DNA of 64,000 bases from Simmondsia chinensis (Eukaryota; Streptophyta; Magnoliopsida; Caryophyllales; Simmondsiaceae), in the NCBI GenBank assembly GCA_018398585.1, contig JAGTTD010000002.1, positions 28,574,186 to 28,638,185 of the forward strand, given 5' to 3'. Shown here one piece after another: positions 1 to 64,000 of this stretch; the first letter of the stretch is position 1; every line of letters begins with the position of its first letter. Position numbers and translations under genes: made by a program. Below the pieces are notes generated by a model. That model saw only the letters and a list, made by a program, of their open reading frames with translations. It did not search any database and was not told the origin of the DNA.

Positions 1-1757
1 CCCACTTTTCTGTCGCCATCAATGGCGAGCTCCAGGGTTTCTTCCCCTCCAGCCGAGGTGTACGTCAGGGTGACCCTCTCTCTCCTTATTTGTTTGTTAT
101 TGCTATGGAGGGTCTCCGAGGGCTGCTTCGTCGTGCTATCGATGACCCGCTATTTCTCTATCATTCGTGTTGCCATCGTACTGGGTTGACACACCTGTGC
201 TTTGCTGATGACCTGATGATCTTCTATCGAGGTGATACGGGTAGTGTATATGTTGTTCATGAGGTTTTAGACAGCTTTGCTGTAGTCTTGGGGCTGTCCT
301 CAAATGCAGCGAAGAGCTCAGTTTTTCTAGCAGGGGTGGACCCTGCGACTCAGCGGGACATTTTGGGTATTCTTGGTTTCAGCCTTTGAGGGGTGCCCCG
401 TTCGATATCTGGGAGTACCACTTATCAATTCTTGGCTGCGGTACGTTGACTCCAAGCCACTTCTGGATCGCATTCTCTCTCGTATACGGCTCTGGACCTC
501 CCGTTCTCTATCATATGCTGGTCGTCTATAGCTTATCCGATCTATTCTTTTCTCCACTCAGGTCTACTGGTCATCGATCTTCATGCTCCCGAAGATGATG
601 ATCAGGAAGATCAAGTCTACTCTTGCGGCTTTCCTTTGGAGAGGATCTTCGTTAGCCTCGGGAGGGGCGAAGGTTGCTTGAAGGCACCTGTGTTACCCTC
701 GGCGAGAGGGTGGTCTTGGGCTACATCGCATTGCTGAGTGGAACCAGGCTTGGATTATGAAGCATATTTGGTTCCTCCTTTCTAACCCTTCCTCGTTATG
801 GCTGCATTGGGTTCATTTGCACCGGCTTTGAGGGAGGAGCTTCCGGACTATTCGGGCGACGAGTTCTGCTTCTTGGTGCTAGCGTCAGATTTTATCGGTC
901 TGCCACCTTTGCTCTGGTGCGATCTATCATGTCATAGGTGATGGCCTTGACACTGCCCTTTGGACTGATTACTGGCTGCCATGTGGTCGTCTTTCGGAGC
1001 GCTTCTCTGCTCGACTGCTCACCTCCTCTGGACTTCATTGGGATTCTCGGGTCTCATCCATTATTAAGGGTGGTCGGTGGAGGTTTTCACAGGGTTGTTT
1101 GGCGCTCCGACCCATCTGGGACATGATTGATTTTCGCCCTCGGGCTGGTGTAGCGGACTCCATCCGGTGGTTGGGTGACCCCTAGGGGAACTTCACCACC
1201 AAGTTTGCTTGGGAGATGTTGTGGAGCAGGAGAGAGGAGGATACCATTCACCACCTTCTGTGGTTTCAGATGCATATTCTAAGGAACTCCTTTATTCTCT
1301 GACTCGCGTCTCGGCAGCAGCTTTGGACCCGGGACTGGCTTCAGCGTTTCAGAGCATTAGAGGTTCAGAGTGTTTATGTTCTCTGCGGTTCTACCGACGA
1401 GACTCATGATCACCTTTTCTTCACCCATTCCTTTTCTTCCTCGGTCTGGAGCTTTGTCACTTCAAGTACATCTATTGCTTGGCCTACCCTTCCTTGCGAC
1501 GATCTTGTCACTTAGGCTGCTCAGCATCTCAGGGGGCAAGAGATTGGCAGTATCATTGCTCGACTCTGCCTCTCTGCTATTGTGTATACTATCTGGTACG
1601 AGCGTAACCTTCGGGTTCAGCGATCTCAGTCCAGATCAGTTGCGGCCGTACGAGAGGAGATTACGGCTTTGGTCAGGAGCCGCTTACTTGCTGCTCTTTC
1701 GTTCAGAGGAGCTCATCGTCACACCTCCTTGCTTCGGCACTGGGGTTTTGCATCTTA
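1..1757 (+). pseudogene. LINE ORF2 fragment: reverse transcriptase and RT-linked zinc-binding domain
   Basis: The product would be the LINE endonuclease/reverse transcriptase that primes on nicked chromosomal DNA; only the C-terminal half is in the window. Frame 3 opens at the left edge with RT motif GVRQGDPLSPYLF (about 55-93), then the catalytic FADDLMIF box (about 200-223), here intact. The frame ends at 387-389 with TGA, and the homologous reading resumes in another frame. Further stops occur near 532, 680, 830 and 1182. The segment around 1200-1450 reads as the zf-RVT-like region (FTTKFAWEML, later DETHDHLFF). The matching part of the copy near 61.3-64 kb confirms the frame changes. It is non-functional as it stands. 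Confidence 0.88.
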
Positions 1758-1934
1758 ATTTCCTCTTTGTTCCCTTAGTTGTACTTTGGTTGTTTTTGTA
1801 TGGAATTTGTCCGGACTTTTTTGACGTTGTTTCATATTTGTAGGCTTCGGCCGTGTCCTGGGGTATGCTCCTTGTAGTTTGTACTATTTTTCATTTCATC
1901 TATATATTTCGCTGACTTACCAAAAAAAAAAATT
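1..1934 (+). mobile_element. L1-type LINE, 3' portion (copy L)
   Basis: This is the 3' part of a plant L1-type non-LTR retrotransposon; its 5' part lies off the window. It runs from the middle of the reverse transcriptase through an RT-linked zinc-binding region to a 3' poly(A) tail of about 11 A near 1922-1932. The same family is present inverted at 61257-64000, and the two copies align by eye over nearly their full shared length. The 5-bp duplications and LTRs of LTR elements are absent, as expected for a LINE. The target-site duplication cannot be read because the 5' end is missing. Confidence 0.92.
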
Positions 1935-2049
1935 TTCTTTCTGATAGTTAATTCATTAATTTATTTATAATCCAATCGAAATAATAGCGAATTTTAATTG
2001 TATTATAATACCTAGTCTAATTTAATTAGACTAGGTATTACAAAAACCA
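1935..2049. other. AT-rich junction between LINE tail and Ogre/Tat element 1
   Basis: Short AT-rich DNA between the LINE poly(A) and the first recognisable integrase sequence of the outer Ogre/Tat element. No LTR end of the Ogre element is visible here, so its 3' end appears lost. It contains the perfect inverted repeat listed separately. Confidence 0.5.
2006..2040. repeat. Perfect 17-bp inverted repeat with 1-nt centre
   Basis: The arm TAATACCTAGTCTAATT is followed by one T and then its exact reverse complement. It would fold into a tight hairpin or cruciform. It lies just left of the truncated Ogre integrase. It could be a MITE remnant or a deletion/insertion footprint; no flanking duplication identifies it. 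Confidence 0.8.
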
Positions 2050-2708
2050 CTTTCTAGACTATATCTTTTAAGTCAACAGAACTAGGGTTGACACATTTGT
2101 TGTAAGCTTTGGCCGCCCTCTTCTTCTGTGATCCCAACTTTTGAAGAGCATCAATCCCAGCTTGATGTAAGTTAGTCAATTCGTCAATCATAGCCTGCTC
2201 ATACTCAAGTTTAGAAAACCTCCCTTGATGAGCCAGTCTAATAGATTGAACCATTACTTCCATAGGGAGCAGGGCATCATGGCCATATGTTAAATGGAAG
2301 GGCGTACTCCTAGTTGCATCTCGTTTAGACGTCTTATAAGCCCAAACAGTTTCCAGTAGTAGTTCATGCCAATTCTTGGGATTGTCCTCGATCATCTTTT
2401 CAATATTGGCCTTTAGAATCTTGTTGGTTAACTCTACCTGGCCATTGGCTTAAGCAGAGTAAGGGGTTGGGTTCAAGATTGTTATGTTGAAACTCTTGGT
2501 AAACTTCTTAACTTTAGCTCCATTGAACACTCTTGCTTGGTCTACGGTAATGGTTTCTGGGATACCAAACCTACATAGGATGTATTCTTTGATAAAATCA
2601 ATCACGTCTTGTTGATTAATATTCCTATATGGCTTAGCCTCTACCCACTTTGTGAAATAACCTAAGGCCACAAGAATGTAAGAGTGTTGGTTGCTTAAAG
2701 GAGAATTA
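2050..2708 (-). pseudogene. Ogre 1 integrase, core and C-terminal part
   Basis: Encodes the DDE integrase that joins the element DNA to the chromosome. The segment 2450-2671 shows the core beginning with YFTKWVEAKPY, the second catalytic aspartate position (TITVDQARVFNG, where NG normally follows TD) and TPYSA, where a TAA interrupts the HPQANGQVE-type stretch. The segment 2054-2395 gives the C-terminal part (ETVWAYKTSKRDATRSTPF, LTYGHDALLPMEV). It is cut on the right at 2708 by element A; the N-terminal HHCC part lies beyond A at 7911-8300. The stop and the loss of the 3' end make it inactive. Confidence 0.85.
2704..2708. repeat. Target-site duplication of element A, left copy (AATTA)
   Basis: AATTA directly precedes the TG of the left LTR and is repeated directly after the CA of the right LTR at 7911-7915. 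Five bp is the usual size for Ty3/gypsy integrase. Confidence 0.93.
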
Positions 2709-3282
2709 TGTTAAGGTTTCAACGATTGATCTTGAACCTCAACCTTGGTTGGGATAGGTAGAGTATGAGATGAGAAGAGAATATAGAGTTGAGATGAGAT
2801 AAGAAGGGAAAGGAGATGAGCAGTAGAGAGAGATATCAAAAGATGTCAATTCATTCATCAAAATTGTTGTCATGAGGATTACAACTAGAGCCATCTATTT
2901 ATACTACTAATCCTCTAGGATGGCTCACTCCAAAATATCTAGAGATACATTGCATTTGGACCCAAAGAGCTAACCTACTCAACCACCAGCGAACTAACTA
3001 GCCGCCACCCTTGACCGGCATTGACCTCCTAAGCAAGACCACACTAAGGCTCACTTATTACATGACTTAACAAGAGGCTTATGCAACTAATTACATCAAG
3101 ACTCAATCTAGATACAATATCAACGAGCTAATACAACTCCATCCACTAGATTCAGCATCTTATTACATTTCTTAAGCTAACAAGTATCCAACAGCAACAA
3201 GCACACGCAGCAGCAGCATAATAGCAGCTAGACAACAGCCCAAACAACAACAGTCCATGCCTTGGATTCTCGGTTCATAACA
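2709..3282 (-). repeat. 3' LTR of element A
   Basis: 574 bp, starting TGTTAAGG and ending ATAACA on the plus strand. A TATA-like CTATTTATA (minus-strand TATAAATAG) lies at 2895-2903. The CT-rich downstream tract reads as GAGA-rich sequence on the plus strand. It pairs with the copy at 7340-7910. Confidence 0.93.
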
Positions 3283-3298
3283 TTCCCTTCCCCTTGAA
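3283..3298 (-). promoter_or_regulatory. Polypurine tract of element A
   Basis: On the minus strand AAGGGGAAGGGAA directly precedes the TGTTATGA start of the 3' LTR. It primes plus-strand DNA synthesis. The same tract occurs in element C (25304-25318) and a close form in B (18352-18367). Confidence 0.88.
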
Positions 3299-3350
3299 AA
3301 CATTCTTGTCCTCAAGAATAGAAGAGAGTTGTAATAATGAAGAACACTTA

Positions 3351-6256
3351 TTACATATGAAAACATAGCTGAAGTAATGAATTCTTGCTGAAATTTCTGC
3401 AGCTAAAGAGCATTTGGGTGCTGAAGTTATTGCACTGGAATTCGATGAAATGTGTTGCCACTGTAATGAACCAATTGAGGAAGTAACTCTGACATGCAGC
3501 AAGTACATGAGGATGGCATCTTGTCTTGATACAATGCTTGCATTTGAAAGTATAATATTCTTCAGGAGGTCTACAACGATCAAACCAAACATCACAACCC
3601 CTCATGAAGCCTTTAACACAGCCCAAACTTCTATCTTGCTGCTGAGAATCACAAAATGCAGCAACAATTCTGTCATCTTGCTGGTAAAATGATGCATAAC
3701 AGAGTTTAAAAGTCATCAAACGCATACAACTGCACATGAAGTTCTTAAGCATCTCCAGAGGCCTTCCAAACTCAAACCAAGAGAACCAAGCATCTAATTC
3801 TGCTTGTAAACATTCCCCATTGCTGCTTCAATAGCCCAATTTCCTGATTATGGAAACAAAACACATCGAAATCCAATAAGGATGCAGCTGTAAATCCTTC
3901 GTCTTGGATCTTATCCAAAATTTGTATTGCTTACACATCCACATACTAGACCAACTTAGATCATGCTCAAAAAACTCTTGATTGTTTCCCAAATCCACAT
4001 GATTAGCTGCAGAACCCAGAATTTCAGCAATGCAAACCCGGTGTCACTCATAATGACATATTTCAGCTCGATTTATGTCCCTATGGAAGCTCATTGATAC
4101 GAACAAGTTATGACATCTTCCCAAAATCATTATAGCACCAATCACATTCCATTTGAGCAACTCATTAACTGCTGTCAATGAAAAAATTGTAATTCCCCAC
4201 AAACTTTCAGCAGTTTCTGCTTCTATTGCTTGACCCTTGATTGTGAGCTTGTAAGATCTGAAATTTTCAGCCACTTCTTCCCAAACTCTTGTATAGATCA
4301 CACAAATTAGGAGTTCATAAATCATTGTTGAATGCCAATTGCACAATGTCATAACTTGAACACCCAAAACATTCCAATCGACACTATCAATGCTGTAGCA
4401 CACAAATTCCAACATATTCTCAAGTCTTTCCTGGATCCAAAGCTCTTCCAGCCACCAAATATTCCTCAAATGATCAAGCTTTGCTTCCTTTTCAACCATC
4501 TCAAGCATGAGTAACAAATATAGTAAGTGAAAATACCAACAGAATTCTTGAACAGCTTTAAACTTCTTCAAAATCAGAGTTGATTTGTTCCAAACTTCTT
4601 TGCTGATATTTATTCTGATTTTAGCTGGAGTTTTCCTCAATCTTGCATTGATCTTTTCCATCCAAACATTAAGAAGATATTGCAGCTTATGCATATGATT
4701 TTTCCATTCAGATCCATCACTGCAGATCACCTCAAACACATTCACGTTCTGCTTCTGACCAGGGAGCTTCAGTTGCTGTTGGTACTCATTTTCCAATGCT
4801 ATCAACTTGGTCTTGACATGGCTTTGCACACCAGTTGTGAGGTCATACCAGCAGCCCAACATATCTTCAGACCATCCACAGTACCTCAACCAACTAACAG
4901 CAATTACCAATCCTTCAAGGAGAAACTTCCGTATGAACCGAAACAACACCAATTCGGAAACAATTGAGACTTTAATTACACGATCTGAATTTTGTAGCCT
5001 GCAACATGCAAAAGTCATTCCCACACAGCTTGCTTTGATGTTAACTTCATCATGACCCACAGCCACTACTATTTTTTCACCATAGCTTGCACTGGCACTG
5101 AGTTGTTCATCATCTAACAGTAGCACAGCTTTTCCAACCACTTGTAATTCATCCTTTCCCGGATCAAAGGGACTTCCAACTTCAAACACACCAGTTAAAG
5201 CACCTATTGTACTGATTTTGGTCTGAACAGAATTCAGCTCCAGCACATTACTGAAATTATACACCTCCAACAACTCAATTGCTTGTATAGGCACAATGCT
5301 TCTCCTTTGTTTAACCTTGAAATGCACTCTTGCAGCTTGATTAATTCTTTTCAGTAGAAAATCAAACCTTTTTGTCTTCATATATACTTGAAAATCTTCT
5401 CCCGAATCAGGAGGCAAGTCGTCATAAGAGTGTACATTTGAATACTCCATTTCTCTACTCCAAGAACCTTGCAATGTATCAATTGCATCACTACCAACAC
5501 AAAGTAATTGCTGATTACGAGTATCAAGATGCCTTGGAGAAGTGTTTAACATGATTTGTGGTGCTTTCATTGTCCCTGCAGCAGTAACATCAAAATTTTC
5601 AGCAAGATACTTCGGGTCGGCATAGCTCTCTGCTTGATTACTTGCAAAGACTTCATAGTGATCCACTTGTAACATCAAATCATCCTTATGAGATCATGAC
5701 TCAATCATTGACTTGTCATGCTTCAATTTCTGCTTAGTAATCTTCTTTTTACCCAAAAAATCCTTCAACGCTTCATTAAGATGGTTCCTCTTCGCCTTAT
5801 TCTTTGCTTTCTTTAACATCCCTTTGACATGAAAATCGTATTTCCATTCAGGATGCATGTCATATTGTGCCTCAATATCCGCAAGATACTCTAACTCAAG
5901 CAAAGAGTCTTCATAAGGATCATCTTGCTCAAACTCAGGTACTTCTAACTTGTGTTCATCAATTTCGGCATTGTCGTGGTGTTGAATTCATCTTCAACAA
6001 CAACTGTTTCTATTACAGCTTCCTCCTGGTGCTCAATCAATGATTCTCCTTGCTTGTTAATCGGATCCTGCAAATTCACAAGCTTTGCTTCATTTTGCTG
6101 CCAACGATCTTCTTTATTCGAATCCTTTCCCAGCAATAGTGTCAAGATTCGATCCATTTTGTTATTTAAGTCCTGAAAACTATTAATAATGACATAGTGA
6201 GGTCCGGTTGTAGCATTTGCTCCAGCTTTCGATCAAGTTCTCACTCCATCAGCCAT
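3351..6256 (-). pseudogene. Element A long ORF, about 970 codons, unknown protein
   Basis: One reading frame can be followed from the ATG at 6254-6256 (MADGVRT, then a stop, then SKAGANATTG, a gag-like beginning) to a TAA at 3351-3353. It is interrupted by one frameshift near 5970 and by in-frame stops near 6234, at 5694-5696, 4044-4046 and 3828-3830. Every one of these is TGA, as expected if CGA arginine codons decayed through methyl-CpG. The longest clean run is 544 codons (4044-5678). The N-terminal third is acidic and then lysine-rich (FLGKKKITKQKLKH). The C-terminal part has several Cys/His (CKHCIKTRCHPH) but no canonical CCHC knuckle. I recognise no protease, RT, RNase H or integrase motif. 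Just downstream a LEDKNVFKGKG-like reading abuts the PPT, as in chromovirus ends. A divergent gag or a captured gene are both possible. Confidence 0.7.
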
Positions 6257-7324
6257 TTTGCAATGGACAACAAAACTTCGATTTGGAATCAGCTCCGTTC
6301 GCAGAATACAAGTTCGAAAATCGCAGAAGTGTGAAACCTGGTTCGCAACTCTTCAACAACCAATTGCTTAATGAAGTTCTACTCCTTTGTTCACACAACA
6401 ATCAGCTACTATCGATTCCACAATCATCACGGATTCCAAACCCTAGTATGCAAAGTTTGCGTACAAACCCTAACTTCAAACAATTTCTGGCAGAGATGCT
6501 ACCTTGAATAATTCCAAGACTAAGAATCTAAAATAGGTTCGATCTTTGTTTGTAATGATGATTTAAACACATGATTCACCATAATCTTCAAGAACGAAGT
6601 AGAATTTCACACTTTCGGTGCTCAGTTCGTTGTCAGATTTTCGCCTAACCAATTCTCCACTCAATAACATATAATTCTTAAGAATCAAACGCAGATTATG
6701 ATGAATTCTCACCACTTCTATGCTTATCAACACAATTTCATCACAATCCAACAACAAAAGCAGATTCAGATCGAATATGAACTTGTAGTTCAGAAAGCAG
6801 TTACCTCAACCTCAACTTTCTGAATTGTAGAACCTGAAATCACCTCAATGCAACTTGTTTCTGATCTTTTGATGATGATCAAGTGTAATGTTGATCAATT
6901 AGCATCACATAAACTCCTTCTCAACAAATTAGTTGAATATTTGATCAAGATCAATTATACTTAGCCATACTGCAGTAACTAATACCTTGCTTCAGCCTCA
7001 AATTCAGCTGCTAATGCTTGATCAATCCTATGGAATTCAATCTGAATTAGCTTTAATGCTGAATGTACTCAAGAAATACTGATCACTTGAACTTTCTTCA
7101 ATGTAATTCGATCAATTTTAATCCCAACCGAAAACAATTCCCAGGCCTTGCAGTTCACAAATGCAGTAACCTCCAAAATTCAATTCAAAATGCAGAATTG
7201 AATTCCTCAATGCAAAAAAACTGAACTAAATTAGTACCAAAACTGTTTTTATTGATTAATTGCAATACAATTAATCATATTTTGTATTTTTTCGGATATG
7301 AGCTTGATTCGGAAGCCAAATCAA
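6257..7324 (-). other. Leader region of element A between PBS and long ORF
   Basis: About 1.07 kb of AT-rich leader between the primer-binding site and the first ATG. No convincing coding frame is seen. Leaders of this length occur in other plant LTR elements. Confidence 0.6.
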
Positions 7325-7338
7325 GGCTTTGATACCAA
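7325..7338 (-). promoter_or_regulatory. Primer-binding site of element A (tRNA-iMet type)
   Basis: On the minus strand the sequence is TTGGTATCAAAGCC, one base after the 5' LTR end. It matches the plant initiator-methionine tRNA primer site used by B and C (TTGGTATCAGAGCC) except for one base. It fixes the element's orientation as minus. Confidence 0.92.
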
Positions 7339-7339
7339 T

Positions 7340-7910
7340 TGTTAAGGTTTCAACGATTGATCTTGAACCTCAACCTTGGTTGGGATAGGTAGAGTATGAG
7401 ATGAGAAGAGAATATAGAGTTGAGATGAGATAAGAAGGGAAAGGAGATGAGAAGTAGAGAGAGATATCAAAAGATATCAATTCATTCATCAAAATTGTTG
7501 TCATGAGGATTACAACTAGAGCCATCTATTTATACTACTAATCCTCTAGGATGGCTCACTCCAAAATATCTAGAGATACATTGCATTTGGACCCAAAGAG
7601 CTAACCTACTCAACCACTAGCTAACTAACTAGCCGCCACCCTTGACCGACATTGACCTCCTAAGCAAGACCACACTAAGGCTTACTTATTACATGACTTA
7701 ACAAGAGACTTATGCAACTAATTACATCAATACTCAATCTAGATACAATATCAACAAGCTAATACAGCTCCATCCACTAGATTCAGCATCTTATTACATT
7801 TCTTAAGCTAATAAGTATCCAACAGCAACAAGCACACGCAGCAGCAACATAGCAGCTAGATGACAGCCCAAATAACAATAGCCCATGCCTTGGATTCTCG
7901 GTTCACAACA
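7340..7910 (-). repeat. 5' LTR of element A
   Basis: 571 bp, TGTTAAGG to ACAACA on the plus strand, with a minus-strand TATA box (TATAAATAG) at 7526-7534. It differs from the left LTR by scattered substitutions and small indels only. Confidence 0.93.
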
Positions 7911-8492
7911 AATTACTTTCTCCTATGATGTCTATAGCCCAACCTCTTAATGGCCGGGGTGTTTGACAATTGCATGCATTTTGGCCGCAGGGATTCTTGG
8001 CGCACGACCATGTGTCAGGCATGCTCTGCACCCCATGGCATAGTTTATGCAACCATCCATCATTGATGGCTAGTTATAGCCATAATGTCTTATGAGCTAG
8101 TGCATTTTGTTGGCAGTAAGATGGGACCAATAGATACCCTTATGGACCCCTACCATCACTGGTATTGCTTTGTCAAAATCAAGGCACTTGAGAAGCACCC
8201 CACTAGCGCCCCTTTTATATAAGTCTCCAGATTCATCATCAAGATGGAATCTATAAGCCCTCCGCTTCAACTTTTTATCCTTAATGTAGTCTTAAGGGTT
8301 CTTGAAGTAATCCAATAGAGGCTCCCTCCAGTCCCCATGTTGACTCAGGACAATTTGATGGGTTTCAAAGCATTCTAAGTGTTCACTTGGCATTACTTTG
8401 CTTCCAAGAAAGAAAGAATCAATGGACTTAATGTCATGGTCTAAGACTTTGGTTTTAATGACAATGGTTTCTTCGCACCAAGTCCTGGGCAA
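7911..8492 (-). pseudogene. Ogre 1 integrase N-terminal part and RNase H-integrase linker
   Basis: This continues the integrase cut by element A. Minus-strand reading gives the linker with WREPLLDYFKNP (8292-8330), then DLYKRGASGVLLKCL and a degraded HHCC zinc region (VHKGIY..SHL.ANKMH, later CRAC). It ends in DIIGESN, which joins YFTKWVEAKPY across the A insertion. Stops and frameshifts are present. The retained order linker-zinc-core is normal for Ty3/gypsy. Confidence 0.75.
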
Positions 8493-8560
8493 TTTATACC
8501 CTGATGTTAACCGGCCAGGTCATTGGCTGCTTTGTTTTGTTCTCTAGATATATGCTCAAG

Positions 8561-9613
8561 CTACACACCATTGAATTTGCTCAATAGCTTTTGCATTACT
8601 GGTAAAAATCGATTCGAGATAGTACTCAAACATTTAAATTCCTCTTTTACATGGCAAATTACCAACTGCGAATGCCCCTTGATGATAACATTGATGACTT
8701 TCATTTCCAGTAGAGTTTGTAGGCCTATTATCAATGCCTCATTCTCTGCCATGTTGTTTGAACATTTGCAAACCAAAGTAACGACCAATTAGGTAATGAT
8801 ACTAGCAAGAGATTCTATCAGAATTCCAACTCCGGCACTTAAATTGCTCCTTAATCCATCGAAGAATAACTTCCAAGGGACCATTTCCACTACCAAGAGT
8901 TGGTCTGGCTCAAAATCCAAGCCAGTATTAATGTCAGGTAACGTTTTTCTCTTTACTTACTTTTGTGATATGTAAACCAACTCAAATGAAAGTAGAGCTA
9001 TACTCCACGTGTTCAACCTTCCCCTCATAAATGGTCTATCTAACATGTATTTAAGGACATCTGTATGAGAAACTACATATATAGTAAATGCCAAGAACTA
9101 ATGTCTTAATTTTAATGATGCATGGAATAATGATAGAAACAATTTCTCAATCGAAGAGTAATTTATTTCACATTCATTTAAGCAACGGCTAAGGTAGAAC
9201 ATAGCCTATTCAAATCCTTACTCATTGTCCTGTACAAGCAAACAACCAGCAGATTCCTCACAAGCAGTGATATAGATCTTCATAGGTTTGCCCTGCTTTG
9301 GTGGAATAAGAACTGGAGGCCTAATCAAGTATTCCTTGATGGCCTTGAAGATTGCTTGATGTGGCTCCTCCCACTTGAAGTCCTTCTTATATTTGAGCCT
9401 TAGTAGTGGATAGAAGACTTTTGTTTTTCTTACGACATTTCTAATAAACTTGGCCTTTAAGAGCCTTTCAATCTCTTCCTTGATCAAATCGATAACTTGT
9501 TGGGACATTCTCCTTTGAACCTGAATGATGGGTCTCAAACTTGGCTTGATAAGAAAGCCTATGCTGAACCACCTTTCTGTATAGGCTAGGCATCTCATGA
9601 TGATCCCAAGCAA
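8561..9613 (-). pseudogene. Ogre 1 RT remnant and RNase H, RT core deleted
   Basis: The open stretch 9218-9613 starts with the N-terminal edge of RT (KPSLRPIIQVQRRMSQQVI, EEIERLLKAKFIRNV) and passes straight into the post-RT segment (KTKVFYPLLRLKYKK, PPVLIPPKQGKPM). The RT palm with its catalytic aspartates is therefore missing by an internal deletion, which I estimate at about 170-200 codons. RNase H follows at 8561-8788 (AENEALIIGLQTLLEMKV), where the conserved GDSQLVI reads GHSQLVI, a lost catalytic Asp. It cannot be active. Confidence 0.8.
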
Positions 9614-10182
9614 AACAATCCTTGAATTCGCGAAGCAAAGTCAGGTACTACTTTCTCCACTCTTGAGAAAGTAGAGCACTCATAAAGATAGGTCTTGGGT
9701 CTTTTGTAAAGCCCAAACCTCGAGGAGAGGATCTGGGACTTCAACCCTCAAATCCTCTATTTTGACTGGTGTGTCATTTCAGTTAAAGAGTTCCAGCTCC
9801 TCTTTTTGTGCAGCATGAACCTAGAAACCATTAAAAGGTTACTTGGCCAAAAGCTAATCCTCAGCATGCCACCATGAAACTTGCTAGTGTTGAGAAAATG
9901 GCCTTTTAGGCCATTAACGGGAGGTCTTGAACCCTCTGTATTGGGGTTCTGGCATGCCTTGGAAATCTCCTTCTTCAAGAAGAACACTCATGCATCCCCA
10001 GGAATCTGAGTCTTCAAACTCTACATCTAATTGACCAACCTTAGCCACAGTCAATGGGCTGTCAAGGATGGAAATCGTGTCTTGTCATTGGGTAGATTGT
10101 GGAGTGGTCCTTTTATCATCAAGTGGTCCCACGCCATCTTCGTAAACTTTTGACTCTAGTTGTTAGAGCAAGCTATGAATGG

Positions 10183-10578
10183 CTATTCTCTTCTTACATA
10201 ATTGTCCTGGTTCCATAAGATTAACAACTGGTGAATTGAGGAAGGGATATAATAATTGGCATGTAACCAATCTCTCCTAAGCAAAGCATTGTAACTCGAT
10301 GGAGTATCCACTGTAAAGAAAGCTATTAGCTTACTTAGGCTACCAACTATCAAGTCAATTGGAATGACACCTTCGGATTTAGTAGTAGCTCCAGAAAAGC
10401 CATAGATTGCAACATCCAATGTGATTAGATCATCCCAAGATTTATAAATGACCCTCAACATAAATATAGGAAGAATGTTGATGGCCACGCCGTTGTCCAC
10501 CAAGACCTTATTCACCAAGATGCCATCAAATTTGGCCTTTATGTGTTTATTAGCAGTATTAGGACCATCAAACATCAT
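10183..10578 (-). pseudogene. Ogre 1 aspartic protease region
   Basis: The frame shows a retroviral-type protease with IKAKFDGILVNKVLVDNGVAINILP (about residues 13-37 of the open stretch). The usual DSG/DGG triad is DNG here. It is followed by VDTPSSYNALLRRDWLHA, matching the conserved SYNALLGRDWLH flap-end motif. The region 9620-10180 between it and the RT edge keeps only frameshifted linker fragments. The normal job is processing of the gag-pol polyprotein; broken flanks make it non-functional. Confidence 0.78.
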
Positions 10579-10699
10579 CTTTATTATGTCAGGTGATTCA
10601 TCATGCGATTTGAGTGTTAGGGCATTAATTTTAAAAGAAAAGGGGTTAAGGTTACCTTTGGTGGCTGCTACCTAAGCTACAAGCTCCACTTGAGAATCT

Positions 10700-12946
10700 T
10701 CATCTGATGCTATAACGCCTCCCTCGAAGCCTTCTTAAGTGTTAGTTTCCATGAACTCCAAAGGAAGGAGCAATGCAGTTCTGACATCAACATTTTCTAC
10801 GAGCATCCCTAATTGTACCTGGATCCTTTAGTCTGTTCCCTTTTTTGGGCTGAGAACCATAGGTGTGTCTTGATCTTGGTGTTAAGGACTGCCATTCGTT
10901 GGTGTATCCTGCTTGAGAGGTCGGTCCTTTGGATTAAAGCTTGGGGTTTACGACTCCCCCATTAGTTGGGGGAATTCCTCTATATCATACCATGTTAGGT
11001 TAACACAGCCTAGAGGTTCCACTGAGTTCATGCTGAGAGGGGAGTACTCCTCCGCGTCCTCAACTACTCCCTAAGTTAGGGAATTCTTTTCAAGCTGATC
11101 CCACCAGGATTCTCGCCCTTCAAAGGATGGGAGGCTAGCCCATCTCTCGAGCTTCTTGTGTGTCTGCCCTTTACTACTAGTAGTAAAAGGCTTGGACTCA
11201 GTATTTGGATCCTCAAGATCCATATGCTCAGTTTTCTTGCCTTGCGGACTCTGGCTTCCTCTTAAGAGAGCCTAGTTAAACAAGTATCGAGTAGAGAACT
11301 CCGCTGAGCTGCCTTCCTCTGTAGCTGCCTCCTCTTTTGAGTTTTGGTAAGGCTAGAGGTACTAATGTCCTCTTGTTTGAGGTGATTTCTTCTCTAGACA
11401 TTACCAAATCGAACCCCAAAAAGTTGGTGTCTAAACTGTCATGGTGCATGATTGGTGTCCACGTCTAGTAGGTGGTAATTCAGGCTTTTCTTTGGATACC
11501 CAGTTCTCAAGATCTGGGTCTTTGAAGTAGGCCCACGAGGAGGTCCTATTTGTGGTGTTTTTATCGAAAGAGCCAATTTCTTCTTTGGGTAAAGACTCAA
11601 CTTCTTCATTTCTGACACTAACTTATGACCACAACCTCACAAGGTTCATGCGTAAGGTGCAGAAGTTTCCTCGACACCTATTTCTTACAAGCAAAGACTG
11701 TCTACCAAGGTCATCAGTGAGAATACCCATGCTAACTCTTCTTCCTTAGAGAGAAGAATAATACCCTCTTCTAATTTCTTCTTTAAGAACCTTCTGAACG
11801 TAACACAACTATGTGTTGAATGTTCAGGCGTTATGTACCACTTACGGTAATCCTCTGGCAATCTCAAAGCAGTTAAGGAAACCTAAGTGTTCTAAATTCC
11901 AGCAGTCTGTCAAACAAAGCATTGGCCATGTCCAGCCTGTCTTTCTCCATATCCATCCTGCATAAAGAGCTGCCATTATTTATGTTGTCATAGAAATCAC
12001 AAGGCTTTGCTACCTCGATTATATTAACTTGGACAAAACTAGGGAAGGGGTCTTTGTAACCACCCATATGTCCTTCTCCTGGGAAGATTAATTAATTTGC
12101 TTCTATGGCATCCTGAACCATGTTCCTAAAGATGACGCAGTTCTTTGTTGAATGGGTCAACAATCATGCCATTTATAGTATATCTTCCCCCATTAGAATT
12201 GGGTCAGGTTTTCTATGTTTATGCCTAATCTTGAGTTCGTTATTTGCCATAAGCCAATCAAATACTAGATCGACTCTTGAGATGTCAAATGGGTACTTTC
12301 TCAAGTGTTTGGAATGATAAGACTTCCTAGTTTTGACATCCTTCTTAACCAAAGGATTGAAAACTATAAGGGACCCCTTGACATATTCAACAATGTCAAT
12401 CTTATATGAAAGATCTTTATCCTCTTCTATTAATTCATGTATGTAAGTTCCATACACGTTGTTTTTCTAAGGCTTTCTTCTTTCAAGACAGCCTCATATC
12501 CAATGGCACATTCTGCTAGCCATAGGAGCATCGTGAGGTTATAGCCCTCTAATTTCTTCCTAAATTCAATATCCAGGCCATTTAAGGCTAGCTTGGCGCA
12601 TTCAACTTCAGGAAGGGCTACCATGCACTTTAACATAGCTCTCTTAGACCTACTAATGTAGTCTTCCACAGATTCACCTACCCTTTGTCTCATTCGGGCC
12701 AATCATACATCGAAGTTCCTAGCTCCATTCTTAGGAATTGGGCCTATAATTGCCTGGCCATGTCATCCCAGCAATAGATGGAATTAGGAGGTAGGCCAAT
12801 GTACCACGAAAGTGGTCCCAGTTAGGGAATTAAGGAATAGCCTATGCTTGGGGTATAGATTATTAGCCGCTTCTCTACATTGGCAATTGAATCTTGACAA
12901 GTTCTCGGGGGTAGACATAGTCCTTTCCCCTGAAAAGAGGGTAAAC
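10700..12946 (-). pseudogene. Ogre 1 gag, middle and C-terminal part
   Basis: Several open pieces in different frames make up a capsid-type gag. 12784-12946 carries TLFSGERTMSTPENLSRF and LYPKHRLFLNSLTG, the capsid start typical of Ogre/Tat gag. 12430-12702 carries RMRQRVGESVEDYISRSKRA and later FRKKLEGYNL. 12173-12457 and 11685-11867 give downstream fragments. It is cut at 12946 by element B, and the N-terminal part resumes at 18777. I see no intact CCHC knuckle. Confidence 0.75.
12942..12946. repeat. Target-site duplication of element B, left copy (TAAAC)
   Basis: TAAAC directly precedes the 5' LTR of B and recurs at 18772-18776 directly after the 3' LTR. Removing B and one copy restores the gag reading GYKIPEF-TLFSGE of Ogre 1. 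Confidence 0.95.
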
Positions 12947-13350
12947 TGTTGTAATTTCTTTAATTTGGTTTGCTTTAGAGTCATGTATTGGATGTAAAGT
13001 TTGAGTGATGCGTTTTGATGTAATAATTTAAATATGAGTTAGTGTGTCTTAGGCACCAAAGTCGATTAGTGGTCAAGCAAAGTCAAATATGGCAGCTTAG
13101 TTGGTTTTTGGTGGTACAAGCTATTGCAAGTCGGTTAGGAGCTTAGTGGGGGTTCAATGTATAAAGATCTATTATAAATAGATCCCAATCATGTAATATC
13201 TTCATTCAATCAATAAAATTCTGATTTCCTTTTGGATAATCTCTCTCTAACTCTCATCTCTTTCTCTAATTCTCATCGAATTCAATTCTTTTCTCATATT
13301 ACCTCTCTTCCACAAAGTTAGCTCTCAATCTTTTGGATTGGAAGCTAACA
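12947..13350 (+). repeat. 5' LTR of element B
   Basis: TGTTGTAATTTC to GAAGCTAACA, 404 bp. A TATA-like TATAAATAG lies near 13172-13180, followed by a long CT-rich stretch (13230-13330), the same design as the LTRs of A and C. Confidence 0.95.
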
Positions 13351-13351
13351 A

Positions 13352-13365
13352 TTGGTATCAGAGCC
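13352..13365 (+). promoter_or_regulatory. Primer-binding site of element B (tRNA-iMet)
   Basis: TTGGTATCAGAGCC starts one base after the LTR end, the classic plant initiator-methionine tRNA site. Confidence 0.95.
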
Positions 13366-13405
13366 TGATCAGGCGCATCTTTGAATCTGATTTTTGTGAT
13401 AATCA

Positions 13406-14960
13406 ATGATCGGAAGGCCTAATACTCGATATGGAGGTGTAAATGCAGCTTCGGCTGCTAATGTTGATCCTAATGAAACAGTTGCAACGATTGTTGGCGG
13501 AAATTCTGCAACCAAACTTGAATTTATCACTCACACTTAGTTTAGGGCGCAAATGGATGAAATGTACAAGTTACAGATGGAGATGATGATGAATCAAATT
13601 CAACAAGTGCAAGATGAACAAGATCTGAGGATTTTAGATCAAATGTAACAACAAACTCTATATCTTAAGGACAAGATTGGTGGATTACAGGATCAAATTA
13701 ACCGAAAATTGGAACAAGATCAGAAGTTCACTGAGCAAGTGCAGCTGCAATCCTTGCGTTTTGAGGAAAAACTGATTGAGTTGCAAAACCAGGTTAACAA
13801 ACACGATGAATCTTCAATAAATGGAACTCTACGACCTGCTAGTCAGCTAATTCTTCCAGCAGAACTGCGGCAGCCACGAGTTCACATTGACAGTGTTAAA
13901 AGTCTGGACGGGAATCGTAGTGGATCTCCTTTGATTCAAGCTGAGGTTAGACCTCCAGATCATAATAGAACAATTGATACTCGACTTCCAGAGGTTGGTG
14001 CTATTGCATGGACTCATGATCAATCCATAGAACAAGCACATTCTCGATTATTTGGACAGAAGTCAAGCCTGAATACCAGACCTCCAGATGTGGTGTTACA
14101 TAATAGAAATTCATCTAATGAATTTGAGCATCCAAACAGGCCACCAGATCAGCATCATCAACGAAGAGCAGTGAGTAATGATGCTACATCCGGTAATAGG
14201 AGCAATGCTTTCAGACAACCTCAAGTGCAAATTGAACCTTTTGATGGCAAACGACCACAATCGTGGTTGAGAAGGTGTGTTCGATACTTTCATTTTTACA
14301 ACATGAGTAAAGCTGAAAAGGTAGAATTGGCAGCAGTGCATCTTCATGGAGACCATGAAGTATGGTTTTATAGGGTGTTAAAAAGCAATCCAAGTCTTTC
14401 TTGGGGCGAGTTCGTGGAAGAATTATGCGAACGCTATAGAGAGGACATTGGTGATGCTGTTGACAACTTTAAAACGGTGTATCAAACGACTACTGTGAGT
14501 GAATATATGAGAAGGTTTGAGAACTTACCAGCTAGCATGATAGCCACTTATCCACAAGCTACAGAAACATACAATGTCTCTAGCTTCATTAGTGGATTGA
14601 GACCAAGAATTAAGAACATGGTGAAGGCCATTGGGCCAAGGACTTTGTCTAAAGCTTATGCCAAGGCTAAGTTGATTGAAGCCACGGTTGTATCATCAAG
14701 TGACAAGAGTAAATTCAAAGGAGGAAATTCCAAACCTCAGCCCAGAGATTCATTTGCTTCCAAGGCAAGTCGTGCTGTTGATAAGAGGTCTTCAAGGCTT
14801 TGTTACAAATGCAGCTAACCTTATCAGCCTCAACATAAATGTAACTCCAAATTCCTGATGTCTAGAAGAGGTGCTTGAGTTGAAGTTCAATTTGACAGTG
14901 AAGAAATAGAGGCAGTAGAGGATAGTTCGGAGCAAGAGTCACAAGAAGAATTGTAGGAGG
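13406..14960 (+). pseudogene. Element B gag with CCHC-type knuckle
   Basis: The likely start is the ATG at 13406 (MIGRPNTRYGG), in frame with the rest. Stops at 13538 (TAG) and 13646 (TAA) break the N-terminal part. A glutamine-rich coiled-coil-like stretch follows. The capsid domain begins near 14220 (VQIEPFDGKRPQSWLRRCVRYF) and runs through ELCERYRED and TVSEYMRRFENLP to about 14660. The zinc knuckle (CYKC, then QHKC) is cut by TAA at 14816. The normal role is the capsid and RNA packaging. The following acidic stretch (EEIEAVEDSSEQESQEEL) links to protease. Confidence 0.88.
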
Positions 14961-14977
14961 ATGAAATTGATATTTCT

Positions 14978-16357
14978 ATGAAATCCTTGACAGGGAATGG
15001 AGCTCACAATACCATTCAAATTAAAGGAAAAGCTGGAAAGACTTCCATTACCATTCTTATTGACAGTGGGAGCACTCACAGCTTCGTTGATCCTAAATTA
15101 GTGAAGGAAGTGAGACACGAAGTGCTTAAGACTCATCCATTAGCTGTGACTGTGGCTAATGGAAATTCAATTCTCACTCAGAACAAGTGTCAGGCATTTC
15201 AATGGACTATGCAAGAACATCAGTTCACCTTTGATTTCAGAGTTCTTCCTTCGGGTGAATGTGACATGGTGCTCGGTGTTGATTGGATGAGATCCTTTAA
15301 TCAACTGATGTTCGACTTTGAAAAACTGATTGTTTCTTTTGAAGTTCATGGAACTAAAGTCACATTGCAAGGCATGGCTGACCATGCACAATTACAGTGG
15401 ATCAAAGGCAAAAACTTGCAAGGAAGATTTAAGAAGAGAGCCATTCAGTTGATTGGACAATTATTTGTTATTTCTCCTACTGAATTGGGATATGTTACCC
15501 AGCCTAAAGTGCGAGCCTTGATTGAAGAGTTAGAAGATATCTTTGAGCAGCCAAAGACTCTACCTCGTCACAGAAGTGTTGATCACGCTATTCATCTCAA
15601 AGCTAATTCAGATCTAGTCAAGATGAGGCCTTATCGGTATCCTCATGCTCAGAAGACAGAGATTGAGAAGCAAGGTGATGAATTGCTCAAGATGTGCTTC
15701 ATCAGACCTAGTCACAGTCCTTTTGCCTCTCCCATTATTCTGGTAAAGAAGAAGGATGGAACGGCAAGGATGTGCATTGATTACAGGAAGCTTAATTCTT
15801 TGACAGTGAAAGATAAGTTCCCTATTCCTGTCATAGATGATTTACTTGATGAGTTATATGAAGCACATTTCTTCACTAAACTTGATTTGAGGTAGGGATA
15901 CCATCAAATCAGAGTTCTGGATCCGGATATATATAAGACAGCTTTTCAGGCTCATCATGGACACTTCGAGTTTGTGGTTATGCCATTCGGTTTAACCAAC
16001 GCTCCAGCCACCTTTCAAGCCACTATGAATGAAGTTTTCAAGCCTTACCTGAGGAGAACAGTGCTAGTTTTCTTTAATGACATTTTGATATACAGTTCTT
16101 CCTTTGAGGATCATCTCAGGGATCTCAGGGAAGTGTTTACAATAATGCGCAATCATAAGTTCTTTGCCAAGCGGACCAAGTGTTATTTTGCTCAGAAACA
16201 ATTAGAATACTTGGGCCATGTTATCTCATGTGAAGGAGTTTCAACCGATCCTTCTAAGGTTCAAGCAATGCAAGAATGGCCTATCCCAGTATCACTGAAA
16301 AAATTAAGGGGATTTTTGGGACTGACCGGCTATTACAGGAAGTTCATTGCAAGATAG
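14978..16357 (+). pseudogene. Element B protease and reverse transcriptase
   Basis: The protease active site ITILIDSGSTHSFVD lies at about 15050-15095. RT motifs follow: PIILVKKKDGTARMCIDYRKLN (15733-15795), FFTKLDLR, then a TAG at 15893-15895 where homologs continue with [19 protein letters not shown] is at 15977 onward. The catalytic box reads [11 protein letters not shown] (about 16070) instead of FFDDILIYS, so one of the two metal-binding aspartates is Asn. A TAG ends the run at 16355-16357 just after YYRKFIAR. The enzyme would be inactive even without the stops. Confidence 0.9.
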
Positions 16358-16960
16358 GGATCTATTGCAAAGCCTTTGATAGCACTGCTTAAAAATGATG
16401 CCTTCAAGTGGTCAGATCAAGCTCAGTCAGCTTTTATAGCTCTCAAAGGCAACTATGTGCACAGCTCCGGTTCTAGCAATGCCTAATTTTGCTGAGGAGT
16501 TCATCCTTGAGATAGATGCTAGCGGTTCAGGCATTGGAGTAGTCCTTTCTCGACATGGAAGGCCTATTGTTTATTTGAGTTAAGCTCTTAGTCCAAAACA
16601 TCAAGCAATGCCTACTTATGAAAAGGAATACTTGGCAATTCTTTTAGTTGTTGAGAAATGGCGACATTACTTAGATGGACACAGGTTCATCATCAGGACA
16701 AACCATCAGAGTCTCAAGCATCCTTTGGAGCAGAAGATTGTGACAAGAATCCAAAAGAAGGGACCGTTGAAAATGTTGGGTCTTGATTAAGCTATTGAGT
16801 ATCGAAGGGCAAAGAAAATCTGGCAGCTGATGCTCTTTCACAAAAATTTGAAGATTGTGAGCAAGGCTCTTGTTGTGCAGTGTCCATTGTCTTACCTTCA
16901 TGGATGGAAGAAGTTTGTAAGTCTTATGAAGAGGATTCCTTTGCTCAAGAATGTATTATT
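16358..16960 (+). pseudogene. Element B RNase H
   Basis: After a frameshift near 16445 the frame reads FAEEFILEIDASGSGIGVVLSRHGRPIVYLS with the first catalytic Asp in place. A TAA follows near 16580, then MPTYEKEYLAILLVVEKWRHYL (16608 onward) with the conserved E. RTNHQSLK replaces the usual RTDHQSLK, so a third acidic residue is Asn. It would normally remove RNA from the RNA-DNA hybrid. Confidence 0.85.
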
Positions 16961-17039
16961 GCTGGCAGTATGAAGAATTCGGGCATTGAAGATGTTAATG
17001 TAGAGAAATTAGTCCAAAAAGGCATCATTTGATCGAAGA

Positions 17040-18338
17040 ACAGGCTCTATATTGGTTCTTTAACAGACTTGAGAGATCAAATTGTCAATGCTTCACACGA
17101 TTCAGCTTGGGGAGGTCATTCCAGAATTGAGGGAACATATCAGAGGGTTAAAGCACATTTCACCTGGCCTGGTATGAAGAAGACAATATCAGATTATGTG
17201 AGAGCTTGTGAAGTCTGTCAACAAACCAAATTGGGAGATCATCGTTATCAAGGTCTTTTACAGCCACTTCCTATACCTGAGGGTGCTTGGATTAACATAA
17301 GCATGGATTTCATTGAAGGGTTGCCGAATTCAGATGACAAGGAAGTAATTTGGGTTGTTGTGGATCGCTTCACCAAATATAGTCACTTTATCTCCTTGAT
17401 TTGACCTGTTACTGCAATTAAGTTGGCCAAAAGTTTCCTTGACAACATATACAAATTACATGGATTGCCTCAATCCATTGTGTCAGATCGGGACAAGATC
17501 TTCACAAGCAATTTTTGGAGGGAATTGTTCTAGTTGTTGGGAACGACATTGGCTCTTAGTTCATCCTATCATCCCCAAACAGATGGACAAACTGAAAGAG
17601 TCAATCAATGTGTTGAGCAATACCTTAGAAGTATGGTTTTCTTGTATTCGAAGGTATGGAATCGATGGCTTTCTTTGGCTGAGTATTGGTTCAATACTCA
17701 TATTCATGCATCAATTGGCACTTGTCCTTTCAAAGATCTCTATGGGTACAATCCTCCCACTCCTTTCATGCTTCAGAAGGTAACCTCAACAATACCTGAA
17801 GCTACTGATTTGATACAGTAAAGGAAGCATATGATGCAAGTTCTCAAGGACAATCTCTTTCAAGCACAAGCAAGGATGAAACTTTATGCTGAAAAAAAAG
17901 ACGGTAGATAAGAATTATGAAGTTGGTGACATGGTCTACCTCAAATTACAGTCTTATAGACAGTCCTGTTTGGTTGTCAAGAGAAATTTCAAGCTAAGTG
18001 CTCGCTTTTTTGGGCCATACAAAGTATTAGAAAAGATTGGCAAAGTGGCGTACCGGCTTGACTTACCTCCTAACTCATACATTCACCCAGTGTTTCATGT
18101 GCCTTGACTCAAAAAACAGGTGAAGAAAGGAGCTAAAAGCTCAAAGGTGGCACCTGAAGTTGGATTAAACGGCTCACTGCTGCTGTAACCTATTGCTGTT
18201 AAAGCCACCCGGAAGTTAAAAGCTGCAGACTGATCAGTACCTGAAGTGCTGGTGCAATGGCATAACTTGGACCGAAACTTTGCTACATGGGAGGAACTTG
18301 CATTCTTGAAGAGTCAATTTCCCAATTTTTCTCCTTGA
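17040..18338 (+). pseudogene. Element B integrase and C-terminal chromodomain
   Basis: The HHCC zinc finger is visible in SHDSAWGGHSRIEGTYQRVK and RACEVCQQTK (17088-17230). The core starts at SMDFIEGLPNS (17303) and FTKYSHF (17370). A TGA follows near 17402. The second Asp is in [10 protein letters not shown] (17480-17510), and HPQTDGQTERVNQ (17569-17610) supplies the Glu. An extra A in the run at 17891-17898 shifts the frame into [10 protein letters not shown] and [19 protein letters not shown]. The chromodomain at about 18230-18338 reads VPEVLVQWHNL and FATWEEL and ends with TGA at 18336. Chromodomains guide insertion toward heterochromatin. Confidence 0.9.
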
Positions 18339-18351
18339 GGACAAGGAGCTT

Positions 18352-18367
18352 TTCAAGAGAAGGGGAA
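18352..18367 (+). promoter_or_regulatory. Polypurine tract of element B
   Basis: Purine-rich AAGAGAAGGGGAA immediately before the 3' LTR start TGTTATGG. It matches the tracts of A and C in position and in its GGGGAA core. Confidence 0.85.
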
Positions 18368-18771
18368 TGTTATGGTTTCTTTAATTTGGGTTGCTTTGGA
18401 GTCATGTATTGGATGTAAAGTTTAAGTGATGCATTTTGATGTAATAATTCAAATATGAGTCAGTGGACCTTAGGCGCCAAAGTCGGTTAGTGGTCAAGCA
18501 AAGTCAAATATGGCAGCCTAGTTGGTTGTTGGCAGTTAAAGCTGTTGCAAGTCGGTTAGGAGCTTGGTGGGGGTTCAATGTATCAAGATCTATTATAAAT
18601 AGATCCCAATCATGTAATATCTTCATTCAATTAATAAAATTCTGATTTCCTTTTGGATTATCTTTCTCGAACTCTCATCTCCTTCTCTAATTCTCATCTA
18701 ATTCAATTCTCTTCTCATCTTACCTCCCTTCCACAAGGTTAGCTCTCAACCTTTTGGATTGGAAGCTAACA
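18368..18771 (+). repeat. 3' LTR of element B
   Basis: 404 bp, same length as the 5' LTR, with scattered substitutions (several per 100 bp by eye). It ends in GCTAACA, followed by the duplication TAAAC. Confidence 0.95.
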
Positions 18772-20450
18772 TAAACTCTGGGATTTTATATCCTCGAGAG
18801 AAAGGGTAGTCCATGTCAATGTAGTTAGGATAAGGGTTACTGTATAAGGGTCCTTTGACCATTCTGAGGCATGGCCCATACATTTGCTCGATGAGGTCAG
18901 CATGTTGATCCTAGAGGGGTACATTGGGCACATGGTTATGCGTCTGCCATTAACTCTCAAGTGGGTGAGGATCTTGAGGGGGATCTGCAGGATAACCCTG
19001 AGCACCCACCACAATCGGGTGTGGGAATGGTTGTTTCCCCCCAAACCAGATGTAATCCGCTTAATCTTCATGGCCATGCACTTGGCTGGACATGAAGCAT
19101 GTCCCAACAAGTCCTGGGTTATACGACATGCCTGGAAGCGCACCAATATTAGCATGTTGTTGGTTCATCATTGCTTGATCATTCCCTATGTCATGGTTTT
19201 GAGGAAGTCGGCAATTAACTTGCCCCTTAGTGTGATAGGCATAGAGAGGTCTAGGAAAGAGAGGCAGAATCCTAAGATTGGGCACCCGTCCTTGCATTCC
19301 TACATCAAGGCCTTGAGAGGACCTTGAGGTTACCTCAACTACCTGAGGAGGATATGAACGGTTTTCCCCTGTCTCAGGGACATGCAACACTGGCACATTA
19401 GCGTTGAGATCCCTCGAGGCCAAAGAACAACTCCGATTTGAAGGGTCAACAACCCCTGGTGGCACCTTGTTCCTATGGCTAGATTCCAAGTACATAATCC
19501 CTGGGTTCTCTATAAATGGGTTTCCGTTTTCTCAAGGATGTTATAGTCAACCTAGGTCACTAGTAATCGTGAGCTCAAAGAAGCCTCATGAGGATATCTA
19601 GTTGGTGTTGAAGGAAGAGATGCAGGCCTGAGTTGCATGATATCCTCTCTAACATCTTGAACCAAGCCATTATGAGAATCAACCTATCTAACCAAGATAG
19701 GCTCGACCTCAACTATTATCTGTCTTAGCGCATCCTTAGCAATAACAATAGCAGTAGAAGACAATGTCGAGTTCATTTCAACTAAGACTCTTTCAGTTTC
19801 CTCGTGAAGCCTATCATGCATTAAGGTTCCAACGTTTTTATCACAATTCTCATGGCGGTGGTGTTTTTACGCTGGGTTGCTAAATTGCGCTCTATTTAGC
19901 ATGTTGTCTCTCAAAAGCTTCTCTCATCGTTTGTTAGACTCTTTGGTCCACGATTTCTAAATGGAGTTTAAGCATAGCCATGAAACTCTTGTGAGAATAG
20001 CCATCTATATCTATTCGTTCATCCTCCGGGATGTCATCATAACTACTGCTCTCACCGCCATGGCTATGACTCAGTTCATCCCTTCATGATATAGAGCTTT
20101 GTTCAAGAGGATTCTTCTCCTCATGTTCGACAGCACTGGACCTCCTAGTTCTCACCATTGGGAATGTTTTGAAACTACGTTCTGGTAATCCATGATGGGC
20201 TAAAGACGATGAAGTCTCGTTTTAAGCCTCCCTCCATGGTCACCAAGAGGCGTGTTTGTTTTATTTTGTTTGTAGTTAAGTGTGATGTAGCCGCCATAAA
20301 TTTGAAAACAAAACCAACGTGCAAAGGGAACTCACCATGACTAGGGAGTGAGTCTAAATATGAACCGCACGTCTTTAACCTCGACAACTCACCGTTTTCG
20401 GAGAAAAGGTTGTGGTATGTTGGTGTATCTGACTTCGGTAATACCATGAG
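18772..20450 (-). pseudogene. Ogre 1 gag N-terminal region and leader
   Basis: Minus-strand reading gives fragments of the long N-terminal region of an Ogre/Tat gag, with RGYKIPEF at the junction with B, proline/asparagine-rich pieces (19061-19495) and an acidic start region (20175-20330, MAATSHLTTNK). Stops and frameshifts are frequent. The stretch 19560-19900 aligns by eye with 23056-26200 of Ogre 2, and 19930-20450 aligns with 36355-37015, which shows that the two outer elements belong to one family. Confidence 0.7.
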
Positions 20451-20496
20451 TTCCGCTTATGCTTCAATTAAGAAGACTTTTGTTAAGTATTTTTGT

Positions 20497-20525
20497 TGAT
20501 ATATATATATATATATATATATATA
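20497..20525. repeat. (AT)n microsatellite
   Basis: About 13 AT units at the inner edge of the Ogre 1 LTR. The Ogre 2 copy has no such run, so it expanded after the two elements diverged. Confidence 0.9.
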
Positions 20526-21229
20526 CGCAAAAGTAAAAGGATATGGACCTAACTCAAGTGGCAGTTATAGTGACGAAGCAGGGCCCACAAACACCTTTCC
20601 TCATGCACTTAAAAGTCAAGAACTGGGGTGAAGACAAACTCAAGAGCTCAGCAGTCTCCTTCATGCCCTAGTCACTCAGGTTTTTAAGCCTGGTACACTT
20701 GACTTATAATAACTCGACTGAGTTAAGGTGTGACAAGATTAAGGTGGAGTAAACTGTATTCAGGTCACTGGATTAAGACCAATGTAATCAAGGTCAAGCC
20801 TTGGCTGTCAAAGTCCTACACAATGGTGCGAACCGAAGTTCACCTGACTTATCAGAAGTTTTATGACCAAAGCAATCACAATCAAACCTTGGCCATCAAA
20901 GCCTTAAACTAAAGCCTCAATTCTCAACTCGTCGAAATTTGAGAATAGATTAAAAACTGAAAGTTCATACCAAAAGCCCAAGGAACTGTATTACTAACGA
21001 AGCAAGTATAACAAGTTCTACATTAAGCTAAGCTACACTAAGTAATGTTACTCTTAAGGAAAGAGCACAAGTGTGCTGTAAATAAAACATGATGAAATAT
21101 TGTATTGTTTTGTTGTTCCTTGGACTGACACAAGAGTCCTTTATTTATATAAATTGGAAAATAACTGCTACTCCTAATTCTGTGGCACTCTTCCCATGTT
21201 AAGCCATTAAGCTTCCTCTTGCACGAAGA

Positions 21230-21234
21230 ACTAG
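21230..21234. repeat. Target-site duplication of solo LTR, left copy (ACTAG)
   Basis: ACTAG precedes TGTTGGG and is repeated at 23049-23053 directly after CCGAACA. Confidence 0.9.
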
Positions 21235-23048
21235 TGTTGGGATGAATTTCAAAAATTTACCCTAATTAATTAAATTAATACAGCATAATGGTTTAAAATT
21301 CCTAATTTTGAACCTAGGCATTATTTAAAATTTCTAATTTAAAACTTGCAGGCCTCTACACTATCACATTCATAATAATAACATGAATACTAACTAGCAT
21401 AATAAAATACTGAAAATAAATATAGAAGCAAAAAATTAAAAGAATTGGGAAAGAAGAATACTTGAAAATTGCTCCATTAATGAAAACAGAAGCAAATCGA
21501 GACCTGAAGACTTTCTACGCAATCACCTCAAAAATCGGGAGTGTAGGCTCCGAAAAATATTAAACTATGACAAAAAATTTCAATGAAAATTTTCTCTCTT
21601 TTAATTCTCTGAAGTCAACACTTTCAGAAAACTTTAATTTTTAATTGGATAATTAATGAAAAACCTTAGTTCTAGGACTCCTATTTATAGTAGGCTACTG
21701 GAGCAAAAAAATGTGAAAAGGTCAATGTGAGATTCACCAAAAACGAAATAAAACAATACAAAACGATGTTGTTTAGTTGTACAGTGCAAAACGGCCTTGC
21801 CCAACAAGCTAGCGCCATGTGGTCCGCACCTTTTGGCGCAAATCACTGCCTAGTCGTGTCGCGCACTGGTTAGTCCACTCGTGAGTTCACGGATCCCTCC
21901 TTTCTTCGTTTCTCACATGTAAAAATTCATCCCATTAATTTTAATTTTCTTAAATTTATAATTTTTAGCATTTTTAAATTTACTCATCTCATGAATTATT
22001 TAATATTTTTCTAATGGCATTTAAAATAGAGGCTTGCGTAAGGATCTCAAAGACAATTTAAATCCAGTTCAAAATGCATTAAATTAATAATCATCTCATG
22101 ACAAAATTTAATTACCATTTAATGGGACTTAATTCCAGTAGATAACTGCACTCTAGAGTTAAATTATTTATTCAATAATTCCCAAATAGACTATACTAAC
22201 AATAACAACTCCTCTATTAGATATCCATGAGAGAAAATAACTATTACTACTACCACTGTTTTTCTCATAGCTTTTCCATTGGTTCCAGACTCGCCCTTTT
22301 TCAGATAACTTATTTATATTTGAACATATTCATAGTATAAATTACAAATTTCAAACACTTGGGACACTTTAGCAAAAATTTCCAAATTAATTCAAACACT
22401 TCCGATTCAACTAAGTGGACATCTGTATCTCATAAAAGACTATAGATTCCATAATAAATACCTAATCCCCCGTCACACTTCATGTCACTACCCAATGCAC
22501 GTGGGACTTCGGCCATTCATTGAGACCTTACCTATAGTACACCAAGATACCTAACATTCCATGCATAAGTCCAAAATACTTAGAGTCATCATTCAAACAG
22601 TACATCATGAATCACTCATTTCGACATAGTAGCCTAGAAACAAGTAACTCACTTGGTTCAACTCAGTGTATTAATCTTATTAAACACACCAACATAATAC
22701 TTTTGAATCACCATTCACATAACCAGGACAAGTCATCTAAAATGTCAAGTTATAGCCTTAGTAGACAAGTAATCCAAACTTATCACTGACTACGAGTTTT
22801 TCAAATAACATTTCATTCCATTTGCTCCAAATCTATCTGTGGGTTAATCTCATAATCCACTTAGAACAAACATGTAAATGTAGTCTGAGGACTATATCCA
22901 TCTCATTGATGTTACTTAAAAGAAAATCACATGCAATATATACTAACTTACACAAATTCAACAAGGAAACGACTGGAACTTAAATTTTATTCTATAATAA
23001 TGCAATAAGTACATGATAAATTTGGATTTTAGAACACTGTTCCGAACA
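21235..23048 (-). repeat. Solo LTR of an unidentified retrotransposon, 1814 bp
   Basis: It starts TGTTGGGA, ends TTCCGAACA (imperfect inverted termini) and is flanked by the 5-bp duplication ACTAG. A minus-strand promoter box CTATAAATAG lies at 21681-21690, so the orientation is minus with U3 on the right. No PBS, PPT or coding sequence is found inside. It is best read as the product of LTR-LTR recombination. Its sequence does not match any other LTR in the window. Confidence 0.88.
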
Positions 23049-23082
23049 ACTAGCACCCATGAGCTCGAAGGAACATCACGAA

Positions 23083-23087
23083 GATAC
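23083..23087. repeat. Target-site duplication of element C, left copy (GATAC)
   Basis: GATAC precedes the 5' LTR of C. It occurs twice on the right side, at 25868-25872 and 25907-25911, because the LTR end and duplication were copied in tandem. Confidence 0.92.
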
Positions 23088-23636
23088 TGTTATGATTCCT
23101 ATAGGTGGGGCCTATGACAATTGTAATTAGAATAAATCATTAGTTTAGTATATGTCCTTAGTAGTATTTCCATAGCTTTAATTAGTGTGGGCTGCTGCTG
23201 TTGGTTTAGTGTAGCTGTTAGTATGATGTTCGAGCTCTAGGCTTAATGTTGCGTGTTACTCTTGATTTGTAATAACTAATTTGGCTTGGCGCCATAAGCT
23301 AGGATAGTTAGTTAGATATTTTAGAGTTAGTTAGAAGATATTTTGGATAGTTAGATATTTTGTTTGAGTCGGTTACTTGTGTAAGTCTAGGTTCATTGTA
23401 TTACTTTACTTTTATTGCCTATAAGTAGTAGTCAATTGTATTTTTTTAGATCATTCAAGGAAAATATCAACAAATATCTCAATTTGAGATCAAACCTTCT
23501 CTCTCTCATCTAACTCTTCTATTTCTCATCCCTATTTCTCTAATTTCTTATCTTAATTCACTTCTTTCTCATCTCATACTCTCATCTATCCTAATTTTAC
23601 TTAGCTTATGTTTGGGAATCGATCCCGAGCATAACA
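23088..23636 (+). repeat. 5' LTR of element C
   Basis: TGTTATGATTCC to GAGCATAACA. A TATA-like region lies near 23418-23428 (GCCTATAAGTA), followed by a long CT-rich leader like that of element B. Confidence 0.94.
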
Positions 23637-23637
23637 A

Positions 23638-23651
23638 TTGGTATCAGAGCC
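23638..23651 (+). promoter_or_regulatory. Primer-binding site of element C (tRNA-iMet)
   Basis: TTGGTATCAGAGCC, identical to that of element B and one base downstream of the LTR. Confidence 0.95.
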
Positions 23652-23984
23652 TCGTTTGGCTTCCAATCGAGCTCATAATCAAGAAAAATTCAAAATTAGA
23701 TTGTTGTTGCTGTGCAAGAGACTTTAGATGCTTTGCATTTGATTTAGTTGAATCAAATTCAACTAAATTGAGTTTGTATTGTGTCAAGCTTTGATGCTAG
23801 CTGCAATTTAATCAACAAAAACAAGATTCGGTGCTGATTTTAGCTCAGGATTCAGTTTAAATTGGATGTAATCAGAACCGTGAACAAGTGCAGTACATTG
23901 ATCATATTCAGCTTCTACTTTTGAGCTCAGAATTTGTTAATTCTGAGTGCGAACAAACAAAATTCAGTGAGCAAGGAATCGATC

Positions 23985-25070
23985 ATGAATTCTGGTACTA
24001 GCTTCGCAGCAGAGCAAGAGGAAGTTACATATGGTCAATTAAGCATTCAAATGAAGGAATTGATGGTTCAGTTTATGCAATCACAAAGGGAATTGGTGCA
24101 AGGATTTGACCAAAAGAGAAATGAACAAATTCAGCAAGTGGAAGAGCAACGAGTGAAATCTGTAGCTGAGAATGATGTTCCTCTGCAGTTTACTCAAGTG
24201 TTGACGCAAGATGAAGATAGAGCCACTCTAGCTAGATGCACGCAAGAAGTTTTTGCTGCAGAATCGCAGATTCCAGTGGAGAAATCTCATGTTCAGTTGG
24301 AAGATTTGCAAAATCTGATCACATGGTAGTTTAAAGAAGTGTTGGAACCTTCGATAGTGCAAGATCAACTTCTCAAATTGAATGTAGCAGTTTCAGTCCA
24401 AGATCTTGTTGCTGATTTAAAGCCTGCACAACATAAATTGATACAAATGCAAGCAAGCGATTCATTTCAGTTTGGAGAGTTGCACAACTCAATCAAAGAG
24501 CAAGATCAAATGAGTGAAGTTAGTGTTTATGCAACAAAGAACACTAACATTAGGTTCCTTAATCAAAGAGAACTGGAGCTTGTTGTTCAGATCAACAAAG
24601 AGGAGTGCAACAATGAATTGGACAAGTTAGAAGCTTGTATGGCTCAAGTTGAGAGCAAAGGACACCTTCCTAAAATATAAGCTAATGTTAGACCTCCCAA
24701 ATACCTTGGAGTGCTACTTCAAAAGCCAGTTAGGCAGTGGGAAAATCAGTTGGAAGTTGTGGCTGCAGGTCATTCTCATTCCTTAAGACAACAAGTTGTT
24801 AGCAAGAACTTGAAGCATTCAAACTGGAAAATTGTGCTGCAATTGTTTCCAATCTTCTCCCTAGTCTTCAAGATCCTTCGTATAGTCTTCAAGCACCTTC
24901 AATATTTCAAAGGGACACCTCTCAATTGGGAGGAGATATGCAAACTCTTTCTCCCTTGTTGCGGCAGTGCACTAAAGCATTGGAATTTCAGCTGCAAAAC
25001 TCAAGTTTTGAGCTGCATCCATAGCAATGGGTGGTACCTTGGACTAAAATTTGGGGTTTGGCTGATCTAG
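23985..25070 (+). pseudogene. Element C single ORF, 362 codons, gag-like N-terminus
   Basis: The ATG at 23985 (MNSGTSFAAEQEEV) opens a frame that continues to 25070, with in-frame stops at 24328-24330 (TAG) and 24678-24680 (TAA). The first two thirds are rich in Gln, Glu and Lys and look coiled-coil (KELMVQFMQSQRELVQGF), comparable in character to the N-terminal region of the element B gag. The C-terminal third has no recognised motif. No zinc knuckle or enzyme domain is present. If once made it could have bound element RNA, with enzymes supplied from elsewhere; this is inference. Confidence 0.7.
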
Positions 25071-25303
25071 TTTGATCTGGGAAGACCCGGATGAGTTCAA
25101 GACATCGAAACGCAACAATAGGAGCTGGAACAAGAGACAAATCCATATTTGCTGAATTAACAAGATGTGACCAGTTATTCAGATTCAGGCTTAAGTCTGT
25201 TGCAACTACAAAATTTCAGCAAGTTGATCTCCTTCAACTTCTACCTCTACATCGATAAGTTTCTTCATAGATCTCTCTTCCATTCTTGGGGACAAGAATG
25301 TTT

Positions 25304-25318
25304 TCAAGGGGAAGGGAA
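25304..25318 (+). promoter_or_regulatory. Polypurine tract of element C
   Basis: TCAAGGGGAAGGGAA ends directly at the 3' LTR start. It is the same as the tract of element A on the opposite strand. Confidence 0.9.
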
Positions 25319-25867
25319 TGTTATGATTCCTATAGGTGGGGCCTATGACAATTGTAATTAGAATAAATCATTAGTTTAGTATATGTCCTTAGTAGTATTT
25401 CCATCACTTTAATTAGTGTGGGCTGCTGCTGTTGGTTTAGTGTAGCCGTTAGTATGATGTTCTAACTCTAGGCTTAATGCTGCGTGTTACTCTTGAATTA
25501 TAATAACTAATTTGGCTTGGCGCCATAAGCTAGGATAGTTAGTTAGATATTTTAGAGTGAGTTAGAAGATATTTTGGATAGTTAGATATTTTGTTTGAGT
25601 CGGTTACTTGTGTAAGTCTAGGTTCATTGTATTACTTTACTTGTATTGCCTATAAGTAGTAGTCAATTGTATTTTTTCAGATCATTCAAGGAAAATATCA
25701 ACAAATATCTCAATTTGAGATCAAACCTTCTCTCTCTCATCTAACTCTTCTATTTCTCATCCCCATTTCTCTAATTTCTCATCTTAATTCACTTCTTTCT
25801 CATCTCATACTCTCATCTATCTCAATTTCACTTAGCTTATGTTTGGGAATCGATCCCGAGCATAACA
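25319..25867 (+). repeat. 3' LTR of element C
   Basis: 549 bp, equal in length to the 5' LTR. Its last 34 bases plus the 5-bp duplication are repeated in tandem at 25873-25911. Confidence 0.94.
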
Positions 25868-25911
25868 GATACAGCTTATGTTTGGGAATCCATCCCGAGC
25901 ATAACAGATAC
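25834..25911. repeat. 39-bp tandem duplication of LTR end plus target-site duplication
   Basis: Unit 25834-25872 (LTR end plus GATAC) is repeated at 25873-25911 with one mismatch (CGATCC against CCATCC). It arose during or after insertion of C. Confidence 0.95.
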
Positions 25912-26200
25912 CTAGTGGGAGCAACGGGAAGAGGAATAGGACTTAACTCCCTAATTTCATGTCTAACGGCTTGAATTAAGCCCTTGTGAGTCACAACCTG
26001 CATTACCAAGATAGGCACGACTTCAACTACCGTTTGCCTTGCCACGTCTTTGGCTATAAGGCTAGCAGTGGAAGATAAGGTTGAATTTATTTCAAAAAGA
26101 CTATCAATTTCTTTGTGATCTCTCTCACTCATTGAAGTCCCAACATTGTTGACATTGGTTCTCAAGGCAGGTGCATTTTCACCCCGATTCGCTAGAGTAC
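25912..26200 (-). pseudogene. Ogre 2 gag N-terminal fragment
   Basis: Minus-strand reading is nearly open (NVGTSMSERDHKEIDSLF; later VARQTVVEVVPILV and PLPVAPTRYL). It aligns by eye with Ogre 1 at 19610-19880. It is cut by element D at 26200 and resumes at 36350. Confidence 0.65.
26196..26200. repeat. Target-site duplication of element D, left copy (AGTAC)
   Basis: AGTAC before the 5' LTR; AATAC at 36350-36354 after the 3' LTR. One of five bases differs, which fits an old insertion. Confidence 0.7.
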
Positions 26201-27645
26201 TGATATATCCAATTTATTATACAATTATTCATATCATTTTAGTTCATTTTCTAACCATTATACATCAAATTTTTATTGCTATTGCTCGATTTTGCTCTTT
26301 TTTGCTTTTATTGCTATTTTCCTACAAAAACACTCATTTTGTGCTAAATCTTGCAAGTTTTTATCATCAAAATGAACAAGTGAATGCAAGATACATCAAA
26401 AAAAAAAGCCAAAAATGAGCAAAACATAACATTTTACACGGCTAAAGCATGAACACAACAAGAACATGTACAATTCACTTCAAAATGCAACAAGGGGCAG
26501 CGAAATGCACAAATCAAATGCAAGGATCAGTTAAACAATACATAAAAATCTTCAACTTGATGTGAAGACTGATTTTGGGCAGTGGAAAGCAAGAAAAAAA
26601 GTTAAAAAAATTAGCAAAATTAGCAAGTTGTGTGAAAACTGCAGTTTGGGAAGCAAGGGTGGCAACAACAACAAATAAGAATCAAGCTTATGTAATTTTT
26701 TATCTTTTTAACTTCCAACCTCATGTGCTATAAATGGGGGGGTTGTGGAAGTGTTTTGGCACCTCATCCAACAAAAAAAAAAAAAAACCAATACAAAGTA
26801 GAGAGAAGGATAGGAAAACCATAGGGAAGAAGAAGGATTTGTAATTTTGCATTTTTAAGTTCTTTCTATCCTTTTCTTCTTTAAAGTTCTTGGATTTTGT
26901 CTTACTGTTGCTTTATATTATGTCTATTATAAACTAATTTTATTTTTCCAAGGCTACAATGTCACCTAAGTTGTAATATATGCTCTTTTCTACTTCAATG
27001 TATTTAATGTTTGCTTATTGCATTATTGAAGTGTTTATCATTGTTCTTCATGAGTTTTGAATTCTTGATCATCATTTAAAGCCTATAATGATTCATAATG
27101 ATTCTAAGAGGAGATTTATGATGATTGCAAAAGTGATAAATACCACAAATTGAGCGAATGCTAGAGATAAATTAACGTAATTTGTATGGTCTTAAGCGAA
27201 AACCATGGATCTTCAAAACTCTTTTCTTATTTAAACTCATACAAGAGATTGATGAGTTAATATATAAAAGAGCATCCTAAATGTTTCTCAAGAGAGAATA
27301 TTTAGTAAATTAGGGTTTTCGACGATCAACATTTAATACCAAATTGAATATCGAGAAAAGAAAGGCGTATTGATGCAACTAGGTGAATCGGATGCCTTGG
27401 ATCTTATTAAATCATTCAACTCATCCAAAATTAGAAACCTTCTGATAAAAATCAATAAAAATTTAGTTCTTTTTCATTTTGTTTTGTTTCATTTCAAAAA
27501 CCTCAAATTTCGATCTTTAAAAATAGTGTAGAAACTACTAATTTCGGTACTCACTCAATAATCAATCCTTGTGGGATGATACACTACTCATTCTATATTA
27601 CTTGATATGACTTAGTGCACTTGCTAAGCAAACACAGTAAGCATA
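26201..27645 (+). repeat. 5' LTR of element D
   Basis: Starts TGATATATCC, parallel to TGATAATTCC of the other LTR. It ends near 27645 (AAGCATA), where the right LTR has AAGTATCA. It includes an A-rich run at 26774-26787. Confidence 0.88.
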
Positions 27646-27652
27646 GAGTTTT

Positions 27653-27669
27653 TGGCACCGTTGCTGGGA
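27653..27669 (+). promoter_or_regulatory. Primer-binding site of element D (tRNA-Asp type)
   Basis: TGGCACCGTTGCTGGGA matches the Asp-tRNA primer site used by Athila and Tat elements, with two or so substitutions. Confidence 0.88.
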
Positions 27670-27844
27670 TTGTTCTTATTTGAATGATATCGACACCAAC
27701 TAGTTTTTGTACTAATTTGAAGTTGTTTGTTAAAACTTGTAAATTTTCTTATGTTTGAAGAAGAAACTTTTTTTCTTTCATTTATTTCATTCACTTGATT
27801 GCATTTGCAAAGTTATTTTTACTTCAAAAATTCGTGTAGCAGCA

Positions 27845-27877
27845 CCCCCCCCCCCCCCCCCCCCCCCCCCAAAAAAA
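27845..27877. repeat. Poly-C run of 26 followed by 7 A
   Basis: An uninterrupted run of 26 C (27845-27870) then AAAAAAA in the leader of element D. Its length is likely to be unstable or an assembly estimate. Confidence 0.95.
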
Positions 27878-28243
27878 GGCTGTTATGTTTTGTTCATTTT
27901 GTGTTATTTTATTATTTTTCTAGTATTTTCTCCTTATTTTCACCTTTAATTTACTTATAAGTTCACTTTCTTAAGATTTTAAAAGTTAAAATTGTTATTT
28001 TTAAGATTTTCAAAAATTACTATTACTACTCCCCCCTATAAAATTTGGTTTTTGTAAGGTTTTGTGTTATATTTGTATATTTTTGAAGCTTTCTTATTAT
28101 TGTTATCCTTCTTTTAACTTTTTAGTTTTAGTTTGTTTTTCTTACTCTGTACGCAAAATCAAAACAAAAACAAAGTAAATTGCTTGGATCTTGAAATCAA
28201 AAGAACCCTTCGACAAATCAGGAAAACCAAACGAACTGAACCA

Positions 28244-29720
28244 ATGGCTAATAACAATAATAGTAATGATGATGAAAAACCTTTATAAGATTATGTTGTA
28301 CCAACTGTTGGTGGATGCACTTCTAGCATCCAACATCCACCAATACAAGCAAACAATTTTGAAATTAAACCCGCCATAATACAAATAATTCAACAGACTG
28401 TTCAGTTTGCTGTCTACCTAGTGAGGACCCGAATCTGCATATCATTAACTTCTTAAAGATATGCGACACATTTAAGCATAATGGTGTCAGCGATGATGCC
28501 ATTCGCTTAAAACTGTTTACGTTCTCACTAAGTGACAAAGCCAAAACGTGGTTAATGTTATTACCACCAGCTACTATCACTTCATGGGATGATTTGGCAC
28601 CAAAATTTCTTGCTAAATATTTTCCACCTACGAAATCAGCCAAAATGAGGAATGACCTTACCTCTTTTGTGTAATACGATATGGAATCATTGTATAAAGC
28701 ATGGGAACGCTATAAAAAGCTTTTAAGAAGGGTTCCACACCTTGGTTTACCAGGTTGGACACAAGTCCAAACTTTTTACAATGGTTTGGCACCTAATACC
28801 CAAAAGATGGTTGATGCGGCTGTAAGAGGAGCCCCAAACAGCAAGACCCCTAATGAAGCATACAAGTTGCTAAAGGTAAAGGCTAGCAACAACTATGTAA
28901 GAACAGCTGATTGAAGGAAACTTACAGGTGTTCACGAGGTAGACACATTGAGCACATTTCCGTTCAAATTTGAATGATTCGGAAACAATTAGGTAACATG
29001 GGTGTTAATGCAATTCATCCTTCTATGCTAACATGTGAGTTTTGCATAGGAAATCATGCGAGCCTAGAATGTCAAACAGGGAACTCTTTCGCCACAACAA
29101 GCCATGAAAAAGCCAATTTTGTTTCAAATCTTCAAAAACCACAACACAATCTCTACTCTAACACTTACAATCCTGGGTGAAGAAACCACCCAAAATTTTC
29201 ATGTAGTAACCCAGGGCTCAAAAACAACATATTCAACCACTAGAAGAAAAGAAACTTGATCTTGAAGATATATTTAGTAAGTTTGTGCAAGAAACCAGAA
29301 GTTTCATGCAAAAAACTAAATCAAATCTTCGAAATCATGAAGCTTCAATTAGAAACCTCGGGATCCAAATCGGACGAATTTCAAACCAACTCTCTGATAG
29401 GTCTCAAGGTTCCTTGCCTAGTAACATAAGTACTAACCCGCAAGAGCAAGTAAAAGCAATTGAATTAAGAAGTGGGAAAACTCTGAATGAACCAAATTCG
29501 GTAACCAAGACCACACAAAATGAGCAACCCATAATCGACCTGTCCGCATATACGAACCAAGAAATTGAAAATGAGGAGGGGAAAAAATTCAAAATAAAGA
29601 CAAACCAAAAAGGATGGAACCTCAACCCTACAAACCAAAGGTCCCATTCCCGCAACGTTTCAAAAAGACAAAAGCAGGCAAACAATTTGTTAAATTTTAG
29701 GAAACTTTCGAAAAGTTAAA
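28244..29720 (+). pseudogene. Element D gag
   Basis: Likely start ATG at 28244 (MANNNNSNDDEKPL, then TAA). Homology continues through EIKPAIIQIIQQTVQF, LTSFV and, in another frame from 28681, MESLYKAWERYKKLLRRVPHLGLPGWTQ, the Athila capsid. A C-x2-C-H-C-like knuckle reads CEFCIGNHASLECQ (about 29035-29076). The later part (29285-29719) is a charged linker with KAIELRSGKTL. It has at least two frameshifts and several stops. Confidence 0.85.
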
Positions 29721-29742
29721 TATTCATGTCCCTTTTGCTGAC

Positions 29743-30250
29743 ATGTTAGAGCAGATGCCTAGATATGCAAAATTTATGAAGGAAATCCTGTCTAGCAAAA
29801 GAAAGTTGAGAGAATTCAAAACAGTGGCACTAACTGAAGAATGCAGTGCCATACTCCAAAAGAAGTTACCTCCTAAGCTAAAAGATCCAGGGAGTTTCAC
29901 TATACCTTACACCATTGGCACCATTAGTTTTGATAAAGTTTTATGCGATTTAGGTGAAAGTATTAATTTAATGCATCTCTCTGTGTTCATGAAGCTTGGC
30001 TTAGGAGAGGTGAAACCCACAACAGTATCTCTCCAACTTGCGGATAGATCGATCAAGTATCCAAGAGGTGTGATTGAGTACGTCTTAGTGAAGGTTGATA
30101 AATTCATCTTCCCGGCCGATTTCACACGTGCTTGATATGGAAGAGGATCGCGAGATACCTCTTATTCTGGGCCGACCCATCCTTGCCACAGGAAGGAGCC
30201 TAATTGATGTGCAAGAAGAGAAACTTATCTTAAAGATGCAAGATGAGTAG
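29743..30250 (+). pseudogene. Element D protease region
   Basis: The frame 29743-30135 contains FDKVLCDLGESINLMHLSVF, where the aspartic protease DxG/S motif reads DLGES. Then come VSLQLADRSIKYPRGVIEYV and DKFIFPADF, all typical of Athila. A frame change near 30130 is followed by MEEDREIPLILGRP, the end of the domain. It is non-functional because of the frame breaks. Confidence 0.85.
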
Positions 30251-30520
30251 GTAACCTTCAATGTTGTTAATGCTATACAATTTTCCACTAACATGGATTC
30301 TTGTTTCAAGGTTGATATTGTCGACGAGTTGTTAGCCGAGACATTCAGGGACACATTCCCTAAGTTACCTTTTCAAGCGTGTCTAACAAAGTCAGGGACC
30401 TTAGACGCAGAGAATGAGTTGATAAGGGAATGTTCCCAATACCTAAAAGGTTGTGAACCTTTTGATTTGCCCCATGAACCAAGAGTGGAAAACATACAAG
30501 CGATTGAAACTTAGCAAACA

Positions 30521-31440
30521 ATGAAGGAAAATGAGCCTCCAAATCTAGAGCTCAAGCCATTGCCGCCTCATCTCAAGTATACTTATCTTAGTAATTCTAA
30601 TACTTGTCATGTTATTATTAATACTTCTTTGAGTAATGTCGAACAGGAAAGATTGCTTAGAGTTCTAAGAGAGCATAAATTAGCAATCAGATGGATCATG
30701 TCAGACATCAAGGGAATTAGCCCTTCCTTATGCATGCATAAAATCCTCATGGAGGACATCTTCAAGCCTATCGTGCAACCACAACGGCGATTAAACCCTG
30801 CTACGAAGGTGGTGGTAAGGAAATAAGTTGTCAAGTTATTAGATGCCAGGATCATTTATTCCATATCCGATAGTCCATGGGTCAATCCAGTATAAGTAGT
30901 TCTAAAGAAAAGGGGCATAACCGTAGTGGAAAATGAGAACAATAAGCTTATACCTATTAGGACCGTCACAGGGTGGCGAGATATATAGATTCCAGAAAAC
31001 TTAATGACGCTACCTGAAAAGACCATTTTCCCTTGCCATTCATTGATCAAATGTTAGAAAAACTGGCGGGCCATTCATAATTCTGTTTCCTTAATGGTTA
31101 TTCTGGATACAACCAAATTACAATAGCATCGGAAGATCAAGAAAATACCACTTTTACTTGTCCATATGGTACCTTTGCCTATAGGAGAATGCCTTTTGGA
31201 TTATGCAATGCTCCTGTGAGTTTTCAGCGATGTATGATGGCAATCTTTAGTGATATGGTGAAAAATTTCGCAGAGGCGTTTAAGGATTATTTTTCAGTCT
31301 TTGTTGCCTCATTTGATAATTGTTTAGCTAACCTCTCTATGGTATTGCAAAGATACATTGACTTTAGTCTTGTGTTGAATTGGGAGAAATGTCATTTCAC
31401 GGTGCAAGAAGAAATTGGGTTAGGGCATATAATCTCATAA
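30521..31440 (+). pseudogene. Element D reverse transcriptase
   Basis: RT begins after ISPSLCMHKILMEDIFKPIVQPQRRLNPA (about 30715-30800). Motifs for the fingers are split by stops at 30824 and near 30895. GYSGYNQITIAS is near 31095 and MPFGLCNAPVSFQRCMM at 31189. The catalytic FMDDFSVF box reads FKDYFSVF near 31284, so the second metal-binding Asp is Tyr. A TAA ends the run at 31438-31440 (GHIIS). Inactive. Confidence 0.87.
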
Positions 31441-31679
31441 AGGGGAATGGAGGTTGATAGAGCAAAAACTAAAGTAATAGAGTGATTATCGTGCTTTACT
31501 AATGTTAAGGGCATTCGGAGTTTCTTAGGTCATGTAGGTTTCTATACAAGGTTTATTAAGGACTTCTTTAAGATCACCAAGCCTCTCTACAATTTATTGA
31601 TGGAGGATGTCCCTTTTAACTTTGATAGTAACTGCATGCATGCTTTTGAAACTATGAAAAATAAACTAGTGTCAGCACC

Positions 31680-32120
31680 AATAATCTTAGCATCTGACTA
31701 CACTTTGAACTTATGTACGATGCTAGTGACTATGCAGTAGGGGCTTTTATGTGTGATCCTAGTGACTATGCAGTAGGGGCCTTGCCGGAGCAAAGAAGGA
31801 ACAAAAATTTTCATGTAATTTACTACACTGGTAAGACTTTAACGGACGCACAGGTTAACTATGCTACCACCGAAAAAGATTTACTAGCTGTTGTTTCTGC
31901 ATTTGACAAATTTCATTCCTACTTGCTAAATTCTAAGGTAATTGTTTGCACTGATCATTCTACTCTTAAACACCTCTTTGCAAAACAGTATGCAAAACCA
32001 AGACTAATAAGATGAATTTTATTGCTTTAAGAATTCAATTTAGAAATCCGGGACAAAAAGGTAACAAAAAATGTTGTGGCGGATCATTTAGCACGCCTTG
32101 AACGAAAGGACGAAAGTCCC
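31680..32120 (+). pseudogene. Element D RNase H with internal 36-bp duplication
   Basis: YDASDYAVGAF (31713 onward) is the RNase H start with its first Asp. It is immediately repeated as CDPSDYAVGAL, then QRRNKNFHVIYYTGKTL, YATTEKDLLAVV and VCTDHSTLKHLF, all canonical. It ends after VVADHLARLE near 32100. Confidence 0.87.
31719..31790. repeat. 36-bp in-frame tandem duplication in RNase H
   Basis: Units 31719-31754 and 31755-31790 match at most positions (TAGTGACTATGCAGTAGGGG in both). Twelve residues are added without breaking the frame. Confidence 0.93.
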
Positions 32121-32302
32121 TCTATCAATAAAAAAATTCCCGCGTGAAAATCTTATGATGGTAAGCGAAAATCCTACTGATCCATGATATGCTGACATTG
32201 TTAACTATTTGGTTGCACAGGAACTGCCCAAGGACATGACATATCAAAAAAAGAAGAAGTTCTTCGCTAATTTGAAGCATCATTTTTTGGGAAAAACCAT
32301 TC

Positions 32303-33470
32303 TTGTATTGGCATTGTGCAAACCAAATCATTCGGAGATGTATACCTGAAGAGGAAGTGGAAGACATTCTGCGCCATTGCCACTCTCTTGAAACTGGTGG
32401 CCATTATGGTGCAACAAGGACTGCAGCTAAGGTTTTACAATTTGAATTTTATTGGCCTACACTTTTTAAAGATGCTTTCAAATTTGTTAGTAAATGTGAT
32501 CGATGTTAAAGGATAGAAAATATTTCCAAGAGACATAAAATGCCCCTAAACAACATTTTAGTTGTTGAATTATTTGACGTTTGGGGGGATTGATTTCATG
32601 AGTCCTTTCCCTTCATCATTTTCTAACAGATTTATTTTGGTGGTTGTAGAATATGCATCAAAGTGGGTTGAAGTAGCTGCTTTTCCTACCAATGATGCTA
32701 GAGTTGTGGTAAACTTTGTAAGAAAAAACATCTTTTCTCGATTTGGAACTCCTATAGCAATTATAAGTGATGGCGGAAAACACTTTTGTGACTATCAACT
32801 TAAAGCTTTATTTAGTAAGTATGGAGCCACACACCATGTGGCTGTTCCATACCATCCTCAAACAAGTGGTCAAGTAGAAATTTTAAATCGAGAATTGAAA
32901 ACTATTCTTGAAAAATAGTTAGTGCTTCTAGGAAAGATTGGTTAAAAAAGTTAGATGACACGCTTTAGGCGTATAGAACAGCATTCAAAACACCAATTGG
33001 AATGTCTCCATATTGACTGGTTTATGGCAAAGCATGCCATTTACCAGTAGAATTGGAACATAAAGCATACTAGGCTATAAAAACCTTCAACTTTAATTTA
33101 GAAGTTGCAAGAGAAAAGTGGCAACTGCAAATCAATTAGATAGATGAGTTCAGAAATTAAGCCTATGAAAATGCTCGAATTTACAAAGACTAGACCAAAA
33201 GAGGGCATGACAAGCACATTCTGAATAGGGAATTTGTAGTCGGACAAAAAGTTTTACTTTTTAACTCCCAATTACGACTTTTCCCAGGGAAATTGCGCAC
33301 CAGATGGTCAGGACCCTTTGTTGTGACTCATATTTTTCCATATGGCATTGTCGAGATTCAAGATGAGAAGAAGGGCACATTCAAAGTTAACAGTCAAAGG
33401 CTGAAACTTTATATTGATGGAGAGCTCGAACCACAGAAATCCTCCATTCATCCCAATAACGTCGAATGAT
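32303..33470 (+). pseudogene. Element D integrase
   Basis: The zinc region shows IIRRCIPEEEVEDILRHCHSLETGGHYG and KCDRC (32330-32509). The core follows after a frame change: GIDFMSPFPSSF (32589 onward), YASKWVEVAAF, IISDGGKHF and HHVAVPYHPQTSGQVEILNRELK, with D, D and E all present. A TAG near 32917 and later stops break the C-terminal part, which is readable to about 33470 (GPFVVTHIFPYG). Confidence 0.87.
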
Positions 33471-34914
33471 CCACTCCAGGAGTCGAGCTAACGACTATAA
33501 CTTCAGCGCTTCTTGGGAGGCTACCCAAGTGTTTCTTTCCTTACTTCTTTGATCTTATTTTCCTTTCATTTTTATTATTTTCTCATGTTTCTATATATTT
33601 TTGTCCAAACAGGTTTTTGAAACAAGTTTGGGGGTAACCTGATGACAACGTTCACCATCAAAACGCAATCCTCAAACCTGGGAAGTATCTCTCACCTACT
33701 TCTTCGTTCTTTATATTTCGTTTAATATCGAGGACAATGTTAGCTTTAAGTATATGTTTTGAAAACTTTTCTTGTCTAGGCCTATTTTATCTTTAGAGTC
33801 GATTTTAATGCCTCCTAGAGTTCAGAGCCATTGTATGGGGATGTAGAGAGTGTTGGCCAACAAAAGGATTTTCTATTTTCTATATTTTAGATCATAAATC
33901 TTTCTAAATTTAATTGCACAGTTTGAACCAATTTAAAACCCTTAAAATAACTTGAGATCTCATCATCATGCTTTGTAGGAAATTTCTCTACTCTTCTTAG
34001 CTCATTTGCTTTGATTAGACTTGAATAACCTGAGAATCAATTGTTTATGTATTCTAATTCCAAAACATGATATATTCTAAGGTACGATCTTGATAAAATC
34101 ATGGTATTTTAGTTCACTATTTAGCATGGCTGTTTTACCTTTCTTTCTGATTAAAAGATGCTTAAATTTGAATGGATTGTATTAAGATTATCATTTGTAT
34201 AATAAAATTTGAAGAGTTATTTCTAAGTCTAAAGAAAAATAAGGAAAAAAAAAAGAAGGAATTGAGGAAAGCATCTCTTAGCACCGCTATCCAATATAAA
34301 CATTTTAAGATATGTGCTGCCCATCATGAGGGCATCTCAGTGGTAGCTTCTCTTACCCATGCGGTCATCGCCCAAGGGTCAGGAGTCTAATTCTCGCTGA
34401 AGATATACTCGTGAAGTTATAATGAGGACATCTTAGTGGTGGCTTCTCTTACCCATGCTGTCATCACCCAGGGGTCAGGAGTTCGTTTCTCGCTGAAGAT
34501 ATACTTATGGACCAGAGTTGACTAGGGCATATCAGTCTCTCATATTAAAAGTTCCAAAAAAAGGGAAATAAATTTTTCTTAATAATTTTTAGGCTTGGGC
34601 ATACTTCAGTAATCTTGTTGTGAGGGGTATGATTGTTCTTTTCTATTCGATTTGAATGTCTTAAGATTAGAAAGAACGGATAAAATGAATTTGCTTAGCC
34701 AACTTTTGAATTCATTAACCTAGGTGATTGAATGGTTTTTCCTTTGAAAGACTGTTTTACCTTTAGAACCTTAAACTTTGAGCCTTGGTCATTCTTCTCT
34801 AAATAAGAGTATGCTTTCTTTGAATTGTGGTAGAATTCTTAAAAAGCATGAGATCCTGTGCTTAAATGTTCAGCCTTGCTCGAGGACGAGTAAGATTTAA
34901 GTTTGAGGGTAGTT
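33471..34914 (+). other. 3' untranslated region of element D
   Basis: 1.4 kb between pol and the 3' LTR. Athila elements often carry an env-like frame here; none is seen. It contains the tandem tRNA-like repeat at 34328-34519 and ends in the PPT-like TTTGAGGGTAGT before 34915. Confidence 0.7.
34328..34519 (+). repeat. Two tandem 96-bp tRNA-like units (SINE-head-like)
   Basis: Units start at 34328 and 34424. Each has a TAGTGGTRGCTTCTC stretch resembling an A box and, about 45 bases on, GGAGTTCGTTTCTC (second unit) resembling a B box GGTTCGANTCC. The first unit has a degraded B box. It could be a tandem SINE head or a tRNA relic. Confidence 0.5.
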
Positions 34915-36349
34915 TGATAATTCCAATTTAGTATATAATAATTCATATCATTTTAATTCATTTGCTAACCATTATACATCAAATTTTTATCGCTATTGCT
35001 CACTTTTGCTCTTTTTTGCTTCTATTGCTATTTTCTTGCAAAAACACTCATTTTGTGCTAAATCTTACTAGGTTTTACCATCAACGTCAACAAGTGAATG
35101 CAAGATACATCAAACAAAAGAAAAAAAGGGCAAAACATAACATTTTACATGGCTAAAGCATGAACACAACAAGAACATGTACAATTCATTTCAAATTGCA
35201 ACAAGGGGCGGCAAAATACACAAATCAAATGTAAGGATGAATTAAACAATACGTAAAAATCTTAAACTTGATGCGAAGACTTATTTTGGGCAGTGAAAAG
35301 TAAGAAAAAGATTAAAAAAACTCCGCAAAATCAGCAAGTTGTGTGAAAACTACAGTTTGGGCAGCAAGGGTGGCAACAACAACAAATGAGAATCAAGCTT
35401 ATGTAATTTTTAATCTTTTTAACTTCCAACCTCAAATACTATGAATAGGAAGGTTGTGGAAGTGTTTTGGCATCTCATCCAGCAAAAAAAAAACCAATAC
35501 AAAGTAGAGAGAAGTATAGGAAAACCATAGGGAAGAAGTTGGTTTGTAATTTTGTATTTTTAAGTTGTTTCTATCCTTTTGTTCTTTAAATTTCATGGAT
35601 TTTTTCCTTAGTTTTTCTTGATATTATGTCTATTATGAACTAATTTTGTCTTTCCTAAGCTACGATGTAGCCTAAGTTGTAATATACGCTCTTTTCTACT
35701 TCAACGTATTCAATGTTTTGTTTATTGCATTGTTGAAGTGTTTATCATTGTTCTTCATGAGTTTTGAAAGATTGATCACCATTCAAAGCCTACAATGATT
35801 CATTATGAGTCTGAGAGGAGATTTATGGTGATTGCTAAAGTGATAAGCACCACAAATTGAGCGAATGCTAGAAATAGATTAGCGTGATTTTTGTTGTCAT
35901 AAGTGAAAACCATGGATCTTCAAAACTGTTTTATTATTTAAATTCATGCAAGATAATAATGAGTTAATATGTAAAAGAGCACGCTAAATGTTGCTTATGA
36001 GAGAATATTTAGTAAAGTAGGGGGTTTTCGACCATCAATATGTAATAACAACTTAAATATTAAGAAAAGAAAGGCATATTGATGCAACTAGGAGAAATCG
36101 GATGCCTTTGATCTTTTTAAATCATTATACTCATCTAAAATTGGAAATCTTCTCATAAAAATCAGTACACATTTAGTTCTTTTTCATTTTGTTTTGTTTC
36201 ATATCAAAAACCTCCGATCTTTCAAATAGTGCTGAACCTACTAATTTTAGTACGCACTCAATAATCAATCCTCATGGGACGATGCTCTACTCATTCTATA
36301 CTACTTGATACGATTTAATGCACTTGCTAATCTAACACAATAAGTATCA
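34915..36349 (+). repeat. 3' LTR of element D
   Basis: Starts TGATAATTCC and ends TAAGTATCA. Aligns along its whole length with 26201-27645 at roughly 90 percent by eye. Confidence 0.9.
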
Positions 36350-37016
36350 AATACACTCTATTTCAGCATTATTTCTCTTAGACTTCTTTCGAAGCCTGCT
36401 CAAGTTTTTGTTCAATGAGTTCCATCCGGCTTTTGAGCATGGCAATAAAATTCCTTCGAGAACAGCCATCGAGCCCATTACACTTGTCTTCTAGGGTGTC
36501 TTCATCACCCTCACTTTCATTATTATAGTTTTGACACATTTCATCCCCTCGTGATACAAGGCTTAGCTTTAAGAGGTATTTAAGTGGTGGCCCTATCAAG
36601 GCAAACCCTTTGAGGTCCTCATGCTCATGAGCACTGGCTCTCTAAGTTCTGACAATTGGTAAATGGTCCAAGATTATATTTTGATAATCCACAACAAGGT
36701 CAAAGATAGTTATGTCTTGTATAGAGTCATCCACTGTGGTTCCCAAAAGCTGTGTTTTCTCCTTTTTTTTTATTCAGTGTGTGTGTGGCCGCCGTAAATA
36801 TAAAATCAAAAAAAATCCAAAATGGGACTCACAGTGACATGGGAGCAAGCCTAAATTCTGGGCCACAAGTGTTTGACCTCAACAGTGACCTTTTAAGAAA
36901 AACATTGGTGCTTTTGGTGAATCTAACTTCGATATGCAATATAACTGTGGATTCTACTCTTGCTCCAATTAAGGAAATTTTTTGTATTCTTTTGTGGATT
37001 TTTTGGGTTTAATATT
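36350..37016 (-). pseudogene. Ogre 2 gag start and leader
   Basis: Minus-strand reading includes NNESEGDEDTLEDKCNGLDG and RRNFIAMLKSRMELIEQKL, an acidic then coiled-coil gag start homologous to Ogre 1 near 19930-20100. The leader 36600-37016 has no convincing frame. Confidence 0.65.
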
Positions 37017-37716
37017 TGACAGAAAACTAAAGGGATATGGACCTAGCTCAAGTGGCAATTAGGTGACAAATCTAAGCCCACATACACTTTTCCTAGAACA
37101 CATAAAAGCTGGGAACTAGGGTGGAGACAAACTCAAGAACTCAGCAGTCCACTTATAAGTTAGAGTAAATGGAATTTTAGGCTTGGTACCCTTGACTTAT
37201 AATAACTCGAATGAGTTAGACTTTGACAAGATTTAGATAAAGCAACCCGTATTTGGGTTACCCGAGGAGGACCAACTCATCAAAGTCAAGCCTTGGCAGT
37301 CAAAGCCCTTAAACAAAAACTCATACCCAAATTTACTTGACTTATCAAGCGGCAACACTGATGTTAAGACCAACGCAATCAAGGTCAAGCCTTGGTCGTC
37401 AAAGCCTTAAACCAACGCCTCAATTCTTAACTTGTCAAATGTTGGGAACAAATTAAAACGAAGATTTCATACCTAAAACCAAAAATTCTATATGGCCTCA
37501 AAGAAAGCAAGTACAAAGTAAGCTATTTTATGCTAGACTAGGCTCGCTACTCCTGCATGAAAGGCACAAGTGTGCTGTAAAAGATAAACTTGAAGAAGTT
37601 TGTATATATAACAGTGTGTCTTATTTAAAGAAAAGAAAAATAACCACCGCATCCTACAATCCCAGCGTATCCTTCCCACGTTTGCTTCAATGCTTCTTTA
37701 GCATGTAGAATGGGCA
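37017..37716 (-). repeat. 5' LTR of Ogre 2
   Basis: Homologous to 20497-21234. TG at 37017 and CA at 37715-37716 are inferred from the comparison of the two copies. A minus-strand TATA-like TATATA lies near 37604. Confidence 0.6.
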
Positions 37717-38703
37717 CTGATCTTGGCCTCAAAACATGTGCTCGGGTGCCTTTCTAGACACCTCATGCCCGTATGATTCCCTGGGATCCTTCTAGATCCC
37801 CCACGTTCATTTATATATACTTGAGGCCTACCTTCTTTGATATGTGCTTCAAATAAGGGCCTCGAGCTTCAGTGCCACCTTTTTTGCAGCCTCCTGGGAA
37901 GTCCCTCAAGCTCAAGCCTTTCTACCCCTTCAACTGTCTTAAGAGGTTGATATCCCATAAGGGATTTGACTCTTTAATCAACTGGATTCAAGATGCCATT
38001 ATTTTAATATTTAAAGGCCTTACATTCCTCACGGATGGACATATGCGAGAAACACGTGACCGTTAGTCTCAAAATGGCATCGTCCCAACTCCCTCGAGTT
38101 TGGGGTGTAATCAAGAGTGTCCCCTTGATGCCATCTATATCTTGGCTTTAGTTGGAGCTTTTATTCCATCGAATCATATGATATCAGCATTAGTGCCATT
38201 ACTAACAGATCCAAACCTATCATCCTTATGTAGCACACTTTGCAATTCATTTCTCATCGTAAGAACTATAATATATCTTTTTCACCACTTTTCCAAACAA
38301 TATGAGATTTGTTATTACTTCCTTGCATCATTGGCTCCACACGGCCTTCAACCCTTGCCCAACAAACTCACAAGCCACATTGTTGCACCATTCATCAAGG
38401 ACAAAGAATTAATTTCAAGATGCCACGGTCCTAATGTTATATCAGGACATTGGTTTCAATCATACAATATGCCTTAATATTCGCTGCTAACCGACAAACC
38501 TATTTCTGCAAATAATTGTTTGTTTGCATTTGGAGAAACATTCCAATCTGCGTCGTTCAAATGCTCTAGTATAATAGGGTTATTTTAACAAACAAACCAA
38601 AAACTTTACACCCCTTAAGAATAATTTTTTTAAATGTAATGGAGTTAATCATGAAAACATCACAAAACATTAAACTACCAAACAATTCAATAATTATTAT
38701 CAA
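37717..38703. other. Unassigned spacer
   Basis: About 1 kb without a recognisable gene or element. One 125-codon open stretch at 38100-38477 (+) has no motif I know and no obvious partner elsewhere. The sequence near 37700-37860 could be further Ogre LTR. Confidence 0.4.
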
Positions 38704-38713
38704 AGATAAACAA
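38704..38713. repeat. Target-site duplication of SINE copy 1, left (AGATAAACAA)
   Basis: Repeated exactly at 38959-38968. Variable-length duplications of about 10-15 bp fit LINE-type target-primed insertion. Confidence 0.85.
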
Positions 38714-38958
38714 GGATTCATTTACGAAGCACTAAGGCCTCGGATCCCATTTGAACTCCGAAGTTGCTTGGGCGACAGTAGTACCAGGATAGGTGACCTC
38801 CTGGGAAGTCCTCGTGTTGCCAACCTTGCTAGGCTGGGGACCCTTGAAAACAGCCTCTCGCTAAGATTACACCCTGAAGGGATAAGGTTGCTTAGAATCA
38901 CCCCTCCTAGACGTTGCTTATGCGGGAGCCCTTGAGGCACTAGGTGTATTATTACTAG
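38714..38958 (+). mobile_element. 5S rRNA-headed SINE, copy 1 (245 bp)
   Basis: The head (38714 to about 38830) follows plant 5S rRNA from its first bases: GGAT at the start, AGCACTAAGGC, CGGATCCCAT, GAACTCCGAAGTT, GCTTGGGCGA and the C-box stretch GGTGACCTCCTGGGAAGTCC. The A-box region lacks six bases. The body (38831-38958) has plant SINE landmarks: AAACAGCCTCT, CCTGAAGGGATAAGG, GCGGGAGCCC and GGCACT. It is flanked by a 10-bp duplication AGATAAACAA (38704-38713 and 38959-38968). A Pol III-transcribed, LINE-mobilised element is the best reading. Confidence 0.85.
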
Positions 38959-38968
38959 AGATAAACAA

Positions 38969-39299
38969 AAACAATTCAATATTATTTTATAAATATGTAT
39001 ATATGCTTGGACATATGCTAGAGAGAATTATAGGCCACTTATTCATAGAGCTACAAATGCCAGCAGACTCATCACAACCTTAGTGGGAGAGGCTTGGTGT
39101 AATATCACAAAGATTCAATTGGGTCTGTTTGCTGGTTAGCGATTTAGTTTTTAGGACATGTTCAATTAAGGATTTAACTTGGTAGATTAAGACTTATAAA
39201 AAATGAATTATTCCATGTTCATATGTACAAATAATAGTTATAGTATCCTTAGTAAAATTTAAAATAAAAAAAAAAAGGTTATAGATATCAAGTCTATAC
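38969..39299. other. AT-rich spacer
   Basis: No gene or repeat recognised. It contains an A-rich run at 39266-39276. TATAC at 39295-39299 precedes the copia LTR and could be a target-site duplication, but its partner is not seen. Confidence 0.4.
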
Positions 39300-39453
39300 T
39301 GTTATGATGAAAATCTACAGTAGGAATTGAGTCATATCATTGCATTATATAAGGATACAAGATAAAAATTAAGGAAGATATTGGAGGATATACAAAGATA
39401 TACAAGATATTAAAGATATTATGGGGATTACATATCTAAACTATAATATTCTA
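39300..39453 (-). repeat. Short 3' LTR of the copia element
   Basis: Starts TGTTATGATG and ends near ATTCTAATA, preceded on the minus strand by a purine-rich GCGGAAGAG. About 155 bp, short as in several plant copia families. The missing second copy prevents confirmation. Confidence 0.6.
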
Positions 39454-41000
39454 ATACTCTTCCGCAATCTTAGCAGGCGGAGAACAAATGTTCGGATTGG
39501 CACGAAAATCCAAGAAGAGTGTTGCAAGTAGTCCTCTAGTGATAATGCGTTGATGAAGAACAAGATTCGAAGATAAATATATGGTACTAACATTATCACT
39601 GAAAATCAAGGTGGCTAAAAGAAGAGTAACGCCTAAATCCAAAAGGATGCAGCGTGACCAATAAGTTTTTGCCAATGCATTAGCGACAACTATGTATTCA
39701 ACTGCAGCACTGGATCGTAAAACAGTTTCTTTACACTTAGAGGACCAAGAGATCAAGTTAGAACCCAAAAATACACAATATCTTGAAGTAGATTGTCTAG
39801 TATCTGGACATCCTACCCAATCAATATCAAAATACGAGATTAATTGATCTAGAGAAGAAGAATGCAATTGTATGTCGTGGTCAATAGTGCCCTTAAGATA
39901 CTGTAAAATTTTCTTTAAAGCCTACAAATGAGGGGCCCTTGGATCATGCATGAAGAGAGAAATCTGTTGAACTGTAAAACTGATATTAGATCTAATAAAT
40001 GTTAAATATTGTAAGGCACCAGCTAAACTACTTCATCAATAGTTTTACCGGTAGAAGAGAGCTTAGCTTTAGAATCAACAGGAGTAGAGACAGGCTCTCA
40101 ATTTGACATATGAGCATGTTCTAAAATGTCCAATGCATATTTATGCTAAGATAAAAAAAAAAAAGACCTACAGAGGTATGCTTAACCGAGCTACACAAGA
40201 AATTGTGCAAAGAACCCAGATCACTCGTAGCAAACTCGTATACAAGCAAGGCATTGATGTGATGTAACAAAGGATTAGTAGATGCGGTGAGAATAATATC
40301 ATCAACTGAGCCAAGTAAAGAAGTTAGTGAAGCACTGAAACCAGGCACGAGGCGCCTGTTTTAAGCCGTATAGATCACACTTGAGATGACATACATAATC
40401 AGGATGCTTAGAGCTACAAAAACCCGGAGGTTGCTCCATGTAAACTGGATGATCAAAATAACAATGGAAGAATGCATTTTTAACATTCAATTGATGTATA
40501 GGCCACTTATGTGAGCCAAAAATAGCCAAAACTGTTCTAATGGTTGCTGGCTTAACCACTAGGCTAAAGGACTCATCATAATCTAGACCGATTTTGTGAG
40601 TGAAACCTTGAGCCCCTAAACAAGATTTATAATGCTCCAAAGAACCATTAGATTGATGGTTTTGGTGAAAAACCCATTAGATCCCACAATATTAATACCA
40701 GGCGGTTAGGGAACTAAGTCCCAAGTATCATTACTTAACAAGGCACAGTATTCATCAAGAATAGAGGCTTTCCAATTTGGGTCCTGGAGCTTAGTCTTAT
40801 AAGTACAAGGAAGAGGTGATATACACGTGGTCTGAGCTACCATATATGGCAAAACTCAAGGTTTGTGTACCCTAAGTTTGCCTCGAGTCACCATGGAATG
40901 AAGAGGTGTGGGTGGTGTTGCATGGGAGGGTGTACATTGGTTATGACGGAGAAGAAGAGTGTGTTGTAAGGGTTGTGTTTTGTCGAGGAGAGGTCTCTTT
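39454..41000 (-). pseudogene. Copia reverse transcriptase and RNase H
   Basis: RNase H at 39451-39867 reads YFDIDWVGCPDTRQSTSRYC and LISWSSKCKETVLRSSA, close to the copia consensus DADWAGCPDTRRSTSGYC. RT is split. 40302-40640 gives GLDYDESFSLVVKPATIRTV, WPIHQLNVKNAFFH (the usual catalytic D of QLDVKNAFLH is Asn), VYMEQPPGF and LYGLKQAPRAWF. 40121-40348 carries the active-site box SVDDIILTAS (normally YVDD). Stops and frameshifts occur between the pieces. Confidence 0.85.
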
Positions 41001-41006
41001 TGGTTT

Positions 41007-42250
41007 TCAATGACATAGAGACTTGGGACAAATTTTATGACGTGGGTTGGTGATTTTCATGAGTTGATGACGCAAGGAGATGACAACAAGAATTGGGGAT
41101 TGTAGTAGTGGGATGAAGGAAGGTATAAGAGGACGTATTTTTGGAAGAGGAGAATCATTTTCATCAAATACGACATGGCGTGGAATGATGACCCATGTTG
41201 TAGAAAGATCTAAGCACATAAACCTCTTATGATGTGTAGGATACCCTAGAAGTACACACTTAGCAGATCGAGGGGAGAGCTTGTGAGATAGTGACCGAAA
41301 TATTTGGATAACAATTGGACCCAAAAACACATAAGTGATTATAGGAGGGTGATTTATTGAATAATTTCTCAAATGGTGTTTTATTTGCTATAATTGTAGT
41401 GGGTAAGATGCTGAGAAGATGTACAACCATGTATAAGGATTCTACCCAATAAGATGGAGGCATAGAAGCTTGGAAAATAAGGGTACAAATCACATTGTTT
41501 GTGGTGCAAATCATTCTTTTAGCTTTTCCATTTTGTTGAGAAGTGTAAGGACACGAGAAATGAGCATGAATTCCATTTTGCGTAACAAGAGTATGAAAGG
41601 GACTCAGGTCCAAAAAAGTTTAATCTCAGTATTGAATTGATTCTTGACATAGGCACGAAAGATAAGAAATTTTTGTAAGGCCTCCGAGGTAGTTTTTTTG
41701 ACTTAAAGGAAAAACCCATAAGGAATGAGTATAATCATTTAACAATGGCAAATAATATTGAAAACCACCAACACTAACAATAGGCGAGGTCTACAAAACT
41801 GAATAAACAGACTAAAATGAAAAATGAGCAACATAATTAGACGACTTGAGTGGCAACATAACATGTTTGCCCAATTGAAATGAATGACATAACTGAGATA
41901 GATATCATCCTTATTACAAAGAATACGTTTACTATGAACTAAGGACTAAAGAACATGACAACCTGGATGATCGAGGCACCGATGCCATAGAGTGGTATTG
42001 GAGGAGGCGATGGCAAGAAGAGTATGTGGTTGTGGTGTGGAGAGCAATGAAGAAAGAAGCGAATAAAGCCCATGACGACTGTTACACCTGGATTTCGCTT
42101 TTCGTTTGCAAATCATTACTGGAGAAACCAAAAGGTTCAAATTCAATAGAAATATAATTATCAATGGTCAACTTATGAACGAGGAGTAAATTAATAGCAA
42201 TGTGTGGAGCAACTGGAACATTATTGTGGTAAAAACATTGTGAAGGGGTA
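41007..42250 (-). pseudogene. Copia integrase and GAG-pre-integrase region
   Basis: 41260-41613 contains THFSCPYTSQQNGKAKR-type wording (CPYTSQQNGKAKRMI, where E of the usual NGxxER is altered to K-A-K) and YWVESLYMVVHLLSILPT. 41007-41372 gives FGSNCYP-like and GYPTHHKRFMCLDLSTT. The zinc part near 41946-42164 reads LWHRCLDHPG (usual LWHxRLGHP). The frame is broken in several places. Confidence 0.8.
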
Positions 42251-42259
42251 GAGAGTATG

Positions 42260-43480
42260 TGAGAACCGATATGAGAAACAGGAACGGTAGACCTGTTTCC
42301 AACTAAGATAGAATTAATACCACAATAAGTTATAGTCGATGAAAGGTTACCTTGTGTCAAAGTCATAAGAGAAGACGCGCCACTCCCCATGTACCACAAT
42401 CCATCAAATGGCTCTTGAAGAGTGAAAGCGGAAAAAGGTAGTGGGTTAAAGGAAACCGACTTGCCCAATAATTGCGGGCACTAAGGAGCCTTATGAGACA
42501 GGTCACGACAGAATTCATGGGGTTTAGGACATGAACTAAGAAAACCAACACTATTGCCGGAACCCAAGTCGGGCCACCCACTCAGTTACAGAACCAAATC
42601 TGTAAGAAAGTTAATTGAACCAACTAGGTACCTCGAACCAGTTAGGTGTATCACCAAAAATTCTAAAACCGCAACGCCTAGGACCACCATGGCCGCCACC
42701 ATAATTAGGCTGACCTCCTCCATGATTGCTGCCAGAACCACCATTATCTGCCATAACCACAACCTCGATGTACACCTCAGCCTCTATAACCATTATTAGA
42801 TCCTCCTCTGCCATTAAAGTTGTTGCTATTACCATCAAAAGTTGACTTTTTGCATTGTTGTTCATTGTTAGACCCACCGACGAAAGCGGCTTGCGGATGG
42901 AAAGGAGAACCAATGTTAACAGGGCATGAGCTTGGTTTGATGAAGTGTTTTTCTTCAAAGAGAAGCATGGAGCGAGCAGTGAGGAAAGAGGGAAAGGGAT
43001 TTGTGTATTTAATAATGTTATTGACATTGCCATATTCAGTACGGAGACCTTGAAGCATTTGAAGAACAAGATTTGTTTTAGAAATGGGAGATTGTACCTC
43101 GGCTAAGCAATCGACACAGTGTTTAAGGTGCTGAGGGTAGGCTTTAATGGTAAGATCCCAATCAAAACAATGTTTAAGGTGCTGAGTGTAGGCTTTAATG
43201 GTAAGATCCCTTTTCTTGCGACTGTTGAAGGTTTTTTTTTTTTTTTTTTTTTTTAAATTCAGGTGTGGTGGCCATATTTCATAGTTTAATTTAAGGGTCA
43301 TCTTGTGAAGGACAAGAGCATATCACGACCAATAGAAACGATAACGAATAAGTCCATTCATGACGAGAAAGTTACTTGCTCAAGATCTAAACTATGAGGG
43401 ATGTAGTTCTTTATATTGGAAATGGAAAATGTGGGGTGATAGGAAGATGACAAAGAGGGATTTACTAAGTTAGTATCCAT
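42260..43480 (-). pseudogene. Copia gag and protease
   Basis: The gag starts near 43481 (MDTNLVNPSL, then ISNIKNYIPHSLDLEQVTFSSWTELF, a typical copia gag start). The UBN2-type middle (42777-43301: LAEVQSPISKTNLVLQMLQGL, SFLTARSMLLFEE) and a glycine/asparagine-rich tail follow. Protease remnants appear near 42390-42468 (LWYMGSGASSLMT, usual WxxDSGAS; the Asp is Gly here). A 22-base T run at 43233-43254 and a ~50-bp tandem duplication at about 43120-43215 disturb the gag. Confidence 0.78.
43120..43215. repeat. ~50-bp tandem duplication in copia gag
   Basis: GTTTAAGGTGCTGAG through GTAAGATCCC appears twice in succession with few differences, giving the repeated protein text LTIKAYxQHLKHC. Confidence 0.88.
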
Positions 43481-43560
43481 ATTATGAAATAGTAAAGAAG
43501 CGAGTAATAAATGAAATAATATACTTAGCCTGAGGAGAGTAAGGCGTTGGAACATTTATT

Positions 43561-43727
43561 GCTCCAGGGAGATAATCGTAAGAATGTGAGTGCCTTTGAA
43601 GGAGGTGTGTAGCCCCCTTTTCATAGAGGAAGGATGTTTGTGGATGAGTATGTCTTTTTGGATAAGTATATTTAATTCTATCATTTGGTTACTTATCTAG
43701 ATAAAGTGGGCGAGTAACTTTATTTTT
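43561..43727. other. Short spacer between copia gag and minisatellite
   Basis: AT-rich, no gene. The segment GGATAAGT at 43657 resembles the left flank of the second minisatellite near 50718, so it may belong to the same repeat environment. Confidence 0.4.
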
Positions 43728-43985
43728 CTACTGGGTGAATTGCGTTGTTTTTCTACTTGGTGAATTGTGTTGTTTTTCTACTGGGTGAATTACGTTGTTT
43801 TTCTACCGGGTGAATTGCATTGTTTTTCTATTGGGCTAATTGTGTTATTTTTCTACTGGGCGAATTGTGTTTCTTTTACCCCTACTGGGCGAATTGTATC
43901 ACTTTTGCCCCTACTAGGCGAATTGTGTTGCTTTTGCCTCTACTGGGCGAGTTGATTTTGCACTTACTGGGCGAATTGTGTTACT
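43728..43985 (+). repeat. Minisatellite M1, 25-30 bp unit
   Basis: About nine imperfect units of the form CTACTGGGCGAATTGTGTTG followed by a T run and sometimes ACCCC. The same unit forms array M2 at 50743-51240. Confidence 0.93.
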
Positions 43986-44089
43986 CTAAATTTTTTTCTA
44001 AATGATTGTCCGTGTAACCTACTCGCCCATCTACAGTAGTAAGCAGCTCAATTATAATCTACGAACAATAATAATGGAACTTCTTACCA
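43986..44089. other. Spacer
   Basis: About 100 bases with no recognised feature between M1 and the 400-bp repeat array. Confidence 0.4.
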
Positions 44090-45300
44090 TTAACATTTTT
44101 TTAGTGTGTTTTAAAATCCATTGTTCTGTTATGTATGCATTTCATTTACGAATAATAATTCTCTTTTCAATTTAACGGCATTTTTTCTAAAAAAAGTTCA
44201 ATTTAAAAATATTATTTTATTTAAAAGAAGAAAAAGGAACATTGACACCATTATAATACCCATTCATGTGTCAAGGTTATGTCTTTAGAAATAAAGTGAA
44301 TTATGATCATACGAAATGTGAAGTTGTGTCATGACAAAATGCTGCTTTTCACTAGCAAGCTGAACTTTCACCATAGAATTAGTACTTTGTTGAGCTAGAA
44401 TCGTACTTTTGGGCAAACAATGGTACTTTTGACCAACAAATTGGATGTTTTTGCAATAACAAATGAACTTTTTGCCACAATAGTCTTAACATTTATTTAG
44501 TGTATTTTAAAGTCCATTATTATGTTATGTATGCATTTTGTTTACAAATAATAATTCTTTTTCAATTTAACGACATTTTATTTAAAAAATTTCGATGTAA
44601 ATATATTATTTATTTAAAAAAAGAAAAAAGGAACGTTGACGCTGTTGTTCTGCCCATCCATGTGTCAAGGCTATGTCTGCAGAACTGCAGTGAATTGTAA
44701 TCATAATGTTATCAATGGCAAAGAATTATGAAATGCAAGGTTGTGTCACGACAAAATGCTGCTCTTCACAAACAAACGGAAATTTCACCACACAAACAGT
44801 ACTTGATTAGGCTAGTATGGTACTTTTGGGCAAACAATTGTACTTTTGACCAACAAATTGGAACTTTTTGCCATAATAATGGAACTTTTTGCCACAATAG
44901 TCTTAACAGTTATTTGGTGCGTTTCAGAACGTATGCATTTCGTTTACAAATAATAATTCCCTTTTCAATTGAATGACATTTTTTTTAAGAAATAACAATC
45001 AAAAATAATATTTTATTTTTAGAAGGAAAAAGGAATGTTGACACCGTTATACTGTCCATCCATGGGAGAAGGATACGTTTGTAGAACTGTAGTAAATTGT
45101 GATCAAAGTGTTATCAGCGGCAAAGAATTATGAAATGCGACGTTGTGTCACGATAAAATGCAGTTTTTCACAAAGAAATGAAACTTTCATCACACAAATT
45201 GTACTTTGTTGAGCTAATGATGGTACTTTTGGAGAAACAATAGTACTTTTGACCATCTAATCGAAACTTTTTTCCGTAATAATGTAACTTTTTACCACGA
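44090..45300 (+). repeat. Three tandem copies of a ~400-bp repeat
   Basis: Units begin near 44090, 44488 and 44905, each opening with TAACA, then TTATTTAGTGT-like text and a GTATGCATTT segment, and closing with GTACTTTTGGGCAAACAAT and ACTTTTTGCCA. Within each unit a ~25-base GTACTTTTG motif is itself repeated three to four times. No coding frame is conserved. Confidence 0.88.
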
Positions 45301-45358
45301 TATTTTGTGTGTTTTGAAGCCAACTATTTTGTTTTGTTTGCATTTTGTTCAATTATGA

Positions 45359-45561
45359 TATGCATATGGATTTTCTCTGTGGAGCCTATGTCTAGATCGT
45401 CTTGATGTCCCACGTATAGAGCCACTGCCTTTCGAGTTGCCTACTGTTGCTCATTGGATGGATGCAATTATTGAACAAAGGTTGAACAAAGAAATCGAAT
45501 TGGGTAGTTTTGGCCAAGGACACATAATAGCGCCTCAATTATTAGGTGCTTTAATGTGATG
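45359..45561 (+). pseudogene. Coding-like fragment, unknown
   Basis: An open run of about 66 codons ending with TGA, reading SLWSLCLDRLDVPRIEPLP, then FELPTVAHWMDAIIEQRL and GSFGQGHIIAPQLLGALM. It is compositionally protein-like, unlike the AT-rich surroundings, and abuts the 400-bp repeat array. I do not recognise the family. It may be an exon or transposase fragment. Confidence 0.4.
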
Positions 45562-45885
45562 GGTTAAAGAAAACCCATCATTATGATTGTGAAAAAGGTT
45601 GTTTAATATGATGCATAACATATTTCTTAAGGCGTCATCTCTGTGACAATACCTATAATAATATAATGTATATTATACAAAGTTTGTGTACCAAAAAAAT
45701 TAGTACACTAAATCTCAAAGTAATATTACTTAATTTACTCAATATTTTAAACACGCTTTTTTATCTTTATATGTTAGTCATTAAACATGTTAGTCTAGTT
45801 TTGTCAAATTTTTTTTCATAACATAATTATAATTATTAATTATTAATTTTAAAAATTAATTTACCCAATCCTTAAATAATATATA

Positions 45886-45899
45886 TATGTGTGTGTGTT

Positions 45900-45932
<33 letters not shown>
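45886..45932. repeat. Compound (TG)n(TA)n microsatellite
   Basis: GTGTGTGTGTTTGTGTGTG followed by about 12 TA units. Confidence 0.93.
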
Positions 45933-45940
<8 letters not shown>

Positions 45941-46805
45941 TGAATAACTTGTTGATACATATTATATAGGATTATAACAATTACTAAGACAAATCCACAT
46001 AATGATTTTAAAGTATACTATTAAACGTTCACCGTGAAATTATGATAATTAAAAATATGTTAAAAATTTCATTTACTTTATCTCGGTCATTTCATAATAA
46101 TGGCTTGTCCATTTTTATTTTTTATATAATAACAATATTTATATATGCAAATTTTAAAATATTATTTTATCCACATTTAATATAACGCTAAATATATAGC
46201 ATTACCTATTAATATATGTATAATATACATCATATTATTATATAATACTTTTTTTTTTAATTATTCACAAGTCAAGTCATATTATACTTTTCATCATTTT
46301 TATCAAAAAAAAAACAAAAAAAATAGAAAACAACCCCAACATTATATTGCCCCTCTCTCTCACATCATACACTTGCATTGTTTTTCTTTTTTTATTAAAT
46401 ATAATTTACCATTTTACCCTTACCTATGTGTCGTGGTGGGCCACCTTTACTGCTGACTGGGCATGTTATTTTGGTAAGTTTTAATTTTAACGTGCCGTTT
46501 TGGTAATTTCAAATTTTCGCGTGCCATTTTGGAAATAAAAATTACCAAATGTGTTATTTTGAAAAATTACCCTACATTTATCCTATTAGAGCCTCTAATT
46601 GCTAAAATATAGAGTATAAGTTGGATTTTTTATTACAATAAATTTACTTTCTTACTAAAACGTTTAAACTAGAGTAAATATTTATCAATTATTTAACCCT
46701 CTATATATTGCTCTCTAAGCTATAATAAAGTTTAAAATATAAAAACACAAAACAAATTTAAAATGTCTACTCATTTGCAAATAAATTCAAACTTGATTTA
46801 AGTGT

Positions 46806-46863
46806 CTCTCTCTCTCCCTCCCCCTCTCTCAGTATCTTTATCTTTATCTTTATCTTTCTCTCT
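46806..46863. repeat. CT-rich and (TATCTT)n microsatellite
   Basis: A (CT)n tract, CCCTCCCCCTCT, then four TATCTT-type units. Confidence 0.9.
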
Positions 46864-47310
46864 TCCCAATATCATGAAATAATAATTAACACGAATAATA
46901 ATTAAATATAATAAATTAATAGGATCAGATAAATATACCATGATATATGATAAAAAGAGTTAAAATAAGATTAGCTTAAAGGAATTTCAAAGGTTTAAAT
47001 AGGCAAGCGAGATGAAAGCTTCGCTAGCTAGACCCTTTGTGGGTTGATAAGACAAGTAGGCCAACTTGAGCGTTACTTCATAATAAGGAAATAAGTATAA
47101 AATACTTAGCTTAAAAGGAGTATGATGATTATAAATCATTAAGAGAAGGAGAGAGAGGTGTGAGAACTTGCAAATCTCTAAGAGGGAGATAGAAGTGTGG
47201 GATTGAGATTGAGGGGAGGAGAAAATGGTTTCTTCCCCTTTATAAAGTTACTTTTTGAAGCCATGAAGCCAACGAAGGGCATGTGTCTTTTTCTTTGGGT
47301 GAGAAGTGGC

Positions 47311-48010
47311 CGATCATGTTGTTGATGTATTTTAAAAATAGAATATTTAATAAAGTATTTGAAGTTTGTCTGATACTTGATTTTGAAGTGTATTGGCTTG
47401 TATAAGATGTGTCAACACACAGGTACCGTGTATCAACACATAGCTCAACAGAACTAATTTGAAGTGTCTGTGTGTCGACACACAGGGCCTGTATGTCGAC
47501 ATACAAATCTTACAGAATTACAGTAATGCGGTTTTTCTGGTTCTTTTGGCGATTCTTTGGGTGATATTTTGGGACGTCTTTAAGCCCTCTTTTATATAAA
47601 CATTCCCTCTAGTTCACTTGGAAAATACATATCAAAGGTGTTTGCTTGCAAGTATTGTGAAATATTGAAAGGGAAAGTGTCACTTCATGAAGGGGCGTGT
47701 CCCTTCATGAAGAGACACTTAAAAACTATAAATAACCCCTTCACTCTCATGTTTAAGAGAGGATGAGATTATGAATAATAATTGCAAGAAACACTTGAAT
47801 GAAATAAGAAAGTATTGCGAAAGTCTTGAAAACTTCATTCTCATTTATCTCAATATATCTCTCCTCTTACACCTCTTAACTTCATTTTGGTTGTCATTGT
47901 ATCATCGAGGATATTTCGTACTCCGAAATAAGTCTTAAGGAAAGTGATTACACGACCTCGACACCTGAGTTACCCGGCTCTCGATTTATTGGGAAATTCA
48001 ACAACAATCT
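47311..48010 (+). other. LTR-like fragment
   Basis: It starts with TGTTGTTGATG near 47317 and ends TTCAACAACA near 48006. A TATA-like CTATAAATAACC lies at 47726, followed by a CT-rich leader, in the layout of an LTR. It also carries repeated TGTGTCRACACAC boxes at 47407-47482. No matching 5-bp duplication or second LTR was found, so the limits are uncertain. Confidence 0.4.
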
Positions 48011-48859
48011 TAAGACTTAAATTCGTTAATTGAAAATGGCCTCTTCGCTTTGTGTGATTTGATGGCAAATGTGGTGAAATTGGAGAAAGTGACAAAGAGG
48101 GGAATGTATGTCTTCTTGGATCCTTCTTCTACACAAATTCCTAAGGATCAAGGTATGTCCTTTTCATTCAAATATGAGTAATAAGAATCATGAAGTTTTA
48201 AGATTATTATAAAATTTGATCAAGAAATACCAAAATCATGAAGTTCCATAATGCCTAAGAAATAGTGGTTGATGCATTGTTATTTATACATGAAAGTATA
48301 TTTACTTGTGGGGTTGAAATTCAAAAGATAAAAACTCATAATTTTTCATTTAGAAGTGTTTGATGATTTGTTTTATGAATCTTTGGATCAAATGCTTACA
48401 TGTCAAGATTATAGGCATGTATAAGGATAGTAGTAAAATGCCTTTATGCCCTTTAAGTTGCATCCAATTAATGGAAGCAGGTTGTATGAAATTTTATTTA
48501 ATTAATTCGGGATGAAATCATGAGATTCATGTGAAATTGATGTGCATATAGTCGAGTTTACACGTGAAATCAAAACTATATCAAGAATTTATGATGATTT
48601 TCAATATGGGCATCATTTTGTTGTGGCTTGTATCATGGATTTAATATCAAGTGCATTTGAATCAAATCATGTTGTTTCTTGATGATTCAAAACAAAAAAG
48701 AAAATAGAAATTAAAAATATTTTTAAAAAAAGGAATGAAGATGAAGACTCACCACCTAAAAAAAAATTCAGTTTTGCGGTTACCCGGACTCAAAACCGCA
48801 ACCCCAGGTAGGCAAAGAAGCACTCTCAACCACTTATCTATGTTGCCTTTCCTGTGTAA
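48011..48859. other. Unassigned DNA
   Basis: No gene, no recognised repeat. The AG-rich stretch near 48697-48740 is low-complexity. Confidence 0.5.
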
Positions 48860-49364
48860 TCTATACAATACAAATATATGTTATACAATACAAATATATG
48901 TGGTAATAGTTAAATAAAAAAAAAAGGAGGAAAAAATGTGCTAATGTGAAGAGGACCTGCCTGCCCCTTTCTCAATCTTGAGTGCTTAACCACTCATACA
49001 TATGCCATTTAGTGCATAGTATGATAAAACAAATAATATATTGCTCTCTAATAACGAGTGTAACGTGGGAAGAGGAATGCCATCTACACAAATGCACAAT
49101 TACAAAGGTATTACAACATTAATCAAATTCAACAAGAAAAATACAACTTCATTACCGCTAACAAATTCTATTCATTGCATGGCAATAAAGAACAGTGATG
49201 GCACAAAAGTCACAGTTGCAAAAAAATCTACAAGCAACAAAGGAACATTTGACAAATCATGACAATTTCATTAATCATGCATTTCTTACATTTTTTCGAC
49301 ATTTTGTACTAGACTCTTTCAGTAGACACATGAACACTCCGTGCATCGCACGGGGTTTTGCTAG
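48860..49364 (+). mobile_element. Candidate non-autonomous Helitron (505 bp)
   Basis: The 3' end has the Helitron signature: hairpin CCGTGC-ATC-GCACGG (49339-49353) followed eight bases later by CTAG (49361-49364), with T as the next base. A 5' start TCTATACAATA at 48860, preceded by A, would place it in an AT target, as Helitrons require. The 3' end is convincing; the 5' end is only one candidate. Confidence 0.55.
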
Positions 49365-50245
49365 TAATATATTAATTATCTTTAAAATCAAATGGTACAA
49401 ATCTGGTAATAACCGGGAACGATATAAATTTCAAATACCGATCCAATGAAGCCGCATATAATTAATTATTGTTGGCTATATTAATTATGGACAATAAGTT
49501 GTATTAATTAATTTTTATCATAAGTAAAGTAAAATTATGAATACATGCTTGTTAAGAATTGATATAATGTGTAAAACATTGTTTTGGGTGGTTTTGAAAC
49601 CAAACTTTAATGCGATGCTAAAAGGGAAAATCCTTGTTTAGCATGGTTGTTGAAACCAGACAAAGATACGATGCCAAAACTAATAATATAATGTAAATAA
49701 TTTGTAGATTCATGGTTATTACAAATTAGTAATATAGAAATCCATATTGTTATATATCATGATTATAATTCTTAAAGAACTATGTCGGATGGAATAAAGT
49801 ATAAATTGTGTACTGTGTATGATAAATTCATTATTGTATGAATTTGTAATCTGAACAACAACCAGATTGAGGTTTAATGCACGTATGTTTATAACTATGT
49901 GACATAACCCCATAATAGAATTTAAATGTGGGTATTTTGACACATTCTTGTTTTGAGAGTAATTAATTCAATCTTCTGTATGTATTGTTCATTGACGGAA
50001 TTTATATTATGGCATAATGGAGTGAACAATAGCGGAATTGAAAAATCATGAAAGGCAATGTCTATAAGATCATGATTATGAAAAGAGTTTAAGTATTAAT
50101 ATATGTTAATGGAGTTATAATGCTAATGCATGTTACTTAATATAACTAATGCATACATGTCCATAGATATGAAGAATAAGCATGGGTATTCATGTGTTTA
50201 TACGATTAATGCTTATATGCATTGTTTGTGGTGTTTAGTAGGTGA
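49365..50245. other. AT-rich spacer
   Basis: No gene or repeat recognised. A local near-duplication (AAACCAAACTTTAATGCGATG at about 49597 and AAACCAGACAAAGATACGATG at about 49653) is the only structure noticed. Confidence 0.5.
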
Positions 50246-50260
50246 TTGAGAAGAAGCTAA
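50246..50260. repeat. Target-site duplication of SINE copy 2, left (15 bp)
   Basis: TTGAGAAGAAGCTAA, repeated exactly at 50509-50523. Confidence 0.95.
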
Positions 50261-50508
50261 GAGGGTACCAACACGCCGTCATCAGATCCCATTAGATCTC
50301 CAAAGTTAAGCGTGCTTGGGCGAGAGCAGTACCAGGAACGGTGACCTCCTGGGAAGTCCTCATCCTCAGGTTAGGAGCACTCAAAAACAGCCTCTTTTTA
50401 GAGGTAATACCTTGAAGGGAGAAGGCTACATACAACCCCCCCCCCCAAAAGGCCCTGCTTAGGCGGGAGCCCTTGAGGCACTGGGTATGCTGCTATTTTT
50501 TGTTGCTG
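50261..50508 (+). mobile_element. 5S rRNA-headed SINE, copy 2 (248 bp)
   Basis: The head (50261 to about 50365) follows plant 5S rRNA: AGATCCCATTAGATCTCC, AAGTTAAGCGTGCTTGGGCG (A box complete), AGCAGTACCAGGAACGGTG and ACCTCCTGGGAAGTCCTC. The body from about 50375 has AAACAGCCTCT, CCTTGAAGGGAGAAGGCT, ACATACAACC, a run of C, GGCGGGAGCCC and GGCACTGGGTATG, ending with a TTG-containing tail. The 15-bp exact duplications prove a single insertion of the head-body unit. Length, order and body text match copy 1. Confidence 0.9.
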
Positions 50509-50523
50509 TTGAGAAGAAGCTAA

Positions 50524-50742
50524 ACTCAAGCTACTCTTAAAGATTATCAAGATCCCCTTTTCCCATTTTGTTTTTCTTCCCCTTTTTTCCTTCCTCTCTT
50601 TCCATATTTATAGCGTTGTAAGGGTGAGAGGATAGGTGTTCATCTTTTTCCTTGTAAGCTAAGTTTTCTTTTATTTATGTCAATCTTATTTTAGAAGTGC
50701 CTTAAAAGAAGAAAAAGTGGATAAGTTAGGTTTTTTGTCTTT
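50524..50742. other. Spacer between SINE and minisatellite M2
   Basis: AT/CT-rich, no gene recognised. Confidence 0.5.
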
Positions 50743-51240
50743 ATCTGGGCGAATTATATTAGTTTTTCTCTCTACTGGGCGAATTACATTGATTTTTCTC
50801 CTACTGGGCAATTGTTTTTTTTCACCCCTAATGGACGAATTGTGTTATTTTTTACCTTAACTAAGCGAATTGTGTTTTTTAATCTCTACTGAATGAATTA
50901 TGTTGTTTTTTATCACTATTCGGCGAATTACGTTAATTTTTCTTCTACAAGGTGAATTGTTTTATTTTTTATCCCTACTGGACGAATTACGTTGATTTTT
51001 CTCCTACTGGGTGAATTGTGTTGTTTTTTACCCCTACTAGGCGAATTATGTTATTTTTTATCCATATTGGGCGAATTACAATTGATTCTTTCTCTTACTG
51101 GGCGGATCGTGTTGTTTTTTTACCCCTACTAGACAAATTGTGTTATTTTTTTATCCCTACTGAGTGAATTAAGTTGTTTTTTATCCCCACTTGGTGAATT
51201 GTGTTTTTTTTACCTCTACTGGGCGAATTGCATTAACTTT
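50743..51240 (+). repeat. Minisatellite M2, ~30 bp unit
   Basis: About 16 imperfect units of CTACTGGGCGAATTGTGTTG plus a T run and ACCCC. Same family as M1, 7 kb to the left. Confidence 0.95.
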
Positions 51241-51360
51241 TGGCTTTTTTTTTCTGAATCACAAACATATTAGCCCTCACTTTTCAAACTTATTTTGTCC
51301 GTTTTGTTTGGAAAGTGTCGACTTATTATTGTTCCCTCTTTTTTTTTTCTTTTGTTCCCT

Positions 51361-51370
51361 CTATAAATAC
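51361..51370 (+). promoter_or_regulatory. TATA box upstream of the F-box pseudogene
   Basis: CTATAAATAC lies 130 bases before the ATG at 51500, with a T/C-rich leader between. The spacing is normal for a plant promoter. Confidence 0.65.
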
Positions 51371-51499
51371 CCCTTTTGAAGTATGACAACTTTTCTTTTA
51401 CTTGTAAGTTACTTCCTCTCCCCTTTTCTTTTATAATCATTTCTTTATAGTGTGATAATTTCTCTCTTATTTCCAATCTTCTTACTTGTAATGCTTAAG

Positions 51500-52409
51500 A
51501 TGGAAATATTTTCGGAAGATATTTTGTCTCTAATATTCTCGTGGTTGTCTATTAAGACCCTAAACTGATGCCGTATAATTTCTCAATTTTGTAGTCAACT
51601 TTTCTTACGGGAGAGCTTCGTTAAGGATCAATCTATGAACTATTTCCGGCATCTAGTAGATAGTGTGCTTATCCTAAATGGATATCAATCTCCTTTTGGA
51701 GAACATGTAGTGGTGCACTCGTTACACTCACCTTTTTTCGCGCCTTGTCTCACTCCCTAGTCTCTTCATTTTTTGTCGGAGGATAAGAAAATCGTGGGGG
51801 TGAGTAACGGATTGCTCTTATGCCAAGGCAGCCTTTTATGGGCCTATGGGCTGATCTGTGTGTAACCCAACTAGTAGAACGTATCTTGCTTTCTGCTTAC
51901 CTAAGGAGTTACGCTATCTAAGTAGTACTCTTAATATGGTGTTTACATGTTCTGAAGATGCTTCTTGTTACCCTTTTAATTATCATATTTTCATGTTTGC
52001 TCATAATCTTGAAGCCAATTTGAGAAGCGACTCTTAGGCTAAAGGAGATTAGTATTCGGTTTTTTACTTTGATCGTGGTGTCTAGCGTTATCTGGCGGAT
52101 ATTAATACAAGTGGGGGTACAATAGACATTACTCACCCGGTGTTTTGTGACGGGGTACTGTACCTTTTATCGGAGAGCGGTGGTTACTTTGCCCCAGACT
52201 CCCCATATTTTTATCCATCTATAGTGTTGTGGGATATAAGGGAGGACTTTGCTACACTCTTGTTCCTTCCTCCAAATATTCGTGACGAAGTCGTTTGTAG
52301 TCAAAGTTTAGGAATTTTTCAGTGGCAAGGACGTCTTTGTTTGGCCACGTTGCATGGTTTGGCGCTTTCCTTGTGGAGCCTTTCAGATTGCAGGGACACA
52401 AATTCATGA
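51500..52409 (+). pseudogene. F-box protein with F-box-associated domain, decayed
   Basis: The ATG at 51500 opens MEIFSEDILSLIFSWLSIKTLN, then a TGA where F-box proteins have R or similar, then CRIISQFCSQL: a clear N-terminal F-box. The associated domain follows: IVGVSNGLLLC (about 51807), YGLICV and, after a frameshift near 51868, CNPTSRTYLAFCLPKEL, VFYFDRGV, INTSGGTIDITHPVF, CDGVLYLLSE, VLWDIREDFATLLFLPPNI and SQSLGIFQWQGRLCLATL, ending with TGA at 52407. Length to there is about 303 codons; family members are usually 350-400. F-box proteins recruit substrates to SCF ubiquitin ligases. It has one frameshift and several single-base stops. It lies between minisatellites M2 and M3. Confidence 0.75.
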
Positions 52410-53095
52410 TTTTTTGTTTGAAACATTTTCTTTAATATTCATCATCCAAGCTTGCAGGGAGATGTAGCTATGACAGGTTTTATCCCTTGTAATCTTTTCT
52501 ACCGAGTTCATGGTTTATAGTTATGCTTTTTCTGGACCTCATCATGGGGCACTTTGGGTTATATGTCCACATGGGTATGAGGAATGGGGGCGCTTGTATG
52601 CCTATTGGAGTTCACTTCACCCCTGTGATGCCCCGGTTTACGCTCCTGGGTTACTTTGTGATTGAAGTAGGGATCGAACTTGGTCTGTACAAATAGACTT
52701 CGTACTTTCTCTTTTTGAGCATCTTGTTGCTCTTTTTATATTGAAGACCTTTTGTACTAAGGAGGGTAGGTCGTTGTAAGTAAATAACTTTATACTTTGT
52801 CGCCGTTCCTGGCTTGTAGTTGTTTTTGTTTTGTCTAGTACTCGGTCTTGATCTGTTTGGCTAGCTGTTATAAGTATGTTGCTTGCCAAAGTACGTTGTA
52901 GTTGTACTTGTATCCTTTTTGGTGAATGAAAGACGGCGTTTTGAGTATGTTGTAAAGGGGTGATTTGTATGTAATGGTCGGCAAGTTTCATTATGTTATT
53001 TGAGCTACTCGTACATCCATAGTCGCCGGTGGTTTCGTCACGGACTCTGAATGATTTTTAACATGTAAAATGGTTTATAGCTTTGCTTTTTGTCT
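52410..53095. other. Downstream remnant of the F-box gene and spacer
   Basis: Sequence to about 52670 may hold degraded C-terminal coding sequence of the F-box gene (frame changes, no secure motif). The rest is spacer. No other gene seen. Confidence 0.4.
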
Positions 53096-54512
53096 TGGCG
53101 GGCATTCAATGTTGCTCCAAGTGTACAAAATTAGTTATGAGTATAATTTTATAAGATTACTTACAAGTCATAGCCTCCAGTGTATAAATTCATTTATAAC
53201 TCAAATTTCTACACTGGTGGGCGTTTAACGTGGCCCCCAATGTATAAGATCATTTATAACTCAAATCTCTACACTGGTGGGTATTTAATGTAGCCCCCAG
53301 TGTATAAAATTATTTATAACTCAAATCTCTAAATTGGTGGGCATTTAACATGGCCCCCAGTGTATAAAATTACTTATAACTTCAATTTTATAAATTAACT
53401 TATAACCCCGATTTCTACATTGGTGGGCGTTTAACATAGCCCCTAATGTATAAGATCACATATACTCCAATTTCTACACTGGTGGGCTTTTAACGTAGCC
53501 CCTAGTGTATAAAATCATTTAACTTAAATCTCTACACTGGTGGGTTTTTAACGTAGCGCCCAGTATATAAAATTACTTATAACTCAACTTTTATAAATTT
53601 ACTTATAATCCCAATTTCTACACTGGTGGGCGTTTAACATAGCCTCAATGTATAAAATTACTTATAACTCCAATTTCTACACTAGTGGACGTTCAACATA
53701 GCCCCTAGTTTATAATATCATTTATAACTCAAATCTCTACACTGGTGATTTTTTGACATAGTCCCCAGTGTGTAAAATCACTTATCACTCCAATTTCTAC
53801 ACTGGTGGGCATTTAACGTAGCCCCTAGGGTATAAAAGCACTTATAACTCTAATTTTATAAATTTACTTATAACCCCAATTTCTATACTGGTGGGCGTTT
53901 AATGTGGCTCCCAATGTATAAAATCATTTATAACTTTACACTAGTGGGCATTTAACGTAATAACTCCAATTTCTACACTGGTGGGCATTTAACGTAGCCC
54001 CCAGTGTATAAAATCACTTATAATTCCAATTTTATAAATTTACTTATAACTCCAATTTCTACACTGGTCGGCGTTTAACATAACCCCCCCGTGTATAAAA
54101 TCACTTATAACTCCAATTTCTACATTGGAGATTGTTTAGTGTAGCCTCCAGTGTGTAAAATTATTTACAACTCAAATTTCTACACTAGTGAGCGTTTAAC
54201 GTAACTCCCAGTGTATAAAATCACGTATAACTCTAATTTCTACATTGGTAGGCATTTAACATAGCCCCCAGTATATAAAATTATTTATAACTCAATTCTC
54301 TACTCTGGTGGGTGTTTAACGTAGCTCTTAGTGTATAAAAGCACTTATAACTCTAATTTTGTAAATTTACCTATAACTGCAATTTCTACACTGCTGTTTA
54401 ACGTAGCCCCTAGTGTATAAAATCACTTATAACTCCAATTTCTACACTGATGGACGTTTAACGTAGCCCCCAGTGTATAAAATCACTTATAACTCTAATT
54501 TTTACACTGGTG
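53096..54512 (+). repeat. Minisatellite M3, ~60 bp unit
   Basis: About 23 imperfect units containing TTTCTACACTGGTGGGCGTT, TAACGTAGCCCCCAGTG and TATAAAATCACTTATAACTC. Some units carry an extra ~22-base insert (TTTTATAAATTTACTTATAA). 1.4 kb in all. Confidence 0.95.
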
Positions 54513-54515
54513 CGA

Positions 54516-54527
54516 TTTATATAAATT
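54516..54527 (+). promoter_or_regulatory. TATA box upstream of the plus-strand Tat module
   Basis: TTTATATAAATTA at the right edge of M3, followed by a long pyrimidine-rich leader (54530-54730) as in plant 5' UTRs. A GTAAGG splice-donor-like site lies at about 54733. Confidence 0.55.
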
Positions 54528-55081
54528 ATACATATTTTTTTTTTCTTTTTTGTCTTTTGTTCCACCCACTTTTCTCTTCTTCTTTTTTCTCTTTCTTCAC
54601 CATTTTTCTCTTCTCTCTCTCCCTTCCTCTTGTTCATTTTCTTCTTCCCCAAGTTTTCTTTTACTCCTCTATACCGTGGTTACTTACTTATTTTTCCTTG
54701 TTTGATATCATCTCTATCGGGTTTCAGCATTAGGTAAGGCGTTTCTTATTCTTTTTGCCCTAATTTCATATAGGTAGATGGGACTTTGATTGCATGTTGA
54801 AATGGGGGTGTTTGGCTGTAATTTTTGATGAGTTTTGTGTGGATTTGACTTTAGTTTAAGTTCTAATTTTGATTTTAATTTAGTTTAATTAAAAACTTCA
54901 CAAAGAAACTTGTCCTTTGGTTATACTGCAATTTTGCGAGTTATATTTGTTTTTTTTTTTTTTTTCTTTTCATGCTAGTACATTGGTACCAATGTCTTGG
55001 TTTGTACGATCTTGCTTAACACGTAACTCCTCACTTTGCTCCGCGTGTCATAATATAGCGTGTGCCATATTATGTTGTTTT

Positions 55082-55321
55082 GTGAATGTTAACAACTTTA
55101 GATTACCTAACTTTGACTGTAACTTATCATTTTTCCTCCTTTGTAACGTGTGCCCTTCCATGCTGACTTGTGGATGTTAACAATTTTAGTTTGTATGACC
55201 TTTATTGTAACTTACCATTTTGCCTCATTTGTAGCATGTGTCTTCTGTGTTGATTTGCAGATGTTAACAATTTTAGTTTACATGACCTTGATCGTAACTT
55301 ATCATTTTTCCTTGTTTGTCC
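55082..55321 (+). repeat. Three tandem 87-bp repeats in the presumed leader intron
   Basis: Units start at 55082, 55170 and 55257, each beginning with an ATGTTAACAA segment, then TTTAG, and passing GTAACTTATCATTTT. Confidence 0.9.
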
Positions 55322-56369
55322 CGAATAAAGACGCAAATTCTTCTATTGTGGTTAAGGTGGCTTAATTTGTAAAAATGAGTTCAGGTGCCAACAAACATAG
55401 TTCCTCCTATTATCAGCATGTTCTAAGTAATCCCGCCGATCCTTGTAGGCTAGAGGATATTTTATCTCCTATGAATCAGGGAGCAGTTACCGCATTGCCT
55501 CTACCTTCTTTATGTATCCAGAGGGAGGAGAATTGTCTCTATTTGCATATGTATATGTATTTTAATGATTTATGTTGTACTTATTAGGATAAATTTAATG
55601 TTGACTAAAAAAAAATGGTTTAGGGTAGAAGTAGGACTCGAAGTACGAGTCGAGGGGATCAAGCTGATAACTGACCCTCTACCTCTAGCCTTGCGTCTAA
55701 TCTTGCTTCTACTGTCGTAACCTTTAATGAACCTAGAATACTAGCCCAATTCCCACACATTGCGGATGTTAAACCATTTAAGCGGTTTGCCCAGCGTTAT
55801 TCGAGTGAAGAGAGGATCACCTTTCTTAGAGAAACATATTGTTTTCCTCCGGAGTACAAAATATGGGATCCTAAGGAGAATGATATTTTGTCATTTCCCC
55901 CTCGGTGTGACTATTTTATTGTAACGTCAGAGTCTTTGAGCGCTAGGCTTAGGTTTCCGCTTCCCTCTTTTATATCTAATACGTTGGAGCGGTACACCAT
56001 GTGTCCTGGTCAAGTGACCCCAAATGGTTTCTAGGACAAGGCTTTTGACTACTTGTTTAAAGTTAACAAGAGCCAAAGCACCTTTTCTCTATGAAAATCG
56101 CGGGGGTTGTCATTTTATTGAGGATAACCCCTCCAACCTTAAGAATTGGTTGAACAAATTTATATGGGTTCGACCGCCTACTCTTCCTAGGTATCTCGTG
56201 GTGCGGCACAAACTAACTCGCATCCCTAAGCCACGCCTGGAAGAGTTGGCTCTGGAAGACTAGGGGATCATCAATTATTTTGGAGCGAATTCTAACAGGG
56301 ATCGTTTTATAGCTACTTGCGCGCTTCTTAAGAAAGAGATAGTGCTTGCGAAGGTCGACTTAATTCCAG

Positions 56370-56481
56370 GTGTATGTACCTCAAATTTTTGACTTTTTAT
56401 ATTGGGTCAATTTATTTTCCTTGTGTGGTAGTGAGTGTTTATCATTTCTGACTCTTGTTGCTATTTCCCTCTCTAATGCAG
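56370..56481 (+). other. Inferred intron of the antisense module
   Basis: 112 bases, donor CAG/GTGTATGT, pyrimidine-rich acceptor CTCTAATGCAG. The coding text changes from a charged domain to AEKVDNLDIVHYLD across it. Confidence 0.6.
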
Positions 56482-56969
56482 CTGAGAAAGTGGATAATTT
56501 AGACATCGTCCATTATTTGGATTGAGATTCTCCTCAAGATAGCTTGAAGCATACCGACATGGGCGACTCTACTGAGCCCTCAACACAATCTCCTCCCGAG
56601 GATCTTTCTTTTCCCGTTACAAAGCAGGTTTCTGAGAGTGAAGGCCCTACCCGCAGTCGTGTACACAACGGCATCCCACAGCTACCTCCTCGAGGTTGGT
56701 CTGCTCAGTTAGACTCGCAACTTGAAGGAAGGATCGTTCGTGCACATTTTGAGTCAGTACAAAAACTGGCTATACTGGATGCACCCGCTGTTATTCATTT
56801 GCCATGACCTCCTGTGAGGGATATTTCTACGGCAAAGGCCTCGACCCGTGAGAGGGATACTTCTACCTTCCCTCATCCCATAACATATTTTGAGTCATTG
56901 TTTAGAGTCTTTGGAGAGTTCTCACCTCCCAGGACCATCCGTTCTCATAGTTCCTTGACTATGTCACAA

Positions 56970-57082
56970 GTGATAATTTGCTTTCGCTTTCTTTACCCCT
57001 TTTCTTCTCTTTTTGATATTATTACTTATTTTATGTGGGTTTTTTTTTTAAGCATCTGGGCGTGTTTGGTTATCTTAATCAG
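56970..57082 (+). other. Inferred intron of the antisense module
   Basis: 113 bases, donor AA/GTGATAAT, T-rich interior and acceptor TTAATCAG. Nearly the same length as the intron before it. Confidence 0.55.
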
Positions 57083-57764
57083 GTTGCCTTATCTCGCGCA
57101 AATGCCACGGCCCGCTATCAGAACCTTCAGGAAGAACTTTAGGCTCTTGGAAGTGCATCTTTGAAGCAGCAGGAAGACCTTCATTGCAAGGTGGAATAGC
57201 TTCAAAGGATGTTGGACGAGGTGCAAGCTGATAACCGTCGTCAAGTGGGAGATCTACGTAGTAAAGATGAGATTAAAGATCTTCGAGCTGCACTACCTCG
57301 GGCTTGTGAGGAGGCTGTCACCAATTTTAAGTCCAGCTCTGAATTTCAGATCCCATGGAGTGACTTATACTGGGTAGGAATGGATTCAGCGTTTGCTCGC
57401 TTGTCCCAGAAACTTTGTGATAGTGGTCCTAACTTTACTATGTCCATGATAGATTCTTTAATTTCTCAAATTACTGGAGAAATTAATGAAGAGTTATCTC
57501 AGAGGGATGCTTCTCCTTCCACTGGAGGTAATGCTCATTCTGAGCATAAGTTTTATGATGTCGTGGTTCTTTTCCATTCTCTCCTTCTTTCTTATTGGCA
57601 ATGCGATGATTTGACTGACTGTAGGATGGATAATATGGGTGGTAGTGACTTTGTATGGCAATATGTGGAACGTTTGTGTGTTCAAATGGGTAATGTATGA
57701 TTTTGTTCTCGTTTGGCTATTAAGGAGTGAGAACATATGGTTTGATGGTACTTTTAACATGTTT

Positions 57765-58395
57765 GAATGAATAGTTATACCTTTAACAGGTGTATGATGG
57801 CATCTTTTTAACAGGTGAAGGGTTGTATCTTTGATTGACAGTAGATTATTGCACCATTAACAGGTGAACGATGATATTTTTGAATAGGTGATCACATGTA
57901 ATTATACCCTTAATAGGTAAGTGATGGTATTTTTATACAGGTGAATGATTGTATCTTTAATATGTGAAAATATGGAGTTGTACCTTTGATAAGTGAATGG
58001 TTGTATTTTTATACAGGTGAATGATTGTATCTTTAATAAGTGAAAATATGTAGTTGCACCTTTGACAGGCGAATGGGTGTATTTGTATACAGGTCAATGA
58101 TTGCATTTTTAATAAGTGAAAATACATAGTTGTACCTTTGACAGGTGAATGGCTGTACCTTTGATTGGTAAAAATATGTAGTTGCACCTTTAACAGGTGG
58201 TTGCACCTTTGATAGATAAAAATATGTAGTTGCACCTTTAATAGGTGAATGGTTGCACCTTTGATAGGTGAAAATATGTAGTTGCAAGTTTAACAGGTGA
58301 ATGGTTGCATCTTTGATAGGTGAAAATATACAGTTGCACCTTTAACAGGTGAATGGTTACACCTTTGATAGGTGAAAATATGTAGTTGTACCTTC
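57765..58395 (-). repeat. Minisatellite M4, ~50 bp composite unit
   Basis: About 12 composite units alternate AATGGTTGCACCTTTGATAG, GTGAAAATATGTAGTTG and CACCTTTAACAGGTG. It lies between the Tat pol stop (58652) and the antisense ORF end (57700), thus in the 3' UTR of the minus-strand element. Confidence 0.93.
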
Positions 58396-58651
58396 CCACT
58401 TTTTTGTTTTGTTGTTTGCGACTTTATTTACCTGTGATGCAAAAAGTGCCTAATATCTGTCCACTTAAATTTCTCTCCCAATACTAATGAAAAGAGAAAA
58501 CTTTTACGCTTTACATAACCGCTGTCGTATTTATTCAACGTGTGTTTACAAATGTACAAGACAGCTAACGTACGTTTACACAAAAAGAAAGATCATTACA
58601 CGCCTAAAGAGAAAAGATGTGGCATAGTTATGGGTAATATTTTTTGAGGTT

Positions 58652-59540
58652 CTACATATTCCAGCTTCTGGATATCTCAGTACCGTCTAGGCGGCTTAAC
58701 TGGTAACTCCCCGCTCTTAGGAGTTGTATTACTTTGTAAGGACCCTCCCAGTTGGGTGTGAGTTTTCCAAACTCCGCGCTCTTTCCCATGGCTTCTGTAC
58801 GTCTTAAAACGAAATCACCTACTTGGAATTGTCATGGTATAACTTTACAGTTAAAATATTTCGCCATTGCTTGTTTTTTGCTACCATGCGTAATAAGGCT
58901 TCGGATCAGACTTCCTCTACTAGATCTAAAGAGTTTGCCATTAGGGATGCGTTTTCCTCTAGGTGGTAGTATTTTACACGGAATGCAGGGTTCTATATTT
59001 CTATTGGCAGGATAGCTTATGCTCCATATGTTATCATAAAAGGGGCTTCTCCAGTTGCTCTTTTTGCGGTGGTTCGTTAAGACCATAGTATTCTAGGCAG
59101 CTTCTCAACCCACGAGCCCTTTGCTTTGTCTAACCTTCTCTTAATGCCTTTTAGTATTTTCTTATTAGTTGCCTCGATCTGCCCGTTACTCTGTGGATGA
59201 GCTATTGCAGAGAAATGAAGATTGATGCCCACTTCTTTGCAGTACGTTTAAAACCTTATTAAGCTAAACTAGGATCCGTTATCTGTCACAAGTATTCTGG
59301 GCACCCCAAATTGGGTAATAATATTTTTCCAAAGAAAAAGCGTTGTGCCGCCTGGTCTGTTATCTTTGCCACCAGCTCTGCTTCGACCCATCTAGTAATG
59401 CAATCAATAGCCACTATCACGAATTTTCTTAGTCTTGAGGCCAGGGGAAAGGCACCTAATATATCAATTCCCCATTGCGCAAACGGCATCAGACTGATCA
59501 AAGTCTGTAAAGTGGCGGGAGGCGCATTGTAGATTGGGAC
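58652..59540 (-). pseudogene. Tat element 3 integrase
   Basis: Core begins PFAQWGIDILGAFPLASRL (about 59480) with the first Asp, then ITRWVEAELVAKIT. VTDNGS supplies the second Asp (near 59275). HPQSNGQIEATNKKILKGIKRRLD supplies the Glu. After frame changes the C-terminal part reads KKQAMAKYFNCKVIP, a stop, QFQVGDFVLRR, then PNWEGPYKVIQLLRAGSYQL and a terminal TAG at 58652-58654. The catalytic triad is intact but the frame is not. Confidence 0.85.
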
Positions 59541-59941
59541 TAATCATTGACAAGCTTTACGATGACGTACTAACTCCTTAGCATCTTTTTTCAAAGTAGG
59601 CCAGAAATACCCAGCTCGTAGAGTCTTATTCGCAAGCGCATGTCCTCCTATATGCCCTCCACATTCACCTTCATGGATCTCTTCTAGAATCTCATGCCCT
59701 TCATCCGTTTCCGTACACTCGTGTAAGAGATGAGAGTGAGATCACTTATAAAGCTGGTCCTCTATAAGCACAAATCGAGAAGCCTGGAGCCTTAACTTTT
59801 TGGCTTCAAAAGGATCAGAAGGTTGGCTTGCGTGTTGAAGATATTCGATTACTTGCCGTGTCCAACGGTGTGGCGTTCCAAGGTAATGTACCCTCTTTAC
59901 GAACTCCCTCGCAAAATTTTGGGAATATATTTGTTTGACTA

Positions 59942-60420
59942 TTATATCAGTGTTTCAAAAGCTATTTGATGAGAGCTAGCTAGCTTGCTCAACTCGTTCA
60001 CTATATGATTATCATTCCTATCAATGTATTTCACTTCTACCCTTACAAAGTTCGTAGCCAATTCTCGGAATATTTCAAGGTACCTAACCATGTTAGGCTC
60101 TTTAGCTTCGTATTCTCTGTTTGCCTGGCTAACTATTATTTGCGAATCACTAAAAATTCTTACCGACTGAGCTTCGACGGTCTGTGCAAGGCCAACTCTG
60201 TGAGTTAGAGCTTCATGCCTAGCTTCTTTATTGGTTGATAAATAGTGGAAACGTTGGGCGCAGCGATATGTCACCCCTTCTGGGTCCTAAATGAAGATTC
60301 TGGCTCCCAAACCCTCCTGGCAAGAAGAACCGTCTACAAATATGTTCCGTACCGGAAATTACGTCCAACTTACTACGCAAATACCTTGTTAACCAATTGT
60401 TGATATGTCGCACCTGCATT
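59942..60420 (-). pseudogene. Tat element 3 RNase H, fused to truncated RT
   Basis: It begins right after the RT break with NIFVDGSSCQEGLGARIFI (catalytic D of FVDGSS present). Then come RHEALTHRVGLAQTVEAQSV, FSDSQIIVSQANREYEAKE and KYIDRNDNHIVNELSKLAS. The RT thumb and connection that should precede it are missing. Confidence 0.83.
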
Positions 60421-61256
60421 CTTTAGGACAAAGGGAATTACCTTGTAATAGTAATTTCCTTCATTAGTAATGAATGATATCTTCTCCTCATCTTGCAGGT
60501 CCATTTTTATCTGGTGATAGCCCGAGAAGGCAACCATGAAACTAAATAACTCATTTCCCCCCATAGAGTCCACCAATTGGTCAATCTTGGGGAGGGGGTA
60601 GGAGTCTTTTGGGCAAATTTGTTCAGATCTGTGAAATTGATACACATTCACCAGGTTCCATTTGGTTTCTTCGTGAGCACTACATTGGCCAACCATTCGA
60701 GATATCTAACCTTTCTTATAAATCCTGACCACAGCAGTTTGTTTACCTCTATTTTGATGGCTTCCCCTCTTTCAGCATAAAAGCTTCTTTTCTTTAGTTT
60801 TATAAGGGAAGTTCCTGCTAGAACATTTAATTTATGAACCATAACGTTCCCATTAATTCATGTCATCTCATCAGTGTTCTATGCAAAGACATCTCGGTAT
60901 TGCTTTAATAACAAAGCCAATTCTTTCTTTATTTCCCCTTATAACCAATACCCCACTTTTGCGATTTTTCCTTCCTCCACTTCTATCTCCTCTAACTTTC
61001 CCCAGTCTTGGTCTGAAATTTTGGACTTGCTTTCCCTGGAAAGGCTAAATTCTCCTTTATCTACCTCGAATGTGACTTCACAACTGTTACTTTTTAGTGA
61101 AGCATAATAGCATTTACGAGCTACTTTTTGGTTTCCTTGAATGGCCGTTATTTCTCCATTGTTCGATTCAAATTCCATTAATAGGTGATAGGTAGAGATT
61201 ACGGCTCATATGCAACTTAAAGCAGGTCAACCAAGTATTACATTATAAGAGGAGGG
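60373..61256 (-). pseudogene. Tat element 3 protease end and N-terminal half of RT
   Basis: The protease end reads SSYNVILG then (after a TGA) PALSC and, in frame, AVISTYHLLMEFESNNGEI and GNQKVARKCYYASLK (60939-61178). RT follows with FIRKVRYLEWLANVVLTKKPNGTW (60648-60842), YPLPKIDQLVDSMGG, GYHQIKMD and ATYQQLVNKVF (60373-60600). It stops there: the segment with the YVDD active site and the RT-RNase H connection are deleted. The LINE is inserted at SSYNVILG, 61256/61257. Confidence 0.85.
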
Positions 61257-64000
61257 TAGATTTTTTTTTTTTTTTTTTTTTGCGAAATATATAGATGAAA
61301 AGAAAAATAGTACAAGCTACAGGGGCATACCCCAAGACACGGCCGAAGCCTACAAATATGAAACAATGTCAAAAGAGGTCCAGACAAAGTCCATACAAAA
61401 AACAACCAAACTACAACTAAGGGAACAAAGAAGAAACTAAGTCTTAAAACCCCAGTGCCAAAGCAAGGAGGTGTGATGATGAGCTCCTCCGAACGAAGAA
61501 GCAGCAAGCAAGCGGCTCCTGACCAAACCCGCAATCTCCTCTCGTACGGCCACAACTGATCTGGGCTAAGAACGCTGAACCCAAAGGTTACGCTCGTACC
61601 AGATAGTATACACAGTCGCAGAGAGGCAGAGTCGAGCAATGATACTGCCAATCTCTCACCCCCTGAGATGCTGAGCAGCCCAAGTGACAAGATCGTCCTA
61701 AGGAAGGGTAGGCCAAGCGATTGATGTACTCGGAGTGACGGAGCACCAGACCAAGGGGGAAAAGGAACAGGAGAAGAAAAGGTGCTCATGAGTCTCGTTA
61801 GTAGAATCGCAGAGAACACAAACACTCTGAACCTCTAGTGCTCTGAAACGCCGAAGTCGATCCCGAGTCTAAAGTCTCTACCGAGAAGCGAGCCAGAGAA
61901 TGAAGGAGTGCCTCGGTATATGCATCTGAAACCACAGAAGATGATGAATGGTATCCTCCTCTCTCCTACTCCGCAACATCTCCCAAGTGGACTTGGTGGT
62001 GAAGTTCCCCAAGGGGGTCACCCAACCACCGGATGGAGTCCGCTACACCAGCCCGGGGGCTAAAATCAATCGTGTCCCAGATGGGTCAGAGCTCCAAACA
62101 ACCCTGTGGAAATCTCCACAGACCACCCTCAATAATGGATGAGACCCGAGAATCCCAATGAAGTCCAGAGGAGGTGAGCAGTCGAGCAAGGAAGCGCTCC
62201 GAAAGACGACCACATGGCAGCCTGTAATTAGTCCAAAGGGCAGTGTCAAGGCCATCACCTATGACATGATAGATCACACTAGAGCAGAGGCGGCGGACCG
62301 ATAAAATCTGACGCCAGCACAAAGAAGCAGAACTCGTCGCCTGAATAGTCCAGAAGCTCCTCCCTCGAAGCCAGTTCAGATGAATCCAACGCGGCCATAA
62401 TGAGGAAGGGTTAGAAAGGAGGAACCAGATATGCTACATAATCGAAGCCTGGTTCCACTCAGCAAGGCGACGGAGCCCAAGACCACCCTCCCGCCAAGGG
62501 TAACACAAATGCCTCCAAGCAACCTTCGCCCCTCCCGGGGCCAACAAAGATCCTCTCCAAAGGAACACCGCAAGAGTCGACTCAATCTTCCTGATCATCG
62601 TCTTCAGGAGCATGAAGATCAATGACCAGTAGACCTGAGTGGCGAAAAGAACAGATCAGATAAGCTGCGGACGACCAACATATGATAGAGAATGGGAGGT
62701 CCAGAGCCGTATACGAGAGAGAATGCGATCCAGCAGTGGCTTGCAGTCAATGTACCGCAGCCGAGAAGTGATAAGTGGTACTCCCAGATATCGAACTGGG
62801 CACTGCCCAAGGTTGAAACCCAGAACACCCAAAATGTCCCGCTGAGTCGCAGAGTCCACCCCTGCTAGAAAAACTGAGCTCTTCGCTGCATTCGAGGACA
62901 GCCCCAAGAGTACAGCAAAGCGGTCTAAAACCTCACGAACAACAGATACACTACCCATATCACCCCAACAGAAGATCATCAGGTCATCAGTAAAACACAT
63001 GTGTGTCAACCCAGTACGACGACAACACGGATGATAGCGAAAACACGGGTCATCGATAGCACGGCGAAGCAACGCTCGGAGACCCTCCATAGCGATAACA
63101 AACAAATAAGGAGAGAGAGGGTCACCCTGACGTACACCTCGACTGGAGTGGAAGAACCCCTGAAGTTCACCATTGATGGCGACGAAAAAGCGGGCTGTAG
63201 AGAGGCACTCACGGATCCAACCAATCATGACCTCAGGAATCCCCATACTCCTCATACTAGCTAGAATAAAATCCCATCGAACAGTGTCAAAAGCCTTACG
63301 GATATTGACCTTCAGTGCACAACGAGGCGAGACCTGAAGGTGATAACCGCGCATCAACTCCTGTGTCAAAAGGATGCTGTCAGAGATCCGAAAACCCGGA
63401 ATAAACGTTGTCTGAGCATCGCCAATCAACCCGGGAAGGACACCCTTCAACCTGTTTGCAATGATCTTAGTGATACACTTATAGATCACATTACAACAAG
63501 AGATAGGGCGGAAGTCACCAAAGGTGGAGGGAGTCTCCACCTTAGGCACAAGACATATCTTGGTGGTGTTCAGGGCACCCAGCATGCGCCCTAAGATGAA
63601 GAAAGACTGCGCGGCCCTAATCACTGCTCCTCTGACCACCTCCCAAGCCCTCTTAAAAAAAAGGGAAGTGTAACCATCAGGCCCCAGGGCCCTGTCATCA
63701 TCTATGAAAAAGAGAGCATCACGAACCTCAGCTACAGAGATCGTGGAGATAAGCGAGCGAGCCTGATCCTCAGAAATACGAGCCTCAAAAATGTCAGAAA
63801 CATCCTCAATCAGCAGACCACCCGGCTCAGTCAACAAATCCTGGAAGAAAGTAACCCCGGCACGAGAGATCAACTGCGGATTATATGTCCTCTCACCATC
63901 AGAACCAACAATTGATGAGATCCGATTCCGGGCCTGCCGATGGAGAACAGACCGATGAAAGAACCGAGTGCTCTGATCCCCGAGCAAAAGCCACTGAATA
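61257..64000 (-). mobile_element. L1-type LINE, 3' portion (copy R)
   Basis: Minus-strand LINE with a poly(A) tail (T run at 61261-61280). It extends beyond the right window edge. Same family as copy L at 1-1934. It interrupts the protease end of Tat element 3. The target-site duplication is not readable because the 5' end is outside. Confidence 0.92.
61700..64000 (-). pseudogene. LINE ORF2 fragment: reverse transcriptase and zinc-binding domain
   Basis: An uninterrupted stretch of 443 codons (62656-63987) carries GDQSTRFFHRSVLHRQARN, GPDGYTSLFFKRAWEVV, FRPISCCNVIYKCITKIIANRL and GVRQGDPLSPYLF. The first catalytic Asp motif reads KVNIRKAFDTV (usual KVDxxKAFD) and the second box reads FTDDLMIF (usual FADD). 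Downstream parts (61800-62650) continue in other frames with WEMLRS-like zinc-binding sequence. The Asp-to-Asn change predicts an inactive enzyme. Confidence 0.9.

Follow-up and report, generated by a model that had tools for sequence, protein, structure and literature searches.

The region at positions 50246-50523 of the window, as we call the whole 64,000-nucleotide stretch of Simmondsia chinensis DNA analyzed here, raises the question of whether a 5S rRNA-like sequence and the SINE-like sequence that follows it constitute one mobile element and, if so, how such a combination came about. Taken as a whole, the data are best explained by a family of 5S rRNA-headed (SINE3-type) non-autonomous retrotransposons; we put the probability of this reading at approximately 90%. 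From the earlier note on this DNA, the 5S-headed SINE with head and body mobile as one has held, and the proposed head swap as its origin now appears unlikely.

Structure of SINE copy 1

Copy 1 occupies positions 50261-50508 of the plus strand and is flanked by TTGAGAAGAAGCTAA on both sides, at 50246-50260 and at 50509-50523. The 15-bp target-site duplication claimed for it was confirmed as exact over its entire length. When 30x30-base pairs were drawn at random from the window, none of 20,000 shared 15 bp, a number in which pairs less than 2 kb apart were counted although skipped. The majority of family copies begin approximately 6 nt upstream of the start assigned to copy 1 (ACCAAAGAGGG...). 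This means that the end of the 5′ duplication (CTAA) overlaps sequence that belongs to the element in other copies, and the true duplication of copy 1 may be nearer 11 bp.

The family has two subfamilies, designated S1 and S2, and copy 1 belongs to S1 (with flanking bases counted, it is 85.5% identical to the S1 majority). Its 5S rRNA-derived head (50261-50361) contains an A box, an IE and a C box and is followed by a linker (50362-50382) and by the body and tail (50383-50508), where AAACAGCCTCT, GGCGGGAGCCC and GGCACTGGGTATG appear in this order before a T-rich end. The 5S likeness of the head was borne out by a match to Rfam RF00001 at 50255-50372 (54.1 bits with a cut-off of 38, E 1.6e-8). 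The A box, said to be intact, agrees with a generic plant 5S rRNA sequence at 15/15 positions, the IE at 6/6 and the C box at 16/18, the box limits being approximate. Judged by sequence, the element carries internal Pol III promoter motifs at its 5′ end. Nothing like the tRNA-type head of SINE2 elements, with its A and B boxes, was found; the head matches 5S, and ARAGORN detected no tRNA genes in the 64-kb window.

Two details of the first description required correction. The head had been called near-complete 5S, which overstates its 5′ end: among the 26 positions that open the S1 majority sequence, 11 agree with the host 5S gene, a score reached by 1050 of 20,000 shuffles, so that this part is barely 5S-like. 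Over its first 107 positions the S1 majority head agrees with host 5S at 87. A TTG tail had also been ascribed to copy 1; the S1 tail is GTTGC followed by a T run, and (TTG)n is the tail of S2. Five T residues inside the body (50395-50399, plus strand) form a likely Pol III terminator that would probably stop transcription early, making copy 1 a probably poor source copy. RNA folds of heads and bodies were no stronger than those of shuffled sequences (z -0.27, -0.82, 0.08 and 1.32), and we make no claim on structure.

A second copy in the window

Comparison of the copy 1 unit with the rest of the window revealed a diverged second copy, absent from the earlier note, in which head and body are likewise joined (72.7% identity to 38740-38945, E 9e-30 for the within-window match). 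Copy 2, of subfamily S2, lies on the plus strand at 38714-38958 and starts with GGAT at 5S +1. It is flanked by a 10-bp duplication, AGATAAACAA, at 38704-38713 and 38959-38968; at least 10 bp were shared in 17 of 20,000 random 30x30 draws. Just outside this duplication is a 13-bp repeat, AAACAATTCAATA, at 38680-38692 and 38969-38981. As this repeat also brackets copy 2, the 10-bp duplication is less certain; the simplest reading of the 13-bp repeat is that of an older local one. The A box of copy 2 is broken by the loss of 6 nt, and its Rfam score of 34.6 is below the cut-off of 38. No similarity was detected between the 500-bp flanks of copies 1 and 2 at E 0.01, indicating two separate insertions. 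A third candidate near 37890 had an nhmmer E value of 0.25 and was not counted.

The family in the host genome

The host genome (831,394,711 bases in 35 contigs) was searched with both copies. Copy 1 gave 6795 first-look candidates, the best 40 of which were scored; all 41 places among the matches listed span head and body, comprising the query itself, 39 at 84-87% identity and one at 75% adjoining another copy. Copy 2 gave 4902 first-look candidates, and here the best 40 were also scored. Of the 42 places listed, 40 carry the joined unit, 39 at 80-84% identity; the remaining two are short fragments beside one of these 40, from the head (49 bp) and from the tail (42 bp). The scored candidates are thus the best of thousands, the two candidate sets may overlap, and 6795 and 4902 are not copy numbers. 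At the place with fragments (G000:C6:28473575-28473930), the tail and head pieces flank a joined S2 copy in the same orientation, in a partial-tandem-like arrangement; the head piece there demonstrates that pieces of the head can occur apart.

Duplications were examined in 58 copies (39 of S1, the complete set besides the query, and 19 of S2, from a set of 39 besides the query), with controls obtained by swapping 5′ and 3′ flanks between loci. Duplications of at least 10 bp were found in 32 of the 58 copies and in 11 of 1824 flank-swapped controls. For S1 the figures were 19/39 versus 9/1482, and for S2 13/19 versus 2/342; 12/39 S1 and 3/19 S2 copies had no duplication of at least 7 bp. What was found is therefore a short, dispersed, multicopy unit of approximately 230-270 bp with target-site duplications, as is characteristic of SINEs.

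The proposal that head and body move as one agrees with these data: both parts are present in the 40 + 40 best scored candidates (queries included), and the duplications bracket the whole unit. A genome search and a duplication count had been suggested for this purpose, and neither a scarcity of joined copies nor separate duplications around the two parts emerged. A 5S pseudogene lying by chance beside a SINE or LINE tail would account for the 5S likeness itself and nothing else; faced with so many joined and jointly bracketed units, we consider it extremely improbable. At one locus (L019, G000:C35:1183288-1183749) two SINE copies lie 3 bp apart in opposite orientation.

Position of the 5′ end

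The 5′ end of the family lies at the distance expected of 5S +1. Where an S1 copy has a duplication of at least 10 bp (19 copies), this ends at a median of 49 nt before the A box (47-51 nt in 17 of the 19, with extremes of 42 and 53), and in the host 5S gene the distance from +1 to the A box is 49 nt. Among the 13 S2 copies with duplications of that length, nine have the start of GGATCCCAT 28-29 nt downstream of the duplication and the remaining four have it 26-35 nt downstream; the corresponding distance in host 5S is 29 nt. The duplication search admitted 5′ ends within a 26-nt range around the query start and made no use of the 5S distance. Pol III would be expected to transcribe the element from the A box, IE and C box inside the 5S-derived head, with a start identical to that of the 5S transcript.

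Subfamilies and host 5S genes

In S2 the head covers 5S from +1 to about position 114 and the tail is (TTG)n, while S1 copies are diverged over their first 26 nt and end in a T run. With flanking bases counted, the rows of the S1 alignment (41, both window copies among them) had a median identity of 87.5% to their majority sequence, and those of the S2 alignment (20 rows) one of 88.4%. Both heads can be aligned with host 5S genes, which, together with the RF00001 match, identifies them as 5S rRNA-derived heads of the SINE3 kind. For this comparison 15 of 47 listed host genes were read, taken from both arrays on contig C8 and from C29. The two arrays on C8 (L048-L058 and L060) have units of approximately 420-445 bp. 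All the genes read contain CTCTTGG, at a place where both the Rfam consensus and typical plant 5S have a C.

The S1 and S2 majority sequences share ACCAGGATGGGTGACCTCCTGGG, where the 15 host 5S genes read have ACTAAGATGGGTGACCTCTTGG. At two of the three differing sites it is the host genes that depart from the Rfam consensus and the SINE that follows it; at the third, ACC in the SINE versus ACT in the host, the SINE departs from the consensus and the host genes follow it. This pattern suggests that the head predates a change in the host 5S genes and acquired one change of its own, or else that it came from another source. To judge from these sites, the head has apparently not followed the host 5S gene, unlike Cassandra as reported (PMC10853983), and the borrowed promoter would here not track the host gene.

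Such another source could be Cassandra itself, an LTR element with a 5S promoter, in which case the head would not derive directly from 5S rRNA. Cassandra is reported to carry a 5S core of approximately 70 bp with A box, IE and C box, exceeding 100 nt in some species (PMC10853983), and the ACC base common to S1 and S2 is absent from the 15 host genes read. Against this, the S2 head starts directly at the duplication and covers 5S from +1 to about position 114, and the 500-bp flanks of the two window copies are unrelated. Cassandra would have its 5S region inside paired LTRs; here the 5S part lies at the 5′ end of the element. We therefore regard a Cassandra source as improbable. The SINE and Cassandra are alike as plant mobile elements that borrowed a 5S promoter. 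They differ in that the 5S part of Cassandra is described as located in the middle of the LTR and mirroring changes of the host 5S gene (PMC10853983), whereas in the SINE it adjoins the duplication and its C-box region differs from the host 5S genes read.

Bodies without heads

Twenty-six loci (84,302 bases), a non-random set since each was chosen for holding a SINE, were scanned for separate head and body sequences. Besides the 26 primary copies, they contained 5 further full copies and 18 body-only matches, some of the latter weak or merely 54-57 bp long. No head-only matches were found in these SINE-bearing loci at E 1e-3. Thirteen of the 18 body-only matches were tested for duplications, and five that were short, weak or at a locus end were left out. 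Duplications of 14-18 bp, two exact and two with one mismatch, were present in 4/13, versus 1/156 swaps.

In 7 of the 18 headless matches, picked for reaching that far, the SINE likeness begins near CAGGTTGGGGG, an edge close to the end of 5S-derived sequence in S2. Two of the four duplication-bearing headless copies (L003 and L070) start near this common edge and the remaining pair begins deeper in the body; among the seven aligned examples, it is for L003 and L070 only that a duplication fixes the 5′ end. Some headless copies are probably truncated SINE copies, and others, of the CGGACACAGCC type, look like a separate lineage.

These headless bodies bear on the proposed head swap, according to which an older tRNA-headed SINE with the same body exchanged its tRNA head for a 5S one. 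The body described here probably resembles the 3′ part of tRNA-headed plant SINEs. A 37-bp 3′ Angio-domain has been reported from many angiosperm SINEs (PMC9033089), which would fit such a swap as well. No tRNA-headed relative was nevertheless seen: ARAGORN detected no tRNA in the window, and a B-box motif, one mismatch being allowed, was absent upstream of all 17 headless bodies examined. The 17 upstream sequences had just two short matches (26 and 17 bp) in common. With the body also occurring alone, a head swap appears unlikely. The presence of the body by itself, with its own duplication in four of the 13 tested, points to the joining of 5S RNA to a tail unit that was already mobile, and with moderate confidence we favor fusion of 5S rRNA to the 5′ edge of this unit over the swap.

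A possible origin

The mechanism that we propose for the 5S-headed SINE draws on the anatomy of the element and on established SINE biology as regards Pol III transcription, tail recognition and target-primed insertion. The 3′ body would be a tail unit that is also mobile by itself and most likely represents the 3′ terminus of an RTE-clade LINE. The reverse transcriptase of that LINE would recognize the tail and copy the RNA into new sites by target priming, producing duplications of 10-21 bp. The family most likely originated in a template switch during reverse transcription that linked 5S rRNA to the tail unit at its 5′ edge, and would then have split into S2, with its (TTG)n tail, and S1, with its T-run tail. 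It is the (TTG)n tail that makes an RTE element the favored partner of S2.

The full account, which we advance tentatively and with slightly more doubt than confidence, is that this is the first 5S-headed SINE lineage of plants, formed by fusion of 5S rRNA to the 5′ edge of an RTE tail unit which spreads without a head as well. The (TTG)n tail would later have given way to a T run, possibly with a new LINE partner, and an older 5S promoter since lost from the host 5S genes would have been retained. A single genome that carries this tail unit by itself and also a tail of the same kind behind a 5S head offers a natural experiment on the birth of a SINE.

Relation to known elements

We take the body to be probably of the same kind as the 3′ bodies of Angio-domain SINEs, TS and Au. 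In flowering plants, (TTG)n or (TTGATG)n is reported as the terminus of RTE LINEs, and the tobacco TS SINE is reported to have approximately 100 nt in common with a potato RTE LINE; the partner of Au is called unidentified in the same source (PMC3747384). By their tails, as described there, S2 resembles TS, with (TTG)n, and S1 resembles Au, with a short T run.

SINE3 elements have been reported from vertebrates and some insects (PMC7245038) and from Aspergillus (PMC5063351), and gains of 5S-type promoters are cited for SINEs in animals (PMC10853983). The present family shares with SINE3, as described, a 5S-derived head with A box, IE and C box, a non-LTR tail and short duplications (PMC7245038). 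One SINE3 element, HaSE3, seems to use an RTE LINE (PMC7245038), and an RTE partner is putative here. The host differs in being a plant, which its 5S sequence, the SINE body and the Ty3-type and non-LTR-like reading frames of the window also suggest; the likeness to SINE3 noted here is one of head and structure. The head identity of 87/107 compares with reported values of 50-65% for Aspergillus SINE3 (PMC5063351) and of approximately 63% between the Plutella SINE3 head and Bombyx 5S (PMC8010984), both measured otherwise.

A search of part of the published literature found no report of a 5S-headed plant SINE. Scans of viral and genome contigs and similarity searches against plasmids and phages, collections that are not plant-based, found nothing. 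The published description of plant SINEs is that of tRNA-derived elements (PMC9033089). One annotation tool for plants includes a SINE-Finder step that seeks tRNA-type A and B boxes, although it also sorts candidates against a 5S library (PMC8825457). Families with 5S heads could for these reasons be under-found. Cassandra has been suggested to stem from a SINE3 insertion (PMC10886601), and the family described here offers a likely plant SINE3 with which that suggestion can be compared.

Other features of the window

Two arrays of a similar tandem repeat of approximately 25-30 bp (CTACTGGGCGAATTGTGTTG with T runs) are located about 7 kb apart at 43707-43985 and 50731-51241, the latter starting approximately 200 bp downstream of SINE copy 1. 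Further tandem arrays are present at 53169-54509, with a unit of approximately 60 bp and higher-order periods, and at 57915-58394, with periods of approximately 24, 52, 76 and 104 bp. The open reading frames at 1370-1843 (plus strand) and 61238-61825 (minus strand) have similar translations in opposite orientation and are probably part of one repeat; the latter had no Pfam match. Ty3-type gag and protease reading frames (Pfam Ty3_capsid and RVP_2) were found at 13709-15895, and a reverse transcriptase reading frame that looks non-LTR (Pfam RVT_1) at 62656-63987.
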